From the NCBI GenBank assembly GCA_038093515.1, contig JBBPSI010000158.1:1-58056 (forward strand): a DNA stretch of 58,056 nucleotides. Reading direction: 5' to 3'. The notes under the pieces are model-generated. The model did not search any database. It had not been told where the DNA came from and was given only the letters and a program-made list of their open reading frames with translations. How positions within the stretch are numbered: the stretch's first letter is position 1; every line of letters starts with the position of its first letter. The translations under genes and the position numbers were made by a program. Origin of the DNA: Butyriboletus loyo. Lineage: Eukaryota; Basidiomycota; Agaricomycetes; Boletales; Boletaceae. Below are positions 1-58,056 of the stretch, piece after piece.

Positions 1-900
1 AGCATTGCTCCTATTGCTCTCCCATTCATAGGCTGTAAGTGGCTGTATTTGGAATGAGAATGGTGCTGATGAGCATTGCTCCTATTGCTCTCCCATTCAT
101 AGGCTGTAAGTGGCTGGATTTGGAATGAGAATGGTGCTGATGAGCATTGCTCCTATTGCTCTCCCATTCATAGGCTGTAAGTGGCTGGATTTGGAATGAG
201 AATGGTGCTGATGAGCATTGCTCCTATTGCTCTCCATTCATAGGCTGTAAGTGGCTGGTTGGAATAGAATGGTGCTGATGGGCATTGCTCCTATTGCTCT
301 CCCATTCATAGGCTGTAAGTGGCTGGATTTGGAATGAGAATGGTGCTGATGGTATTGCTCCTATTGCTCTCCCGTTCATAGGCTGTAAGTGGCTGGATTT
401 AGGAATGAGATGGTGCTGATGAGCATTGCTCCTATTGCTCTCCCATTCATAGGCTGTAAGTGGCTGGATTTGGAATGAGAATGGTGCTGATGAGCATTGC
501 TCCTATTGCTCTCCCATTCATAGGCTGTAAGTGGCTGGATTTGGAATGAGAATGGTGCTGATGAGCATTGCTCCTATTGCTCTCCCATTCATAGGCTGTA
601 AGTGGCTGGATTTGGAATGAGAATGGTGCTGATGAGCATTGCTCCTATTGCTCTCCCATTCATAGCCTGTAAGTGGCTGGATTTGGAATGAGAATGGTGC
701 TGATGAGCATTGCTCCTATTGCTCTCCCATTCATAGTGTGTAAGTGGCTGGATTTGGAATGAGAATGGTGCTGATGAGCATTGCTCCTATTGCTCTCCCA
801 TTCATAGGCTGTAAGTGGCTGGATTTGGAATGAGAATGGTGCTGATGAGCATTGCTCCTATTGCTCTCCCATTCATAGCATGTAAGTGATGTAATATGGA
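1..900. repeat. 71-bp tandem repeat array, about 13 units
   Basis: Near-identical 71-bp units begin at base 1 and run to about 900; a few are 68-70 bp because of small deletions. The unit contains CTGATGAGC, a pyrimidine-rich run, CATTCATAG, then GCT and GTAAGTGG. The three bases between AG and GT lie at 32, 103, 174, 244, 312, 382, 453, 524, 595, 666, 737, 808 and 879. They are GCT except CCT at 666, TGT at 737 and CAT at 879. Length changes fall in the intron-like part and not in the three-base part. The array is cut by the window edge, so its full copy number is unknown. Confidence 0.97.
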
Positions 901-2237
901 TTTGAAAGTGCTGTTAATGAGCTTCCTTCCCACTCTTCCATTGATAGAATGTAAGTGGTCTGATGTGGATTTAAAATGAAAATTCTGCTAACAAGTATTC
1001 TCCATGCTGCTCTTTCTTTGGCAGCATGTATGTGGTCTAATATGGACTCCTGGCCAGAGGCTGTTGCTGATTTGGTTCTGTCCTGTCTGCTTCTATGGCC
1101 ATTTGGATGCTAGTTTGTGAGCATCTTTGTATGCATGTGAAAATGTTGATTGCCAATTAATTCATGTTTGTTCCTTTTCTTGCTTTCTGGTTAACAGGCA
1201 GTGAGTCATTGACCTGACATTGGAGAAAGAATACAACTTATTTGCTAAATTTACTCTTCCTTCCAGGAGGTACATCACATGATATGTTGTTACAATGTGT
1301 ATTACTAATATATGCAACCTCTCATGTTTCCTTTCAAATAGAATGTAAGTGATTTCATTTAGAATTGAAATCTTCATTCTGCTCATGAAATTTATTTCAT
1401 TTCAAAATTTAATATAACCCTATCATTTCATAACTTCATATACTTACATAGCTGGTGAGTATTATCATGCTACTGTAATAGTTATCATCAGCTATGGATT
1501 GATATTCCTATAGGATGTAAGTTTATTCTTCCATGCAATATTATCTACATTTATGTATGCTTTATCCACATTTAGAAGGTAAGATATCTATGTGATTGTT
1601 TAAATTTGTACTCATAATTTGACTAGAGAGTCAGTTTTCAATTTGAAGATCTTTATACTGCTATTGATGTCATGCAGATTGTCACCAACCCTCAGTCCTC
1701 CCTGGTAAATCATTATCATTTGATTATACTATGTATTTCCTACAACAATTTCATCCATTTCAGAGTTCCCTTCAACCAACAGAGGCAAAGACCATGGTAT
1801 GTATGTGCAATCATGGAAATATATGTATTGTATTAACTCTTTATGTATTTCAGCTCAACAAGAGAACCAACACTGAGCTGAGAGACATTCTGCAACATGG
1901 CATTGGTAGGTTAATCCATTTTGAATTTTCATAACTTAAGTATTTTTATAGACTGTGTACTACTTCTTCAGTATTCCTTCACTCTGGTCCAAAACAAATC
2001 TGAAAATCCCTTTGCCTTAGCAGAAGAAAGGTATACAGCATCTGGAATATCTGCCCAGATATCAAAGAAACTGGATGAGATCTTATCCAACCATTTTGCC
2101 ACCAAATCTAAAAATGAAAAAGTGGACCTTGTCATGGACATAATCATGCAGCACCCTTTGTGTAGGTAGTGAAGTGACACAACTTTCTACATACTAACTT
2201 GTCTTATAGGATAGGCTGCATAGCTAAAATGCTATGA
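1..2237 (+). CDS. Microexon-chain gene, 5' end outside window
   Basis: I do not recognise the product. The 3' end is readable: exons 1678-1704 (27 nt), 1764-1796 (33 nt), 1854-1905 (52 nt), 1952-about 2165 and 2210-2237 join in one open frame that ends in TGA, with short GT-AG introns. The second last exon encodes a charged helical-looking segment (ENPFALAEERYTASG, then KKLDEILSNHF). Upstream, at least 22 splice-like sites follow a single pattern: AG, exactly three bases, then GTAAGT or a close variant. Decayed units give codons at 948, 1025, 1114, 1198, 1267, 1342, 1452, 1514 and 1576; the perfect array gives mostly GCT. All are 3 nt, so inclusion or skipping of any unit keeps the frame, and none is a stop codon in the frame set by the 3' exons. 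A CTRAY-like branch motif and a pyrimidine tract precede most acceptors. That these units are really spliced as exons is inference; they might be skipped as one long intron. Confidence 0.5.
901..1677 (+). repeat. Decayed repeat units keeping splice signals
   Basis: Units continue at spacings of 59-107 bp, but most of the sequence has diverged. What stays is AG-NNN-GT: AAT 948-950, CAT 1025-1027, TTT 1114-1116, GCA 1198-1200, GAG 1267-1269, AAT 1342-1344, CTG 1452-1454, GAT 1514-1516 and AAG 1576-1578. Branch-like CTAAC or CTAAT motifs are visible before several acceptors (for example near 987 and 1306). The selective retention of splice elements suggests function rather than plain satellite drift. 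That is an inference from the pattern. Confidence 0.65.
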
Positions 2238-3095
2238 CTTGTAGAATTTCTTATGATTTACTCCATGCATTCTTTCTCTTTTCCCACATCTGTACTGATA
2301 GTCTGGCCTGACCCAGAATCCTCCTTTTCTTTCTGTTTTTCCACAAAGTCCAACCTTTGTCACTTCCAAAGCATTCCTCAAAGCTCTTTAACATTCTGTC
2401 ACATGTCATTTCCCAGCCAATCACATATTTTCCTCCACAATCATATGATAGGCTGATTTCCCCTTTTGTTCATATCCTCTTTGGTCTGTGCAGTCTATCT
2501 ACATATAAAAACCCCTCATAGACTACTTGTAATCCCAAGCCAGATCTACTTGGGAATACATCCTTTTCTTGAACTCCTCTTGCATCTGTCATTCTAGAGA
2601 CTCTATCCTTCTTTGATTTAAATCCTTCCTAGAAGGTTGAGCTGTGACTAACACTCAGAATGAACCTTTCACTCTGGTGATCCAAATCCTCCTCAAGGTT
2701 AAGTATATGTCTTCATACTCATACTTAAAACCTGCTATCCAAGTCTATGCTTGTCCCCATCCAGGCTCAGCATAACATAATTAAGCTTAGCTTGGGGTGG
2801 TGACACTGCATGTACCTCGATGCCAAAGAGATGTCACATGTTTTGTGCTGGTTTTGCAATTGTCACACTGCAAGATACAAATATAATATCTCAATCTTGT
2901 CCCCACATATTCCTTTAGAGAAGTTTGGTTTTCGAGTGAGATGCACTTACTAGCAATTACATTACAGACCCTCCAGAACTGCAGGATAACTTGTGCAACA
3001 TGGGTTAAGGAGCACCAGTGCAGAAGTGCTATTCGACATAATAGCATGGCACTTTTTCAAGTTGCATTGATAGCAGCTGCCTGATGTAAATACAA
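2238..3095. other. AT-rich non-coding stretch, LTR-like part
   Basis: No convincing gene. From about 2290 to 2780 the sequence resembles a solo LTR: a CCAGCCAATCACAT motif, a TATA-like TATAAAAACCCC at about 2510 and a run of short TCTTTCT tracts, ending near GCATAACA. I could not define matching ends or a target duplication, so the LTR reading is weak. A minus-strand ORF at 2787-3047 has a cysteine pair (LQCDNCKTST) but no recognised family. Confidence 0.25.
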
Positions 3096-3437
3096 TCAAT
3101 TGATCCCCCTCACATCAGGCAACACTTGTTGGATCATCTCAGAAAGTAGTTCATCAAGGCTCCCTGTGAAAATCTTCTGCTTGAGAACTCGAAGCCTGTA
3201 AAGCAAAGTATGACCTACCTTGTCTCGTTCCCCTTGCGTCGAAAGTATGGCGGTCAACAATTTGGTCCTTGTGCCATTCTTGATCTTGGATAAGCTCGTC
3301 GATGAAGGTCGCTCCTCTGGACCTGTGATCGTCAGTTTGTCATCAGATGGGGCAGCTTTAGTGCAGCATTTGGACTTTGAGGTGCGGTCCTTGGCAACAG
3401 CCTGGAGGAGGACGGACGGGCATTCGTCTACAAGCAT
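3096..3437 (-). CDS. Possible gene fragment, unknown
   Basis: An open frame of 113 codons on the minus strand ends in an amphipathic-looking stretch (LDELLSEMIQQVLPDV). The opposite strand is also open over the same bases (3220-3816), so the strand is not certain. No domain is recognised. It could be the last exon of a decayed gene, since nothing convincing continues upstream of it. Confidence 0.2.
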   Translation of the reverse strand: MLVDECPSVLLQAVAKDRTSKSKCCTKAAPSDDKLTITGPEERPSSTSLSKIKNGTRTKLLTAILSTQGERDKVGHTLLYRLRVLKQKIFTGSLDELLSEMIQQVLPDVRGIN

Positions 3438-4246
3438 TGCAGAAAGAAGCTCACAGAAAGAAGCGCAGGTGTCTCAAATAATTACCCTAGTCGTTGATAG
3501 CATGCATGAATCACTCATCACGATGTTCACTCAGTTTCTTTGTCATCGCAAGCGGGAGCAACAACCCAGTACTGAAGAATGGCATTGTCACCATCAAACA
3601 CACACCTGCAAGCATTTATGTCGGGCCCACCTATATTGCTTCTTCTTCTCCATTGAATTCTCCACAAAATGGATTATTGAAACGTGCTCCTCTTCTTCCA
3701 TGCCAAGAAGTAAGAAGGTATGGAGCAGTCGGGGCTCCACCGGCTGCCGCGTTGTTGCTAAGGGAGTGTTTTGGCATGTACGCATGGCTCATTGCGTGAT
3801 GTGTACGCGAATTTGAGACCAGGAGAGTACGAGTCAGTCACTGGGCATGGACATGAAAATTGGCATGACGCGCTTGAGTTCAGCGACTTTGGCAAGATTG
3901 AGCGCAAGTTGGGTATGTCAATCAACCTGGAGCGTTGGCGATACACATTTGACCTTTTCAATAATCAAAAGCCCTCCACGGAGGAGCGTATCACTGGAAA
4001 GGTGGTCATCGAATTCTTTCGCAAAGATATAGAGTCAAGAGCCTGAGCCATTGATATGGTGCAACACCGTGGGAACATGCCAGATTCAGGTGGCTATCTA
4101 CACACCACCACGCTCTGCCCAATGTCCGCCCCGGAACTATGCACACACCTTGGCGATCTTCGAGCGGAATGCTTTAGGATCATCAAAATGCGGAACCTCG
4201 ACTTTCACTCACGTCCCATTCTGCAAACATAGCCGAACTTGGGGCT
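3438..4246 (+). other. Unresolved region with a plus-strand ORF
   Basis: The plus-strand frame at 3771-4046 reads as a plausible protein end (LRPGEYESVTGHGHENWHDA and later ITGKVVIEFFRKD) and stops at TGA. The frame before it, 3494-3799, is in another phase and no clean intron joins the two. I do not recognise the product. It may be a degraded or truncated gene. Confidence 0.2.
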
Positions 4247-4345
4247 CAACTACAAGACGTAGCCGACCCATCATCCAATCAGAACTCTCAAATAACCTGC
4301 GGTAGAGTAGTCAAGCGATAACGTTACGCCATGCCTTTGCAGATG
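4247..4345 (+). repeat. Dispersed repeat copy A
   Basis: This stretch matches the reverse complement of about 52278-52400: both share AGCCGACCC, then CCAATCAGAACTCTCAAA, GCGGTAGAGTA, TCAAGCGATAACGTTAC and CCTTTGCAGATG. The 52-kb copy has about 50 extra bases in the middle. No clear terminal inverted repeats were found. It lies about 140 bp before the start of the next gene. Confidence 0.75.
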
Positions 4346-4485
4346 CCTGGAAACACTCGAGTCTCGGGCGGATCAGCCGGTCTAATCCCCATACAAGTGA
4401 CAGCATCAGACTGTCAATTCTATCTGTGTGAAAATACCCTTCAAAACTCTGCGTAGCGTCTATTCCAGGAGCGCAACTTGATACC

Positions 4486-6611
4486 ATGACTACTGAAGAG
4501 AGCCCTTTGCTGGGAGACCAGCTTCACCCCGACGCGGACCCCGCGCGGCGCGCTCTCCCCACCGAGGATGTTTACAATCGCTTCAGCCGTGAACAGAAGC
4601 GAGTGATCCTTGCTATTGTGTCCCTCACAGGACTCGTTCCCAGTGCGTCTTACATTTTAATTCGACTTGTTTTGCGTTCGAATTCATTCTCGACCAGTGT
4701 TCGTCGGTGGCTGCTTTGTCCCGTCCATACCTCAAATCTCCATTGACCTCGATGCGACACCCGCCTCTGTGAGGTATGTCATTCAACGTATACCGTCACT
4801 TCTGCATCTTAAAGCTGGGTCCCCAGTCTAGGTGTAAGCCTGTCCGTGTTCGCAAGTGCCATTAGTGTCATGCTCTGGTCTGCATACACTTCGTACTGTA
4901 GGTCTTCACACGCCTTCTGTACCTCAGACATGCTTGTTGGCTAATTTTACCGGCGAGATGGCCGACGGGTGATATACCTCTGTGGAATGCCCTTTACAAT
5001 TATCGGTAGTTTCGCTGTCGCAGCGTCTACTGATATATACAGTCTGCTCTTCTGGCGCTTTGTACAGACATTTGGTTGTTCTGGCGGTTATGCTCTGGGA
5101 GCCGCCACCATCGGGGATATCTACAGAGTGGAAGAACGTGGGACTGCCATGGGCACTTTCCTTGGTGTGAGTCTACTCGCTATCATGGTTTGTCGTGGAC
5201 GATACCAGCGTTTATCACCCAGGCCACATTATTTGGACTCGCCATTGCACCACCCATCGGAGGTAAGTCGTCACCCTATTGTCCATTGTTTCTGATGGAT
5301 GTTTGATCCTCGTACGGTTATTCAGGTGCCTTGGCTGAGTACTGGTCCTGGCGCGGTTTCCAAGCTGCATTGGGCGTGTGGGGTGCCATACAGTTATTGT
5401 TGCTCGCTTTCTTCTTTCCCGAAACTGCTCACCCAGGTTCGCGCGGTATTGACAAAGAGCGGGGTCCAAAGAGGCTGTTCGTGTTCATCAACCCGTTCCG
5501 CTGCCTAACTTTCCTACGGAGCCCCAACATCATGGCGATCGTACGTACTTGTCACCTGGTGAATTTTGCCACTTGCGTAGTGTCCTGATTGGTCTATTTA
5601 GACATTGGCGAATACCTTTGCACTCATCTCGGACTTTGGTATGTTCCATGGACGTACATCTAACTGATAGTCACCCACTGACATCCGGGAGCCGGCAGTA
5701 CTATTGATTCCCATTGCATATACCATTGTACGTACGGAAAAGGCTTTACATATGTGTCTCCCGCTGACTTGTTCGAAGGGAGCTAAATATGGAATTACAA
5801 GCGAAGGCATGATCGGCGTGCTTTTCCTCCCAAATGGTCTTGGCAACTTTGGTACGTCCTCCCGGTCTTACCGGATGTCATATCCTCCTTACATGTACAG
5901 TCGGGGCCCCGATTGCCGGGCGTATCTCCGATGCGGTGGTGAGACGTGCGAAGGAAGAGCGCAAGGGTATATGGGTCCCAGAAGATCGCCTTCGTGCGGT
6001 GTGGCTCGGGGGGCTCGTGCTTATACCTGTCTCTGTCACGCTGGCCGGCTTCACGACGGCGTACGTCGATGGCACGGTCGGTCTGGTGATCAACCTCGTG
6101 TGCTTCTTCACCAATGGCATGGGCGTAAGTCGCTTCTCGGAAATGTCTGGCCCTGACGGAGCATTCATCAGGTGGATATGGTACTCACGCCGATTGGAGC
6201 TTATACCGTCGATGTTATGCCCTCTCGGAGTGCCGAGGTCGCGGCCGCTATCGCGTGAGTCTCTGTTCTATCCAAGCGCGTACTCTCGGTGATCGATGGG
6301 TCATTTGTTTGTGTCGTTTCATTATATCAGGGCTCTCCGATCACTGTTGCTTGCGCCTGTATCTGCATTGTTGATACCCTCCGTCGAAACCATCGGTGTC
6401 GCTGCGACCAATAGTATCTCAGGCATCTTGGTCTTGCTCGGATATTTGTATGTGCCTCGTGGTCGCTTGTGAGCGTGGATGTTGACGAGTGACCAGCCTG
6501 ATTTGGCTCACGATTCGATATGGTGCGCAGATGCGCGCATACGTCGACGTCGGATTCCCCAATTTCGACAATCAACCTTTGATCGGCGACGATACCACGG
6601 TTCAGGATTGA
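4486..6611 (+). CDS. MFS transporter, DHA1 (Qdr/Tpo-like)
   Basis: Thirteen exons joined by twelve introns (4643-4697, 4774-4814, 4898-4957, 5167-5222, 5263-5325, 5541-5601, 5639-5698, 5728-5778, 5852-5900, 6125-6171, 6255-6330, 6448-6496) give exactly 1458 nt, 485 residues. The start has the common acidic fungal leader MTTEESPLLGDQ. The first loop carries the MFS signature around YYGRRVIYLCG, followed by LLFWRFVQTFGCSGGYALG and GDIYRVEERGTAMG, as in DHA1 drug/proton antiporters. The second half has VGAPIAGRISDAVVRR. Twelve transmembrane helices are expected. It probably exports small molecules at the plasma membrane; the substrate cannot be read from sequence. Intron 2 (41 nt) is the least certain junction. 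Confidence 0.85.
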
Positions 6612-7110
6612 ATGCAACAGACTTGGAATTTCGCAACTATAATAGATCACTCACAGGTTTCACTGGTGTTGTACTCTCTATAGACTCGGGTGTGTTTATG
6701 TTTATGTAGAGATGATCAGATTTAAAGATGAACAGAACTGCACGCTCCTATGGAAACGCACGAATTGATCTTCAAAGTTTAAAAACCGCGCAGATAAAGC
6801 GGACCACTGGAAGCTCAGCCTCGTGCTCGCTTGCCTTGAGGGTTGTCCCACCATTTCAGGTGCCTGCACGAGGCATGCGTAGAGCCGACCCGACTCACTG
6901 TACGTCTCGACGGAGTCTTTCTCTTCGATCGCTGCGGTGTATGAGGCCCATAAAACTATTATACATCAGTGATCTTGCTTAGCTAAGGATGTCAAGGCTA
7001 TGATTTCAATAATGATGGCGCTGCTAAGGCGGGCCGGAAGTGCGCTGGCCTTGCTGTAACATGTAACATTGTTCCGCCACGTTTGTTCGACACTCGTTCA
7101 AATTGAAGGC
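6612..7110. other. Intergenic, no gene seen
   Basis: Short ORFs only, with arginine-rich translations typical of shadow frames. Nothing recognisable on either strand. Confidence 0.6.
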
Positions 7111-8625
7111 ATGGCGAGCATCGCCGACCAGTCCCACTCACGCGCTCGTGTCGGGACAGGGATCAAAGTAGCGGACGGCCCCATTAAATGGCTCGGTGTA
7201 GAAACCAAGTACGTCGACGTGACGATCCAGGTGGGTGGCGCTTCTCGTTTTCGTGGCCTGCGATCTGAAAGATGACGGGCCCAGTTCATCGGTGCGTCGC
7301 ATCTCCCCAAGGTGGAGGTCATTGGAACGACAAACCCGTTCTTCCATGCGAGCCTGGATCACAAATTATCGTACATGCATGTAACCTCTCCGTTTTCGAG
7401 CTAGGACTCGCTGAATCTGAACTTGGCTTGCTCCAGATCGTCAGTTAAATCCAACACGCTGACGCCGGTGTGGAACGAAGTTTGGCAGGTCAAGAACGTG
7501 CCGACGACGGCTATGTTGTCTGTCGTCTTGCGAGGTAAACATCACGCGGCGTTGATAGACCACTACATTGGGAAGTTTGAGACGACGATATACCCTGGGG
7601 CCAAGGAAATAGAGATTCAAGGTCACATGCGTATGCTTGATAGAGGCACTTTTTGGCTCAAGGTAACTTGCCAACCATCGTTCTTTTGGTAGGCTCATCA
7701 CATTTGCGCTTTCAAGGTCGACTGTTCGCCATCTCACGACGAGCCGGTGCTACTTCCGTACTTGTTTGATGGGCCTGTCCATTACTCGCGCCACAGCTCA
7801 CCGACGGTGGGTGCATTGACGAAGCTGAGGGACAGCCGTCTGTATTCGACCTGGAAGATTTATATCAAGGGTATCCGACGCATCTTTGGGGATCAAGTGC
7901 AGCATTGGAGCCGTGATTACAAGGCTGCGCAGGCTATTTTTCAGGGACCTACATCTATTGCGCTTCGTTCCGGAATTCAAGCTGGCCATCGCTTGCTGTA
8001 CGCGAGATCCGTATCGAATACATTTGGAGTCATCCAATCAACCGAGGATGTGTTTACTCTCTTTCGCGGTGGCAGGCGTCGCTCATCCATTGATGGGACG
8101 GTCTCGTATGCGCATCGCATCAAGCCTGCGGTGTACACGTACATCATCTCCACAGATGACGACTCATTTCGTTTTTCCGAGACGGGTGCGGCGTTCTTCG
8201 TCGACTTTGTGTCCAAACACGCGTTGCACAGCAATTGTGCAACATCGGTGCGGTACAGTGGCGAATTCCATCCGCGGCCGGTTGACGGATGGGCACGTTT
8301 TTCGGACGCGATGCGGGACGAAGAAGTGAAGTGGGAAATCGTAATCGACAACAACTCTGGGACGTACTCGCCTGATCCAGCTCTGCTTCCCAAGGTAAAG
8401 GAGATTATAGAGCTGAATTTTCCGGGCTGTAGGGTGGTTGCGCTGCGGCACGATGACCCGGAGCTAAGAGCGAGCACGGAGGCGTGTAGGACGTACGCGG
8501 TGAGCAAGCGGGGGGTGAGGGAGCATGAGCTGGAGCCTCATGTTCCGGAAGGAGAAGAGACGCTGATGGAGCAGGCGTCGAGGAGGAGACCGCGGGTGGG
8601 TGCGGGGATATTACCTGGGATGTGA
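7111..8625 (+). CDS. C2-domain protein
   Basis: Four exons (7111-7230, 7285-7370, 7437-7662, 7717-8625) give 1341 nt, 446 residues, in frame throughout. Residues from about 35 to 145 form a C2-like beta sandwich: ASHLPKVEVIGTTNPFF, then NTLTPVWNEVWQVKNVP and VVLRGKHHAALIDHYIGK, the classical order of a type with the T-P-x-W-N motif. The rest (about 300 residues) carries a conserved-looking globular region (DGPVHYSRHSSPTVGALT, STWKIYIKGIRRIFG) of unknown role. The acidic loops that bind calcium in many C2 domains are poor here, so calcium binding is doubtful. A role at membranes is likely from the domain. The C-terminal 40 residues are charged and probably disordered. Confidence 0.8.
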
Positions 8626-8953
8626 AGCGTGTATGTAGAACTAGTCTAATGGGATTACGACGGGCAATCACCGACACGTTTTCTCAGCCACCCGCTCAAC
8701 ACGAGGCCTCAACGTCCACTACAACGCCCAGAACGGCCCCCTCGTTCTCTCTGTGAATTCGCCATTTTCTTCTGTTCTTCCAGAGCGATGTGTATTCGTT
8801 GTTGATGTGCGATTACTGTGCGTTTTTCCTGTCCTTGTATCCTTACTTAGCCCTCTTCCTTCTCCTGCTTCATTATCAGAACACCCCAATTCACCGTCTC
8901 ACCGTCTTTTTTGCAGGTCTTGAATATCGGTGGAATCAATTGCAACGTATACC

Positions 8954-10636
8954 ATGGAGTCTTTTTCTACAGATACCCTTTTGTCGTCCTCGCACCCTTC
9001 TCGGAGCGGCGCTTGGTTGCCCGTGTGGCGACCTGCGTTGACTCGGGCCCTACCCCCTCGCTCGTGGCACACGGTCAGCGATCCCTTCGATCGTCCTGTC
9101 ATCGCACCGTGTCCCGAGCCAGATTATCCTCATATCAAGTTCGCCCGCAACCACGCCTTCCGAGGTGGGCCCATGCAATTGCTGTACACAGATTCTGTCA
9201 ACGTATACCCCTCCCCACCGTCGAGCTCGTCTACATCAAAATACACCGTACCCCTGCCAGAAGAAGCCGACGAATTTGCACCGTTGTATTCTACTCATCT
9301 CGCCGGCGTCCTCGACTCGCCACCGGTCATGCGTCGGGAGGACTTGGCTTCGCAGAAGCCGCTCACCCCGCCACCGACGATGCCCCATCCGACGCTTAAT
9401 TTGCCCGAGGCTGACGTTGACACGCCTTTTGATGACGAAGAGGCCGAGGAAATCGAGGAGGAATGTGAACCCGATGAGTCTTATCCCTGTCCATCAGGAC
9501 CCCCATCGCCTCATGCAGTCCAAACTGTCCTTCCCCTCTCCCCCCTCTCCCCGAGCTGGGATCCTCCGTGCGCGCAGGCACTCTCGATAGCGTCGCCGCA
9601 GGATTTTTCAGAGTCGGAGCACCCAAATGCACTCTTTTCACGTTGTGACGGCAGCGCGCCACCTGCACCGGATTACTGCCACCCCTCACCTCTTTCACCC
9701 CATGAACCCTCATCATTACTCGAGGTCGATGTCGATGTACCCCGCCCTCTGTTAGTTCCGATCAGTGTACCTTGGGCCTCGAGTCAGCCCTCTGAGACGG
9801 ATCCCGAACCGCCATCTTCGTCTACCTCCAGTTGTTCGTTGACATCGTTGACCGATTGTGACGAACTCCCCACACCCAGCTCACCCCTAATATCAAGACT
9901 AGATCTCCCTGATCTTGAGGATGATGGACTCCCCAAGATCGTTCCCTCCTCTCCCTGTCGAAGGTCCTGTTCATGCCTGCCCGAGTCTGATATCGAGATG
10001 GGTGGCCCGACCAGTGATCCAGCGTTTACGTTGTCTGGCCAACACCTGCTGTCGCTTCCAGGAGCGGACACCGACGACGACCTTATACCTAGGATCGTAG
10101 TCCCATCGCGTTCCGTTCCTTTCACACTCGGACAACCTCTCCTCTTTATCGATGATCCACGGGACGTACCATTGCCGCGTTCTCCATCCCCGGAGGATTT
10201 CGATTTGTGCCTCGTGCCAGAGGACATCACGGATCCCGAGTTGGCCAAGTTGTTCGACCTGCGGAAGAGGTCTATGGCTGCTGAGCGTGCCGCCAGGCGT
10301 TTGGAAGCGCTCGCAGAAGATGTAGACCTGTTCACACGGGCCGAAGCTCGGAAAATACGCAAGCGAGAACGAGAGCGGAACAAAGAAGTGGGGGCTCTCC
10401 TTCGACTAAAGTTGTGCGATGGGGTCTCGACGTGTCCCCAGGAGCAGAGCCCCGAGTGCGATCCACAAAAACATGCACGTCGTCGAGGCGCCATTGGGAG
10501 TATGTCACAGCTCGTCGCGCAGATGGTATTTCGCAGGAGCGAGACTTCCCGGCCACTGGCCAAGCGAAAGACGGCCAACATCGCTCGTGAATATGTCCGA
10601 TCCGCATTATCGGATGCTGTTACTGCGTATGAATAG
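8954..10636 (+). CDS. Unknown Pro/Ser-rich acidic protein
   Basis: A single exon of 560 residues. The frame opens earlier (8930) only with GTG, so the first ATG at 8954 is preferred. The N-terminal 70 residues look ordered (HTVSDPFDRPVIAPCPEPDY). The middle is full of Pro, Ser and Asp-Glu runs (FDDEEAEEIEEECEPDE), then a Lys/Arg-Glu helix (RSMAAERAARRLEALAEDV, KIRKRERERNKEVG) and a basic C-terminus ending SALSDAVTAYE. No domain is recognised. The basic helix next to acidic tracts would fit a nuclear protein, but this is a guess. Codon use is even and GC-rich like its neighbours, and the opposite strand is open only as a shadow. Confidence 0.8.
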   Translation: MESFSTDTLLSSSHPSRSGAWLPVWRPALTRALPPRSWHTVSDPFDRPVIAPCPEPDYPHIKFARNHAFRGGPMQLLYTDSVNVYPSPPSSSSTSKYTVPLPEEADEFAPLYSTHLAGVLDSPPVMRREDLASQKPLTPPPTMPHPTLNLPEADVDTPFDDEEAEEIEEECEPDESYPCPSGPPSPHAVQTVLPLSPLSPSWDPPCAQALSIASPQDFSESEHPNALFSRCDGSAPPAPDYCHPSPLSPHEPSSLLEVDVDVPRPLLVPISVPWASSQPSETDPEPPSSSTSSCSLTSLTDCDELPTPSSPLISRLDLPDLEDDGLPKIVPSSPCRRSCSCLPESDIEMGGPTSDPAFTLSGQHLLSLPGADTDDDLIPRIVVPSRSVPFTLGQPLLFIDDPRDVPLPRSPSPEDFDLCLVPEDITDPELAKLFDLRKRSMAAERAARRLEALAEDVDLFTRAEARKIRKRERERNKEVGALLRLKLCDGVSTCPQEQSPECDPQKHARRRGAIGSMSQLVAQMVFRRSETSRPLAKRKTANIAREYVRSALSDAVTAYE

Positions 10637-12685
10637 CATGCGACGACATGTCTGCTTGGATTTTACCATGGCTGGCGCTATCTGCTATGAGGTGTGTTCT
10701 AACTGTTCGCTTACCCCAAAAGACTAGACTGAATCATGATACCTTTTGTTTACGTTATTTGGTTTGTCTCTAATTACACTTGAAAGGGCTCGAACGTGAT
10801 GTGTGTGAGTGTGTGAGCGCTCTGCTTTCTCTCTCTCCTCCATTTGTATGCTTGTAGCTTGTAATGTTCACCGTTCCGCTGGCGTTGGGTTATTCGACTC
10901 GTCTTCTTTTGTTGCATATTTTTTTTTCTGTCAGCTTTCATGTCTGTCATTTGTTTCTGCTTCATCATCATTTTCTTCCCAAAACAGATTTATGCTCGCA
11001 TTTACGAGAAAAAAAACAAAAAGGCATATGGAAATGGAAGTCGAACCGCAGGATCCAACATCTTTTTCTTTCTTTTTGTACCAATGGTATTGTGAACCAA
11101 AAAGCTCGTCGTATCTATGCATATCCTTTGCCGTCTTGTTGTTTGTGTCGGCAAGTAAGAGGCGGTGCGTTCGGTGGCCATGCATGCGTTGGCTGCGGAA
11201 CAAAATATCGATGCGAAAACGGTGTTGTTGGGAACGGAGGCGATCGGTCGATTGCTGTGGTTTTGTTCTATGGGGGTGCGAATGAACAAGAGGGGGTGCG
11301 GAGGCGGATGAGGCGGGGGCTCGATCTCGCGCATGATACGTGTTTAAATTTATACTGTGATACGAACTGCGGTATCGACTGACTCACTGGCGAGGGGTTC
11401 AGACGAATCGGGTTTTGTTGGTCCCCCTACTCCCTACTCATGTGGATACGCCATCATCAACGGCAGTTGATCTAGAATGTGGTCATTCTGATATGATGGG
11501 CCGTTCCGGGCTCGAGGTCTCGAGCGGGTGGTGCGTGGCTGCCAAGAGAGCCAACTGATGCTGATGGGCTGATGCTGACTGGTCTGGGGGGGACGCAGAT
11601 TTCATTTGGGCAATGATTAATGACGCTTTCGTGTTCCACCAAGTTATTATAACTCCAAGTGCTAACCACTGTTACCAGCAGACTGCAAACGGGCGAAGAC
11701 GTACTACGGTGGCGAGCGGGGTCAAGCCCCAGCGGAAGTTTATCGGACTCTGTCGCTCGGAAATGGGCGTCGTAACCATGATGGCGGGACCGACCGTGCC
11801 TGAGGGCACTTGTGGTATTATTTGTTTTTCGCTGATAACGTGGACTTGTCTCTAGGTGCTCTTAAAAACGACCGCAACGACCAAGACCGGTGTGTGTGTG
11901 TGTGCGTGCGTGCCCGTACCTCCTGCCGTTGATCCAGTTCATGCACGGCAAAGATGGATGATAATTTGAGTTTGATTGAGCGCAATGCTGAGACCATTCC
12001 GCCATCCTAACCTGACGACCACAATCAAGAAGGAATTTCAAGGTAAACGATTTCCCTCCGTGCGGAGGATCTCTCTGCTTTTTTGCGCGTATGAGATCAT
12101 CGAGCGTTGTCCCAACCTCAAGGATCTGAAGGATCCCTCGTCGAGAGAATCATCACAAGCTGAAAGGCATTTCTCCTCGCGTACCCACCGCCGTTATTAT
12201 AGTGTGAGCGCGACGGCTTCCTGGTCAAGCTGGTGGGGACAAGAAACCGTTTGCTGACACCGCTGACTGAACTCGTGATGCAACAAGTGAGGACCATGGT
12301 GGTGATGAGATAAGGGAGGCCATCAAAGTGTGGCTACGGAGACATCCGCCATCGATGGGTAGCGTGGATCGAGTTGCGAATATTACGACAAATCCAGACG
12401 GGTCTCCAAGAACCCTTGATCAGGCGGACTTGGCTCAACTGAGCGTCCTGACGGTATTATTGTGCTAGACTACCCCAAGGATGTTGGCCAGGTCTGAATC
12501 GAGTGAACAACAACAACAAAATAACAAGGGGACATGAGGCGTTGCTGGATTCATTCGATTGTGGAAGGCTGTTTGTACTGTGGGAGCCAAGTCAGTCGTA
12601 TTGTTTTTTCGGCTTATAAACGCTTTTCTTCCCTCTCCCTCCGTAGTGTCCTCCTCCAGTTCGTTAGTCCTCGGTCTCTGTCGCC
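10637..12685. other. Long intergenic region
   Basis: About 2 kb without a confident gene. It contains T-rich runs at 10915-11075, a (GT)n/(GC)n microsatellite near 11891-11910 and a pyrimidine-rich leader before 12686 that fits the promoter of the next gene. The ORFs at 10809-11382 are T-rich low-complexity translations. One gene remnant is listed separately (11991-12300). Confidence 0.6.
11991..12300 (+). pseudogene. F-box/LRR-like gene remnant
   Basis: The translated frame contains KRFPSVRRISLLFCAYEII followed by ERCPNLKDLKD, which resembles the leucine-rich part of basidiomycete F-box proteins (pattern F-P-S-V-R-x-x-x-L then C-x-x-I-x-x-x-C-P-N-L). No F-box start and no further repeats are visible in the same frame; a second open piece near 12200-12290 (LVGTRNRLLTPLTELV) lies in another phase. 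Probably a decayed or very partial gene. A short intron with GTAAAC at about 12041 is possible. Confidence 0.35.
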
Positions 12686-13285
12686 ATGTCCACCCCCATC
12701 CATGCTGTCCACACCATCCACGGCACCTTCTCTGGTATACCATCATACCCTAGACTTCCAACTCAATCATCCTACTCAACGTACGCCGGCGTCGTAATGG
12801 GCATGCCCGACAGACAACCCCCAGGACTGGCCAAGACTGCATGGCGCGTCGCTCCCGTCTCCACACCCCCTAGCTGCAGGCGGCTCTCCCCACCCGTCGA
12901 CACCCGTCGACAGTCCCCCCCGCACGCAATCATCGCCCAGCCCACCCACTTTCCACACGATGATCCCTTTGACGACCGCCATGCGCTCCCCGTGTGCACT
13001 GCTCAAAACGAGCAGCTCGTGCAGTACCAGCGCACGCGACTGGCGTCGCAGTCCTTTACCGTGAAGATGCCGCGGGCTTCGCATCTGGAGGCGTTGGTCC
13101 GTCAGAGGACGGCTCAGAGGCTCGCGCAGGATCGCGAGGCACGTTGCAGGGCTGTCGCTGGGATTCTGCTGAACAGGGTGCATGCCGTTGGGAAACCGAT
13201 GCGGCGGGCACCGCTCAACCTGGACGTGCCCCGGACGTACAGACGCAGCCGGCTGTCAACGATGCTGACCGTCGACGATCTATAA
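12686..13285 (+). CDS. Unknown 199-residue protein
   Basis: A single exon from ATG 12686 to a stop after TMLTVDDL. The N-terminal half is Pro/Ser-rich and low in order; the second half has a basic helix (SHLEALVRQRTAQRLAQDRE, then AGILLNRVHAVGKPMRR) and a short conserved-looking tail (RRSRLSTMLTVDDL). No family recognised. The pyrimidine-rich 5' flank (12610-12680) and the biased composition support real coding. Confidence 0.6.
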   Translation: MSTPIHAVHTIHGTFSGIPSYPRLPTQSSYSTYAGVVMGMPDRQPPGLAKTAWRVAPVSTPPSCRRLSPPVDTRRQSPPHAIIAQPTHFPHDDPFDDRHALPVCTAQNEQLVQYQRTRLASQSFTVKMPRASHLEALVRQRTAQRLAQDREARCRAVAGILLNRVHAVGKPMRRAPLNLDVPRTYRRSRLSTMLTVDDL

Positions 13286-13820
13286 GGTTGGCTTGTCGTC
13301 TGCTATGTCTGCCGTCGGGTGTCTGACATCTCGTCAGGTGCCATTCGTATTGAACATGGATGTTTTTGGTGGGATCCTCTGTAAAACTGTGTAGCTGTGC
13401 CAATCGATCTGTTATATGCATACGGGACATTTCTGATTAGAAACGAAATACAATAATCGTGTACTTTTTCGGGGGGACAAATTTAGACGGAAGCAAACTG
13501 GCAGTGTGAGGACCTGTTAACCCCTTTTGGCGGAACCAATCAGAGAGGCGATAGCACACTGCCTCCCTCGATGGCCTTCAAGGCGGATGTAGTCATGTTA
13601 GGATCGTTGAAACTGCTCGTGTCATTCCTGTTCATGCTGGCCGACGTCCACAGCACCAAATTCCGATGTTCATCGGCAAAATTACGACCTGCGCACAGGG
13701 GGCGCCCACCGTGGCAGAATCCGAAACTTCTCTCGGCTCAATCCCCCAACGGTCGTGCTCGCGCCGTCCCAACGCCCCCACGACCCCCCTCTATCATCGA
13801 AAGTCCCAGTTCCGAACACG
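13286..13820. other. Intergenic, promoter side of next gene
   Basis: Nothing coding is supported. The ORF at 13571-13846 overlaps the start of the next gene in another frame and has no recognisable content. Confidence 0.5.
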
Positions 13821-14588
13821 ATGAACTTTTCATTGGCACAGGATAGTCCTTTTAATACTGTCCTTGTTTCCCCAGAGGGTCGGGTTCTCTACCGGATAGA
13901 GACGCCGAGTTTTCTCAGTGCGTCCTCGACATCGGCTACGACGACCGTCAAACGAGTGAGCATGGATGGTCTGAGCGAAGCCGAGGTCGGTCGTGTAGTA
14001 TGGCAATCTGGGCGACCTGGTACGGTCGTCGTACACGGCCACGAACTCTACATCACCCGGAGCAAACTCTTCAGTTCGTGAGTGGCTCCCCCCTCCCTCC
14101 CTCCCGTCACGGAGACCGTGTCTTCTTTTTGCTGCTGGTTTTTGACCCTTGCCCTGCCTTTTGTTTTCAAAAAAAAACTTTATATTCTTTCCCTTCGATG
14201 GAAATTGAAAATCAAACAGGTCACGAACGTTTACGGCGCTCAACGGACAATCCTACAAATGGTCGTTTGAAAATGATTCATCGTTGGTACGTGGGATCCA
14301 CCCTTTTTTTTTCGTTTCGCTTCGCATCCACATTCCCTTTGTTCTTTGATCGTTGTGCATGGGATCGTTTTTTTCATTGATGGACGCCTTCCTTCCCTCC
14401 CTTCCGATACATAGATGGCAAGCAACGATAGCAAACAAGCACCCGCAGCGACCTACTTGCCTTCCGCGAGATCAAATCCCGGATTGATCCACATCACGCC
14501 ACACGGACTCACCATCACCGGAGATGTCCTCGTCACGTTTGTCAGCGTCGAAGGCGAACGACGGAACGCCCAGAGGAGGAAAACGTGA
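13821..14588 (+). CDS. DUF6593-type protein
   Basis: Three exons (13821-14077, 14220-14286, 14415-14588) give 498 nt, 165 residues. The order of motifs fits the basidiomycete DUF6593 family as I know it: an N-terminal strand pair (NTVLVSPEGRVLYRIETPS), a TTTVKRV strand, GRVVWQSGRPGTVVVHG, then RTFTALNGQSYKWSFEND across the first two junctions and a last part with GLTITGDVLVTFVSVEGERR. The family has no known biochemical function; it is expanded in mushrooms. The intron between exons 1 and 2 contains an A-rich/T-rich stretch. A second member of the family lies at 38849-39608. Confidence 0.82.
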
Positions 14589-15932
14589 ACCCGGGCCCGA
14601 GCCCGACGTGGGGGTTCCCCCCGAGTCCGAGTCTCCATTGGATTGGGGGGATGTCGATTGTCAAACGGTTGGATGCGTGTTTGTCTTTTGTCTTTTTTTT
14701 TTTTCCTTTTTTTTTCGCTGGTTGGATCTGGGTAAACCTTGCTTTGTCCTTTTTTTTCTTTTCATTCGTTCTCCTCGTCCGTTTTCTCTTCTTTTGTGGG
14801 TGTACGTTTTATACTCCCCCCCCCAATGCTTGTATTCGTATCCTCACACATACCTAAGCGTCACACTTTGCAAATCGACTTTGAACGTTTAAACGGTTGA
14901 ACGACCGACGGAAAAAACGATACCCGATTTGATTCTACTCTTCAGCTGTTCCGACTTTGGTTGGTTAAGGAAGGAAGGACAGGACGGCTCGGGGAGAGCC
15001 CTCTCCCCCCCAAAAGAAAAAAAGAACGAACGAACGAAAAGAAGAGCGTTTCGAAACCGACCGCGCGATCGCGACAACGCCACGCCACGCACACCGTCCA
15101 CGCGCCGGTCACCGCCCAGGCCCAAGTAGTATAACAACGATAACCCAGAGCACTACCATCGGCATATGAACATGAACATGATTTTGAATCCCTCTCGATG
15201 ATGATAATAATAATAATAATAAAAGAGACCGTTTGTGGAGAGTCGTTGAATCGGATCGTCTTTCAAAGGCTGACGCAAAAATAGCAAGGCGAAAAAAGAA
15301 TCGGTATGAATGTCGATGAGAATCCAGAATCGGTTGCGTTCTCCGGCGGATGTTCGAAACGTTCGATGGGGGTGGGAGATCTATATAATGAATATCGTTA
15401 TCCGGCCGATCACGAAGCATGTCAGAGGGTGGTACAAATGTCCACTGCGCGCGCTGAGTCATCTTGCATGCCACGGATCGGCCGACTCGCTTCTCCTGCT
15501 TCACGAAGCATGGTCACGCACGTCTACTACGCTTCCGCTTCGCTTTGAAACGCGATCCAGTCGAGACGTAAAAGACAGCGAGAAACAAAAACGCATGGAT
15601 GGATGTCGTGATAAGCATGTATCAAATGAGCAACGTGGGGCGGTCTGCGGCCCGCGTCCCAGTTTCAGTAAAACGTTGTGTTTGAGCGATAGCGTCCCCC
15701 AACCCGTCTCGTGGATGGACCTGAAACCTGACAGTCGCTGGTTGACGCCGTCGCGCTTGTGTACCAGGTCATCCACTACCAACCCGGACTCCTCCCCCTG
15801 TTCATCTACTTCTACTGCTCCGTCCGAACGGACCGCGCGCGTGGATCGTGTCGTCTGTGCTTCTGTCCGAGACGCATCCGACGTAGCATCCACTTTTATT
15901 CTCCCACTCTACTCCAAATCTTTATCGGGTAT
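14589..15932. other. Intergenic between convergent genes
   Basis: About 1.3 kb between the 3' ends of two convergent genes. It holds poly-T tracts (14690-14765), a C8 run near 14817 and an (ATA)n microsatellite near 15199-15222. The ORFs here (15310-16176 and 15501-15893) are antisense or shadow frames of the transporter end and lack family features. Confidence 0.6.
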
Positions 15933-18596
15933 CTACAAACGTCGTCGGTCAGCACCCCGGAAAGAGACTGGATCGAGTGCCACAAAAAGTACAACGACGC
16001 CACTGACCGGAAGTCGAACGAGGTACGCCACGAACGTCGAACACGCCGTAAGGAAAAACACCGCATGGAGAGAGGCGGCATACGATTCCTTCACAGCACG
16101 CTGTAAATCAGGGGCAAGTCGCCCAACAAGCGCCGCCGAATGCCGAATGCGACTGATCACCTGCGGCAATAAGTAATACTATGACAGTAGCATATGACTT
16201 GACGCTCACCTCATCCGCGTCAGGCGTGTGGATGCGTGTGCGCAATTCCGATTTGAGTTTGGATTGGAAGAGAGCGGACGACACAGCGACGCCGCACACT
16301 TGTCCTGTACACAAAGTCGTTAGGGGTCATTTACAACAAGTGTAGGCCGGTGACTCACCGACGCCGTGGAAAACCTGGGTGAATCCTGTGCCAACAGCCA
16401 TCGAGCCCTCTGTGCATCATCGTGAGTTCGATCTGATCATGTTCATTTCATCTCACCACGCACCGGGCAAATGCGCTAGCAACGCAGCTGATAGTGACAA
16501 TAAAGAAAAGTCAGAAATTGATGTTTTCTACAAAAGAAAACGCGCTCGCTTGCACGTACTCAGCGTCGTTTGCAACATCATAGCGTTTCCAAAGCCAATC
16601 GGGATCTGTCGTTTCCTAGTCAACCTGATGCGACACGGGGGAAAATATTTGGAAAAATCACAATGCCGAACCATGTTTGCAATAGACCCGAGTTTTCGTG
16701 AATGAGAGAAGTCAAGACGCTTCCGATGAACGGAAGGAAGCCAAAAACGACATTGATCGTTTTATATTTTCCCGTGCGATGCATCATCCAACTATTGACC
16801 CGTCAACGCACTCTGAATGCAGCACACACAGGACACGAACGACTCACCCGGCAAGCAGCGATCCGATAGCCATGGCAATGCTATTGGGGAGCAAATGAAG
16901 GCCTTTCGTCGTCACATTTACGTTACGATGCACGTCACGGAAGGGATGTCTCACCTGCTATGGATGCACTCGTCAAGGCCACAGTTTGGAACCACATGGG
17001 GTAAAAATACATGACCGAGAAGTTGGACAGGGCGATGAGAAAGTTGCTTGTCCCCACCAAGACAGGGACGCGCTGCTTCAATAGGGACGGTGCAAGCACA
17101 GGTTCTGGGGCAACCAGCAGCTCCACCAGTACAAATGCAACGGAAAAGGTGCAGGCCAAGCAGAGCGGAATCATGACCCAGGGGTCATCCCACTAAGGCA
17201 AGATCAGATTCTGAAATAGGAAAACGGCAAGGAATATACCGTGTAGTCTTCACTGAACTTCATACTCAGGAACGTCAAGAAAGCTCCCACCTGCCAAAGT
17301 TAATTTGCCCAAAAGTTTGGTTAACGAGAGATAACCACGCACTGCCACCAGGAGTGTGAAGCTGCCACTCCAGTCTACTCTCTTTAGTATGTCCTTCGTG
17401 CTTTTAGCCTTTCCCTGCAGAGATATTTAGGAAGTTGGTCCACAGCCTGTGACGACGAAGCTTACGGGGGTTACGTAGCGCAGATTATATGTGGTTAGAA
17501 CGAGTGATAATGCGAAAAGGGGTAACTGCATGATAAACGCCCATCGCCACCCAAACCTTTTGGAACAAGATAAATTAAGGTTTCGGCAGGGAGAAGCTAG
17601 ACAGTTCTCACCAATCGCTCACAAGACCCCCAACGGGTCCTCCAAGACCCATACCAAGCTAAAAAGAATTGAATGACTCCACATGAAACCCAAAGGAATT
17701 GGAACGTACACCGTTGAATAAAGCGGCAACGCCTTGTGCCAAGCCCCTGGACTGTGCCGTGTATTAATGATCATCACAGCGTAATAATTGAAAACGGAAA
17801 CGGACGCGCAAACTATACATATCACTGATAACGATCCTGAACAATGGGCGTCAAGGTTATATAGCATCCGTACAGCATCCGAAATGTTCCAAAACTCACA
17901 CTGACGTCGTTAGAATACCTCCGCCACCCATACCAGACAGCTACCGGGCGTTGATCTTGCAGTCAGTGCATACAATGGACGGGACATACGAATCTAGCCA
18001 GAGTAAGCATTTCCATATTTTTTGCATACCCACAGGCAGCGGTTCCTAACGCCGAGACGATGACCGCCGTTTGATTGGCACATCTCCGTCCCAAGACATT
18101 GCACAGACGACCGTAAAGCGGGGTAAATGTGCAAGCTGCCAACAGGTATCTGAAGACGATACATCGGTTGGGATTGGATAACGTATTTCATAAGCATTTA
18201 CGATGTTCCCAACCAACTCGCCTCGTTGGACCTGTTGAACTCTGATGAGATGGAGGGAAGCACTGCACCGGAAGTGGTCCATTACGGCCGAATTGAAGAC
18301 AGCATTTAAATACATACAGGTTGCCACCAGGGTGGCTATAGGTTCGATTAGACTGATTCCACACCAAGACAATGGTACATACTGTTTAGAGACTGTCGAA
18401 CGAGGAGAGATCGTCGAAAACGTTTAGATTCATAGATGACACTTACCGAAAGAAACGTAGCGGACCAGAGGCCAGCTAGAATTGCATAACGTGTTGACTG
18501 TGAGATCTCAAGTGGCCCGACAGGCGAACGCGACTGTCTGTCGACTTCGCTGTGTATGCCGAGACCGGATAGCAATGGATCACGTTCTGTTGCCAT
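15933..18596 (-). CDS. MFS transporter, DHA2 (14-TM, Vba-like)
   Basis: Many short exons on the minus strand. The first exon 18596-18447 encodes MATERDPLLSGLGIH and the first helix; the next pieces spell SLNTTLVAT, LLPSISSEFNRSNEASWLG, then AACTFTPLYGRLCNVLGRR and LSGMGGGGILTTSV, which are the N-terminal signatures of DHA2 exporters (motif A and motif C-like glycines). Later exons give GLGGPVGGLVSD, RFGWRWAFIMQLPLF, and WDDPWVMIPLCLACTF with APEPVLAPSLLKQRVPVL. The last exon has SYAASLHAVFFLTACSTF and ends at 15933. The family moves basic amino acids or drugs across vacuolar or plasma membranes. The gene looks intact, but I did not verify every junction. It is convergent with the DUF6593 gene. 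Confidence 0.8.
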
Positions 18597-21352
18597 GTCC
18601 GGCGGGTCAGTGAGCAGTTGGTGATCGTTCAACGATAACACACGGTGGGATTTTCAAGCGTTTGGACCTGCGAACATCTGAGGATGACTCGGGCATTCAA
18701 CGCTGCGCCGGTGTGAATGAGCACAAGCAAAGTAGATTTGATCAGCCAGACGCCGATTATCTCCGACTTTGCCAATGCCGTGCCAGGCCGATTTAGAATC
18801 CACGAGCAGCTGGCTTTGCTGAGGCGCAGGAAGACTTGCTTGTTGACGAGGAATCACAGCGAGCAGGCAGATAGAAGGGCAACAATTGCATTCTCTGGGT
18901 ATGTAAGTACTAGGCCACCCAACGTGACAAGCGCCCATCTAGGTGACCTAAGCGCGTGGTACCGGGCACACGGCCGCCTGGCTTTCGGCTCCGAACACCT
19001 CCAAACAGTCGTAGCCAGGCGGCCGCCTCCATTTGCGTTTGGTGCAGGCGGGGGATCCGTGGCAAGATATCATGACAGGTGTCGCGGCGTCGCCATCCTG
19101 TCTCGACTCTCGAGGTCCACTTGCCTTGATCAAGGTGGCATTTCTAATTCCGCGACATTCGACGTCGTCGGTCTCGTGGCTCTTCGGATCGTGAACATAG
19201 CTGTGCATGACAGCTGGGCAGGACGCGCTGCGGAGAGTAACGCTATCATTGGTCTTGCTGTTTGTCGCACCTTTCAGATGGCTCCGGCATGAACTCTCGC
19301 TTTTGTGTCAATGGACGGATGCTAGAGCTGGTACAATTGGAGGTGTTGCAGCGCCGTCCTATTATCAAGCGGATTTCCCACGCAGCCCTGTCAGCGCTGA
19401 AACACCCGCACTTCGCAGTTATTCTGTTTGAAGTTCAACATGAGGCTATATTGACCCACCAGAGGGAGGTACGGAAGGCAGATCGATCCATTCAGTCCAT
19501 GGCAATTCCCGTAAGCATCGGCGATCCCCTGAACAAGGTTTACCATTCAAAGAATCACCATATCTCCAACACAATTATACCTCGGGAGATCGATCAACCC
19601 AAGACTTCAGGATGCAATACAACCATGCGGGGATGAGCCTTTGTTATATTGCCCAAACCTCCTTTCTGATAACGTTCCATAGACAGGTCGAAAAAGGCAC
19701 CAACTGACAGTTCTTCGCTCGGATCCGAGAGTGACAGGAAGAAAGAGAACTTGGCGCCCATGTGCTCTCCCGCGTGCCGTGCATGATTTATCATCTTATA
19801 CACAGACTTGCGTTGCTCGTATCCTTGGCAGACCCACATCCACCAATTATTGCGATGTCTCAAGCTGAAGGTGAGAAGACGACTATGCCGTATAATTCCT
19901 AATACAAGGTATATCGATTGTCGTATTTGGTATCAATGGTATGACGGGAGATCGGTCTGTTCTTGAATGCCTAGCGACGATATGACTCCGCAACCTATTT
20001 TGTACCTGGTAGCTCGCCTCAACCGTGAATGATTGACGTTGTGTCAGGTTACTTACTCCACGCTGCCGGTACCATGGCCAGGCAACTTGTCCTCCACATG
20101 ACAACGTTTACCCGCGAGGTATGGTGAGTGATCATATAAGCGAACACTCCACTAGGGCCCCAGTGCTCGTGTACCAATGGCAATGGCAGTCGCTACCGCG
20201 ATGGCGTGCGCATTTCCGAATGTATACACAGCACAGCTCCCGTTCAAGCTGTTGTGCCGACAGGGCTCCGACTTCGAAATCGCGTACCGCCAGGTGGTTC
20301 CTTTTCACAACGTCGATGATCGCGCCATCAAGTAAGTTTGGCTTATCTGATCAAGGAACCCGCTTGACCCCCGACTTTATGGGCGTCAGGGTCGTCATGG
20401 GACCCACACATCCGCCGACACAGACTGACAGTCACGTTAGCAGGGTAACAAAAAGAATACAACAGTCCTTCCAAGTGTCCTCTTTCCTGTCAAAACTAGG
20501 CACTGGTGGAGCTAGGCACTGGCGGGAGATTTGGATTGTCCCATGGCGCTCGCCGCTGACCGGATATCGATACCAGAAAAAAAAACAGTGGTGGTGTCCC
20601 TGATCGAACGTATGGTACGCACACAAAGGACCCACTGTACCGCTCACGCTCAGGGAGTTCTCGACGGCTCCCGGAGTTCCGCGTATCTCGCGTACCGACG
20701 TTGTATGGCCGCGTATGGGATTAATATGAATCCGACTTGCGCGGACAGGGACGAGAGCATTGGTTTGGTTTGGCGAAACCCTTCGAGGGGCTCCCGAGAA
20801 GAACAAAAAATAAAAATAAAACCGGTTATCAGCCGCATAGCCTAGGATCAATTTGAATACTGTCAGTCATCCGACTCCGCTTCCATATCTTTTGTTCTCG
20901 ACTGGGTGGCGTAAAATGCAAATTCAATAGACTTTTTCATGAGGGTGTGCGACTGGAAAGGCGTGATGCAATTGCCCTTTCAAAGTTGGTTTGATCTCCG
21001 CGATGGAGGGATCCTGCTCTACTCCGCGTTGGTGGATTCCACAACAAGGCACGAAGAACGAGATTGCTTCCGTTAGGCTCTCCAGTTTATGCAGGGAGCC
21101 AAGAATTACATATATATATTTTTCTTGAATCAACGATACGTATGCAGTACACCAATAGGAGCTATCTCCTCGGCTACAGTCAAGAAACACGGTTAACTAG
21201 GTGATACGCCAACAAATGATTCCAGTTTAGACTATCATTCTGCGCAATCGAGTACGGCGAGCCCGCCGGCGCTCAGTGCCTCATCGCAGCCTGCTGGCAA
21301 GTCGGGCACATGCTATTGATGTTTGGAGCTATGGGAAGGGGATAAGTATCAG
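18597..21352. other. Decayed region, no confident gene
   Basis: About 2.7 kb with many short ORFs in shifting frames. Pieces that look once coding: minus 19594-19863 (EHMGAKFSFFLSLSDPSEEL, then a stop), minus 20040-20110 (HVEDKLPGHGTGSVE before a GTAAGT), and plus 19330-19410 (ARAGTIGGVAAPSYYQADF). They do not join into one model and I recognise no family. A run of degraded gene fragments is the simplest reading. Confidence 0.4.
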
Positions 21353-21803
21353 TTAACAAGCGAAGTCGTCGACCGTACAGTATTGTTGAGGGTACTGCCG
21401 ACTGGTAGCGCAAGGTGAGATCCCAGATCCTTGTCAGTAACAAGAGACCCGAAAAAGACGGGAATCGTACTATTGCCAGCACGTCTGCTTGCATCCGGGG
21501 GGCACACAGTCGCGGGGGTGGTTAGGGCTAAATTTGCAGTTTTGATTCTCGCAAGCGATCTGTCAGGTATGCGGTCAGAGACAGCGACGTGCGTGTGACG
21601 TCCGACTAACAAGCTCTTCGGGCTGCAATGTGAGTCAGTTGAGTCGGCTACCGTCAACGGCGAGGAGTCGCTCGCTTACCAAGGTGAAAGCGTGACCACA
21701 AGACAGGTAAACGTTGCGGACGCTAGATGGCAGGGGCGTGTGAGCGAGGTGGTAACGGCGATCAGCCTCCTGGCAAGAGCACTCACTGTCTCCAGCGGCA
21801 CAT
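21353..21803 (-). CDS. Tiny five-exon Cys-rich protein
   Basis: Exons 21803-21787, 21722-21680, 21622-21611, 21559-21471 and 21401-21353 give 210 nt, 69 residues, in frame across all four introns. The protein starts MCRWRHVRNVYLSCGHAFTL, continues CENQNCKFSPNHPRDC and ends around CWQYRQYPQQY. This matches a small Cys/His-rich protein that I recall as a recurring unnamed family in Agaricomycetes (C-G-H, N-C-K-F-S-P-N-H-P and T-C-W-Q-Y-R blocks). The Cys/His spacing would suit zinc binding, which is inference. One donor (GTTAGT after the 12-nt exon 3) is unusual. The usual final C-x-x-C of the family as I recall it is not seen, so a last exon may be missing or mis-spliced. Confidence 0.7.
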
Positions 21804-22725
21804 CGTGAGCTTTGGGTTTGACTTGACGAGGAGATGTTATAAACTATCAAAGTAGTGACTGAAAAACTTCGAGAAGGGGAGAGAGATGATATGGATGGAG
21901 GGGGGTCGCTACCGCCTTTTATCCTCCAAATAAAGCTATGAAATCATTATTCGGACGGCAACAGCAAAGGACGTACAGGCATGCCAAGGGACACGGTAGC
22001 GTTAAACGCAGTCCGCCACTGGATGAGCACAGATTGCTCAGCCCATCCATAACGAGATGCCGTGCGTCATTTGATAGGGTTTCGCAGAGTTTGTCGTCGA
22101 GAAAGACTAATCGAATTGGAACAAATACAAATCACCCACTGGGTCGTTGGGAGAAACACGGGTCGTTATCCCGGAACGCGCCTCAAATCAGGTCACACGA
22201 AACCTGATAAGTTCGGCGACAGCCACCGATTTGGATAAATGAGAGCTGTCAGAGGGTTGAGCCGTTACAAAACCTGATTGGACATGCAACCCCTGGCCCA
22301 TAAATCTTGAGGGCGAGGTTAAGCAGCGAAATGAATTCGTAAATTGTCATCGTAGGGGTGACTTGGAGGGTACTAAACCCTCGCTGCCGTCAGTTTGGTG
22401 CATCCCCCTGCATATGACTGTAACGGGTCCGGAAAGATGAGGGAGCTGCATGCCATAACCATATCCATATTAACGGGGAACTTTTCGTCGTGAGCTGGAG
22501 CGAATTCGTATTGATTGAACCGATTTGAAAGGACATCCATCGTGCAAGTGGCTGTCAAGCATCGTTAGGTTCCAAGCTCGTGGGCCAGGGTGATCGTCCC
22601 GAATGAAACTCTATTGAGCGCCTTTCAGCTGACTAATACAGTTCTTTGGCATGACCGCTCCGTGTGTATAAGTAGCACTCCCAGGCTCTATCATCACAAG
22701 TGCATTGCACCATTGGACAGGTGCA
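21804..22725. other. Intergenic, no gene seen
   Basis: Short ORFs only (for example 21938-22207). Nothing recognisable. The first 200 bases are the promoter side of the minus-strand Cys-rich gene. Confidence 0.5.
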
Positions 22726-23312
22726 ATGACAGAATCACATCAGATGTATGCAGTGCCTTTATCTGTCTCAAAGGAGAAGAAGGCGAAAATTTTCTACGAA
22801 CACGGCAAGGTCAGCCACGCCATCGAAGCTCTTGTCCTTTTTGATGACCGGAGCTTGTTCGCTCCCATGCTCACAGGATGCGTTGGAGCTTGCGCTTTCG
22901 GTAGCTAATATGCAGCAAGAAAAGGCGTTACGCAAGGCAGAGAAACGCCATCAGCCACAGGTAACCAAAGCCCTCGGGTCTGATTTCAGCCAAAAGGCAA
23001 TCGGCTCACTGTCAACTGTCGTGTGCAGGTTGGTAAGTCTCGAGCTGTGCGCAATGATCGGAATCATGCGAGCGACAGGAAAAAGCGACTGGTAAATCGC
23101 CAGATGGAGCATTACGATCACACTTATTTTATTCTTATTCCCAGGAGGAGGCAAGGGTCACGATTTCAAAACGGCGAGCCGAGGCGAAGAAGGAGAAGGC
23201 GAGGTCCCGAAAAGAGTCCAAAAGTCGGTTGCGAAAGCGCGACGACTCCAAAATTACCGCACCGGAAGACACCACGAGTGCCGCGCCTCGGAAAAGAGTA
23301 TCGTTTGCTTGA
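22726..23312 (+). CDS. Small basic, nuclear-looking protein
   Basis: Four exons (22726-22809, 22877-22960, 23029-23091, 23145-23312) give 399 nt, 132 residues, with all introns at phase 0. The predicted protein starts MTESHQMYAVPLSVSKEKKA. The centre is a charged coiled coil (DALELALSVANMQQEKALRK) and a Lys/Arg stretch (VRNDRNHASDRKKRLEEAR, then KKEKARSRKESKSRLRKRDD). It ends with APRKRVSFA, a KRVSF-type tail often seen in nuclear and nucleolar proteins. No named family is recognised. Choosing the 22810-22876 intron avoids the implausible frame at 22748, and its acceptor CTCACAG is good. Confidence 0.65.
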
Positions 23313-23839
23313 ATGGCCGATCTATCAGAGTACAGTCCTCGCATTCCGAGCGGTCGAGTGCGATGCGGTGGCGAGCGATCTGATCGCGATTTTACTGCTG
23401 TCCATCATTGGACTCCAGCGCTCGGAATTTAGGTAGAGAATTACTTGAATAACCGGTTACAATGCCTGCCCAATGCGCGTAGTTCGGCGAATCCAGCTGT
23501 CATGGCAATCAGTCGCCGCTGTTCCGGATCCGAAGAGCCATGGAACGCGCCAGGGTGTAGCGTGCTATATTGTATGGATGTAAGCTACCAGACAAGGGGG
23601 TCCGAATGTCCCAGGTTACATTACATAAGCATGTTACGATCGACTTATGTAATCACGACTCTTGTGTTGGACCATTGTCAGCTCTTACCAAGTTCCCCTT
23701 CAACGGCTAGCTCGCGTATGTATGTTTTCACTCACCTCTCTCGTTAAATCTTTACTGAACGATCGTGCAATCTCGCCGACATATCAGCGAATTCGCCGCG
23801 CTGCCACCGGGGCTTCTCTTGGTTTTGCAGGGACGTCCA
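23313..23839. other. Intergenic, promoter of next gene
   Basis: No coding feature is supported. The ORF reading through 23445-23747 lacks any recognisable content. Confidence 0.5.
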
Positions 23840-25759
23840 ATGTCTCTCTACACTCCCGTTTTCCCGTCCTTTCATGAGCCCAACGGCTCGCGGAAGGCCT
23901 TGCCTGGGAACACTTCGGCGGCTGCCACTACAAAGCAACAAAGCTACGCAGAGTTCCTACGCGATGTCCATCTGTTCCTCTCCACCCAAAACGACGTATT
24001 ATCGCCCCCTTCGCGTCCGAACTCCCCCTTGTTTGACCATCGTGTCCAAAAAGTGAGGGATGAGATACAGGACGTCTTTCACGCGACAGGAGGCGCGACC
24101 TCGAGTGGAAAGTGGACACGCGTTAGCCAAACCTTGAAGCTGGGATGTGTGAGGGGAAGGCCTTGGTCAGTACCCAAAGCTGATCCATGCACGCCCGAGG
24201 ACACGAATTGGATATTACCAGATGAAGAATCCGAATGGATCGAGTGGGAGAAAAAGGAGGAGGAGAGCAGACGGCTCAAGGCAAAGATCAACGTGTCTCA
24301 ACAGATTGACAGCACCGCTTCCGCCGTACCCGACACACAGAAACCCAACCACGCAATATTGGAAAGGCTGAGTCAATCCGACGCTGTGGCGCGCGAACGG
24401 CTCCCTCGGGGCGTCTCCCCTGCCACCCTTCGCTCTGCCAAGGAAAAGGTTAGGAAGTGGCAGGCGTCTGTGGTTTCCGAACCATGGCATCACACGACAA
24501 GGGGTTCTTCATCCACTTCTACCGGGGCAGTCGTAGCAGCAATTCCAGCCGAAGGCAAGACTGAAGGACCACAGCGAACCCGCACCCTTGATTTTGCAGT
24601 CGTAAAGCCAGCAGCAAGATCGATCATCAGCAAGAGGGGGAAAGGACCTCTGCCGCGTCCGGCCATCGCACCCACACCTTCGCGTAAGTCGAAGCCACCT
24701 GAACCCTCAAAAGCATCCAATGTACCAGAAGTCACAACGCCCGTTGATGCTGACAAACCTGGTTGCAAGCGACCCCTGAAAACGTCGCCCGTAAAGGATG
24801 ATAAGCCCAAGATTGTAGATATGCCGGAAACGGTGAGACACAGTTAGGTCATGCAACATGGGTTTTCTGATCCCGTCCTTCTGTAGCCGTTCCTTCCGCC
24901 ATCGTTCCCAGCGCATTTGGAGACGTCAACACCATTAGCTGATTCTGTGATGCTCATTCGCGCAAAGCCGTCACCGATATTGCCCATCTCTGAATCATCA
25001 TCAACGCCACCGCCGTCAACGCCTGCAAATCCTCCTGAGGATCGCCACTTTATACCGTCAGAGCCCCACGCTGCCAATGTGTCGTCTTCCCTACTACCAC
25101 AAATCAATACTGTACATCCAGGGAAACGACCTCGAGCGTTCTCCACGTCATTTGATGGTATTCCGGATGGCCCTCTTCTTACTCCACCGGCTAAGAAGTC
25201 ACGAACCCAGTCGCAGAAATCCGACCCCGTTTCCAAACATCTCGACATGACCCCAAATAGGGGTTTGGACATAGTACCTGACATTCGAGACGACGCCCGG
25301 GATCCGAGCTTTGGCGCAAATATAGACTCGCTTGGGGTGGTGGCAGGTTCACTTTTGACTTCCGGCAAAAAGGATCAGCTTGTCGCGGGTGCAGATGCAC
25401 AGGGTTTTCCTGAGAAGGTTCCGTCGCCAACGAAATCAGTCAAATCATACTTTTCTGCGCCGGATTCAGATTCTGCCGATTCACCGCTGAAAGCTAACTT
25501 GTTACTAGAATCTCCGGTCAGTCCTATGCTCTCGTACGCTCAAAACCCGAGTGGCTTCCTCCCTCAAATTGCGTCAACTCAAATTGGGAAGGTGTCCCCT
25601 ACTGCTGATCGGACGAGCAACGGCATCTTTGGGGTGGGCTATAGCTCTCAGTTTGATGTTGAAAGGCACGTGGATCGTGTCAGCGAGCTGCTGGAAAAGG
25701 ACGTCGACTTTGATGGGTGGTTGCGGGACATGCGGACGGTCAGAACGAGCCAAGATTAA
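23840..25759 (+). CDS. Unknown Ser/Pro-rich 621-residue protein
   Basis: Two exons (23840-24832, 24887-25759) give 1866 nt. The open frame goes back to 23765, but ATG 23840 (MSLYTPVFPSFHEPNG) is the more natural start. An N-terminal ordered part (YAEFLRDVHLFLSTQNDVL and DHRVQKVRDEIQDVFH) is followed by WILPDEESEWIEWEKKEEE. The middle is disordered, with patches of basic residues and PPAKKSRTQ, a possible nuclear localisation signal. A C-terminal block (SSQFDVERHVDRVSELLEKD, then FDGWLRDM) looks conserved. I do not recognise a family. The gene is just upstream of shugoshin on the same strand, about 220 bp apart. Confidence 0.75.
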
Positions 25760-25983
25760 TAGGAAATTCGAGCTATCTATCACACGTGTACTCTCTATTT
25801 ATGACTATGTTACGAGCAGAACAAAAGGGCCGAAGAAGGGAATCTGAAGGAGAGACAGCCTCGAGGCAGAGACCTGGGCGCGTTATTATGGTCATGTGAC
25901 TTCTGTACTTGTTCGATATCAGCGCGTGGTGTGGGACAAGGCGAGACAGCCACTGACAACGAATCGTTTCGTTTCTGCTCACG

Positions 25984-28029
25984 ATGAGTCGGAGGGACTC
26001 TCGAACGTCCTTGAACGTCAAGCAGAACGACGTCCTCGCAGAATTCGAAAACTGTAAGTCTCATCATTCATTCTGCAGCGTCAGGCGTCAGTGTTGAAAT
26101 CGTGGCAGTCAAGAAGAAATTCCTGCTTGCAAACAAGCACATCACGAAGTAGGCCCGTAATTTCATACCCAAGAGCGACGCTGAGCTTCTCATTCGGATA
26201 TCAGACTCAATTCTACCCTGAGCGTTCGAATTGAGGAACTCCAAGCCGAGATATCAACCCTATATGTCGAGAACTTGCGGCTTCGCGCTTCTGAGATTGC
26301 GCTGGCGACACAGCTCAAGAAGGAACAAGAGAAGTCAAGGAAAATTCTCGCGGATGCGGAAGCTGCGGTACGCCTCCATTCCGCCTTGTGGCATCGCCTT
26401 CGCTAGATTTATCCTACCCCCATCCTAGACATCGAGCCTCTCGGAACACCTTGGTTTTCTACGAGCGTCGTTGAACACCACGCCTAGTGTACCCTCCCCA
26501 ACGTTGGAACCCAAACCACCTCCGAAGGCGCGCCGACCCATGTCGGATCCTTACACATCTCTGCAGATGCCGCGACTTTCCCGCGCTCCGAACTTTCCGG
26601 GAATTTACGAGGACGACGAGGTGGCATCTTCTCCGGAAGCGCGTGAGGACGATGTCATCCACGCCAGCTCGTCTGCACGCCGGAAAACAAAGGATAAATT
26701 GTCCTTGTCCCGCTTACCGTTGCCGCCTCGGGTAGCTTCCCCACCGCCATTGCCAACACCTCTTTATGTCAACTTCGCGGAGCGTGAATCGTCCACGAAA
26801 CGGAAACCGAGTCGGAGGCAGAGTGGGTTGCTTTCCGTCAATACGGATGTTGGCACATCGATAGGATCGGAGAGGCTCGAGGGTTTAATACATCCGAGGG
26901 CGGCCAGTCCTGCCCTCGGGTCGCCAGAACGTAGGGATGCGGCGTTGACTGAAGACGATGAAGAAAGACAGATTGTTGAATTAATCAGCTCAAGGTTAGG
27001 TGTTATAGAGGAACTGGATTCCGCGGCGCGAGCGAGGAAGGAAAGAAAAGAAAAGAAGGCGAAACTGGTGGAGAGGGACGTTATTCATGAAGATACTGAC
27101 CTCGGGACGCTGAGGGTCAGGGAGAGAAAGAGACGCAAGGAAGAGGGGGGTTCTGGATTGAAAGACGTCACGAACTCCCCAAGAAGTCGTACAATGCTCC
27201 CACCATTGAATACCCAGACATCTGGTACGTGTGGGTGCCCCATCCTTCTTTCGGTTATCAGGTGTTGCTTATCTGACTCTTTTGGTTAAAAGATCGAGAT
27301 CGACAGCGCACGCCAGAGACTGATGCCCCAACATCTGCTGCAACATCTGTAACAACATCACGAACGTTCTTGTCGACGCCTGCCACCACGCCCATCACCA
27401 CGTCTCAAGTATCCCAGTTACCAACACCTCGTACATCAAGTCCCCCGGGCGCCACATCGGCGTCCGAATCCGAAGCACCTCCAGGTGCGCGTGAACGTCG
27501 AGTCCGTAAAAGTGTCAATTATACTGAACCCAAGCTTAACACGTGAGTCCGAAGCTCATAGCCCCCCACGAATACCACCACGCACTGATACATGATCATT
27601 TCCAGAAAAATGCGGAAGCCCGACGTACCTCCGGCCCCGGTGACTATGACAGTTCCGAAGAAGCGCATCTCGACGACCAACGTTCAGAGCGACGACACAG
27701 ACGGACGATCATCGTTGGATGGTCCTTTTAGACGCCCGGTTTCCCCCCTCCAACCTCCTGCCCCGAAACCATCGATGGCGACGTCAAACTCCTCTTCGAT
27801 GAGTGGTGGTTCCTCTGTTAGACGCAAGAAATCACGACCATTTATGCCCATTGACGACGACGACGACGAGAGCGACGGCACGCAGGCAGACGCTGAATAC
27901 GGTAACGGCACTCCGAGCGGGTGGGTCAACACGGAAGGTCGACGACGAAGCGGCACGACGCAGGGCAGCAGTAGCCTTCGCAGGGTCCTCGAAACCGACG
28001 ACGCGAGGCGACACAGCCTTGCCGTATGA
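25984..28029 (+). CDS. SGO1: Shugoshin
   Basis: Six exons (25984-26053, 26109-26148, 26205-26367, 26429-27224, 27293-27542, 27606-28029) give 1743 nt, 580 residues. Shugoshins protect centromeric cohesin by recruiting PP2A and sense tension. Residues 20-90 form the N-terminal coiled coil (FKKKFLLANKHITKLNSTLS, then RIEELQAEISTLYVENLRLR), the homodimer and PP2A-binding region of the family. A long disordered centre follows. Residues around 430-450 carry the basic SGO C-terminal motif across the exon 5-6 junction (RRVRKSVNYTEPKLNTKMRK), the histone H2A-phosphate reader in known shugoshins. The rest is Ser/Thr-rich, with an acidic DDDDDES patch. Both hallmark ends are intact, so function is likely kept. 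Most fungi have one or two shugoshins; the 1/2 distinction cannot be made here. Confidence 0.88.
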
Positions 28030-28426
28030 CACGTATGTATATGAACTCCGCCTCCGCCCGGGCCTCTCGTTGCGCGCACGCGCAGTGTTCTCTTTTTCTT
28101 TCTTTCGTAGGCTTATTCTATACTATCGACAACATGAATCATGGTGATAAAGTACCATATGGATAACCAAACGCCCTACCTAGGGCATCGTGTAATTATA
28201 CGTCTTCTTTCTTTCTTTCTCTCTTCTCTCTCTCTCTTTGGATCAACGCTCGTGATGACTTTTTTTTGACGACATAATTACAATGATATCCAAGCAGTAA
28301 TATTGACAACATTTCCGAATCCGTGTTGGAACCGGTCTGGCTCCCCATCGGCGTCGAGACATACCATGTCTGCTGTATGTATATATAGCCGTTTGGACTC
28401 TCAAAAGTAAGCCTAGTCGTATCCAT
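28030..28426. other. Intergenic between convergent genes
   Basis: Holds a TTTC/CT microsatellite (about 28204-28238) and a T8 run near 28260. No coding sequence seen. Confidence 0.6.
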
Positions 28427-30667
28427 CAGAAATCCTCGCACTTTTTTTTTTTTAATAATGGGGCGCCAGTACTCACCGCGGCGTTTGGAGGGCTCGCTGC
28501 TCCGCCAATGCTAAGTACAAGAGAGGGTTAGATGAGGGACAGGAGCTCCAACGATGGAAAAAAAAGATTCCCTGCGCACGTACATGTTCAGAGGCCAAGA
28601 CGTGAAGAAGAAGGTGTACCTTCCCGTTTCCTTGCATACTTGCGACAGCGCTTCCAGGTCAAAGAATTCACCTTGTGGTGCGGGTGCGGGTGCGGGTGCG
28701 GGTGCAGGGCGATGAATGAGTTGATGGATGCGCACGTTTGGTCAACGAGGAACTTACCTATGGGCATTCCCCACAATCTTGTTACACGTTGAAGAGGGGA
28801 CGAGCGGTGGTTTCAACATGGTCGTGTTTTTCTTCGGGGGTTATGTCACTCACCCAAGGATGGTCTGGGCAAGGGAGAGAGAGAGAGAGCAGAGGAGGAG
28901 AGGGAAGGGAAAAGGGGAAGAGAGTGCATGTCAGCCTCGATGTACGACAAAGCGATCCAAATCATGGGTTCAAACCTACCTGGTGAAGCAGTGAAACACC
29001 TTGAGGTGTCGGCCAGCGCTTTTTTTTTTTTTCATTATCAGACACGGGCGATTGGTACCCTAGAATTCACACACACACACACCTCAAGGGAAGGTTGGTC
29101 TGATGCGATGGCAGCAAAATGGTTGTTCCTGGGAGCGACCGCGCGTCAGTTTCCCATTTGTCACTAGAAAACGAGAGGCGGCGAAAGAAAAAAGTGCAAG
29201 ACGTACCATAAAAAGCGTTTCATATCCTCGCTCTGCTCGATACCAGCACTTTAAAAAAACACAGAAATGAAATGTCAGCTTCACGTCCTACTTGGAGGCA
29301 ACACCGAAAGACAACAAAAAAAATGGATGAATACGACGCACAAGCGCTCCGCCTCACGCTCCCCATCACGCAAAGCCGCCTTGGCATCATTCTGGACAGA
29401 ATAATACTTTTGAGTAAACCCAACGCGGATGAGGAGGATGTCGGCTTGTCTAAACGTGACGCCCTGCTTCTTGGCACACGCTTTGAGCTCAGCAACGCTG
29501 ATCGGGTGGGTCGTCCAGGGGTCGTAAGGCAACGCGTTTCCATCGGCGGTGTAGTAGTGAACGAGGTCAAGGAAGACGCCACGTCCGCAGATACCGTGTT
29601 TCGACCAGTCTAGCGGGGGGGGCACACATACATACGTAACAAAACGCAAAATGCCGTCAGTCGTTATCGAATGTAGAAGAGGCACTGGAAAGACGGACTG
29701 TGCATTCCAAGCTTCACACGGGCGTGATCGATCTCGCTCGGGTCGTGGATCTCCATTTCACCCTCTGAAAGCGATTCGGCGGGCGTGCTAGCATATCGCC
29801 AGTTTTTTTTTTTTTTTTCCGGGGAGAGTTGTTGAACGACGAACGGGTTTCTAACCAAAGTTAGACGTACTTGTTGTAAAACACGTTGTAGTCCCTTAAT
29901 CCGTAATGCTTGAGACCGTCCCACTGTGAGCCTGATTGCGTGTTCTAAGAACATTCCAGGAAGAGGTACAATGACTGTGTGTGCGTAAAGAGGGGTAAAG
30001 AGGACGTACGATGTGGATCACATCGTCCCTGATCGGGATCGAAGGCGAGTCCTTGATAAACGTCGTAATCGACGGAATCTTGCGTCCAAAGACGGGCTAT
30101 GTACACAGTATCGACAACGCTTCTCGATCAGAAAACACCAACGCATGAACTCTGGAATAAAAACGCACTCTGGAAGGAAAATGAATTGGCCTGTAGACCA
30201 CACCAACCACCGCGAGGCACCGTTCAAGTCAGTCAAAACCGTCCAACGATAAAGTTTCACCGCCGCAGCACCCGACGACGCACCAATTCAACGAGACCGT
30301 CCTCCCGGTGCTAGTAATCCGTCCAAAATGGCATGACTCCGATGTAAGCCAGCAATTCGATAACAAGCGTCATGAACCCAACGCACCGGATTTCCTCTCG
30401 CGCAGCCTTTTGCACAACATCCTCCGTCAACAGATTGATCGTCCCCAATTCGTCGTCCTTGCCCCACACCTCCCAAGCACAGCCGTTTAATTCGTGAAAT
30501 TTGGGCAGCTCGTCAAATGATGGGAGGACTTTGGGCATGGTACCGTTCGTCTTGGTCTCGAGCTCTGTCTTGGGAGTCCCATTGGCCGGAGTGACAGCCT
30601 TCAGGGGCGCAGGCTGTTCCGTCTTACCGTTCCTCTGAAAGAACAGGCGCTTTACACGAGATGCCAT
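28427..30667 (-). CDS. Putative cyclase (kynurenine formamidase-like)
   Basis: Multi-exon gene. The first exon starts MASRVKRLFFQRNG and contains FHELNGCAWEVWGKDDELG and TINLLTEDVVQKAAREEIR. Later exons give DDVIHI next to NTQSGSQWDGLKHYGL, then GICGRGVFLDLVHYYTADG, YDPWTTHPISVAELKAC, RQADILLIRVGF, MWGMPIG, GEFFDLEALSQVCKETG and TSWPLNMY, ending IGGAASPPNAA-DF at 28427. This is the fungal branch of the putative cyclase family (PF04199), a metal-dependent hydrolase fold related to kynurenine formamidase. Function in fungi is unknown. Exon borders were read only locally. One intron has a run of CCCGCA hexamers directly before its acceptor (about 28677-28707). Confidence 0.82.
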
Positions 30668-30930
30668 GATGAAGAGTGGGTGAGTGAATGTGCGTGGGTG
30701 TGTCAGAGGAGCGAATTATACGGCCCACACTAACGGATATTTAGTCCCCATCCAAGATTCTCCTGAGACCCGGGGCAAATATCCACCGCCCTAAGCGAGA
30801 TTATCACACCTATAGACCAACGATTGTCAGATGTGGAAACTCGAACTGGGTGGAAGAACGGAAGACAAAATTATAAATACATGGAAGCAGACACTACTAC
30901 AACAATTAGGCGACACGCGGCGTATGGTAT

Positions 30931-33584
<2,654 letters not shown>

Positions 33585-33910
33585 TGCTTGTTCGAGTGAA
33601 TAATTTGGTTGACGGGGCACCGCACGATCGGAATCGAAAACGGGAGATGAAGGATTTAAAAAGAAACGACAATGAAAAAGAGAAAGAGAAAGGGTGGAAA
33701 ACAAGACGGGAGGATACGACTGGGCGCAGTGGATAACAGAACAAAAATAAACCCGCCAACTTACCCTTTTCGGCGGAGGTCCGTGCGTCGCACAATAATA
33801 TTTGATTGTCATAAAAAACATATGAGAACATACGGTAAAAAAGTAGTAACGTACACTACTACAGTAAATTAAGTCAACGACCAAAAAAAATATCACCCAG
33901 TCAAACCAAC
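33585..33910. other. Intergenic between two minus-strand genes
   Basis: About 330 bp between the Rap1 stop and the Prp4 start. The minus frame of Prp4 stays open here back to 33914 without a recognisable product; treated as 5' untranslated sequence. Confidence 0.5.
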
Positions 33911-36491
33911 TCATCCCCGCCGTCCCTTTCTTTCCATTGCCTTCGCTGCGCGAGTCCCCGGCGGAGGCGCATACGGTATCCTTCTCTCCTCGTCTTGGAA
34001 GCGATCTACCACCGCCCTCGCCTGCGTCCCTGGGCTCGGAAATGCAGTCGGTCGCGGTGCAGCACGCGCTTGGTTTCCCGATCGTGTCTGACGAGGGCTG
34101 ATTTGCCGTGTCTGTGTCGCCGCCATCGAGCGGGTGATCCTGGACGGAAGAGGTGTAGCGTGAAGCGCTCCACTCGCCATTCGTCCGATCCGATCTGCGT
34201 CATCATCGTCCGAGTCCTCGTCGCCTTCGCCTTGATCTCGGTCCTGGTCAGGTCTGGATTCGCTCTCCCCTGAAACATCACCCTCGTCAGCAGACCCCTC
34301 CCGAACAATACCCCGCACCAAAGATGCATGGGTCTCCGCGTCATCCGAGTCCGAGGGTTCGCCTTCAATATGAATCTCTTGGAACCGAGGTAACTCTTGC
34401 ATAATATCCTCGTCTTCCTCTTCGTGCTCATCCTCGACACTTGCCTCAAGCAACCCCTCCACAGCCATCTCTTCCTCAAACGTTTCCCGCACGACAGGTC
34501 TGACGTCTTTCTCGGCGTGACCTTCCCTTTGCGGTTCTTCGACGTGGATGTCCTCTTCGATAGAAACAAGATCTTTCTCTTTTATTTTTCCCTTTCCCCT
34601 ACTTCCCTGATCTTCCCGTCGTCCCGGGAACTGGGACTTGGGTTCAGGCTGGGGCTGAGGATCGACTGAATGTGACCGTGACCGAGTGTTTCGATAAGGT
34701 GCATCCCCAGCTGCAGTGCCACCTTGAGTCCTCGGCTCCTTTGGCATGGACGGTCCCGGTTGCGCTGAAGCACCACGCACACGCGCACGTTGCACGACGA
34801 CGCGTTTCTGAGTCATAACCATCATCTGCTGTGAACTCGGTGGGACGGTCGCTCTAAGTGTGACCTCGACCACCTTCGTTGGTGTAGGGGCCGGGGTTGG
34901 TGTAGGTTCCTTTTCAGGCGAGCGAGGCGAGGCAATCAGTGTTGCTTGCGTGGAGAGAGGCGGAGCATCCTGGTCAGGGATCGGACTGGCTCTTGGTGAG
35001 AATGGCTTCGGAAGATTGATTCTGTCAAAATGAATCCATGAGCTCACTGAACCAGCAATTGTAAGGGACAAACGCGTACTCGTCGTCAAAGTCGAAACAT
35101 GGCTCATGCTCGTATGTACGATCTCCAAAAAGATCGCTACCTTCAACTTCTTCTGATTCTTCCTGACCCGTACCTTCCTCGTGGGCTGGACTTCCTTCAC
35201 TGTGGCTTGCTTCGACGCCCGATGCCCGTCTTTCGTTTGTTGACGCGTCTGAAACACGCGCCCGCTTCGCCTGCGCCTCTCGAATGTCGCATTGACGGTG
35301 TGCATCAGGATGGACACGGTGGCGTTTGACACGCTGCGGTTCTTGGATAGCGACATCTTCTTGTATCCCATCACCCTCTTCTTCATCAAAGGTTACGAGA
35401 TCTTGTCCATAACGCGCGAGATAATCACGCGCCGCTCGCTCTGGGTGTCTTTCTGCGGCCGCCGGGCGGACTTGTTGCGGTCTTTCAGAGCCCTGTCGCT
35501 CTAGCCCTCTCTCCTGCTCTTCCTCTTCGCCGTCTTCCTCCTCCTCTTCCTCCTCTTCCCTCTGTTCTTGTCCCAAATTCCAATGATCATGCCTACGCAG
35601 ATCGTGACCTAAATGATGTCCGACGTTTTCCAATTGCTGCAGATAATTATCAATGCGCACGTCCATCATCTGTGAATTCATCTTATAATGCTCCCGCCAC
35701 GAATGAAATGTATGTCGTCTTGCCCATGCCCAGCACTGATCGTCTGTCTGACCCTGCAAACCCACCGTGTGTGAGAGACGCGCGTCGATAGTGATGCCAC
35801 CGCCAACAGGACAAGCAAACGCGTGAAACACCACGTACCAACTGCTCGAGGTCCTTGTATGCGTTATTGCCCATTCGTCCGTCCCGTGTCGGACATCGCG
35901 TCGCGATATAATACGCGAGATGATCCCTATCCTCTTCCGTGAACGGTACGCGTCTAGAGCACGAAACACAACACGCGTCAGCCAAACCCACAACATCGTC
36001 TCTCTCAAAGAAAAAGCGCATCTGATCCGATGATACGAAATGCAAGACAGACTCACCCCCTTCCTGCACCCCTCCCTCCTGCTGGGGCGCGACCCGGCAT
36101 CCCCTGTTTGGAAGGCCCGGCATGATAATACGTTCCCGCGCGAATACAGGCTTGGACGAACCCGCGGGGTTCGACGTACAACGAGAGACGGTGGACTGCG
36201 GTGGAGGAGTAGTACCGGCGGCGAAGGAAGGCGAGGTCTTCTTGTTCATCGACGAGGAGGACGTTGGCGAGGCGTTCATTGGCGACGATTTGGCCACCAT
36301 GCCTCTGCGAGTGGGTGAGTGGTGAATGTGCGAGTGGATGAATGAGAGGACGAACAGACCTCGACGTCCCGAGAAATCTGACCCCGTCCCTGCGTCACAC
36401 TTTTGTGGAAGCAAAACTTGACTGGGTCACCATCTTTGACAAAGAGCGGGCCATCGTCGTCGCGTCCGACGGTGGGTGCTCTATTGGCCAT
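33911..36491 (-). CDS. RAP1: Rap1 telomere protein (BRCT plus Myb)
   Basis: Five exons (36491-36360, 36304-36057, 35953-35839, 35753-35080, 35021-33911) give 2280 nt, 759 residues. Exons 1 and 2 make an N-terminal BRCT domain (residues about 15-125): PLFVKDGDPVKFCFHKSV, then RHGGQIVANERLANVLLVDE and LYVEPRGFVQACIRAGTYY. Exon 3-4 encode a Rap1-type Myb domain: RVPFTEEDRDHLAYYIATR, GRMGNNAYKDLEQL and ARRHTFHSWREHYK, the H-T-x-x-S-W-R-E-x-Y signature. A long acidic, disordered tail follows with EEEEEEEEDGEEEE and many Pro/Ser stretches. Known Rap1 proteins bind telomeric chromatin and silence nearby genes. I see no clear RCT fold at the C-terminus, so partner binding is open. The Myb/BRCT pair makes the Rap1 call stronger than a general Myb. 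Confidence 0.78.
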
Positions 36492-36600
36492 GATGAGGGT
36501 GAAAAAGAGAAAGCCTGTTTCTGAGTATTCAGGTGGAAGCTGAAATTTCGAACCCCGAATCATGGTTAGGGTTACGTGACCTCATCCTAACCCTAAAACC

Positions 36601-38648
36601 CTAGTGCTCGTCCTCCTCGTCCTCCTCGCCCAACACCTCCCTGATCATCTCCCCCTCTGTGTAATAACTCGGAAAACTCGCAACCAAACCCTCGATGTAC
36701 CAATAACTCTCCCTCGGATGCCTCTTACCCCCTCGTTCTGGCACCATCTGCACCCACGTCCCATAAAGTCCCATCCCAACCACCAACTGTTCCGCCACCT
36801 CCCCATCCACCAGAACCGTCACGTCGTCGCGGTACGGATCCCACGCGTCCTCCTTCCTGTCGACCTCGCCGATGTCCGCCCCCTCTGGTCCCGCCCCCGC
36901 AACAACGGCACCCCTCGACCCGGGCAAAAGCACCGGCCTCGGAAACTCAACCGTCTCCTCAGATGCACTCCCCACCCACGGATTCATCACCACCTTAAAA
37001 AAACACTCTTCCAATGCCTCTTCCACAACCGACGCCTTACGAGTTCCATTCGAAGTCACAGTCCCATCTGGATTCACCCCTGGTGAGATCACATCACGAA
37101 TCCGCCGCGTAGAGGATTCGACGATCCCCGTCGTCATCGTCAATGGAAACACGCTCGGCCCAAGAATCTGCATCAACCATGGCACAGACACGTCCGTCCA
37201 CGACACCGTCGTATACTCTTCCGCCCGCAGAGCCGCCGTCCATGGGTCGCCCGCGACAGGTATCGTGGTTACCGGAACCTTGTGATCCGTGTCTAGATTA
37301 TCCTCCATCACCTGTCTCGCAGTGATAGAATCCAAAACGACATTAGACGGGACGACTTCGATATGTTGATCCTTGAGCTCCGTTTCGAATGCAGAGTTGG
37401 TATCAGTTGGGGGAGAGGCGCCGTTGGTCCGGATATTATCGATATCTGGAGGTGGACTGATGGCTGAAATTTGGATGCTGAGACTGCCTTTAGTGCCCCA
37501 ACATTCCTTGCAGGCGAGGTCGAAATGTCCGGGAAGGATTTGCCCGAGTTTCGCGGTGAGAGGTAGTTCTTTTTGGGCGAACGCAGCGATGGAGAGTGCT
37601 CGTTTGAGGTTGTCGAGATGTTCTTTGGAGTCAGCGAACACCCCGTTTCGAAGCATGAAGCGTAGGAAGAAATGCAGTACAGTGGGTGTGATAAACAAGT
37701 TTTTGTCCGTCCTGTCAACTGGTCAGACAAGAGCGTGATCGATGTAGACGGAAGACGCCAACCAGATCAAGCCTGTGTCGCGCATGTATGATGAGAGAAA
37801 CACCTTGACCGTCTCTTCCATGTCATCCAGGAAAGCACGGAGTCGATGCGCCTCTACTGTCGACTCGTCTGGACTCGGTTGGAGCTGTTTGCCAGGAATC
37901 GCGCTCTGCTCGAGACAATCTTGGACGACGACCAACCTGGTCTGTTTTGCTCTTGGCATGTCGTCTTCATCGTCGGATGCCTCGTCGCCATTATTGGGAC
38001 CGTCTACTTGGCCTTTTCGACTATTTTTGACCCTTTTGTATATCGGAATGCTGGATATCAGTCCGATGTAAAGACGGAACTGTAGACGACGTTGGTAGAG
38101 GGTCAGATCACGATGAAGATGGTTACCTGATCCCACATCAACCTGACGCCCTGCGCTACCTCGGGCCAAGTCCGTCCAAGTCTGAACTGATCTGCCGTCA
38201 CACACACGCGATCCTCGAAGCTCGTATAACTATCCAAAGCAACCGACCATTGAGACGAAGAAAGCGTGATCGACGTGAAGTCTATATCAAAAAAAATATG
38301 AGGGACGTACGTGTCAAACGACGCCTCGCTCATCGCGCGCAACGCCTCGCCTTCCTCCCACTCCTCCCACCACGGTATCAACCTCCCCTCTGCATCCATC
38401 GCGTTCCCCGCATTCCGTTGCCTCCGTCTCGCCTTGCGTTTCTGCGCAGATTCTTCCTCATTGAGCACCTTGACTGTCGGTATCTCTGCCCACGCGTCGA
38501 TTTCGATCGCCCTCCCCGATGGGTCTGTGACGAACCGATACCCAGCCGGTACGAACGCGCTAAAGGGCACGATCGTCACGTCCTCTGGCGGGGAAGCGAA
38601 CGGCGGGAACCTGTACAGGTGTTCATTGGCATGCATCGTCGAAGACAT
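36601..38648 (-). CDS. Conserved protein of unknown function
   Basis: Start ATG 38648 (MSSTMHANEHLYRFPPF). Three main coding parts: 38648 to about 38130 (with WSVALDSYTSFEDRVCVT, then QFRLGRTWPEVAQGVRLMWD), a second exon (FRLYIGLISSIPIYKRVKN, then a Ser/Asp region), and a third from about 37711 to 36601 (TDKNLFITPTVLHFFLRFML, DLACKECWGTKGSLSI and a C-terminal acidic end EEDEEDEH). The joints TGGACGGAC and CAGTTCCGT keep the frame. No domain is recognised, but the segment after the first intron reads like a conserved Agaricomycete family. It sits between the two Rap1-like genes on the same strand. The strong globular blocks make it a confident gene, with unknown job. Confidence 0.72.
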
Positions 38649-38848
38649 CGCGATGGTTCAAGCTCAAGCTCAAGCTCGCGCTCAGGTACACACCCTCTGC
38701 CGTGATGTTCCTGACTGCCATTTCCGGTGTACGTATATGGAATAACGTAATCGACTGAGCGTTCCGTTTCTCCTGACCCAATGCATTGGCATCGTGGGCT
38801 TGCCATGGGCAGAGCGAAGCGCCCCCCATCCCCCGTCCTTTCGCCCCC

Positions 38849-39608
38849 ATGACGTTCAGATTCCTCATGACGAAGAAAGACCCCCGTCGTACTGACTTTG
38901 TCCTCGTCGGCGACTACGCCCACGCCGATACGAGCGCTGGTATCCTCGCTAACCCGCCCGTCTACACATCTGACACGACCCGCTACAACCACCCCCGCAA
39001 CGGCAGTCGCGCAACGACTACCATCAAATGCACCGATCCCACCGGCGATTGCCTTCAGGTCGGCGTCATCGAGTGGCCAATACATCCACTCGATCACATA
39101 CAGCTCGTCGTGGGCACGAGGGACGTTCAGATGGCCAAGTCCGGGCTCTACACGTCGTAGGTATCCATTCTCATCCATCCCCACTCAGCCTGCTTTCGTC
39201 GTGGACACGTGGTCATGGGTCCTTTTTTTTGACCTGGCATGATGCAGCCCAGAGCGATTTACAGCTGCAGATGGCTACGTGTACGAATGGCAAATCCATG
39301 ACGGTCGTCCACAGGTAAGGCCTGAATTCAGGTCCTTTCGTCTCTCTATTTCCCTCGTTAATTTGCATGCCCTGCCCCAGCTCGTCCCCCTCCGAACGTA
39401 CAGCCACACCTCCGCTGCTTATGTCGCCACCTTTCTTCAATCCCAGTCAGGTTTCTTCTGGCGTAAACGCTCTTCATCGCTCTTTATCTCCCCAGACGGA
39501 TCTCACATACTCGATGACATCATTGTCACATTTATTTACTTCGAAAGCAAATGGCGGGACCACGAGAATCTCAGGTCCCATTCCAGTTTGTCTGGTGTCT
39601 TGTTGTAG
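38849..39608 (+). CDS. DUF6593-type protein, second member
   Basis: Three exons. Exon 1 starts MTFRFLMTKKDPRRTDFVLV and ends at about 39157; exon 2 starts at about 39247 and reads PERFTAADGYVYEWQIHDG, closing a TC|C junction; exon 3 (about 39379-39608) has TYSHTSAAYVATFLQSQSG and HILDDIIVTFIYFESKWRDH before its stop. The R-x-F-T-x-x-D-G-x-x-Y-x-W block and the last D-x-I-V-T-F-x-Y-x-E strand are hallmarks shared with the 13.8-kb gene. The N-terminus has TTTIKCTDPTGD where other members have a short strand. Function unknown. It is the only plus-strand gene between two minus-strand neighbours, with about 70 bp to the next gene. Confidence 0.8.
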
Positions 39609-39676
39609 CCTACACATTTTTTAATTTTGGTCTTGATTTCTTGGGTGTATAATAGGCTAATAGATTGTGTTGTTAT

Positions 39677-42534
39677 TCATGGCACGACAAATCGCCTCAC
39701 AATGTCCTTGCGAAACTGTCTTTTCCCCATCTTTCTCTCCAGCTCATGGGCTTCCATGTTCTCCAGCAGCACTTGTGAAAAGTCATCGTGTTCTGGAAGC
39801 CCATCCTCATTCTCATTCTCTGCCTCCAAGAGTTCCTCCTCCACAGCACGTCCTTCCTCCTCCTCTTCATCATCCATGTCCCCCTTCCCCTCTCCATCCT
39901 CTTCCTCATCCCCATCCTCCCCTTGCTCAGCATAACTTGCCGCCTCCGTCTGCTGTTTCCACATTGCTGCCCTACTTGTCTCAGGGGGCGAATACTCCGA
40001 TCCTTCTCCATCTTCTGATGCCACCACATACTTTAACACCGTCCTCTTCTGTTCCTTTCGATCCCGATCCCGATCCCTCTTCTCCTGCTTTTCCTCACCC
40101 CTCTCACCCCGCCCCACCCCACTTCCCCGTCGCTTCTCATGTCGGCCCCTCACCTTCTTCTCAATCTCCCTCTCCCCAAACACCTCCGCAGCCTCCCTCA
40201 TCCCCTTCAACACCTCATCTGCCTCCCTCAATCTCCCCACCCGCGTATACACTGCTTCCACCACACCCAATGCTAATCCATGATTCGCAGACATGTGTGC
40301 GAGGATCGAGGCGAGGCCATGCGAGACCGTAAGGGGGACGTCAGGGGGATGGGGGGCAATGGAGAGGGAGGGAGAGGCGGGAATGCCATTGGGTCGAGGG
40401 GCAGAGGTGTTGCTGTTGCTGTTGCTGGCAACGGCAGTGATGGAGCGCGCTGGAGAGGGGGTGAACATAAACCGGGGTGTCGAGGTTCCCCCGAGTGAAG
40501 ACGTCCGCACGTATTCGCAAATATCAGCATACACAGGGGGGGAAGCGGCCCACCTAAATGGTGATCCCGATCCCAACACCGAACCTGGAGCTGAGGGAGC
40601 ACCTTGGAGCTCATCGATCACCCAAGGCGTCGGATGCGCAAACGCGGGGAGGGACCAACGCGACGACCTCGCAGGGACCAACGCACCCGCCGAGGAACGC
40701 GAGTGCGACCGCGTGGACGTGGACGTGGACGAGCGAGACAGGGCGACGAGGTCGACGCTGGGCACTTGTCCATGATCCCGTGTACGTCCGTTTTCGTTTT
40801 CGTGCCCGTTCCCATTGGCGTTCCTGAATTCGTGTCTGATGGCTTGTCGTCGGATGCGTCTCAGTGTTGGATGGCGCGCTGCCTTTGTCCATGATTGTGG
40901 GCGGGGAGCAAGATGGCGAGTCTCCCGAGCTGGAGGTTCAGGCCGGAAAGGAGATCGCGTCGAGGCACGCGGTGCAGGGAATTTAAGTGCTTTGGAACTC
41001 GGGATAAGACCAGAGAGCGGTGCGGGTGGTGGCGCAGATGGTGCGGTTGGTACAATACGCTTGACTGGGGAAGCGCCATTTCGGGTTATATATTCGCGTC
41101 GCTCGCTCTCCACAGGAGGGGTCACACTGTGATGCAACTCTGCTGTAAACAGCGCTGCGGCGGTGCGTCGATCGAGCGACCGGGAGCCGCGCTCAGACGA
41201 GTGGTGTGGCTTTCCTCGTTCTCGTTCGCCCATAGCCATACTCTCCAGAGGCTGACTAAATGCGTGATGAGCGTTGACCTTGCCGTCTGGTCCACTCGCC
41301 GACCTTTGTTTGGCGGTATGACCACGAGAGGGAGGCCATCGCAGCTTGTCCTCCCCCTCTTCCTCCTCTTCAAAGACGTCTTCCTCGCCGTGAGGAAGTG
41401 CGCGCGGTACATGGCCCTTTCGATCGACCAAGATTCGTCCATGGAACGAATCCACGACGCGCGGCGGTGCACGCGAGTATACAGTATCAGTAACAGGGGC
41501 ACCCCCAACATTGACAACAGCAGGGTCCCTCCTAGGCGACGATGGCTCCGAGGCAAATACCTCCGATGGAGCGCGAGGTTGCTCTTTTCGTTTCACGGCA
41601 CGCGGTGGGCTGCAAGGTTCAGGTTCACCGTCCGTCGGTGGTGGGGCCGGTCGGTTGGGCGGCGAGGATGGAATTTCGAGCGTGTCGTGTCGTGTTTGGA
41701 GGTCTGGGAGGTCCAGAGAGGGTCTCTTGGTCACACGAGTATTCGTATCATTGGTGGAAAGTGGTGGAGAGGGCGGCCTAATATCTGTGGGTTTGGGTTC
41801 ACCCGCGGTGGCGGGCTGTACCTGGGAGGGCGCTTCTTGGGGTTCGCGAGGGCACTCTGATATTAATTTTGATTTCGAAGTGCTTGAGCTTGGGTGTTGC
41901 GCAGCTACATCCTGCTCTGTGCGTGTCTCGCTAGAGGGTATACGTCAAGTTGATGCCACCACGTCACATGAGACATGGACATGCCTACTAGGGACCCTCT
42001 CCTCCGCCTGGAGCTTGATACGTTTCGCACTCGGTCCAAGCGTCTCGATTGGCATCGGCTCAGCAGCCCTTTTCTGTCCCTCCGTCGGCTTGGTGTGGTG
42101 TTTCCGTTGGTAGTTGAGGATGCGCGCATCGAAATGATCCGCGTTCTTGACGTAGCGTTCGCGCCAGGACTGCCACGTGTGATGGACAGACCATGGCCAT
42201 ATGTTACGTTCCTACACAAGCGATCAAGTTGAGATCAACAGGATGCGAAAGGACGTACGTTGGCGACCAAGCACTGGTATATCTTTCGGCCGCTGCGACC
42301 CTCCTTGGATGGACAGTAGCTGGCGATATACTTGTATAGGTAAGTGTCGTGCTCTTTGGAGAACTCAACACGGAGGCTGAGAGTTTTCGATGAGTTCGTA
42401 ACGACATGCAAGAGGGAGGAGATACGGACGTCTTGGCGCGAGGCATGGTTTTTGGAGACTCGGTGCGGCGCAGGCGCGTCCTTGTCGCGTCGGTCACGCG
42501 TTTGAATTTTCCCACACACCTCCGAGGTTGTCAT
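39677..42534 (-). CDS. Rap1-like Myb protein without BRCT
   Basis: Exon 1 42534-42259 starts MTTSEVCGKIQTRDRRDKDA and encodes the first half of a Rap1-type Myb (RVEFSKEHDTYLYKYIASYC, then GRSGRKIYQCLVAN). Exon 2 starts at 42211 with HHTWQSWRERYVKNADHFDA, completing the H-T-W-Q-S-W-R-E-R-Y signature. A region with KRAAEPMPIETLGPSAKRIK follows. After an intron near 41930-41980 (exact sites uncertain) the frame continues as a long disordered tail with many Ser/Pro and Arg/Glu runs, ending LLENMEAHELERKMGKRQFR and VVP at 39677. The Myb half matches the gene at 33.9-36.5 kb, but no BRCT exons are visible upstream. It could be a diverged Rap1 paralogue, a telomere/subtelomere factor or a plain transcription regulator. 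The start ATG was chosen over the GTG/TTG-open extension. Confidence 0.65.
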
Positions 42535-44360
42535 TTGTTCCAACTCGCGCGCGAACGAACGAGTGCGCTACAACGCTCCCCCATCGAATAATGCGACATC
42601 AAGGTTGGATACACTTTATGAGAGTTTCATGACTGGGTGTATAATGAGTACACAGTGGACAAGCGATTACAACTTTGTTCCCCGCACCATCACCGCAGGT
42701 CCACAACCCACAGAGCTAGGTCCGCTCTTTCTCCGACTGTCTCCATTTTACCATATAACAGACTGGAAAACACCCCACTGCCATCCCCCAACCGCCAAAA
42801 AAGTTTCGGTCAATGGGCATGGTACGATGCGTCCCGTAAACACGGGCGCCGCGCGTTGTTGTCGCCAGGATCATCTCCTATGTACCCTCGTTCCGCTACA
42901 TGGCTCCGGGTACTGCTACCGTTGCGTTGTCGGTCCTTGGCAAACATGTTCTGCTGTGGAAAATGAAAATTCATGTCGACGCAACCTTGGCTGCCGTTAT
43001 CGTTCTGTCCTTTAGATTCCAGGCGCAATAATTACAATAACTTGGTCAATGACCGCTTTCTCTCCGTGATCGTATCCTTGTCAACCGAATTTCGGGTAGC
43101 AGCGAGCTTCACATTGCCACCCGAGAAGCAACCTCCGAGAAACTTAGCGACTCGTGATACAATGGATCCGATCGTGTCCTGGAAAGTGTCAACGTACAGA
43201 GCCAGTGACTGGTATGATCAAATTCCACCCCGCGAAATGGAACGTGTTGCTGACGTGCTACAATGGAGGGGACCTTGTAACCTACCTCGTCACATCTCAC
43301 CTTTGGTCAACATGCCAGACCCTGCGTAATATTGTTTGCATCCGCTGACAGGTGGAATTAGTCCTGTTTGATCAAGCGTAATGGACCGCGGGCACTCGTG
43401 CACGCACACCTCTCCTAATGCCAAGTATTGATGGCATGCGGCTCCACATGTAATTCGGGGTAGGGGACTATCTCTGGAGATATCGCGGTACAGTGCCGTC
43501 AAGTCCCCGAAGATCCTGCAACGTTTGGTGTCTGCCAACCTTCAAGCTTCATGATCGAGACGCCGATTATTGGCGTTGAGGGCTGCTACACCAAGTATTA
43601 CGGAAACCCCGTCCGCTATTACTCTTATTCCGTGACCGTCAACTCGGATGGAACTCGGATAGTGTCCCAAACCACTCCTTGTCATAATGTTCATGTCCGC
43701 TAACGGGTGGAAGTACTCCTCAATGGTAGAACGCAATGGCTAGGTGACTCTTCTCCGTGAACGCCTTTGGCGCCTGACCACGACCAGTCCTGAATCCCGG
43801 TACCTCGACAACGGTGTTGATGACAACCCTCCTCGCACCTTGGGAAACTCGTGTTCGAAATTTGGCAAACACGCTTCAAGGCACATTGCACAGTGGCCGA
43901 GAAGACAAAAGGAGTAATGCTTGATCAACGGCAAACTCAAGTCCTTCATCGCTGAGTGCTAGTGCTCTCGAATGACTATCGACACCGCCCACAAAAGTGT
44001 TCACCCGTGCTTCATCCGTCCTGGTTACCCTATGCCGCCACCGCTCCTGGAGGCGGCTCGAACCAGTGAAATATCGGGATTGTATTAACACAGTACGGAA
44101 CACCATTCCGTCTGTGATGATCATGTTCTTCGGTGATCTTGCCGTATGTTTTCTTCAAGTCACCAGGCTACATTCGCTACTGCCACTCAACTCGTAGGTG
44201 CGCTGCGCATCCCCCCCCCTCTTGCTTTAGCTTGGTCAGTGTCGGTACACTCCGATCACCATTTGCATCTAACAGCCTGTTTGCTGTGCTGGTAACTAAT
44301 TCGGGGTTTTTTTTTACTTCTTCACTACCGCTGGCGCTAGCCGAGACCGAAGCTGAACCT
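42535..44360. other. Decayed accessory region
   Basis: No confident gene. A short plus-strand frame at 43551-43703 (GVEGCYTKYYGNPVRYYSYS, then SVTVNSDGTRIVSQTTPC) reads like a protein piece, and an acceptor TAG at about 43467 could precede it. Two related-looking stretches, near 43345 and 43692, share CCGCT-AC-GGTGGAA and TCCT, hinting at a small duplicated unit. I name no family. Confidence 0.35.
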
Positions 44361-44460
44361 TCATCAGTGAAACGGTTATTGGTCAGAACCAACGGTTAGC
44401 AGTCTGTAGCACTCGATTACACTCGGTTAGCATCGGAAACCACTGGCAACTGTTTTGCTG
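44361..44460 (+). repeat. Dispersed repeat copy, plus orientation
   Basis: Contains AGTGAAACGGTTATTGGTCA and AGAACCAACGG, then CTGTAGCACTCG and ACACTCGGTTAGCATCGGAA. The reverse complement appears at 47080-47178. A weaker partial copy of the first part is near 46060-46082 in the opposite orientation. Confidence 0.75.
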
Positions 44461-47079
44461 ATGCGGCCAGCAGTGGGCGCATAATACGTATATATGTGTG
44501 AACTGCGGAATGATCAACGCCGGGTACGCTGGCTCTGTCGTTCCAGAAAGTAGAGAAGCATTTTGACGCTGTTTATGGATATATTTGATGTTGTGAGCGC
44601 GTTGTCGGCGATTGGCGGGCGCACGATGTTACCTATTAGGGTATTGCCAAAATTGGTATCTATTGGTATCCGAGCTTCTTCTAGGTATAATATTGATATC
44701 CTCATAGCTCGGATCAGGCTCGTAAACCAGTGGATACAATACTGTGATTCAAAGGCGTTCACTGTGTAACTGCGATGCAAATCTCACAAAACTTCACGAA
44801 ACAATCAATACTCTAGAGGCCCATAAAATTTACGGGACGTGTGTAGGATAGTGTATTTAATATTTATATTATGTATGAAAAAGAAATGGGTATTGAGAGG
44901 ATCCTGTTGTGTTCGTAACGAGATGAAAACTGCTCGCATTGACAGGGTATGAAGCTCTTGACCGTAAGATCCCAGAGATTAGGTTAATGAATTGAGGCCT
45001 GTGAGTCATGGAGCACACTACAAAAGGGTTATATGACAATTACAGGATTGATGGGCGTACGGAGTAAGATTCCAGAAGAAAATCTTGGAGCGTAAACAGC
45101 TGGCGTCGAGCGAATGCGGGCGTGGCGGAAATTCCCTTTGTTTTCTGTTGTTGTTGTTGAAGTTGCATTCATTGCCGTCAATGCCGAGTTTCCTGAGTTC
45201 AAATATTGGATCACCGCAGAATCCAGCTGCTGTGACCCGAGCGTGATAAATTCTTTCATTGCACTGGAAAAGGCCCCTCAAATTATATTTGGGAGATTCT
45301 CTTGTTTCACAGCAAAAAATGCGCAGTTTATTGTGCTAGACATCAAGAGTACTAAATTGGTCTATATGTTTCCAAGCCCAACGAGTGTAGTTATAAAAGC
45401 CGTGGAAGAAATTTATGTAATTTTTTGCACTAAGGGGGGCTCGATAGTAAACCACTTCGCTCTACGAAGCGAGTGGAAAATCCAGAAATCGGGAAGGTGA
45501 CCTGGGAAATATATCGGAGATAGTCTGTGGATATCACACTGGCAGGACGGAAATAGCGACTTGTGGGAAAAGCTGGCAAAAAACGAAATTCCATGCTTTG
45601 TATAGGCTTCCGTACCTGTTAGCCGTACAGTAAGTAAACTGGCTGTAAGTTCTACCACTGCTGCCACCGATGCCGGTACTCGCAACACAATCCCGGTGAC
45701 ACCCTGAATTTACGCAGGACTGCTTCGAACTGGCAGCTTCTAGTCGGTAGAATGGTGACCACGTTCTGATGGTTCTTGAAGCTTGACACATGATGTGGTC
45801 AGGCCGCCGCAGTGAGCAAAACTTGTCGGCTACTGGCAGCAACCTGGTCAGGATTGGTTGTCGGCTAATTTATTTCACTTCTCTGAAGCAGTTTTGCACA
45901 AACGACTCCCAGAAATATACTCCGAGTCCTTGTACTAATAGCACGTTTAGAAAGCCTTGGAGACATTATGTGACCGACTGGTGCTACCCGAGGGAACCAG
46001 TGATACTGCACGATTCTTGGCTTACATAATGATGGTTCAAGAATCCAGACTGTGGTTCCGTCGGCTAACCGTTTCACTGATCCGGGCTCCAACTACTGTA
46101 TCATTGGGGACATGAATGGTGGCATCCCTCAAACTCGGGACACAACAATTTCGTCAAGTCATCAATGAATTCCCTGTGAGCAGTACGTGAGAGAAGAGAA
46201 CTCACAGCTGGTTGACAGCATACGTACAAGCTGCCTTCGGAGGAAGGAAGGAACAATGAGTTGATCTACCAGGTAACCCAAGGCTCCAGGACAGCGGAAC
46301 TCAATACCTCTTCTCTTACCTCGCGCATTTTCCCGACGGTACTGAGGTCAACACTACGAAGCATACGTTCAGCACACCGAGTCCAACTATGCTCAAGTTT
46401 GAAAACACTGTCGCAGGGCTGCATGGGTATTCGAGGGGGCCGAGATCATTTGTTCATATCAACGCTCATATTGAGAATGCCGGCAGGGCGGCGAAGTCGA
46501 AGGTCTCAGTGAAAGGTGGGTGACCCGAATTCAGCTTGCCATCATCACATAAAGAAAGACAAAGAACCTTGGTCCAAGGAAGGTTAGCGTACTCGGATGA
46601 TCAAAGACTGTAAAGTTCCTGACACTGCGGACTTTGAGCCCAACTTCAGATTTCTGGCCGTTGTTCCTCTGAGAGATTTTGAAACGACAACGACTTTGTC
46701 TAGTACACAAACTTTGATCGATGGTGAAGCAACCCACATGTTTTAAAACTTGAATACCAAATTTGGTATTCTCCTATAAACGTACTATATCACTACCTGT
46801 GGCCAGGATGATGTATAGCCTCCAACAGATTATCTCGTGAGCGTGTCATAAGAAGCACGAAGCGTATGTGTTGTCCGAGTGGATGTTCTGGATCGCTGAA
46901 TCAGAATTCAATCATTTTCCTCCCCAAAAAATTTGCAAGCTTCGCTGCCTATCCTTGTAAAGGAAACAGACTGAATCAATTCTTGGACTCGTTTCCAGGG
47001 TGAAACCTATCACCGACCAATTCCGTATCATAATGTACGTCAGGTTGGTTATTTGCATGACCACGCAGTTGCCGCGCCA
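44461..47079. other. Long stretch without a confident gene
   Basis: AT-richer than the gene block. The largest ORF, 45114-45500 plus (128 codons), begins with a hydrophobic run (FPLFSVVVVEVAFIAVNAEF) that mimics a signal peptide, but has no known domain and could be chance. Other ORFs in 45534-46512 contain scattered Cys and lie in conflicting frames. Short motifs of the 44.36-kb repeat recur. Probably repeat and gene debris. Confidence 0.4.
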
Positions 47080-47178
47080 TCAGTAAAACAGGTGGTGCCA
47101 GTTTCCGATGCTAACCGAGTGTAGCCGAGTGCTACAGACCGCCAGCCGTTGGTTCTGACCAATAACCGTTTCACTGCT
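47080..47178 (-). repeat. Dispersed repeat copy, inverted
   Basis: Reverse complement of 44361-44460 at high identity over about 95 bp, with small gaps after the GCATCGGAA block. The two inverted copies are about 2.6 kb apart. No target duplications recognised. Confidence 0.75.
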
Positions 47179-47499
47179 GGGCTGACTTGAAGAGTCTCAC
47201 CCTCGGAGTCACCCACCTCGACAACATTTCTCAAATACCTGCCAATATAAAAACGCAGTGTTTGAATCCGCTTAACCATACCAAAACCATCATTCAAATT
47301 GGCTAAATACCAGTGATGGAACCGGTCCTCGAGGCGGTCGTGTTCATGTCAGTTTATGCGGTTGCGGGCCACCTTATGACCGATCAACCGCTCGCCGTGA
47401 TTCGCGTGTACTGTGCGTTCGACGAAATATTTCTATTAGTGGTCGCAGACGTTACCTTGCACGAGTCGGTAGCCGAATAATCGCTCCGAACATTGACAG

Positions 47500-47929
47500 G
47501 AGAACTATAACTCTGCTTATACGTCACCTCGGGGTCAATCGTGATTGCTTCTCTTCGCGTACGTTGCATTCCAGTTACATCATCTCAAGTTCCCGGAGAT
47601 AGATGACCTTGTATTTCGTGTTCCCACTGAGACCCTGCAGGAAGAATGTCATATTCGATCCATTTTCATTGATGCAAGCGCCGCGATCAGCGGTAACATA
47701 CGGAAGCCCAGGCAAATAACGACATTCGTACATCTCGAAATTTCACGAAGACAAAGCATTGAGTATTTTTACCCTTATTATATTAGAAAGGGCTGTGTAC
47801 AGAGGGTGTAATAGAAGGGGGGAAGGGGCTCTCCTCGCTGTATAAAAGGTCGGTCACAGAGCAGCTTACCATCAGCAAAACAACATCCCACCGCCTCTCA
47901 AACAACTCAACCCACCTACCACTAAAAAG
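47500..47929 (+). promoter_or_regulatory. Hydrophobin promoter, TATA at 47841
   Basis: TATAAAA lies at 47841-47847, 89 bases before the start codon. The same distance and the same context (CTGTATAAAA, CACCATCAG, then a CCCAC-rich leader) occur in front of the other two hydrophobins (52190-52196 minus; 57594-57600). Further upstream, blocks such as CGTACGTTGCATTC (47560) and CCTTATTATATT (47773) are shared with the other copies. The three promoters are duplicates, so co-regulation is plausible. Confidence 0.75.
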
Positions 47930-48389
47930 ATGTTCATCCGCTTCTCTGCCCTTCTTCCCATCGCTGCTCTCGCTGCAGTCGTCGCTGCTGCGCCCAGCGA
48001 GCTCGAAGCCCGTCAGACTGCCACATGTAACTCTGGCTCGCTTACATGCTGCGGCCAGACCTTCGCTGTGAGATCTACTTGCCCATCACGCTTTGGTGAT
48101 TTGCGCTAACGATGGCGCACGCTGCAGTCAAACAGCCCGCAGGGTATCAGTACCATCCAAGGAGTTAGCGTTGCTGGAACTGTCGGAGCTTTGGTCGGGC
48201 TTGACTGTATCCCGATCACAGTCATCGGCACGGGTGGCGGCGCTTCGTGCACCCAGCAGACTGTCTGCTGCTCTAACAATACTTATGTGAGTACACCTTG
48301 TTTTCTGAACGTATGAGCGATGCTGATCGTTCTCCGCACAGTCCGGGCTGGTCAACGTTGGTTGCAGTCCTATTAGTGCCAACGTGTGA
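47930..48389 (+). CDS. Class I hydrophobin (copy 1)
   Basis: Three exons (47930-48067, 48128-48286, 48342-48389) give 345 nt, 114 residues. A signal peptide MFIRFSALLPIAALAAVVAA is followed by eight cysteines in hydrophobin order: TCNSG, LTCCGQ, GLDCIP, GASCTQ, TVCCSN and VGCSPI, i.e. C-CC-C-C-CC-C. The spacing between the CC pair and the third Cys is long, as in class I. These proteins are secreted and self-assemble at air-water interfaces, coating aerial hyphae and fruit bodies. Two introns in the same places as the other copies. The gene faces copy 2 as part of an inverted duplication. It appears intact. Confidence 0.95.
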
Positions 48390-48914
48390 ACAGTTGAAAT
48401 ACGCGGTGTTGCCAACTAGGCACGGTGGCTCCTAAAAGTGTTTCTTTTTTTAGTTTGAGTAGGAGTTACAGTAATTTGTTTGTGAAGGGGATGCGTTTGA
48501 ATGGATGGACCGTCTGTCGGTGTCGGAGTCTTTTGAAAGAGATATCTATTTGTTGAGAGCAGCTGGAATCAGATCATCCTCTCTGGACTGGTCACTTTAT
48601 GCTGATACGAAGTGTGAACGTGCGATGGAAAGACTGAAGGCACAGACCCAGGGAAGTCTCAAAAGAAGGGAGATACAGGCTTGCATCGCTCATAGACGTA
48701 CCATGGATCACAAGCAACGCGGTCTATGTAATATATCCGCGATCTACAGTGCCCCTTAACCGTATTCAAAACTGAAGGAATGCCGGGCGTAGCCATAGAT
48801 ACAATTGACTTTGTGCTGCTCAAAGCTTTGCTCCTTTATGAGCGGGCACTTGTTGAATTCAGACCCGGCCCCGCTGTAAAAACTATTGTACGCTGACCAG
48901 TCCCGAACCCCAAG
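48390..48914. other. Hydrophobin 3' flank and spacer
   Basis: Just after the stop, CACGGTGGCTCCT and a T-rich run followed by GGAGTTACAGTA and AAGGGGATGCGTTTGAATG match, inverted, the 3' flank of copy 2 (about 51460-51610). This shows that the duplication covers more than the coding part. The ORF at 48505-48759 has no recognisable content. Confidence 0.6.
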
Positions 48915-49175
48915 TTGAGCAAGAACGTTTGTGGACTTACATGCCAGTGCAGACGGTGGCTGCTTTTCCACTGGCAGCCACGTCTCAGATTGGACGCAAC
49001 GGGGCTGCTACATAAAGAACGTATCAGAACGAAATATTCTTCCTGTGACTTGGGTTGACATTTCCTCGACGCCGTCCAATGTTCGTGACTTTGTCAACCT
49101 GTGTTGTATCAGAATGTAAGTCACACTCTGGCACCAGAGTAAGGGCCGTGCTTCGTCGGCAGAGACCTTGTTTAG
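48915..49175 (+). repeat. Inverted repeat, left arm
   Basis: Matches the reverse complement of about 50405-50690. Shared blocks: GTGGACTTACAT.CCAGTGCAGA, GGCAGCCACGTCTC, GGACGCAACGGGG, ACATAAAGAAC, ATTCTTCCTGTGACTTGGGT and TCGTGACTTTGTCAACCTGT, then CACCAGAGTAAGGG and GGCAGAGACCTTGT. A decayed protein (DLH-SA, SHVSDWTQRG) may be encoded in both arms, without a full open frame. Confidence 0.85.
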
Positions 49176-50404
49176 TAGGAAGTGGCTAAGCTGGATGTGG
49201 AAACGAGACGATAGTGGTAAACTAATCAGTGACAAGCCGTTTGGTTGGGTGGGCATGCCATATGATCATTGCTCGTTGGTGTTTATGCTAACGAAACCAC
49301 ATTGAATACGGGCGGAGAGATTCTAGCCCCATTTTCTCCGCCGGGCTCGAGGGGTATACAAGACGAGATGGTCAGCTATCATGAAAAAGTAGTGCCATAT
49401 CAGCACCTGTGTGAGAAAATAGCTGCAATCAGAATACATACGTACGCCAATACAAGTAACCACAACTTGCGGTGAGACGACTTCGTAACGAGTTTGCCCC
49501 GTTTCATTGGGCGTGTCCAGACATCAACGGGTCTAGGAAGCCTTACAATGTAGACGCAGTTCACGGGCGTGGCGATTGATCGACCGTGACGCGGCCCACA
49601 AAACGACACAAAACGACCGCGCTGAGATCGTGATCGTTGTTCCCTCAGATGACTGATAATGATTGGGTATGGTTACGGAAGAACGTTTGTTCGTTCCAAA
49701 GTACGGTGTGCCTGGAACTTCCAGGGAGCTACGCAGCGGCTACCCATAATGCATAATGGTCCGCGTGACAGAAAGGATAGTACGCACTTTAAATTCATTC
49801 CTGGAAAGGTCACTCTCAGGTGTAAATTATGTCTAGAAGGTCGCGATTTTTGGAAAAGGCATTCCTGAAAGTTACTTACTAGATAAGCAGTATTAGTTGC
49901 CTGTATTACACTGATCAGCGGGCAGGGCAATGATTAGAACAGGTTGTAGCCAGTCGGTTACCACCGAACCATGACCGTTGGAGATTCACTCCTAGTGCTA
50001 TCTTTGAGCGAACGGCAGATTGCGGCATCGCCTTGTGCCTTCGCTCCCTCATCACCACCGTCATACTCTACACGACGGTTTCAAAGGACTTCTCGTCTGT
50101 CCTGTTCACCTTCAAGTCTTTTCTCCCGCTCACCGCTCCCTTGTCTCCGTCTCGTCGGCAACTCAACGTTGCGCCTCACAGCATCTCTTCTTTGTGGTGA
50201 ACTACGTTCTCTGTGTTTCGTCTCTGCTGCGAGGCTGGCCGCTCACTCTTCGCAGCTCACTTCGACCCCACAGGATCGTAGGACATCGGAAGCGCTGCGC
50301 GCTTTCGCCCATCCGCCGCATTATCGTATCACTCAGTTCACCAGCATTATTTGTCTGTCATCTACATTCCTTGGCACTCCGTATCTACAGTGAACTTCAA
50401 AGAC
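49176..50404. other. Spacer between the inverted arms
   Basis: No confident gene. The ORFs at 49971-50393 and 50020-50460 overlap in two frames and are Ser/Leu/Arg-rich, typical of GC-neutral chance frames. Confidence 0.45.
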
Positions 50405-50690
50405 TTGTACACAAGGTCTCTGCCGACGAGTACGACCCTTACTCTGGTGCCGGAGTGTGACCTACAACGTGACAGGTTGACAAAGTCACGAACCGTTACT
50501 GAACACCATCAAGGGAATGTCAACCCAAGTCACAGGAAGAATATCATGATATGTTCTTTATGTAGTGGTCCCCCGTTGCGTCCAGTCCGAGACGTGGCAG
50601 CCAGCGGAAAAGCGGCCACCTTTACTTTGGTGTTTTCTATCTGCACTGGTATGTAAGTCCGCAATGTTCATGTTCAACTTAATGGGGTCC
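50405..50690 (-). repeat. Inverted repeat, right arm
   Basis: Reverse complement of 48915-49175. Together with the hydrophobin genes and their promoters it makes a large inverted duplication whose centre lies near 49.8 kb. The right spacer to the gene (50691-51640) is about 400 bp longer than the left one. Confidence 0.85.
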
Positions 50691-51640
50691 GGGACCAGTC
50701 TGCTGGAATGACCGAGCGTGCCCGCCGCCGAGTAGGAGCGGGAGGTACCGTTATCTCCATCTCCATCTCCGTTCCTGTCCATTCTTCGTTGATCCACCTT
50801 TGACATAATATGTAGGTCCATCATTTAAATTCCTGCGTTAATACGATACGCCGTATTTGACTACTGATACATGTGATAGCTCCGTGCTTCAACCCGCGCT
50901 CAGGCTTGCTCCAATACTTAGTTATATAAATAGTCACCCGTCAGCGACTGCTCCTCTCAGTCCGTTGTCCTATTCCGCACGACAACTGGGTGAGCCGAGT
51001 TTATATATACACATTCACTTACTCATACTGATACACTACGAAGTACGCTGTCACTTGATAGGTGAATATACCCCCTAGTCCGTTGTGACTTGATAGTCGT
51101 GCCGCCCGTATATTTTCTATATAGTTTTCGCACAATCCCCTCGACTGGTCCTTACACCAGGGCTAAGTCTGAGTTCAGCCACGTTCGTTCTTCGAGGAGC
51201 AAGGTTTTCAGACGGACAAAGCCAATTGCATCTATGGCCACGCTCGGCATTCCTTCAGCTGTAAATACGCTATATGGCAACGTGCCGACGGACTATCCGC
51301 ATGAGTTCCAACGCCTGAATTGCCTCCGCCTGCGCTCGATGCAAGAGTATATCCTCCTAACTTGTGCGATCTGTCTCGCACTAGTGCGGTGTGACCAGCC
51401 CAGAGAGGATGATCTTATCCGAGGTTCTCTCAAGGTTTCTTCCAAACCAATTACAACCCCGACAGAAAATCAATACATTCAAACGCAACCCCTTTGCGAA
51501 ACAAAAAACCATACATTTCAAGACAACCCCTTTGCAAAAAGAATACTGTAGCTCCCACTGAACTAAGAAAAGAGGAATGAAGAAAAATATGATTTCAGGA
51601 GCCACCGTGCCGACTTGGCATCACCGCGTATTTCAGCTGT
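50691..51640. other. Spacer, 3' flank of copy 2 hydrophobin
   Basis: No gene recognised. The last part, about 51460-51610, is the inverted match to the 3' flank of copy 1. The ORF at 51090-51551 reads through this flank and is rejected. Confidence 0.5.
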
Positions 51641-52107
51641 TCACGGGGTGTAGGTGATAGGAGAGCAACCGACGTTGATCAACCCGCCCTCCTATGTGTG
51701 TAGAGAACGATCAATGTCGCTCGTACGTTCAAAAAACAAGTTCAACTCACGAAAGTATTGTTAGTGCAGCAGACGGTCTGCGCGCTGCACGAAGCGCCCT
51801 GGGCCTGACCGATCACCGTGATCGGGTCGCAGGCGAGTCCGACGAGAGCTGCGACAGGAACGACAATCCCGAGTCCTTCAAGGATACCGGCACCCAGTGG
51901 GCTGTTTGCCTGCAGCGTGGGCCATCGTTAGCGCAAATCACTAAAGCGTGATGGGCAGGTAAATCTCACAGTGTAGGTCTGGTCACAGCATTGGAGCGAG
52001 CCAATGTCACATACGGAGTTCTGACGGGCATCGAGCGCGTTGGGCGCAGCGCCGGCGACTGCAGCGAGAGCAGCAATGGGAAGAAGGGAAATGAAGCGGA
52101 TGTACAT
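51641..52107 (-). CDS. Class I hydrophobin (copy 2)
   Basis: Three exons (52107-51970, 51909-51751, 51691-51641) give 348 nt, 115 residues. Signal peptide MYIRFISLLPIAALAAVAGA; the eight cysteines read VCDIG, LQCCDQ, GLACDP, GASCSA, TVCCTN and VGCSPI. Intron positions and phases equal copy 1. The mature proteins share the C-terminal GGLINVGCSPI-like end, while the surface loops differ (ANSPLGAGILEGLG here, SNSPQGISTIQGVS in copy 1). It is read toward copy 1 from the other side and is probably functional. The secreted product should coat hyphae like its sister. Confidence 0.95.
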
Positions 52108-52277
52108 CTTTCTAACACTGGGTAGGTTGAGTCGTTTGAGAGGCGGTTGGATCCTGTTTCACTGATGGTGAGTGGTTCTGCAACCTCCCTTTTATACAGC
52201 GAGAGGGGCAGACTCTTCCTGCCTTCTATTGGACACGCCCCTCGAATATAATAAGGGCAAAACTATTACATCTGCAA
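52108..52277 (-). promoter_or_regulatory. Hydrophobin copy 2 promoter
   Basis: TATAAAA on the minus strand at 52196-52190, 89 bases before the ATG. CCTTATTATATT (minus, near 52250) and the AATAGAAGGCAGGAAGAG block match the other two hydrophobin promoters. Confidence 0.75.
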
Positions 52278-52400
52278 AGGCGCTATGTAACGTTATCGCT
52301 TGATTACTCTACCGCAGTCGTTTGAGAGTTCTGATTGGACGATCTATAGGTGGACTAACCAAACAGAGACTAGTTTGAGCTTTTGGGTCGGCTGCGTTTG
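52278..52400 (-). repeat. Dispersed repeat copy B
   Basis: Reverse complement of 4247-4345 with an extra internal segment of about 50 bases. It lies directly upstream of the hydrophobin promoter and ends about 10 bases before the outer element. Confidence 0.75.
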
Positions 52401-52556
52401 TAGATTAGTAGAGCCAGTTCGGTATGCTCAGACAATAGGTAGCCGAAATAGTAGGAGTGCAAGCAGCAGCTGCAACTGAATGCTCGGAGCCTGAACCTTC
52501 ACATGGCTGCGGGATGGTATCAATAGCGGGTCTCAAGCACTAGCCGGGCCAACTAG

Positions 52557-52640
52557 TTGGTCCGGCTAAGACCAACTAGTTGTTTAGATAAGCTCGGCTA
52601 AGGCCAACTAGTTGTTTAGATAAGCTCGGCTGAGGAGCAT
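52557..52640. repeat. Subterminal tandem repeat
   Basis: Two adjacent copies of a unit of about 35 bp containing CCAACTAGTTGTTTAGATAA and GCTCGGCT. They may serve as transposase binding sites; inference from position. Confidence 0.7.
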
Positions 52641-52809
52641 GAAAAGTTCGATGGACGACATGTTTAAGCTCCGCTTTAAATATCGGACATGCCCGAACAC
52701 AGCATATTTCCAAATTAAGAGTTGTCAGGGGCACTGCCTATGTGTGGCTGCTTTGAGTTCCGCTTTAAACTATCGGACGCACCCGGTGCACGATCGGCCC
52801 TAAGTGTTT

Positions 52810-52900
52810 TTGACTACACTTTTGGTACACTTTTGGTACACTTTTTTACTACACTTTTGGTACACTTTTTTACTGCACTTTTGGTACACTTTTGGTACAC
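52810..52900. repeat. ACACTTTTGGT short tandem repeats
   Basis: Seven or more copies of TACACTTTTGG or the shorter TACACTTTTTTAC follow one another. They lie in the 5' leader of the transposase gene. Confidence 0.85.
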
Positions 52901-53020
52901 CTGTTGTTGCAAATTAAAACTCCACTTAGAATTATTACCAAAAAAGGCAAAAACATCGGTCAGATATACCAACCCCCTTATCTAGCCTGTTCCCTTGTTT
53001 CCAGCCCATCCCCTCATAAA

Positions 53021-54605
53021 ATGCCCAGGCCCTCAGCACGTCAGGAGGCTTTGAGGCTCCTTGAAGGAGCTTTGAACAGGGTTAATACAGCACAAACCAT
53101 GGAAATCTTGAATCAAATCTTGCTTCAAATTGAGGTTGACTCTGATTCTGCCAGTGGTTCTGATGCCACTTATTCTTCATATACCCCATCTTCACCCACC
53201 ACCCCATCTACCCCACTCTCCTATTCAACATCAGCTTCTGGCCAATCTAACACTCCTTTCTTTCAATCAGAGGAAGTGGTTAGGTTTCAAAGTGCAATCC
53301 AAGCAGCAATTGATGAAGTAGAACAGGCTCGTGTTCTTCACTCTCATATCCAAACAACCCATGCACCACAGATTCACCTTCTCAAAGAGTGGAAAATGGA
53401 CCGCCCATGGCTTTTTCGCCGCAAGCTTTGAGTATCTCCTGAAGTCTTTGCTCAGCTGGTTGAGAGAATTCATCCTCACCCCATTTTCCACACAAGCAGC
53501 CTTCATGACTCTGGTTCTGATGGCATGCCTCTTCCAACCTCTCATCCTGCTAATCAGCAATTGCCTGTCTGGTTCCAGCTTGCCATTTTCTTGAATGGTG
53601 CAGGTCACTATGGGAATGCTGCAACTTCACAAGATATGGCAGAATGGGCAGGTGTTGCTGTTGGTACAATCCATAACTGTTACAAACGTGTTATGCTTTC
53701 ACTCTTGCATTTGCATGATGAAGCTATACACTTTGATCCTATCAATTGTGAAGAAGACCATGCAGAAAAAGAAAGGGCAAAAAATTGGGTTGAGGCTAGA
53801 TCTATTCCAGCATGGAGAGGGGGTTTTCTATGTGTTGATGGAACAACCTTCAATTTCTTCCAGAAGCCAGGACTTCATGGTGAGGTCTTCTTTGACAGAA
53901 AGTCAAGATACTCTGTAACAAATCAGGTTGGTTTCAATTCTTTTTCAATTATAGATACTTACTATATTTCAGGTTGTCATCCTCCCCCACAATCTAAAGA
54001 TTGTGGACTATGCAATTGGTCTTCCAGGAAGCATTCATGATGCCAGTGCTTTCCAACACACTCGTGTTGCTCATCATCCTAATCAATTCTTTGGTGCCAA
54101 TGAGTGGCTTTGGGCTGATTCAGCCTATTCCAGTCAGACTTGGTGTGTTACACCATTCAAGAGACCTGTTGGAGGAAGTCTTGGACCTGACAAGAGAACA
54201 TTCAATAATTATTTATCATCAGTAAGGATTCTATCTCTTTATTCTTTGACTTGACTTTAATAGTTGCAGATACGGGTTCGAACTGAGCATCTCTATGGTT
54301 CCCTCAAAGGCCGTTTCCAATCACTTCTGGATCTGCGCTTCCGAATTCAAACACAAGCCAATCTGGACTATGCAACTACATGGATTCGCTGCTGCTTGAT
54401 TCTCCATAATCTGATTGTTGACACTGAGAAAGAGCTTGGATTGAATAGCTCAATGTCAGACTTTGAACAGGAGTATCAAAGGCAAGGGCAGGATAGGGAC
54501 TTGGAGAATGAGGAGGAAGGACCAGAGTTGAATGATGGCCTTGCTACATCAACAGGACAGGCATTCAGACAGCAAATCATGAATACTTTGTTGCAGAACA
54601 TATAG
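53021..54605 (+). pseudogene. Harbinger DDE transposase, one stop
   Basis: Exons 53021-53926, 53973-54221 and 54270-54605 form one frame of 497 codons, interrupted only by TGA at 53429-53431 (codon 137). The N-terminus is MPRPSARQEALRLLEGALNR with a Ser/Thr-rich linker. The DDE_Tnp_4 core follows: a helix-turn-helix-like AEWAGVAVGTIHNCYKRVM, FLCVDGTTFNFF (first Asp, about residue 272), GLPGSIHDASAF, EWLWADSAYS (about 351) and RTEHLYGSLKGRF (Glu, about 390). The stop lies where the reading frame continues smoothly on both sides, so a single base change (CGA to TGA is the simplest) would explain it. The rest shows no damage, which points to recent inactivation. In active elements this protein cuts and pastes the DNA together with the second protein. 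Confidence 0.88.
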
Positions 54606-54624
54606 ATTTCTTATTGCAACAAAA

Positions 54625-54720
54625 GAAACCAAAGAACATATGTAATAATTGAAAAACATATGTATAAAAAACATATGAAAGTGAATACATATGTAGCAAG
54701 CGGACAACATATGTAGGTAA
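54625..54720. repeat. ACATATG repeats between convergent genes
   Basis: Six ACATATG or CATATGT motifs in under 100 bases, in the 3' overlap zone of the two transposon genes. Possibly termination or regulatory spacing; no direct evidence. Confidence 0.7.
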
Positions 54721-54762
54721 ATGTTCGGATGCGTCCGACATGACAAAAGCAGATGACTACAA

Positions 54763-56611
54763 CTAGAGCGGCGGCGGTATATTTCCATGCCCAGGCAGTG
54801 ACAACTGATTAGCCTGCGTCTTTTCCAGCTCAAGTTGCTGCTCAAGTTGCCTTACCTTCAACTCAGCCATCTTCAGCTTGAACTCTTGCTGCTGTTTCAG
54901 TTGGTTGGCATTGAGCTGCGCCATCCGTTCTTGATGCTCCCGCTCGGCCGCCTTATCCCGATAGTGTGCGTCGCGGCGATTGTGCTTATCCTGACTTTGT
55001 GCATGCACGACACTTGCCCCCCGCATGATAAGGTCTTCGGCTTGTTTTGCGAGTCTCTGATTCGCATTCGGAGGTGCAGCAGATGCACGCTTGGACCGGT
55101 GCGAGCTACTACCAGTGGTGGAGGTGGGAGGAGTGGGGATGTCGTATAGCGGATCCGGATTTGTACCTACCGACCGCGCAGTGAACGGTGATCCCGATAT
55201 GTTGGATGAGTCCGAATCTGGAGCGCCGGGATTGCGGTGACCAACGTGTGGTACGGGGTGCATTGGAAAATCAGATTCGTCATCCGAGAATGAAACAACC
55301 CTCCCCGAGATGGGAGGAGGAGGAAGTACACATGGGGCGCCCCCACAAAAAGAGAGAGGGACCAGGGACCGCATACCATGTTGCGAAGAGCCTAGGCGGT
55401 GACCAGAGGAAGGGGGTGGGACAGAGGGGAGATTGTTAGTATCCTCGTCTAAATCCATCTGGAAAAACGAAGAAAAAAGCTCATCCGCATTGTTGGGAGT
55501 ATGCGTATGAGCGGTGGGTGTGGTGGTTCCACCGCCAAGGGACAGCAATCCATGGCGAACCGAAGGAGAGGGCATGGTATTGAGGGGCGACCGCATATGA
55601 AGCAGAGATGGCGCGATGTTGTCGAAAGATGAGGGGGTGGTGCTGTCGAAAGGCGACCGCACGAAGTGATCGAGGGCCAGGTCGATGTGAGGTATTGGAA
55701 CTGGTGAGGGCATGCTGCTGTTCAGAGGCGAGGGAGTGTGGCTGTCAAGGAAAAGTGGCGATGAAACGCCACTGTCAGGACCTGATGAGTACTCTACTTC
55801 CGTCTCATTTGCGGAGCTGGGTCCGCTGCCTGTGTTTCCAAGTTTGAATAGGGCAAGGGCATCACCCTCGAAATCCTGGCCTGAGTCAGCAGTTGATGCG
55901 GACGTATTGAATCCCGGATTCGTCCTCCAGAACCCATGCAAGTCAGGCCACCATGGAAACGACTCAATGATCAACTCTACTCAAGCATTAGTGAGACTAA
56001 ATTTGAGTGGAAGCCGACCCACCTATGATATTTCCCTTTGACGGATCTTGTTGCAGCTCCTCGTAAGTCCTTCCTGCCCCAGTTTGCCCAAGCTCCTTGT
56101 TAGCCTTGTTGTAGCTCTTTCGTAATCTATGACAATGTTAGTAGAGGTATATGGGTCATGATGTGACTTACTCTTTTATACGACGGTCGATCTTGTCGAC
56201 AAAAAGCTCTGGGCGCGACTGGGAGTAGCGCTGAACATCTGCATCATCATCGTTTGCAAAGATGGCCTTGGCAGCCTCCTGATAGTAATGGGCCCTTGAA
56301 GTCCCTGAGACCTCCTTCCTGCGATTGCCATCTTTGGCGTCTTGGGTGGAGTCGGAAAATATCTTGAACCGGGCAGCTTCATGCTCCTTCAACCACTCGA
56401 TGAGGCGTGTTGTGCGAGAAGCACAGTCCTTGTCCCAACGGATGAGCGGCGCCTTGACTTTGCGACCAGGATGGGAGTCAGCAGGGAGGGTGGATGAAGA
56501 AGAAAGGCTGCCTTGATTTATAGCTGAGCGGCTCTTGGGTTGAAGGTCCTTGGGCATCATTAACAGTGAGCGAGGGGTAAGATTGAGTCGGAGCCTGAAC
56601 CCCACGACCAT
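54763..56611 (-). CDS. Myb/SANT-like second Harbinger protein
   Basis: Three exons (56611 to about 56170, about 56120-56025, about 55980-54763). The N-terminal part has the Myb/SANT-like module of fungal PIF/Harbinger elements: IRWDKDCASRTTRLIEWLKE, HYYQEAAKAIFAND, DKIDRRIKE joining LRKSYNKANKELGQTG and GRTYEELQQD, then ELIIESFPWWPDLHGFWR. A long Ser/Pro-rich tail is followed by a C-terminal coiled coil (QQQEFKLKMAELKVRQLEQQ). In known elements such a protein binds the transposon ends and brings the transposase to the nucleus. No stop codon or frameshift is seen, so this gene may still be active even though the transposase is broken. It is convergent with the transposase. Confidence 0.82.
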
Positions 56612-56767
56612 AGTGAGTGACTAATTTTCGATATGTCAGTCACTAGTTGGCCAACTAGTGGTCATGCTTGAGACCCGCTAATGCTGCAAAGTCGCTTGCA
56701 CTCCTACTATTTCGGCCAAGTCCCTACTATTTCGGCTACCTACTGTCTGAGCATACCGAACTGGCTC

Positions 56768-57682
56768 TAAGTTAACGCAAAAAACCAACATCGGGCCGCC
56801 CTAGACCATTACAACTAGATCCAAAACGTTAGACCACTTTCACCTGTGTTGCACTGACGTTTGGGTTTACTTACCTTAGTTCACAGGACAAATAACATCA
56901 TGACTATGCCTAATCAAGCGTACTCGCACAAAAATTGCCACGGTCCTCTTGGTGGAGCTGAACCTACAGTGCACATTAACTGGCAGGCACAAAAGTTCAT
57001 TGCAGCTTCCTTCTCCGAATCAACAAGTGTGTCGTGCCTAGCTTGCCAATCAGTAACAACCAACTTCAACCCGCAGCCCAACGAGCTTCCTCTTTCCCTC
57101 AGAACTGATGGTGATAATTTCTCACTCTCTGCCAGCCCGGGCATGACAAAGGTAACATATCCAGCCTTGCAAAGCTTCTCAACAAGCGGATGGATATCAC
57201 TTCCTGCGGCCTGATGTTGGTCTTTGAATTAGTGGGTATCTCATAGTACACCACGTCCATGCCAATGGTGGTTACTTGTATTCACGTACGTTGCATTCTG
57301 GCTATCGTCTCACTCAGGCATTGATTTTTGGTGGTTCCAGGGGATAGACGACCTTTTATTTCATGTCCCCCTGAGATGGGAAGAATGGGGTCCAATCCTC
57401 TCTACCATGTTCAATCCATTTGCATTGACCCAAGCACCAATCAGCGGTGATCACAAGATATCCCAGGCCAGTAACGATATGTCAACATTACATGAAACAC
57501 TTGACCATTTTTGTCCTTAGTATATTCGAAAGGATTGGTACAGAGGCCCTGGCTGGGGGTGCAATAGAAGGCAGGAAGAGGCCCTCCTTGCTGTATAAAA
57601 CATAAGTTGTAGAACCACTCACCATCAGTTAAACAGGATCCCACCACCCCCAAAACAACCCAACTCACCCATCACTAGAAAG
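56768..57682 (+). promoter_or_regulatory. Hydrophobin copy 3 upstream region
   Basis: TATAAAA at 57594-57600, 89 bases before the ATG. From about 57280 on, blocks match the copy 1 promoter: ACGTACGTTGCATTC, GATAGACGACCTT and AGTATATTCGAAAGG, then GCAATAGAAGGCAGGAAGAG (as in copy 2). The part 56768-57270 holds an ORF of 117 codons (56861-57214) without recognised content; I treat it as non-coding. Confidence 0.65.
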
Positions 57683-58056
57683 ATGTACATCTGCTTTACT
57701 GCCCTTCTTCTCATCATTGCCATCGCTGCAGTCGTCGCTGCTGTGCCCCATAAGCTCACATCCTGTGACACCGAGTGTGACATTGGCACACTCCGGTGCT
57801 GCGGCGAGGCTTACAGAGTGAGATTTAGCTGTTGTCACGCTTTCATGATTTGTGCTAACGATGGCCCACGCTGCAGGCAAACAGCCAACAGGGTATCAAG
57901 ATCCTCAACAAACTAGGAGTTGTCGCTCCTGTCACAACTTACATCGGGGTGAACTGTGACTTGATCTCGGCCAATAGTACGAGTGCAAGCCCTAGGTGCG
58001 CTGCCGCGCAGTCCGTGTGCTGCACTGACAATACCTTCATGAGTCGACCATATCTT
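57683..58056 (+). CDS. Class I hydrophobin (copy 3), partial
   Basis: Exon 1 57683-57817, intron 57818-57876, exon 2 57877-58038 and on to the window end. Signal peptide MYICFTALLLIIAIAAVVAA; the cysteine ladder SCDTECDIG, LRCCGE, GVNCDL, RCAAAQ and SVCCTD matches the other copies but has extra cysteines before the first pair and in the signal. At the place of the second intron (58039) the expected GTGAGT reads ATGAGT. If no other donor is used, translation runs into the intron and the last Cys is lost or changed. The end of the gene is outside the window, so its state is open: diverged and maybe dying copy, or one with a changed splice site. Confidence 0.85.

Follow-up and report, generated by a model that had tools for sequence, protein, structure and literature searches.

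A predicted chain of one-codon exons encoding a hypervariable linker in a multicopy Boletales GTPase gene

Results

The window opens inside an array of units with predicted 3-nt exons

The window, the whole 58,056-nt stretch of Butyriboletus loyo DNA analyzed here (G000:C158:1-58056), very probably begins with the 3' half of a gene from a multicopy Boletales family, whose product would join a P-loop GTPase by a linker to a C-terminal domain. In the best reading of this gene, to which we assign a probability of roughly 0.83, a hypervariable linker is encoded by one-codon exons that are duplicated together with their introns, with splicing as predicted. The reading draws on a chain of units in a single phase, a near-constant exon length of 3 nt, conserved splice signals, an absence of stop codons, and excess change at the first two codon positions.

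The contig begins inside the array. Between positions 1 and 1677 there are 23 AG-NNN-GT units, each consisting of a pyrimidine tract, AG, three bases, and a GTAAGT-like donor (Table 1). Thirteen of them are near-identical, as an earlier, sequence-only reading had counted; the remainder number ten rather than the nine it gave. TRF reported a period of 71, 12.6 copies, and 96% for positions 1-888. As had been claimed, no triplet in the window is a stop codon in the frame of the downstream exons (0/23). There is one overlapping decoy at 1199, CAG-TGA-GTCATT; the closer copies have its counterpart, and the distant copies C6 and C395 do not. Downstream, the proposed 27- and 33-nt exons were borne out, and two further exons, one of 52 nt and the last, were found to precede the stop. 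The chain had also been taken for the 5' part of the gene. This part of the claim was overturned: the contig opens mid-array, and GTPase exons lie upstream of the chain in longer copies.

Table 1. Predicted features at the start of the window (positions in the window)
Feature	Position	Strand	Content	Remark
Tandem repeats of 68-71 bp, near-identical, each an intron with a 3-nt exon	1..888	+		TRF; truncated by contig start
13 one-codon exons, near-identical units	32..881	+	5' to 3': GCT x9, CCT, TGT, GCT, CAT	predicted sites, spacing 68-71; same architecture at other loci
Near-identical triplets 1-7	32-34, 103-105, 174-176, 244-246, 312-314, 382-384, 453-455	+
Near-identical triplets 8-13	524-526, 595-597, 666-668, 737-739, 808-810, 879-881	+
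10 diverged one-codon exons	948..1629	+		last nine aligned in 11 loci
Diverged triplets 1-5	948-950, 1025-1027, 1114-1116, 1198-1200, 1267-1269	+	AAT, CAT, TTT, GCA, GAG
Diverged triplets 6-10	1342-1344, 1452-1454, 1514-1516, 1576-1578, 1627-1629	+	AAT, CTG, GAT, AAG, AGA
27-nt exon, phase 0	1678..1704	+	IVTNPQSSL	PQSS(I/L) also in relative P0013
33-nt exon, phase 0	1764..1796	+	SSLQPTEAKTM
52-nt exon	1854..1905	+	LNKRTNTELRDILQHGI plus one base
Last exon of C-terminal domain	1952..2169	+	DCVLLLQYSFTLVQNKSENPFALAEERYTASG...HPLCR	stop TAG

The chain connects a GTPase to a C-terminal domain

Besides the window, 13 contigs carry similar arrays, and at related loci such chains stand ahead of the same C-terminal exons. 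The triplets of most copies are strongly varied, unlike the repeated GCT of the window. In longer copies, the chain follows a P-loop GTPase and leads, in phase 0, to the C-terminus, with GTPase exons upstream of it in C46, C149, the second C159 copy, and C6. Added together, the seven upstream GTPase exons have a length divisible by 3 in C46 and C149, two of the three copies tried (exon 4 is 21 nt too short in both models, which leaves the frame unaffected). The frame coming from the GTPase is thus in phase 0 where the chain begins, and the C-terminal exons resume in phase 0 where it ends. The predicted product would run from a last GTPase exon ending in WFPHTK through conserved codons (REKFLIQDDF ... 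FA(R)NLD) and hypervariable ones to IVTNPQSSL.

P-loop GTPases carry the motifs GxxxxGKT, DxxG, and TKxD. The GTPase of copy C337 matched Pfam MMR_HSR1 (1.4e-5, 25.6 bits, cut-off 21.9) and had 1141 relatives at E ≤ 0.001, the best at 68% to Butyriboletus roseoflavus. The best relatives among the matches listed are from Boletales, and the protein belongs by these measures to an MMR_HSR1-like P-loop GTPase family of that order; the window portion itself holds no GTPase. Five distant GTPase loci (C20, C31, C218, C385, and C209) have no chain, with 0 or 1 isolated 3-nt site each. By eye, the C20 locus appears degraded. A search of IMG/VR for relatives of P0001 returned none.

The same C-terminal exons occur at 12 loci in the genome, with no internal stops over the part searched, and the GTPase has dN < dS in all eight copy pairs computed (95 codons). 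These two observations, together with splice sites retained in units that have otherwise diverged, argue against a decayed satellite in pseudogenes, i.e., a minisatellite unit with accidental splice-like sites. The high copy number, the contigs that start or end within arrays, and a few off-length units would suit such decay, which we nonetheless regard as hardly credible. In two close copy pairs, dN is about equal to dS in the C-terminal exon, so some copies may be without constraint. We also considered a mobile-element carrier and rejected it: copies share several kb of flank, and their end points differ. A search for inverted ends around one gene copy gave merely 8-9-base matches, at chance level.

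C-termini were assembled for two of nine loci. By BLASTP, the 109-aa C-terminus matched the relatives P0013 (E 4e-14) and P0005 (E 7e-15). Two homologue searches with the C-terminus came back empty: none of 30 candidates reached E ≤ 10 in one, and none of 3 reached E ≤ 1 in the other. The probable cause is that the tool requires shared five-residue words and that the last-exon query was too short; relatives with a C-terminus surfaced through the GTPase search instead.

Predicted exon length is almost always three

We ran a splice-site search that leaves exon length free (DP), with hand-set weights, on five copies and the window. Exons of 3 nt made up 44/44 of those called in C6, 56/59 in C149, 39/41 in C46, 51/54 and 41/43 in the two C159 copies, and 21/22 in the window. 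In shuffled controls, 0-2.8% of exons were 3 nt, and reversed and reverse-complemented sequences yielded none. Within the diverged part of the window alone, 8/9 exons were 3 nt compared to 0/128 in 30 block shuffles; the ninth, which has the weak donor GTACAT, was read as 30 nt. Three copies that are clean end to end have predicted chains of 41, 43, and 44 exons. In the second C8 locus, C337, and C111, the stretch read stops short of the 3' end.

Anchored exon length equals 3 in 208/211 units, while intron lengths vary (mostly 60-80 nt). There are four misfit units: 2 nt in C149, 1 nt in C111, 1 nt in the first C159 copy, and 5 nt in C254. Such units would shift the frame, unless they are skipped or are assembly errors. 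A strict pattern of three consecutive units matched 222 times in the 30.3-Mb genome, compared to 11 times for a reversed-pattern control, and 216 of the 222 matches fall within the loci read. Across IMG/VR as a whole, this three-unit pattern hit 32 stretches (30 once and 2 twice), which we took as chance. A single-unit pattern gave 5 matches against 8 in its control and missed the arrays.

Loci L046 (C395) and L047 (C75) share an identical 13-unit run and were treated as a double reading of a single locus. We left L046 out of the anchored-length, parsimony, and stop-type analyses (344 triplets) and of the branch-point and donor counts, and kept it in the 456-triplet counts (346 after deduplication), the within-locus unit-pair comparison, and the locus-pair alignment.

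Splice signals outlast the rest of the unit

Aligning four copies in six pairs, we found AG and GT identical in 18/18 cases compared to 54-84% for the rest of the intron. The expectation that AG-NNN-GT would be conserved while the rest drifts thus held for the splice dinucleotides. For the triplets themselves, the advantage over the intron was modest among the five distant pairs (identity 59-81% against 54-63%), and the close pair showed none (81% against 84%). For the last nine diverged units, inspection by eye of 11 loci showed AG and the length of 3 kept throughout; the donor GT was kept as well, except for a GC in L040. Among 405 introns, GTAAGT accounts for 321 donors, and CTRAY is present in 271, compared to 61 in shuffles, the commonest distance between its A and the end of the intron being 33-34 nt. 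Some units rely on AAG acceptors or on weak donors (GTACAT, GTCAGT, and GC in one copy).

Comparison of the longer copies also supports the suggestion that intron and codon are gained together in a satellite-like manner. Introner-like invasion, in which one mobile intron is copied between the codons of an old coding stretch, fits the near-identical introns and diverse triplets at first sight. We consider it very improbable: introns would have had to land at exact three-base intervals and in one phase, which is implausible, the differences between copies are of whole units, and the nine GCT units of the window are consecutive.

Triplets avoid stops and change in excess at two codon positions

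The 456 triplets collected comprise every pattern match within chosen bounds, and some are possibly not chain units. After deduplication, 346 triplets contained no stop, compared to 8.9 expected (column-permutation P 5e-5), and T at the first base occurred in 12/107 NRT triplets but in 0/83 stop-type triplets (Fisher 0.0013); the units are mutually homologous, which makes these P values approximate.

Across 498 within-locus unit pairs, introns diverged by 2.2% and the three triplet positions by 58%, 63%, and 0%. Between near-identical units, the first two codon positions change 10-25 times more than intron columns do, and the third hardly ever changes. For 89 units with a 72-nt intron and ≤16 differences from the consensus, parsimony required 32, 35, and 0 steps at the following triplet and 36, 46, and 1 at the preceding triplet, compared to a mean of 1.6 and a maximum of 10 for intron columns. 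With held-out columns, the triplet needed 31-38, 31-41, and 0 steps against intron means of 1.5-3.0 (maximum 18).

This pattern raises the question of whether triplet diversity is mutational rather than selected, with units joined through two bases that are untemplated or prone to mutation, and with splicing of the chain still as proposed. Variation is indeed focused on two adjacent bases in units that otherwise differ by ~2%, and the third base is T in 89/89 units of the commonest class. Yet no stop-forming triplets are seen, the third base in C6 and C395 varies (T, A, and G) without ever making a stop, and the chain retains conserved triplets at its 3' end. We judge a purely mutational origin unlikely. 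The tests on longer copies, namely the frame from the GTPase, copy comparison, stop avoidance, and the codon-position pattern, agree with one another and so support the one-codon-exon reading as first proposed, including a frame that is kept at any unit number, with the few off-length exceptions above.

Relatives carry a variable linker at the position of the chain

The JGI relatives are transcript-like and presumably cDNA-derived. In P0005, P0013, P0058, and P0076, GTPase, variable linker, and C-terminus follow one another without a break. The linker of P0005 has residues like the two conserved ends of the chain and no long variable middle. A set of eight linkers was hand-picked. Unanchored alignment of microexon peptides with the linkers of relatives was weak (best 11/2000 shuffles; the other 14 comparisons 66 to 1423/2000). 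In end-anchored windows, which were picked after that weak result, the P0005 linker against conserved microexon residues gave 6-163 of 20,000 shuffles at the 3' end in five copies and 7-90 of 20,000 at the 5' end in three copies (C6 left out). No contiguous linker equal to the concatenated triplets was recognized among the 120 listed relatives.

A WFP motif is present in 66 of these 120. Directly after WFPHxx, 35 of the 66 have V, and 26 have VR or VS, as if translation ran through the chain-opening donor; 57 of the 66 end ≤45 residues from the motif. We suggest that Boletales GTPase annotations often stop at the first chain intron, missing the linker and the C-terminal domain. In a structure model of P0005 (mean pLDDT 80.1), the short linker lies within a helix that follows the GTPase. 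Dynamin-like, IRG, G-alpha, and EngB chains lead the PDB matches, and a query TM of 0.22-0.37 among the 50 matches listed is too weak for any functional claim.

The relatives also bear on whole-array skipping or ratchet splicing, in which the units would be recursive stepping stones within one 3-5-kb intron and the triplets transient or never in mRNA. The spliceosome finds 3-nt exons hard, the donors are strong, P0005 lacks a long middle, and the intron directly before the chain has a zero-exon-length TAG|GTAATT site in 7/7 copies examined, all of which this scheme accommodates. Stepping stones, however, need neither a constant length of 3, nor stop avoidance, nor excess change at two positions, and P0076, P0092, P0013, and P0058 have variable linkers at the chain position. 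We consider whole-array skipping and ratchet splicing alike improbable.

Discussion

We propose that consecutive 3-nt exons, each one codon in phase 0, make up the coding sequence of a linker. The spliceosome would excise the short introns singly, by intron definition, using strong GTAAGT donors, because a 3-nt exon gives U1 almost nothing to bind. Unequal exchange of whole intron-plus-codon units would grow and shrink the array in frame and homogenize the introns, while diversifying selection might retain or create differing codons, resulting in a hypervariable linker on a conserved GTPase. More tentatively, and with rather less than even confidence, we envisage a receptor-like family of mushroom GTPases whose introns serve as recombination units that swap, add, and lose codons of the linker in frame.

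If this proposal is true, the linker can vary by single amino acids, and skipping any set of units keeps the frame. The array would then be a natural codon library, largely NNT and stop-free, for evolution and possibly for per-cell splicing, with a purpose comparable to that of variable immune or allorecognition receptors. If the chain is spliced as predicted, how the spliceosome copes with at least 40 exons below the U1 footprint becomes testable, as do intron gain together with codons and diversifying selection via single-codon exons.

If spliced as predicted, the chain is to our knowledge the most extreme run of consecutive minimal exons, and the open-literature listings searched showed nothing like it. 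Recursive (ratchet) sites are abutting AG|GT without an exon, and stepwise removal leaves intermediates in RNA; here, three bases intervene in nearly all anchored units, and a single zero-length site precedes the chain. Fungal stwintrons, as far as the sources at hand describe them, also need consecutive splicing, and some exist as sequence-similar copies. In a stwintron, one intron interrupts a splice element of another, whereas chain introns are separated by an exonic codon, and donor and acceptor are each uninterrupted in aligned units.

Exons of 1-3 nt are spliced in Drosophila hth and in plant APC11 and VPS55, according to the excerpted reports; internal hth exons are flanked by CAG and GTGAGT or GTAAGT, and the 1-nt VPS55 exon has GTRAGT donors (PMC7392893, PMC8831610). 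RPS24 is another single 3-nt/1-nt case in the material available. All four are described there as single microexons or small groups, while the fungal chain is an array with hypervariable codons. Trichoderma Xlr2, in the excerpted account, has a functional microexon in a filamentous fungus, one regulated microexon rather than a chain (PMC11121469).

Two animal systems are also comparable. Aphid bicycle genes, in the part of the article available, have many small single-phase internal exons and evolve fast, and a megacycle gene has >100 microexons (PMC9168663). Their internal exons are almost all phase 2, while the fungal chain is phase 0, and that part of the article mentions no 3-nt exon array or intron-plus-codon satellite (PMC9168663). 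In schistosome MEGs, the excerpted source describes a coding region made mostly of very small symmetrical exons, from which alternative splicing generates a pool of similar proteins (PMC4350168). The chains described here resemble this in having 41-59 predicted exons each, nearly all 3 nt and in phase 0, and would encode the linker but neither the GTPase nor the C-terminus. They differ from MEGs, as presented in that excerpt, in belonging to a fungal GTPase gene and in having one codon per chain exon, with exon plus intron as the tandem repeat unit.

Chains of predicted one-codon exons follow a GTPase

The array of AG-NNN-GT units that the sequence-only reading placed at the start of the window is real and lies far beyond chance: it holds 13 near-identical units (spacing 68-71 bp) and 10 diverged ones, and is truncated by the start of contig C158 of a 30.3-Mb assembly in 420 contigs. 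The same reading took the chain for the 5' part of its gene, which the aligned longer copies do not bear out, as a GTPase gene precedes the chain in them. An open frame of ~380 aa, ending SWFPHTK in phase 0, is assembled from seven exons (contigs C46 and C149, two of three copies tried); exon 4 of this model stops 21 nt too soon, at a premature GT, which leaves the frame unaffected. The GTPase matches Pfam MMR_HSR1 (profile test on copy C337). GTPase pieces of 95 codons gave dS 0.40-0.55 and dN 0.076-0.093 in four cross-subfamily pairs, and in four closer pairs dN was likewise the smaller of the two; for the C-terminal 45 codons, dS was 0.58-0.75 and dN 0.26-0.35 across subfamilies, and dN was about equal to dS in two close pairs. 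These loci most likely represent a gene family with predicted one-codon-exon chains and a hypervariable linker, in which some units do not fit.

Features of the window and of the oriented loci
Feature	Place	Position	Remark
Unit array	window	1-1677	23 units: pyrimidine tract, AG, three bases, GTAAGT-like donor
Exons downstream of chain	window		27, 33, 52 nt
Last exon	window	1952-2169	ends in TAG; start set by comparison with a relative
Duplicate	window	1601-6000	~ L035 (C254) 1403-5809; gene end and 3.8 kb past stop codon
Single-copy stretch	window	24000-25500	
Partial protein kinase	window	31847-32413, minus	Pfam Pkinase 1.3e-5, 25.2 bits, under cut-off 31.7
Tandem TACACTTTTGG-like repeats	window	52807-54040	adjoin open frames
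Open frame	window	53432-54037	no Pfam match at E 0.01
Zero-length TAG/GTAATT site	L037 (C159)	4358	
Zero-length TAG/GTAATT site	L050	3929	
Zero-length TAG/GTAATT site	L042	2411	
Zero-length TAG/GTAATT site	L043	3329	
Zero-length TAG/GTAATT site	L036	705	
Zero-length TAG/GTAATT site	L045	4753	
Zero-length TAG/GTAATT site	L047 (C75)	6188	

A DNA search with a two-unit query placed further arrays on at least C254, C164, C46, C149, C111, C337, C411, C6, C395 and C75 of the same genome, with two places each on C159 and C8. The longest runs reach 37 consecutive units with varied triplets, and none of the 12 loci with a C-terminal exon has an internal stop in it. A strict three-unit pattern matched the whole genome 222 times, vs 11 for a reversed-pattern control; since 216 of these matches lie inside the loci read, the chain is for the most part restricted to this GTPase gene family, and at least two of the other six adjoin a further GTPase copy on C46. 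Over the 4.4 kb compared, C254 and the window share 98% identity, and the triplets of these two duplicates differ. Because a stretch elsewhere in the window is single-copy, segmental duplication is favoured over a second haplotype for C254. Just past the counterpart of window 2444, eight copies (L036-L040, L042-L044) share TATTGAGAACTGGAATAATG-like sequence, which is missing from the window and from C254; therefore, flanks differ among family members.

Elsewhere in the window lie a partial kinase, unrelated to the chain, and tandem repeats beside open frames that we take to resemble a fungal transposase.

Exon length and splicing signals are conserved

A splice-path search with hand-set weights, permitting exons of 1 to 200 nt, returned 3-nt exons almost throughout (C6, 44/44; C149, 56/59; C46, 39/41; C159, 51/54 in the first copy and 41/43 in the second; window, 21/22). 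Such exons made up 0-2.8% in block-shuffled controls and were absent from reversed and reverse-complement controls; in this control run, with a slightly different end rule, the real sequences gave 41/41, 56/59, 39/41 and 8/9. Two long calls common to C149, C46 and both C159 copies read, by alignment with C6 and C75, as probable 3-nt exons behind AAG acceptors. Once these are counted, the C46 chain is clean at 41 exons and that of the second C159 copy at 43; the C6 chain has 44. Measured from the acceptor motif, exactly the three frame-keeping bases that had been claimed are present in 208 of 211 units, the exceptions being 1 nt (C111), 2 nt (C149) and 5 nt (C254); a further 1-nt unit lies in the first C159 copy.

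CTRAY, a branch-point-like motif, lies 12-50 nt upstream of the 3' splice site in 271 of 405 introns vs 61 in shuffles, with its A commonest at 33-34 nt from the intron end, and the donor is GTAAGT in 321 of 405. The expectation that AG-NNN-GT would be better conserved than its surroundings held for AG and GT, identical in 18/18 (nine conserved units, six pairs among four loci). For the triplets it held modestly in five distant locus pairs (59-81% identity vs 54-63% for other intron) and failed in the close pair of window and C149 (81% vs 84%). Thus, triplets are constrained in length and modestly in sequence.

One chain donor, at unit AAT of L040 (C8), is GC (GCAAGT) for GT, a possible GC-AG intron. 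In all seven copies examined, the intron before the first one-codon exon carries TAG followed by GTAATT with zero exon length (see table), which resembles a ratchet (recursive) splice site.

Triplets avoid stops and vary at two positions

As had been proposed for the window, no triplet is an in-frame stop: there are none among 456 across loci (346 after exact-duplicate removal), where column permutation predicts 8.9 (P 5e-5). Of 107 NAT or NGT triplets, 12 start with T, vs 0 of 83 NAA, NGA or NAG (Fisher 0.0013). These P values are approximate, because units are related by descent.

Among 498 pairs of units from the same locus, chosen for intron divergence no greater than 6% (mean 2.2%), triplets differ at position 1 in 58%, at position 2 in 63% and at position 3 in 0%. 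With pairs chosen irrespective of the column under test, the first two triplet columns gave 0.59 and 0.65 (72-nt class; maximum of any intron column, 0.28) and 0.65 and 0.50 (68-nt class; maximum, 0.21). On a tree of 89 units built from intron columns alone, parsimony assigned the following triplet 32, 35 and 0 steps and the preceding triplet 36, 46 and 1; intron columns averaged 1.6 steps, and none took more than 10. When half of the columns were held out (12 repeats), the following triplet took 31-38, 31-41 and 0 steps, vs averages of 1.5-3.0, at most 18, for held-out intron columns. All codons of this 89-unit class end in T. The third position changes at a rate in keeping with that of the introns, and the amino-acid-changing positions alone are fast. 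Diversifying selection on one-codon exons would give this pattern of fast first and second positions, though mutation limited to two bases may also produce it.

Relatives beyond this genome

A protein search with the GTPase returned 1,141 relatives. Among the best 120, the named ones are Boletales (top, Butyriboletus roseoflavus, 68%), which points to a Boletales-like fungus as the source of the window. Of these 120, 66 have the WFP motif of the last GTPase exon near their own end. V directly follows WFPHxx in 35 of these 66 (V overall, 5.8%), and 26 have VR or VS there, i.e., translated GTAAGR, GTAAGT or GTGAGT; 57 end within 45 residues and 9 continue for more than 80.

Four JGI relatives on 1.5-1.85-kb contigs that look like cDNA (P0005, P0013, P0058 and P0076) run uninterrupted from GTPase to C-terminus, with linkers of differing length and sequence at the chain position; where compared, their C-termini match the window's (P0005, E 7e-15; P0013, E 4e-14). 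As expected of NNT codons, P0076 and another JGI protein, P0092, have 26 and 22 residues in a row without E, K, M, Q or W (uncorrected p 0.0012 and 0.0034), vs runs of only 7-14 in the other six linkers examined. These two linkers hint that a codon-chain linker is expressed in other Boletales. P0076 after WFPHIW and the P0092 tail are rich in D, L, Y, R and V, as from NNT codons, and both proteins resemble Suillus entries by eye.

The short P0005 linker, QERFEVFREFVFEFANLDRA, resembles the conserved chain ends alone, REKFLIQDDF and FA(R)NLD (in end-anchored shuffles, 6-163 of 20,000 at the 3' end, over five copies, and 7-90 of 20,000 at the 5' end, over the three copies tried). Unanchored alignment of microexon peptides to relatives' linkers was weak: in 14 of 15 comparisons, the shuffle count was at least 66 of 2000. 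If real, the likeness would indirectly support translation of conserved microexon codons and would show that a linker can lack the hypervariable middle. Any part played by the GTPase in immunity or allorecognition is speculation, because the P0005 structure model bears only a loose likeness to dynamin-like, IRG, G-alpha and EngB GTPases.

Proposed mechanism and known systems

The anatomy, phase, length, conservation and codon-position pattern of the predicted chain are established at the level of sequence. We suggest that sequential intron-definition splicing, aided by near-perfect donors, would join the codons, that exchange between units would let the chain grow and shrink in frame, and that selection may favour diversity in the linker. 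Titles and abstract starts in the open literature, which mostly leaves out subscription papers and preprints, yielded no arrays of one-codon exons. Single 3-nt and 1-nt exons are described as established in animals and plants (PMC7392893, PMC8831610), and a functional microexon in Trichoderma is stated to be the first described in filamentous fungi (PMC11121469). Schistosome MEGs (PMC4350168) and aphid bicycle genes (PMC9168663) are reported as many-microexon genes.
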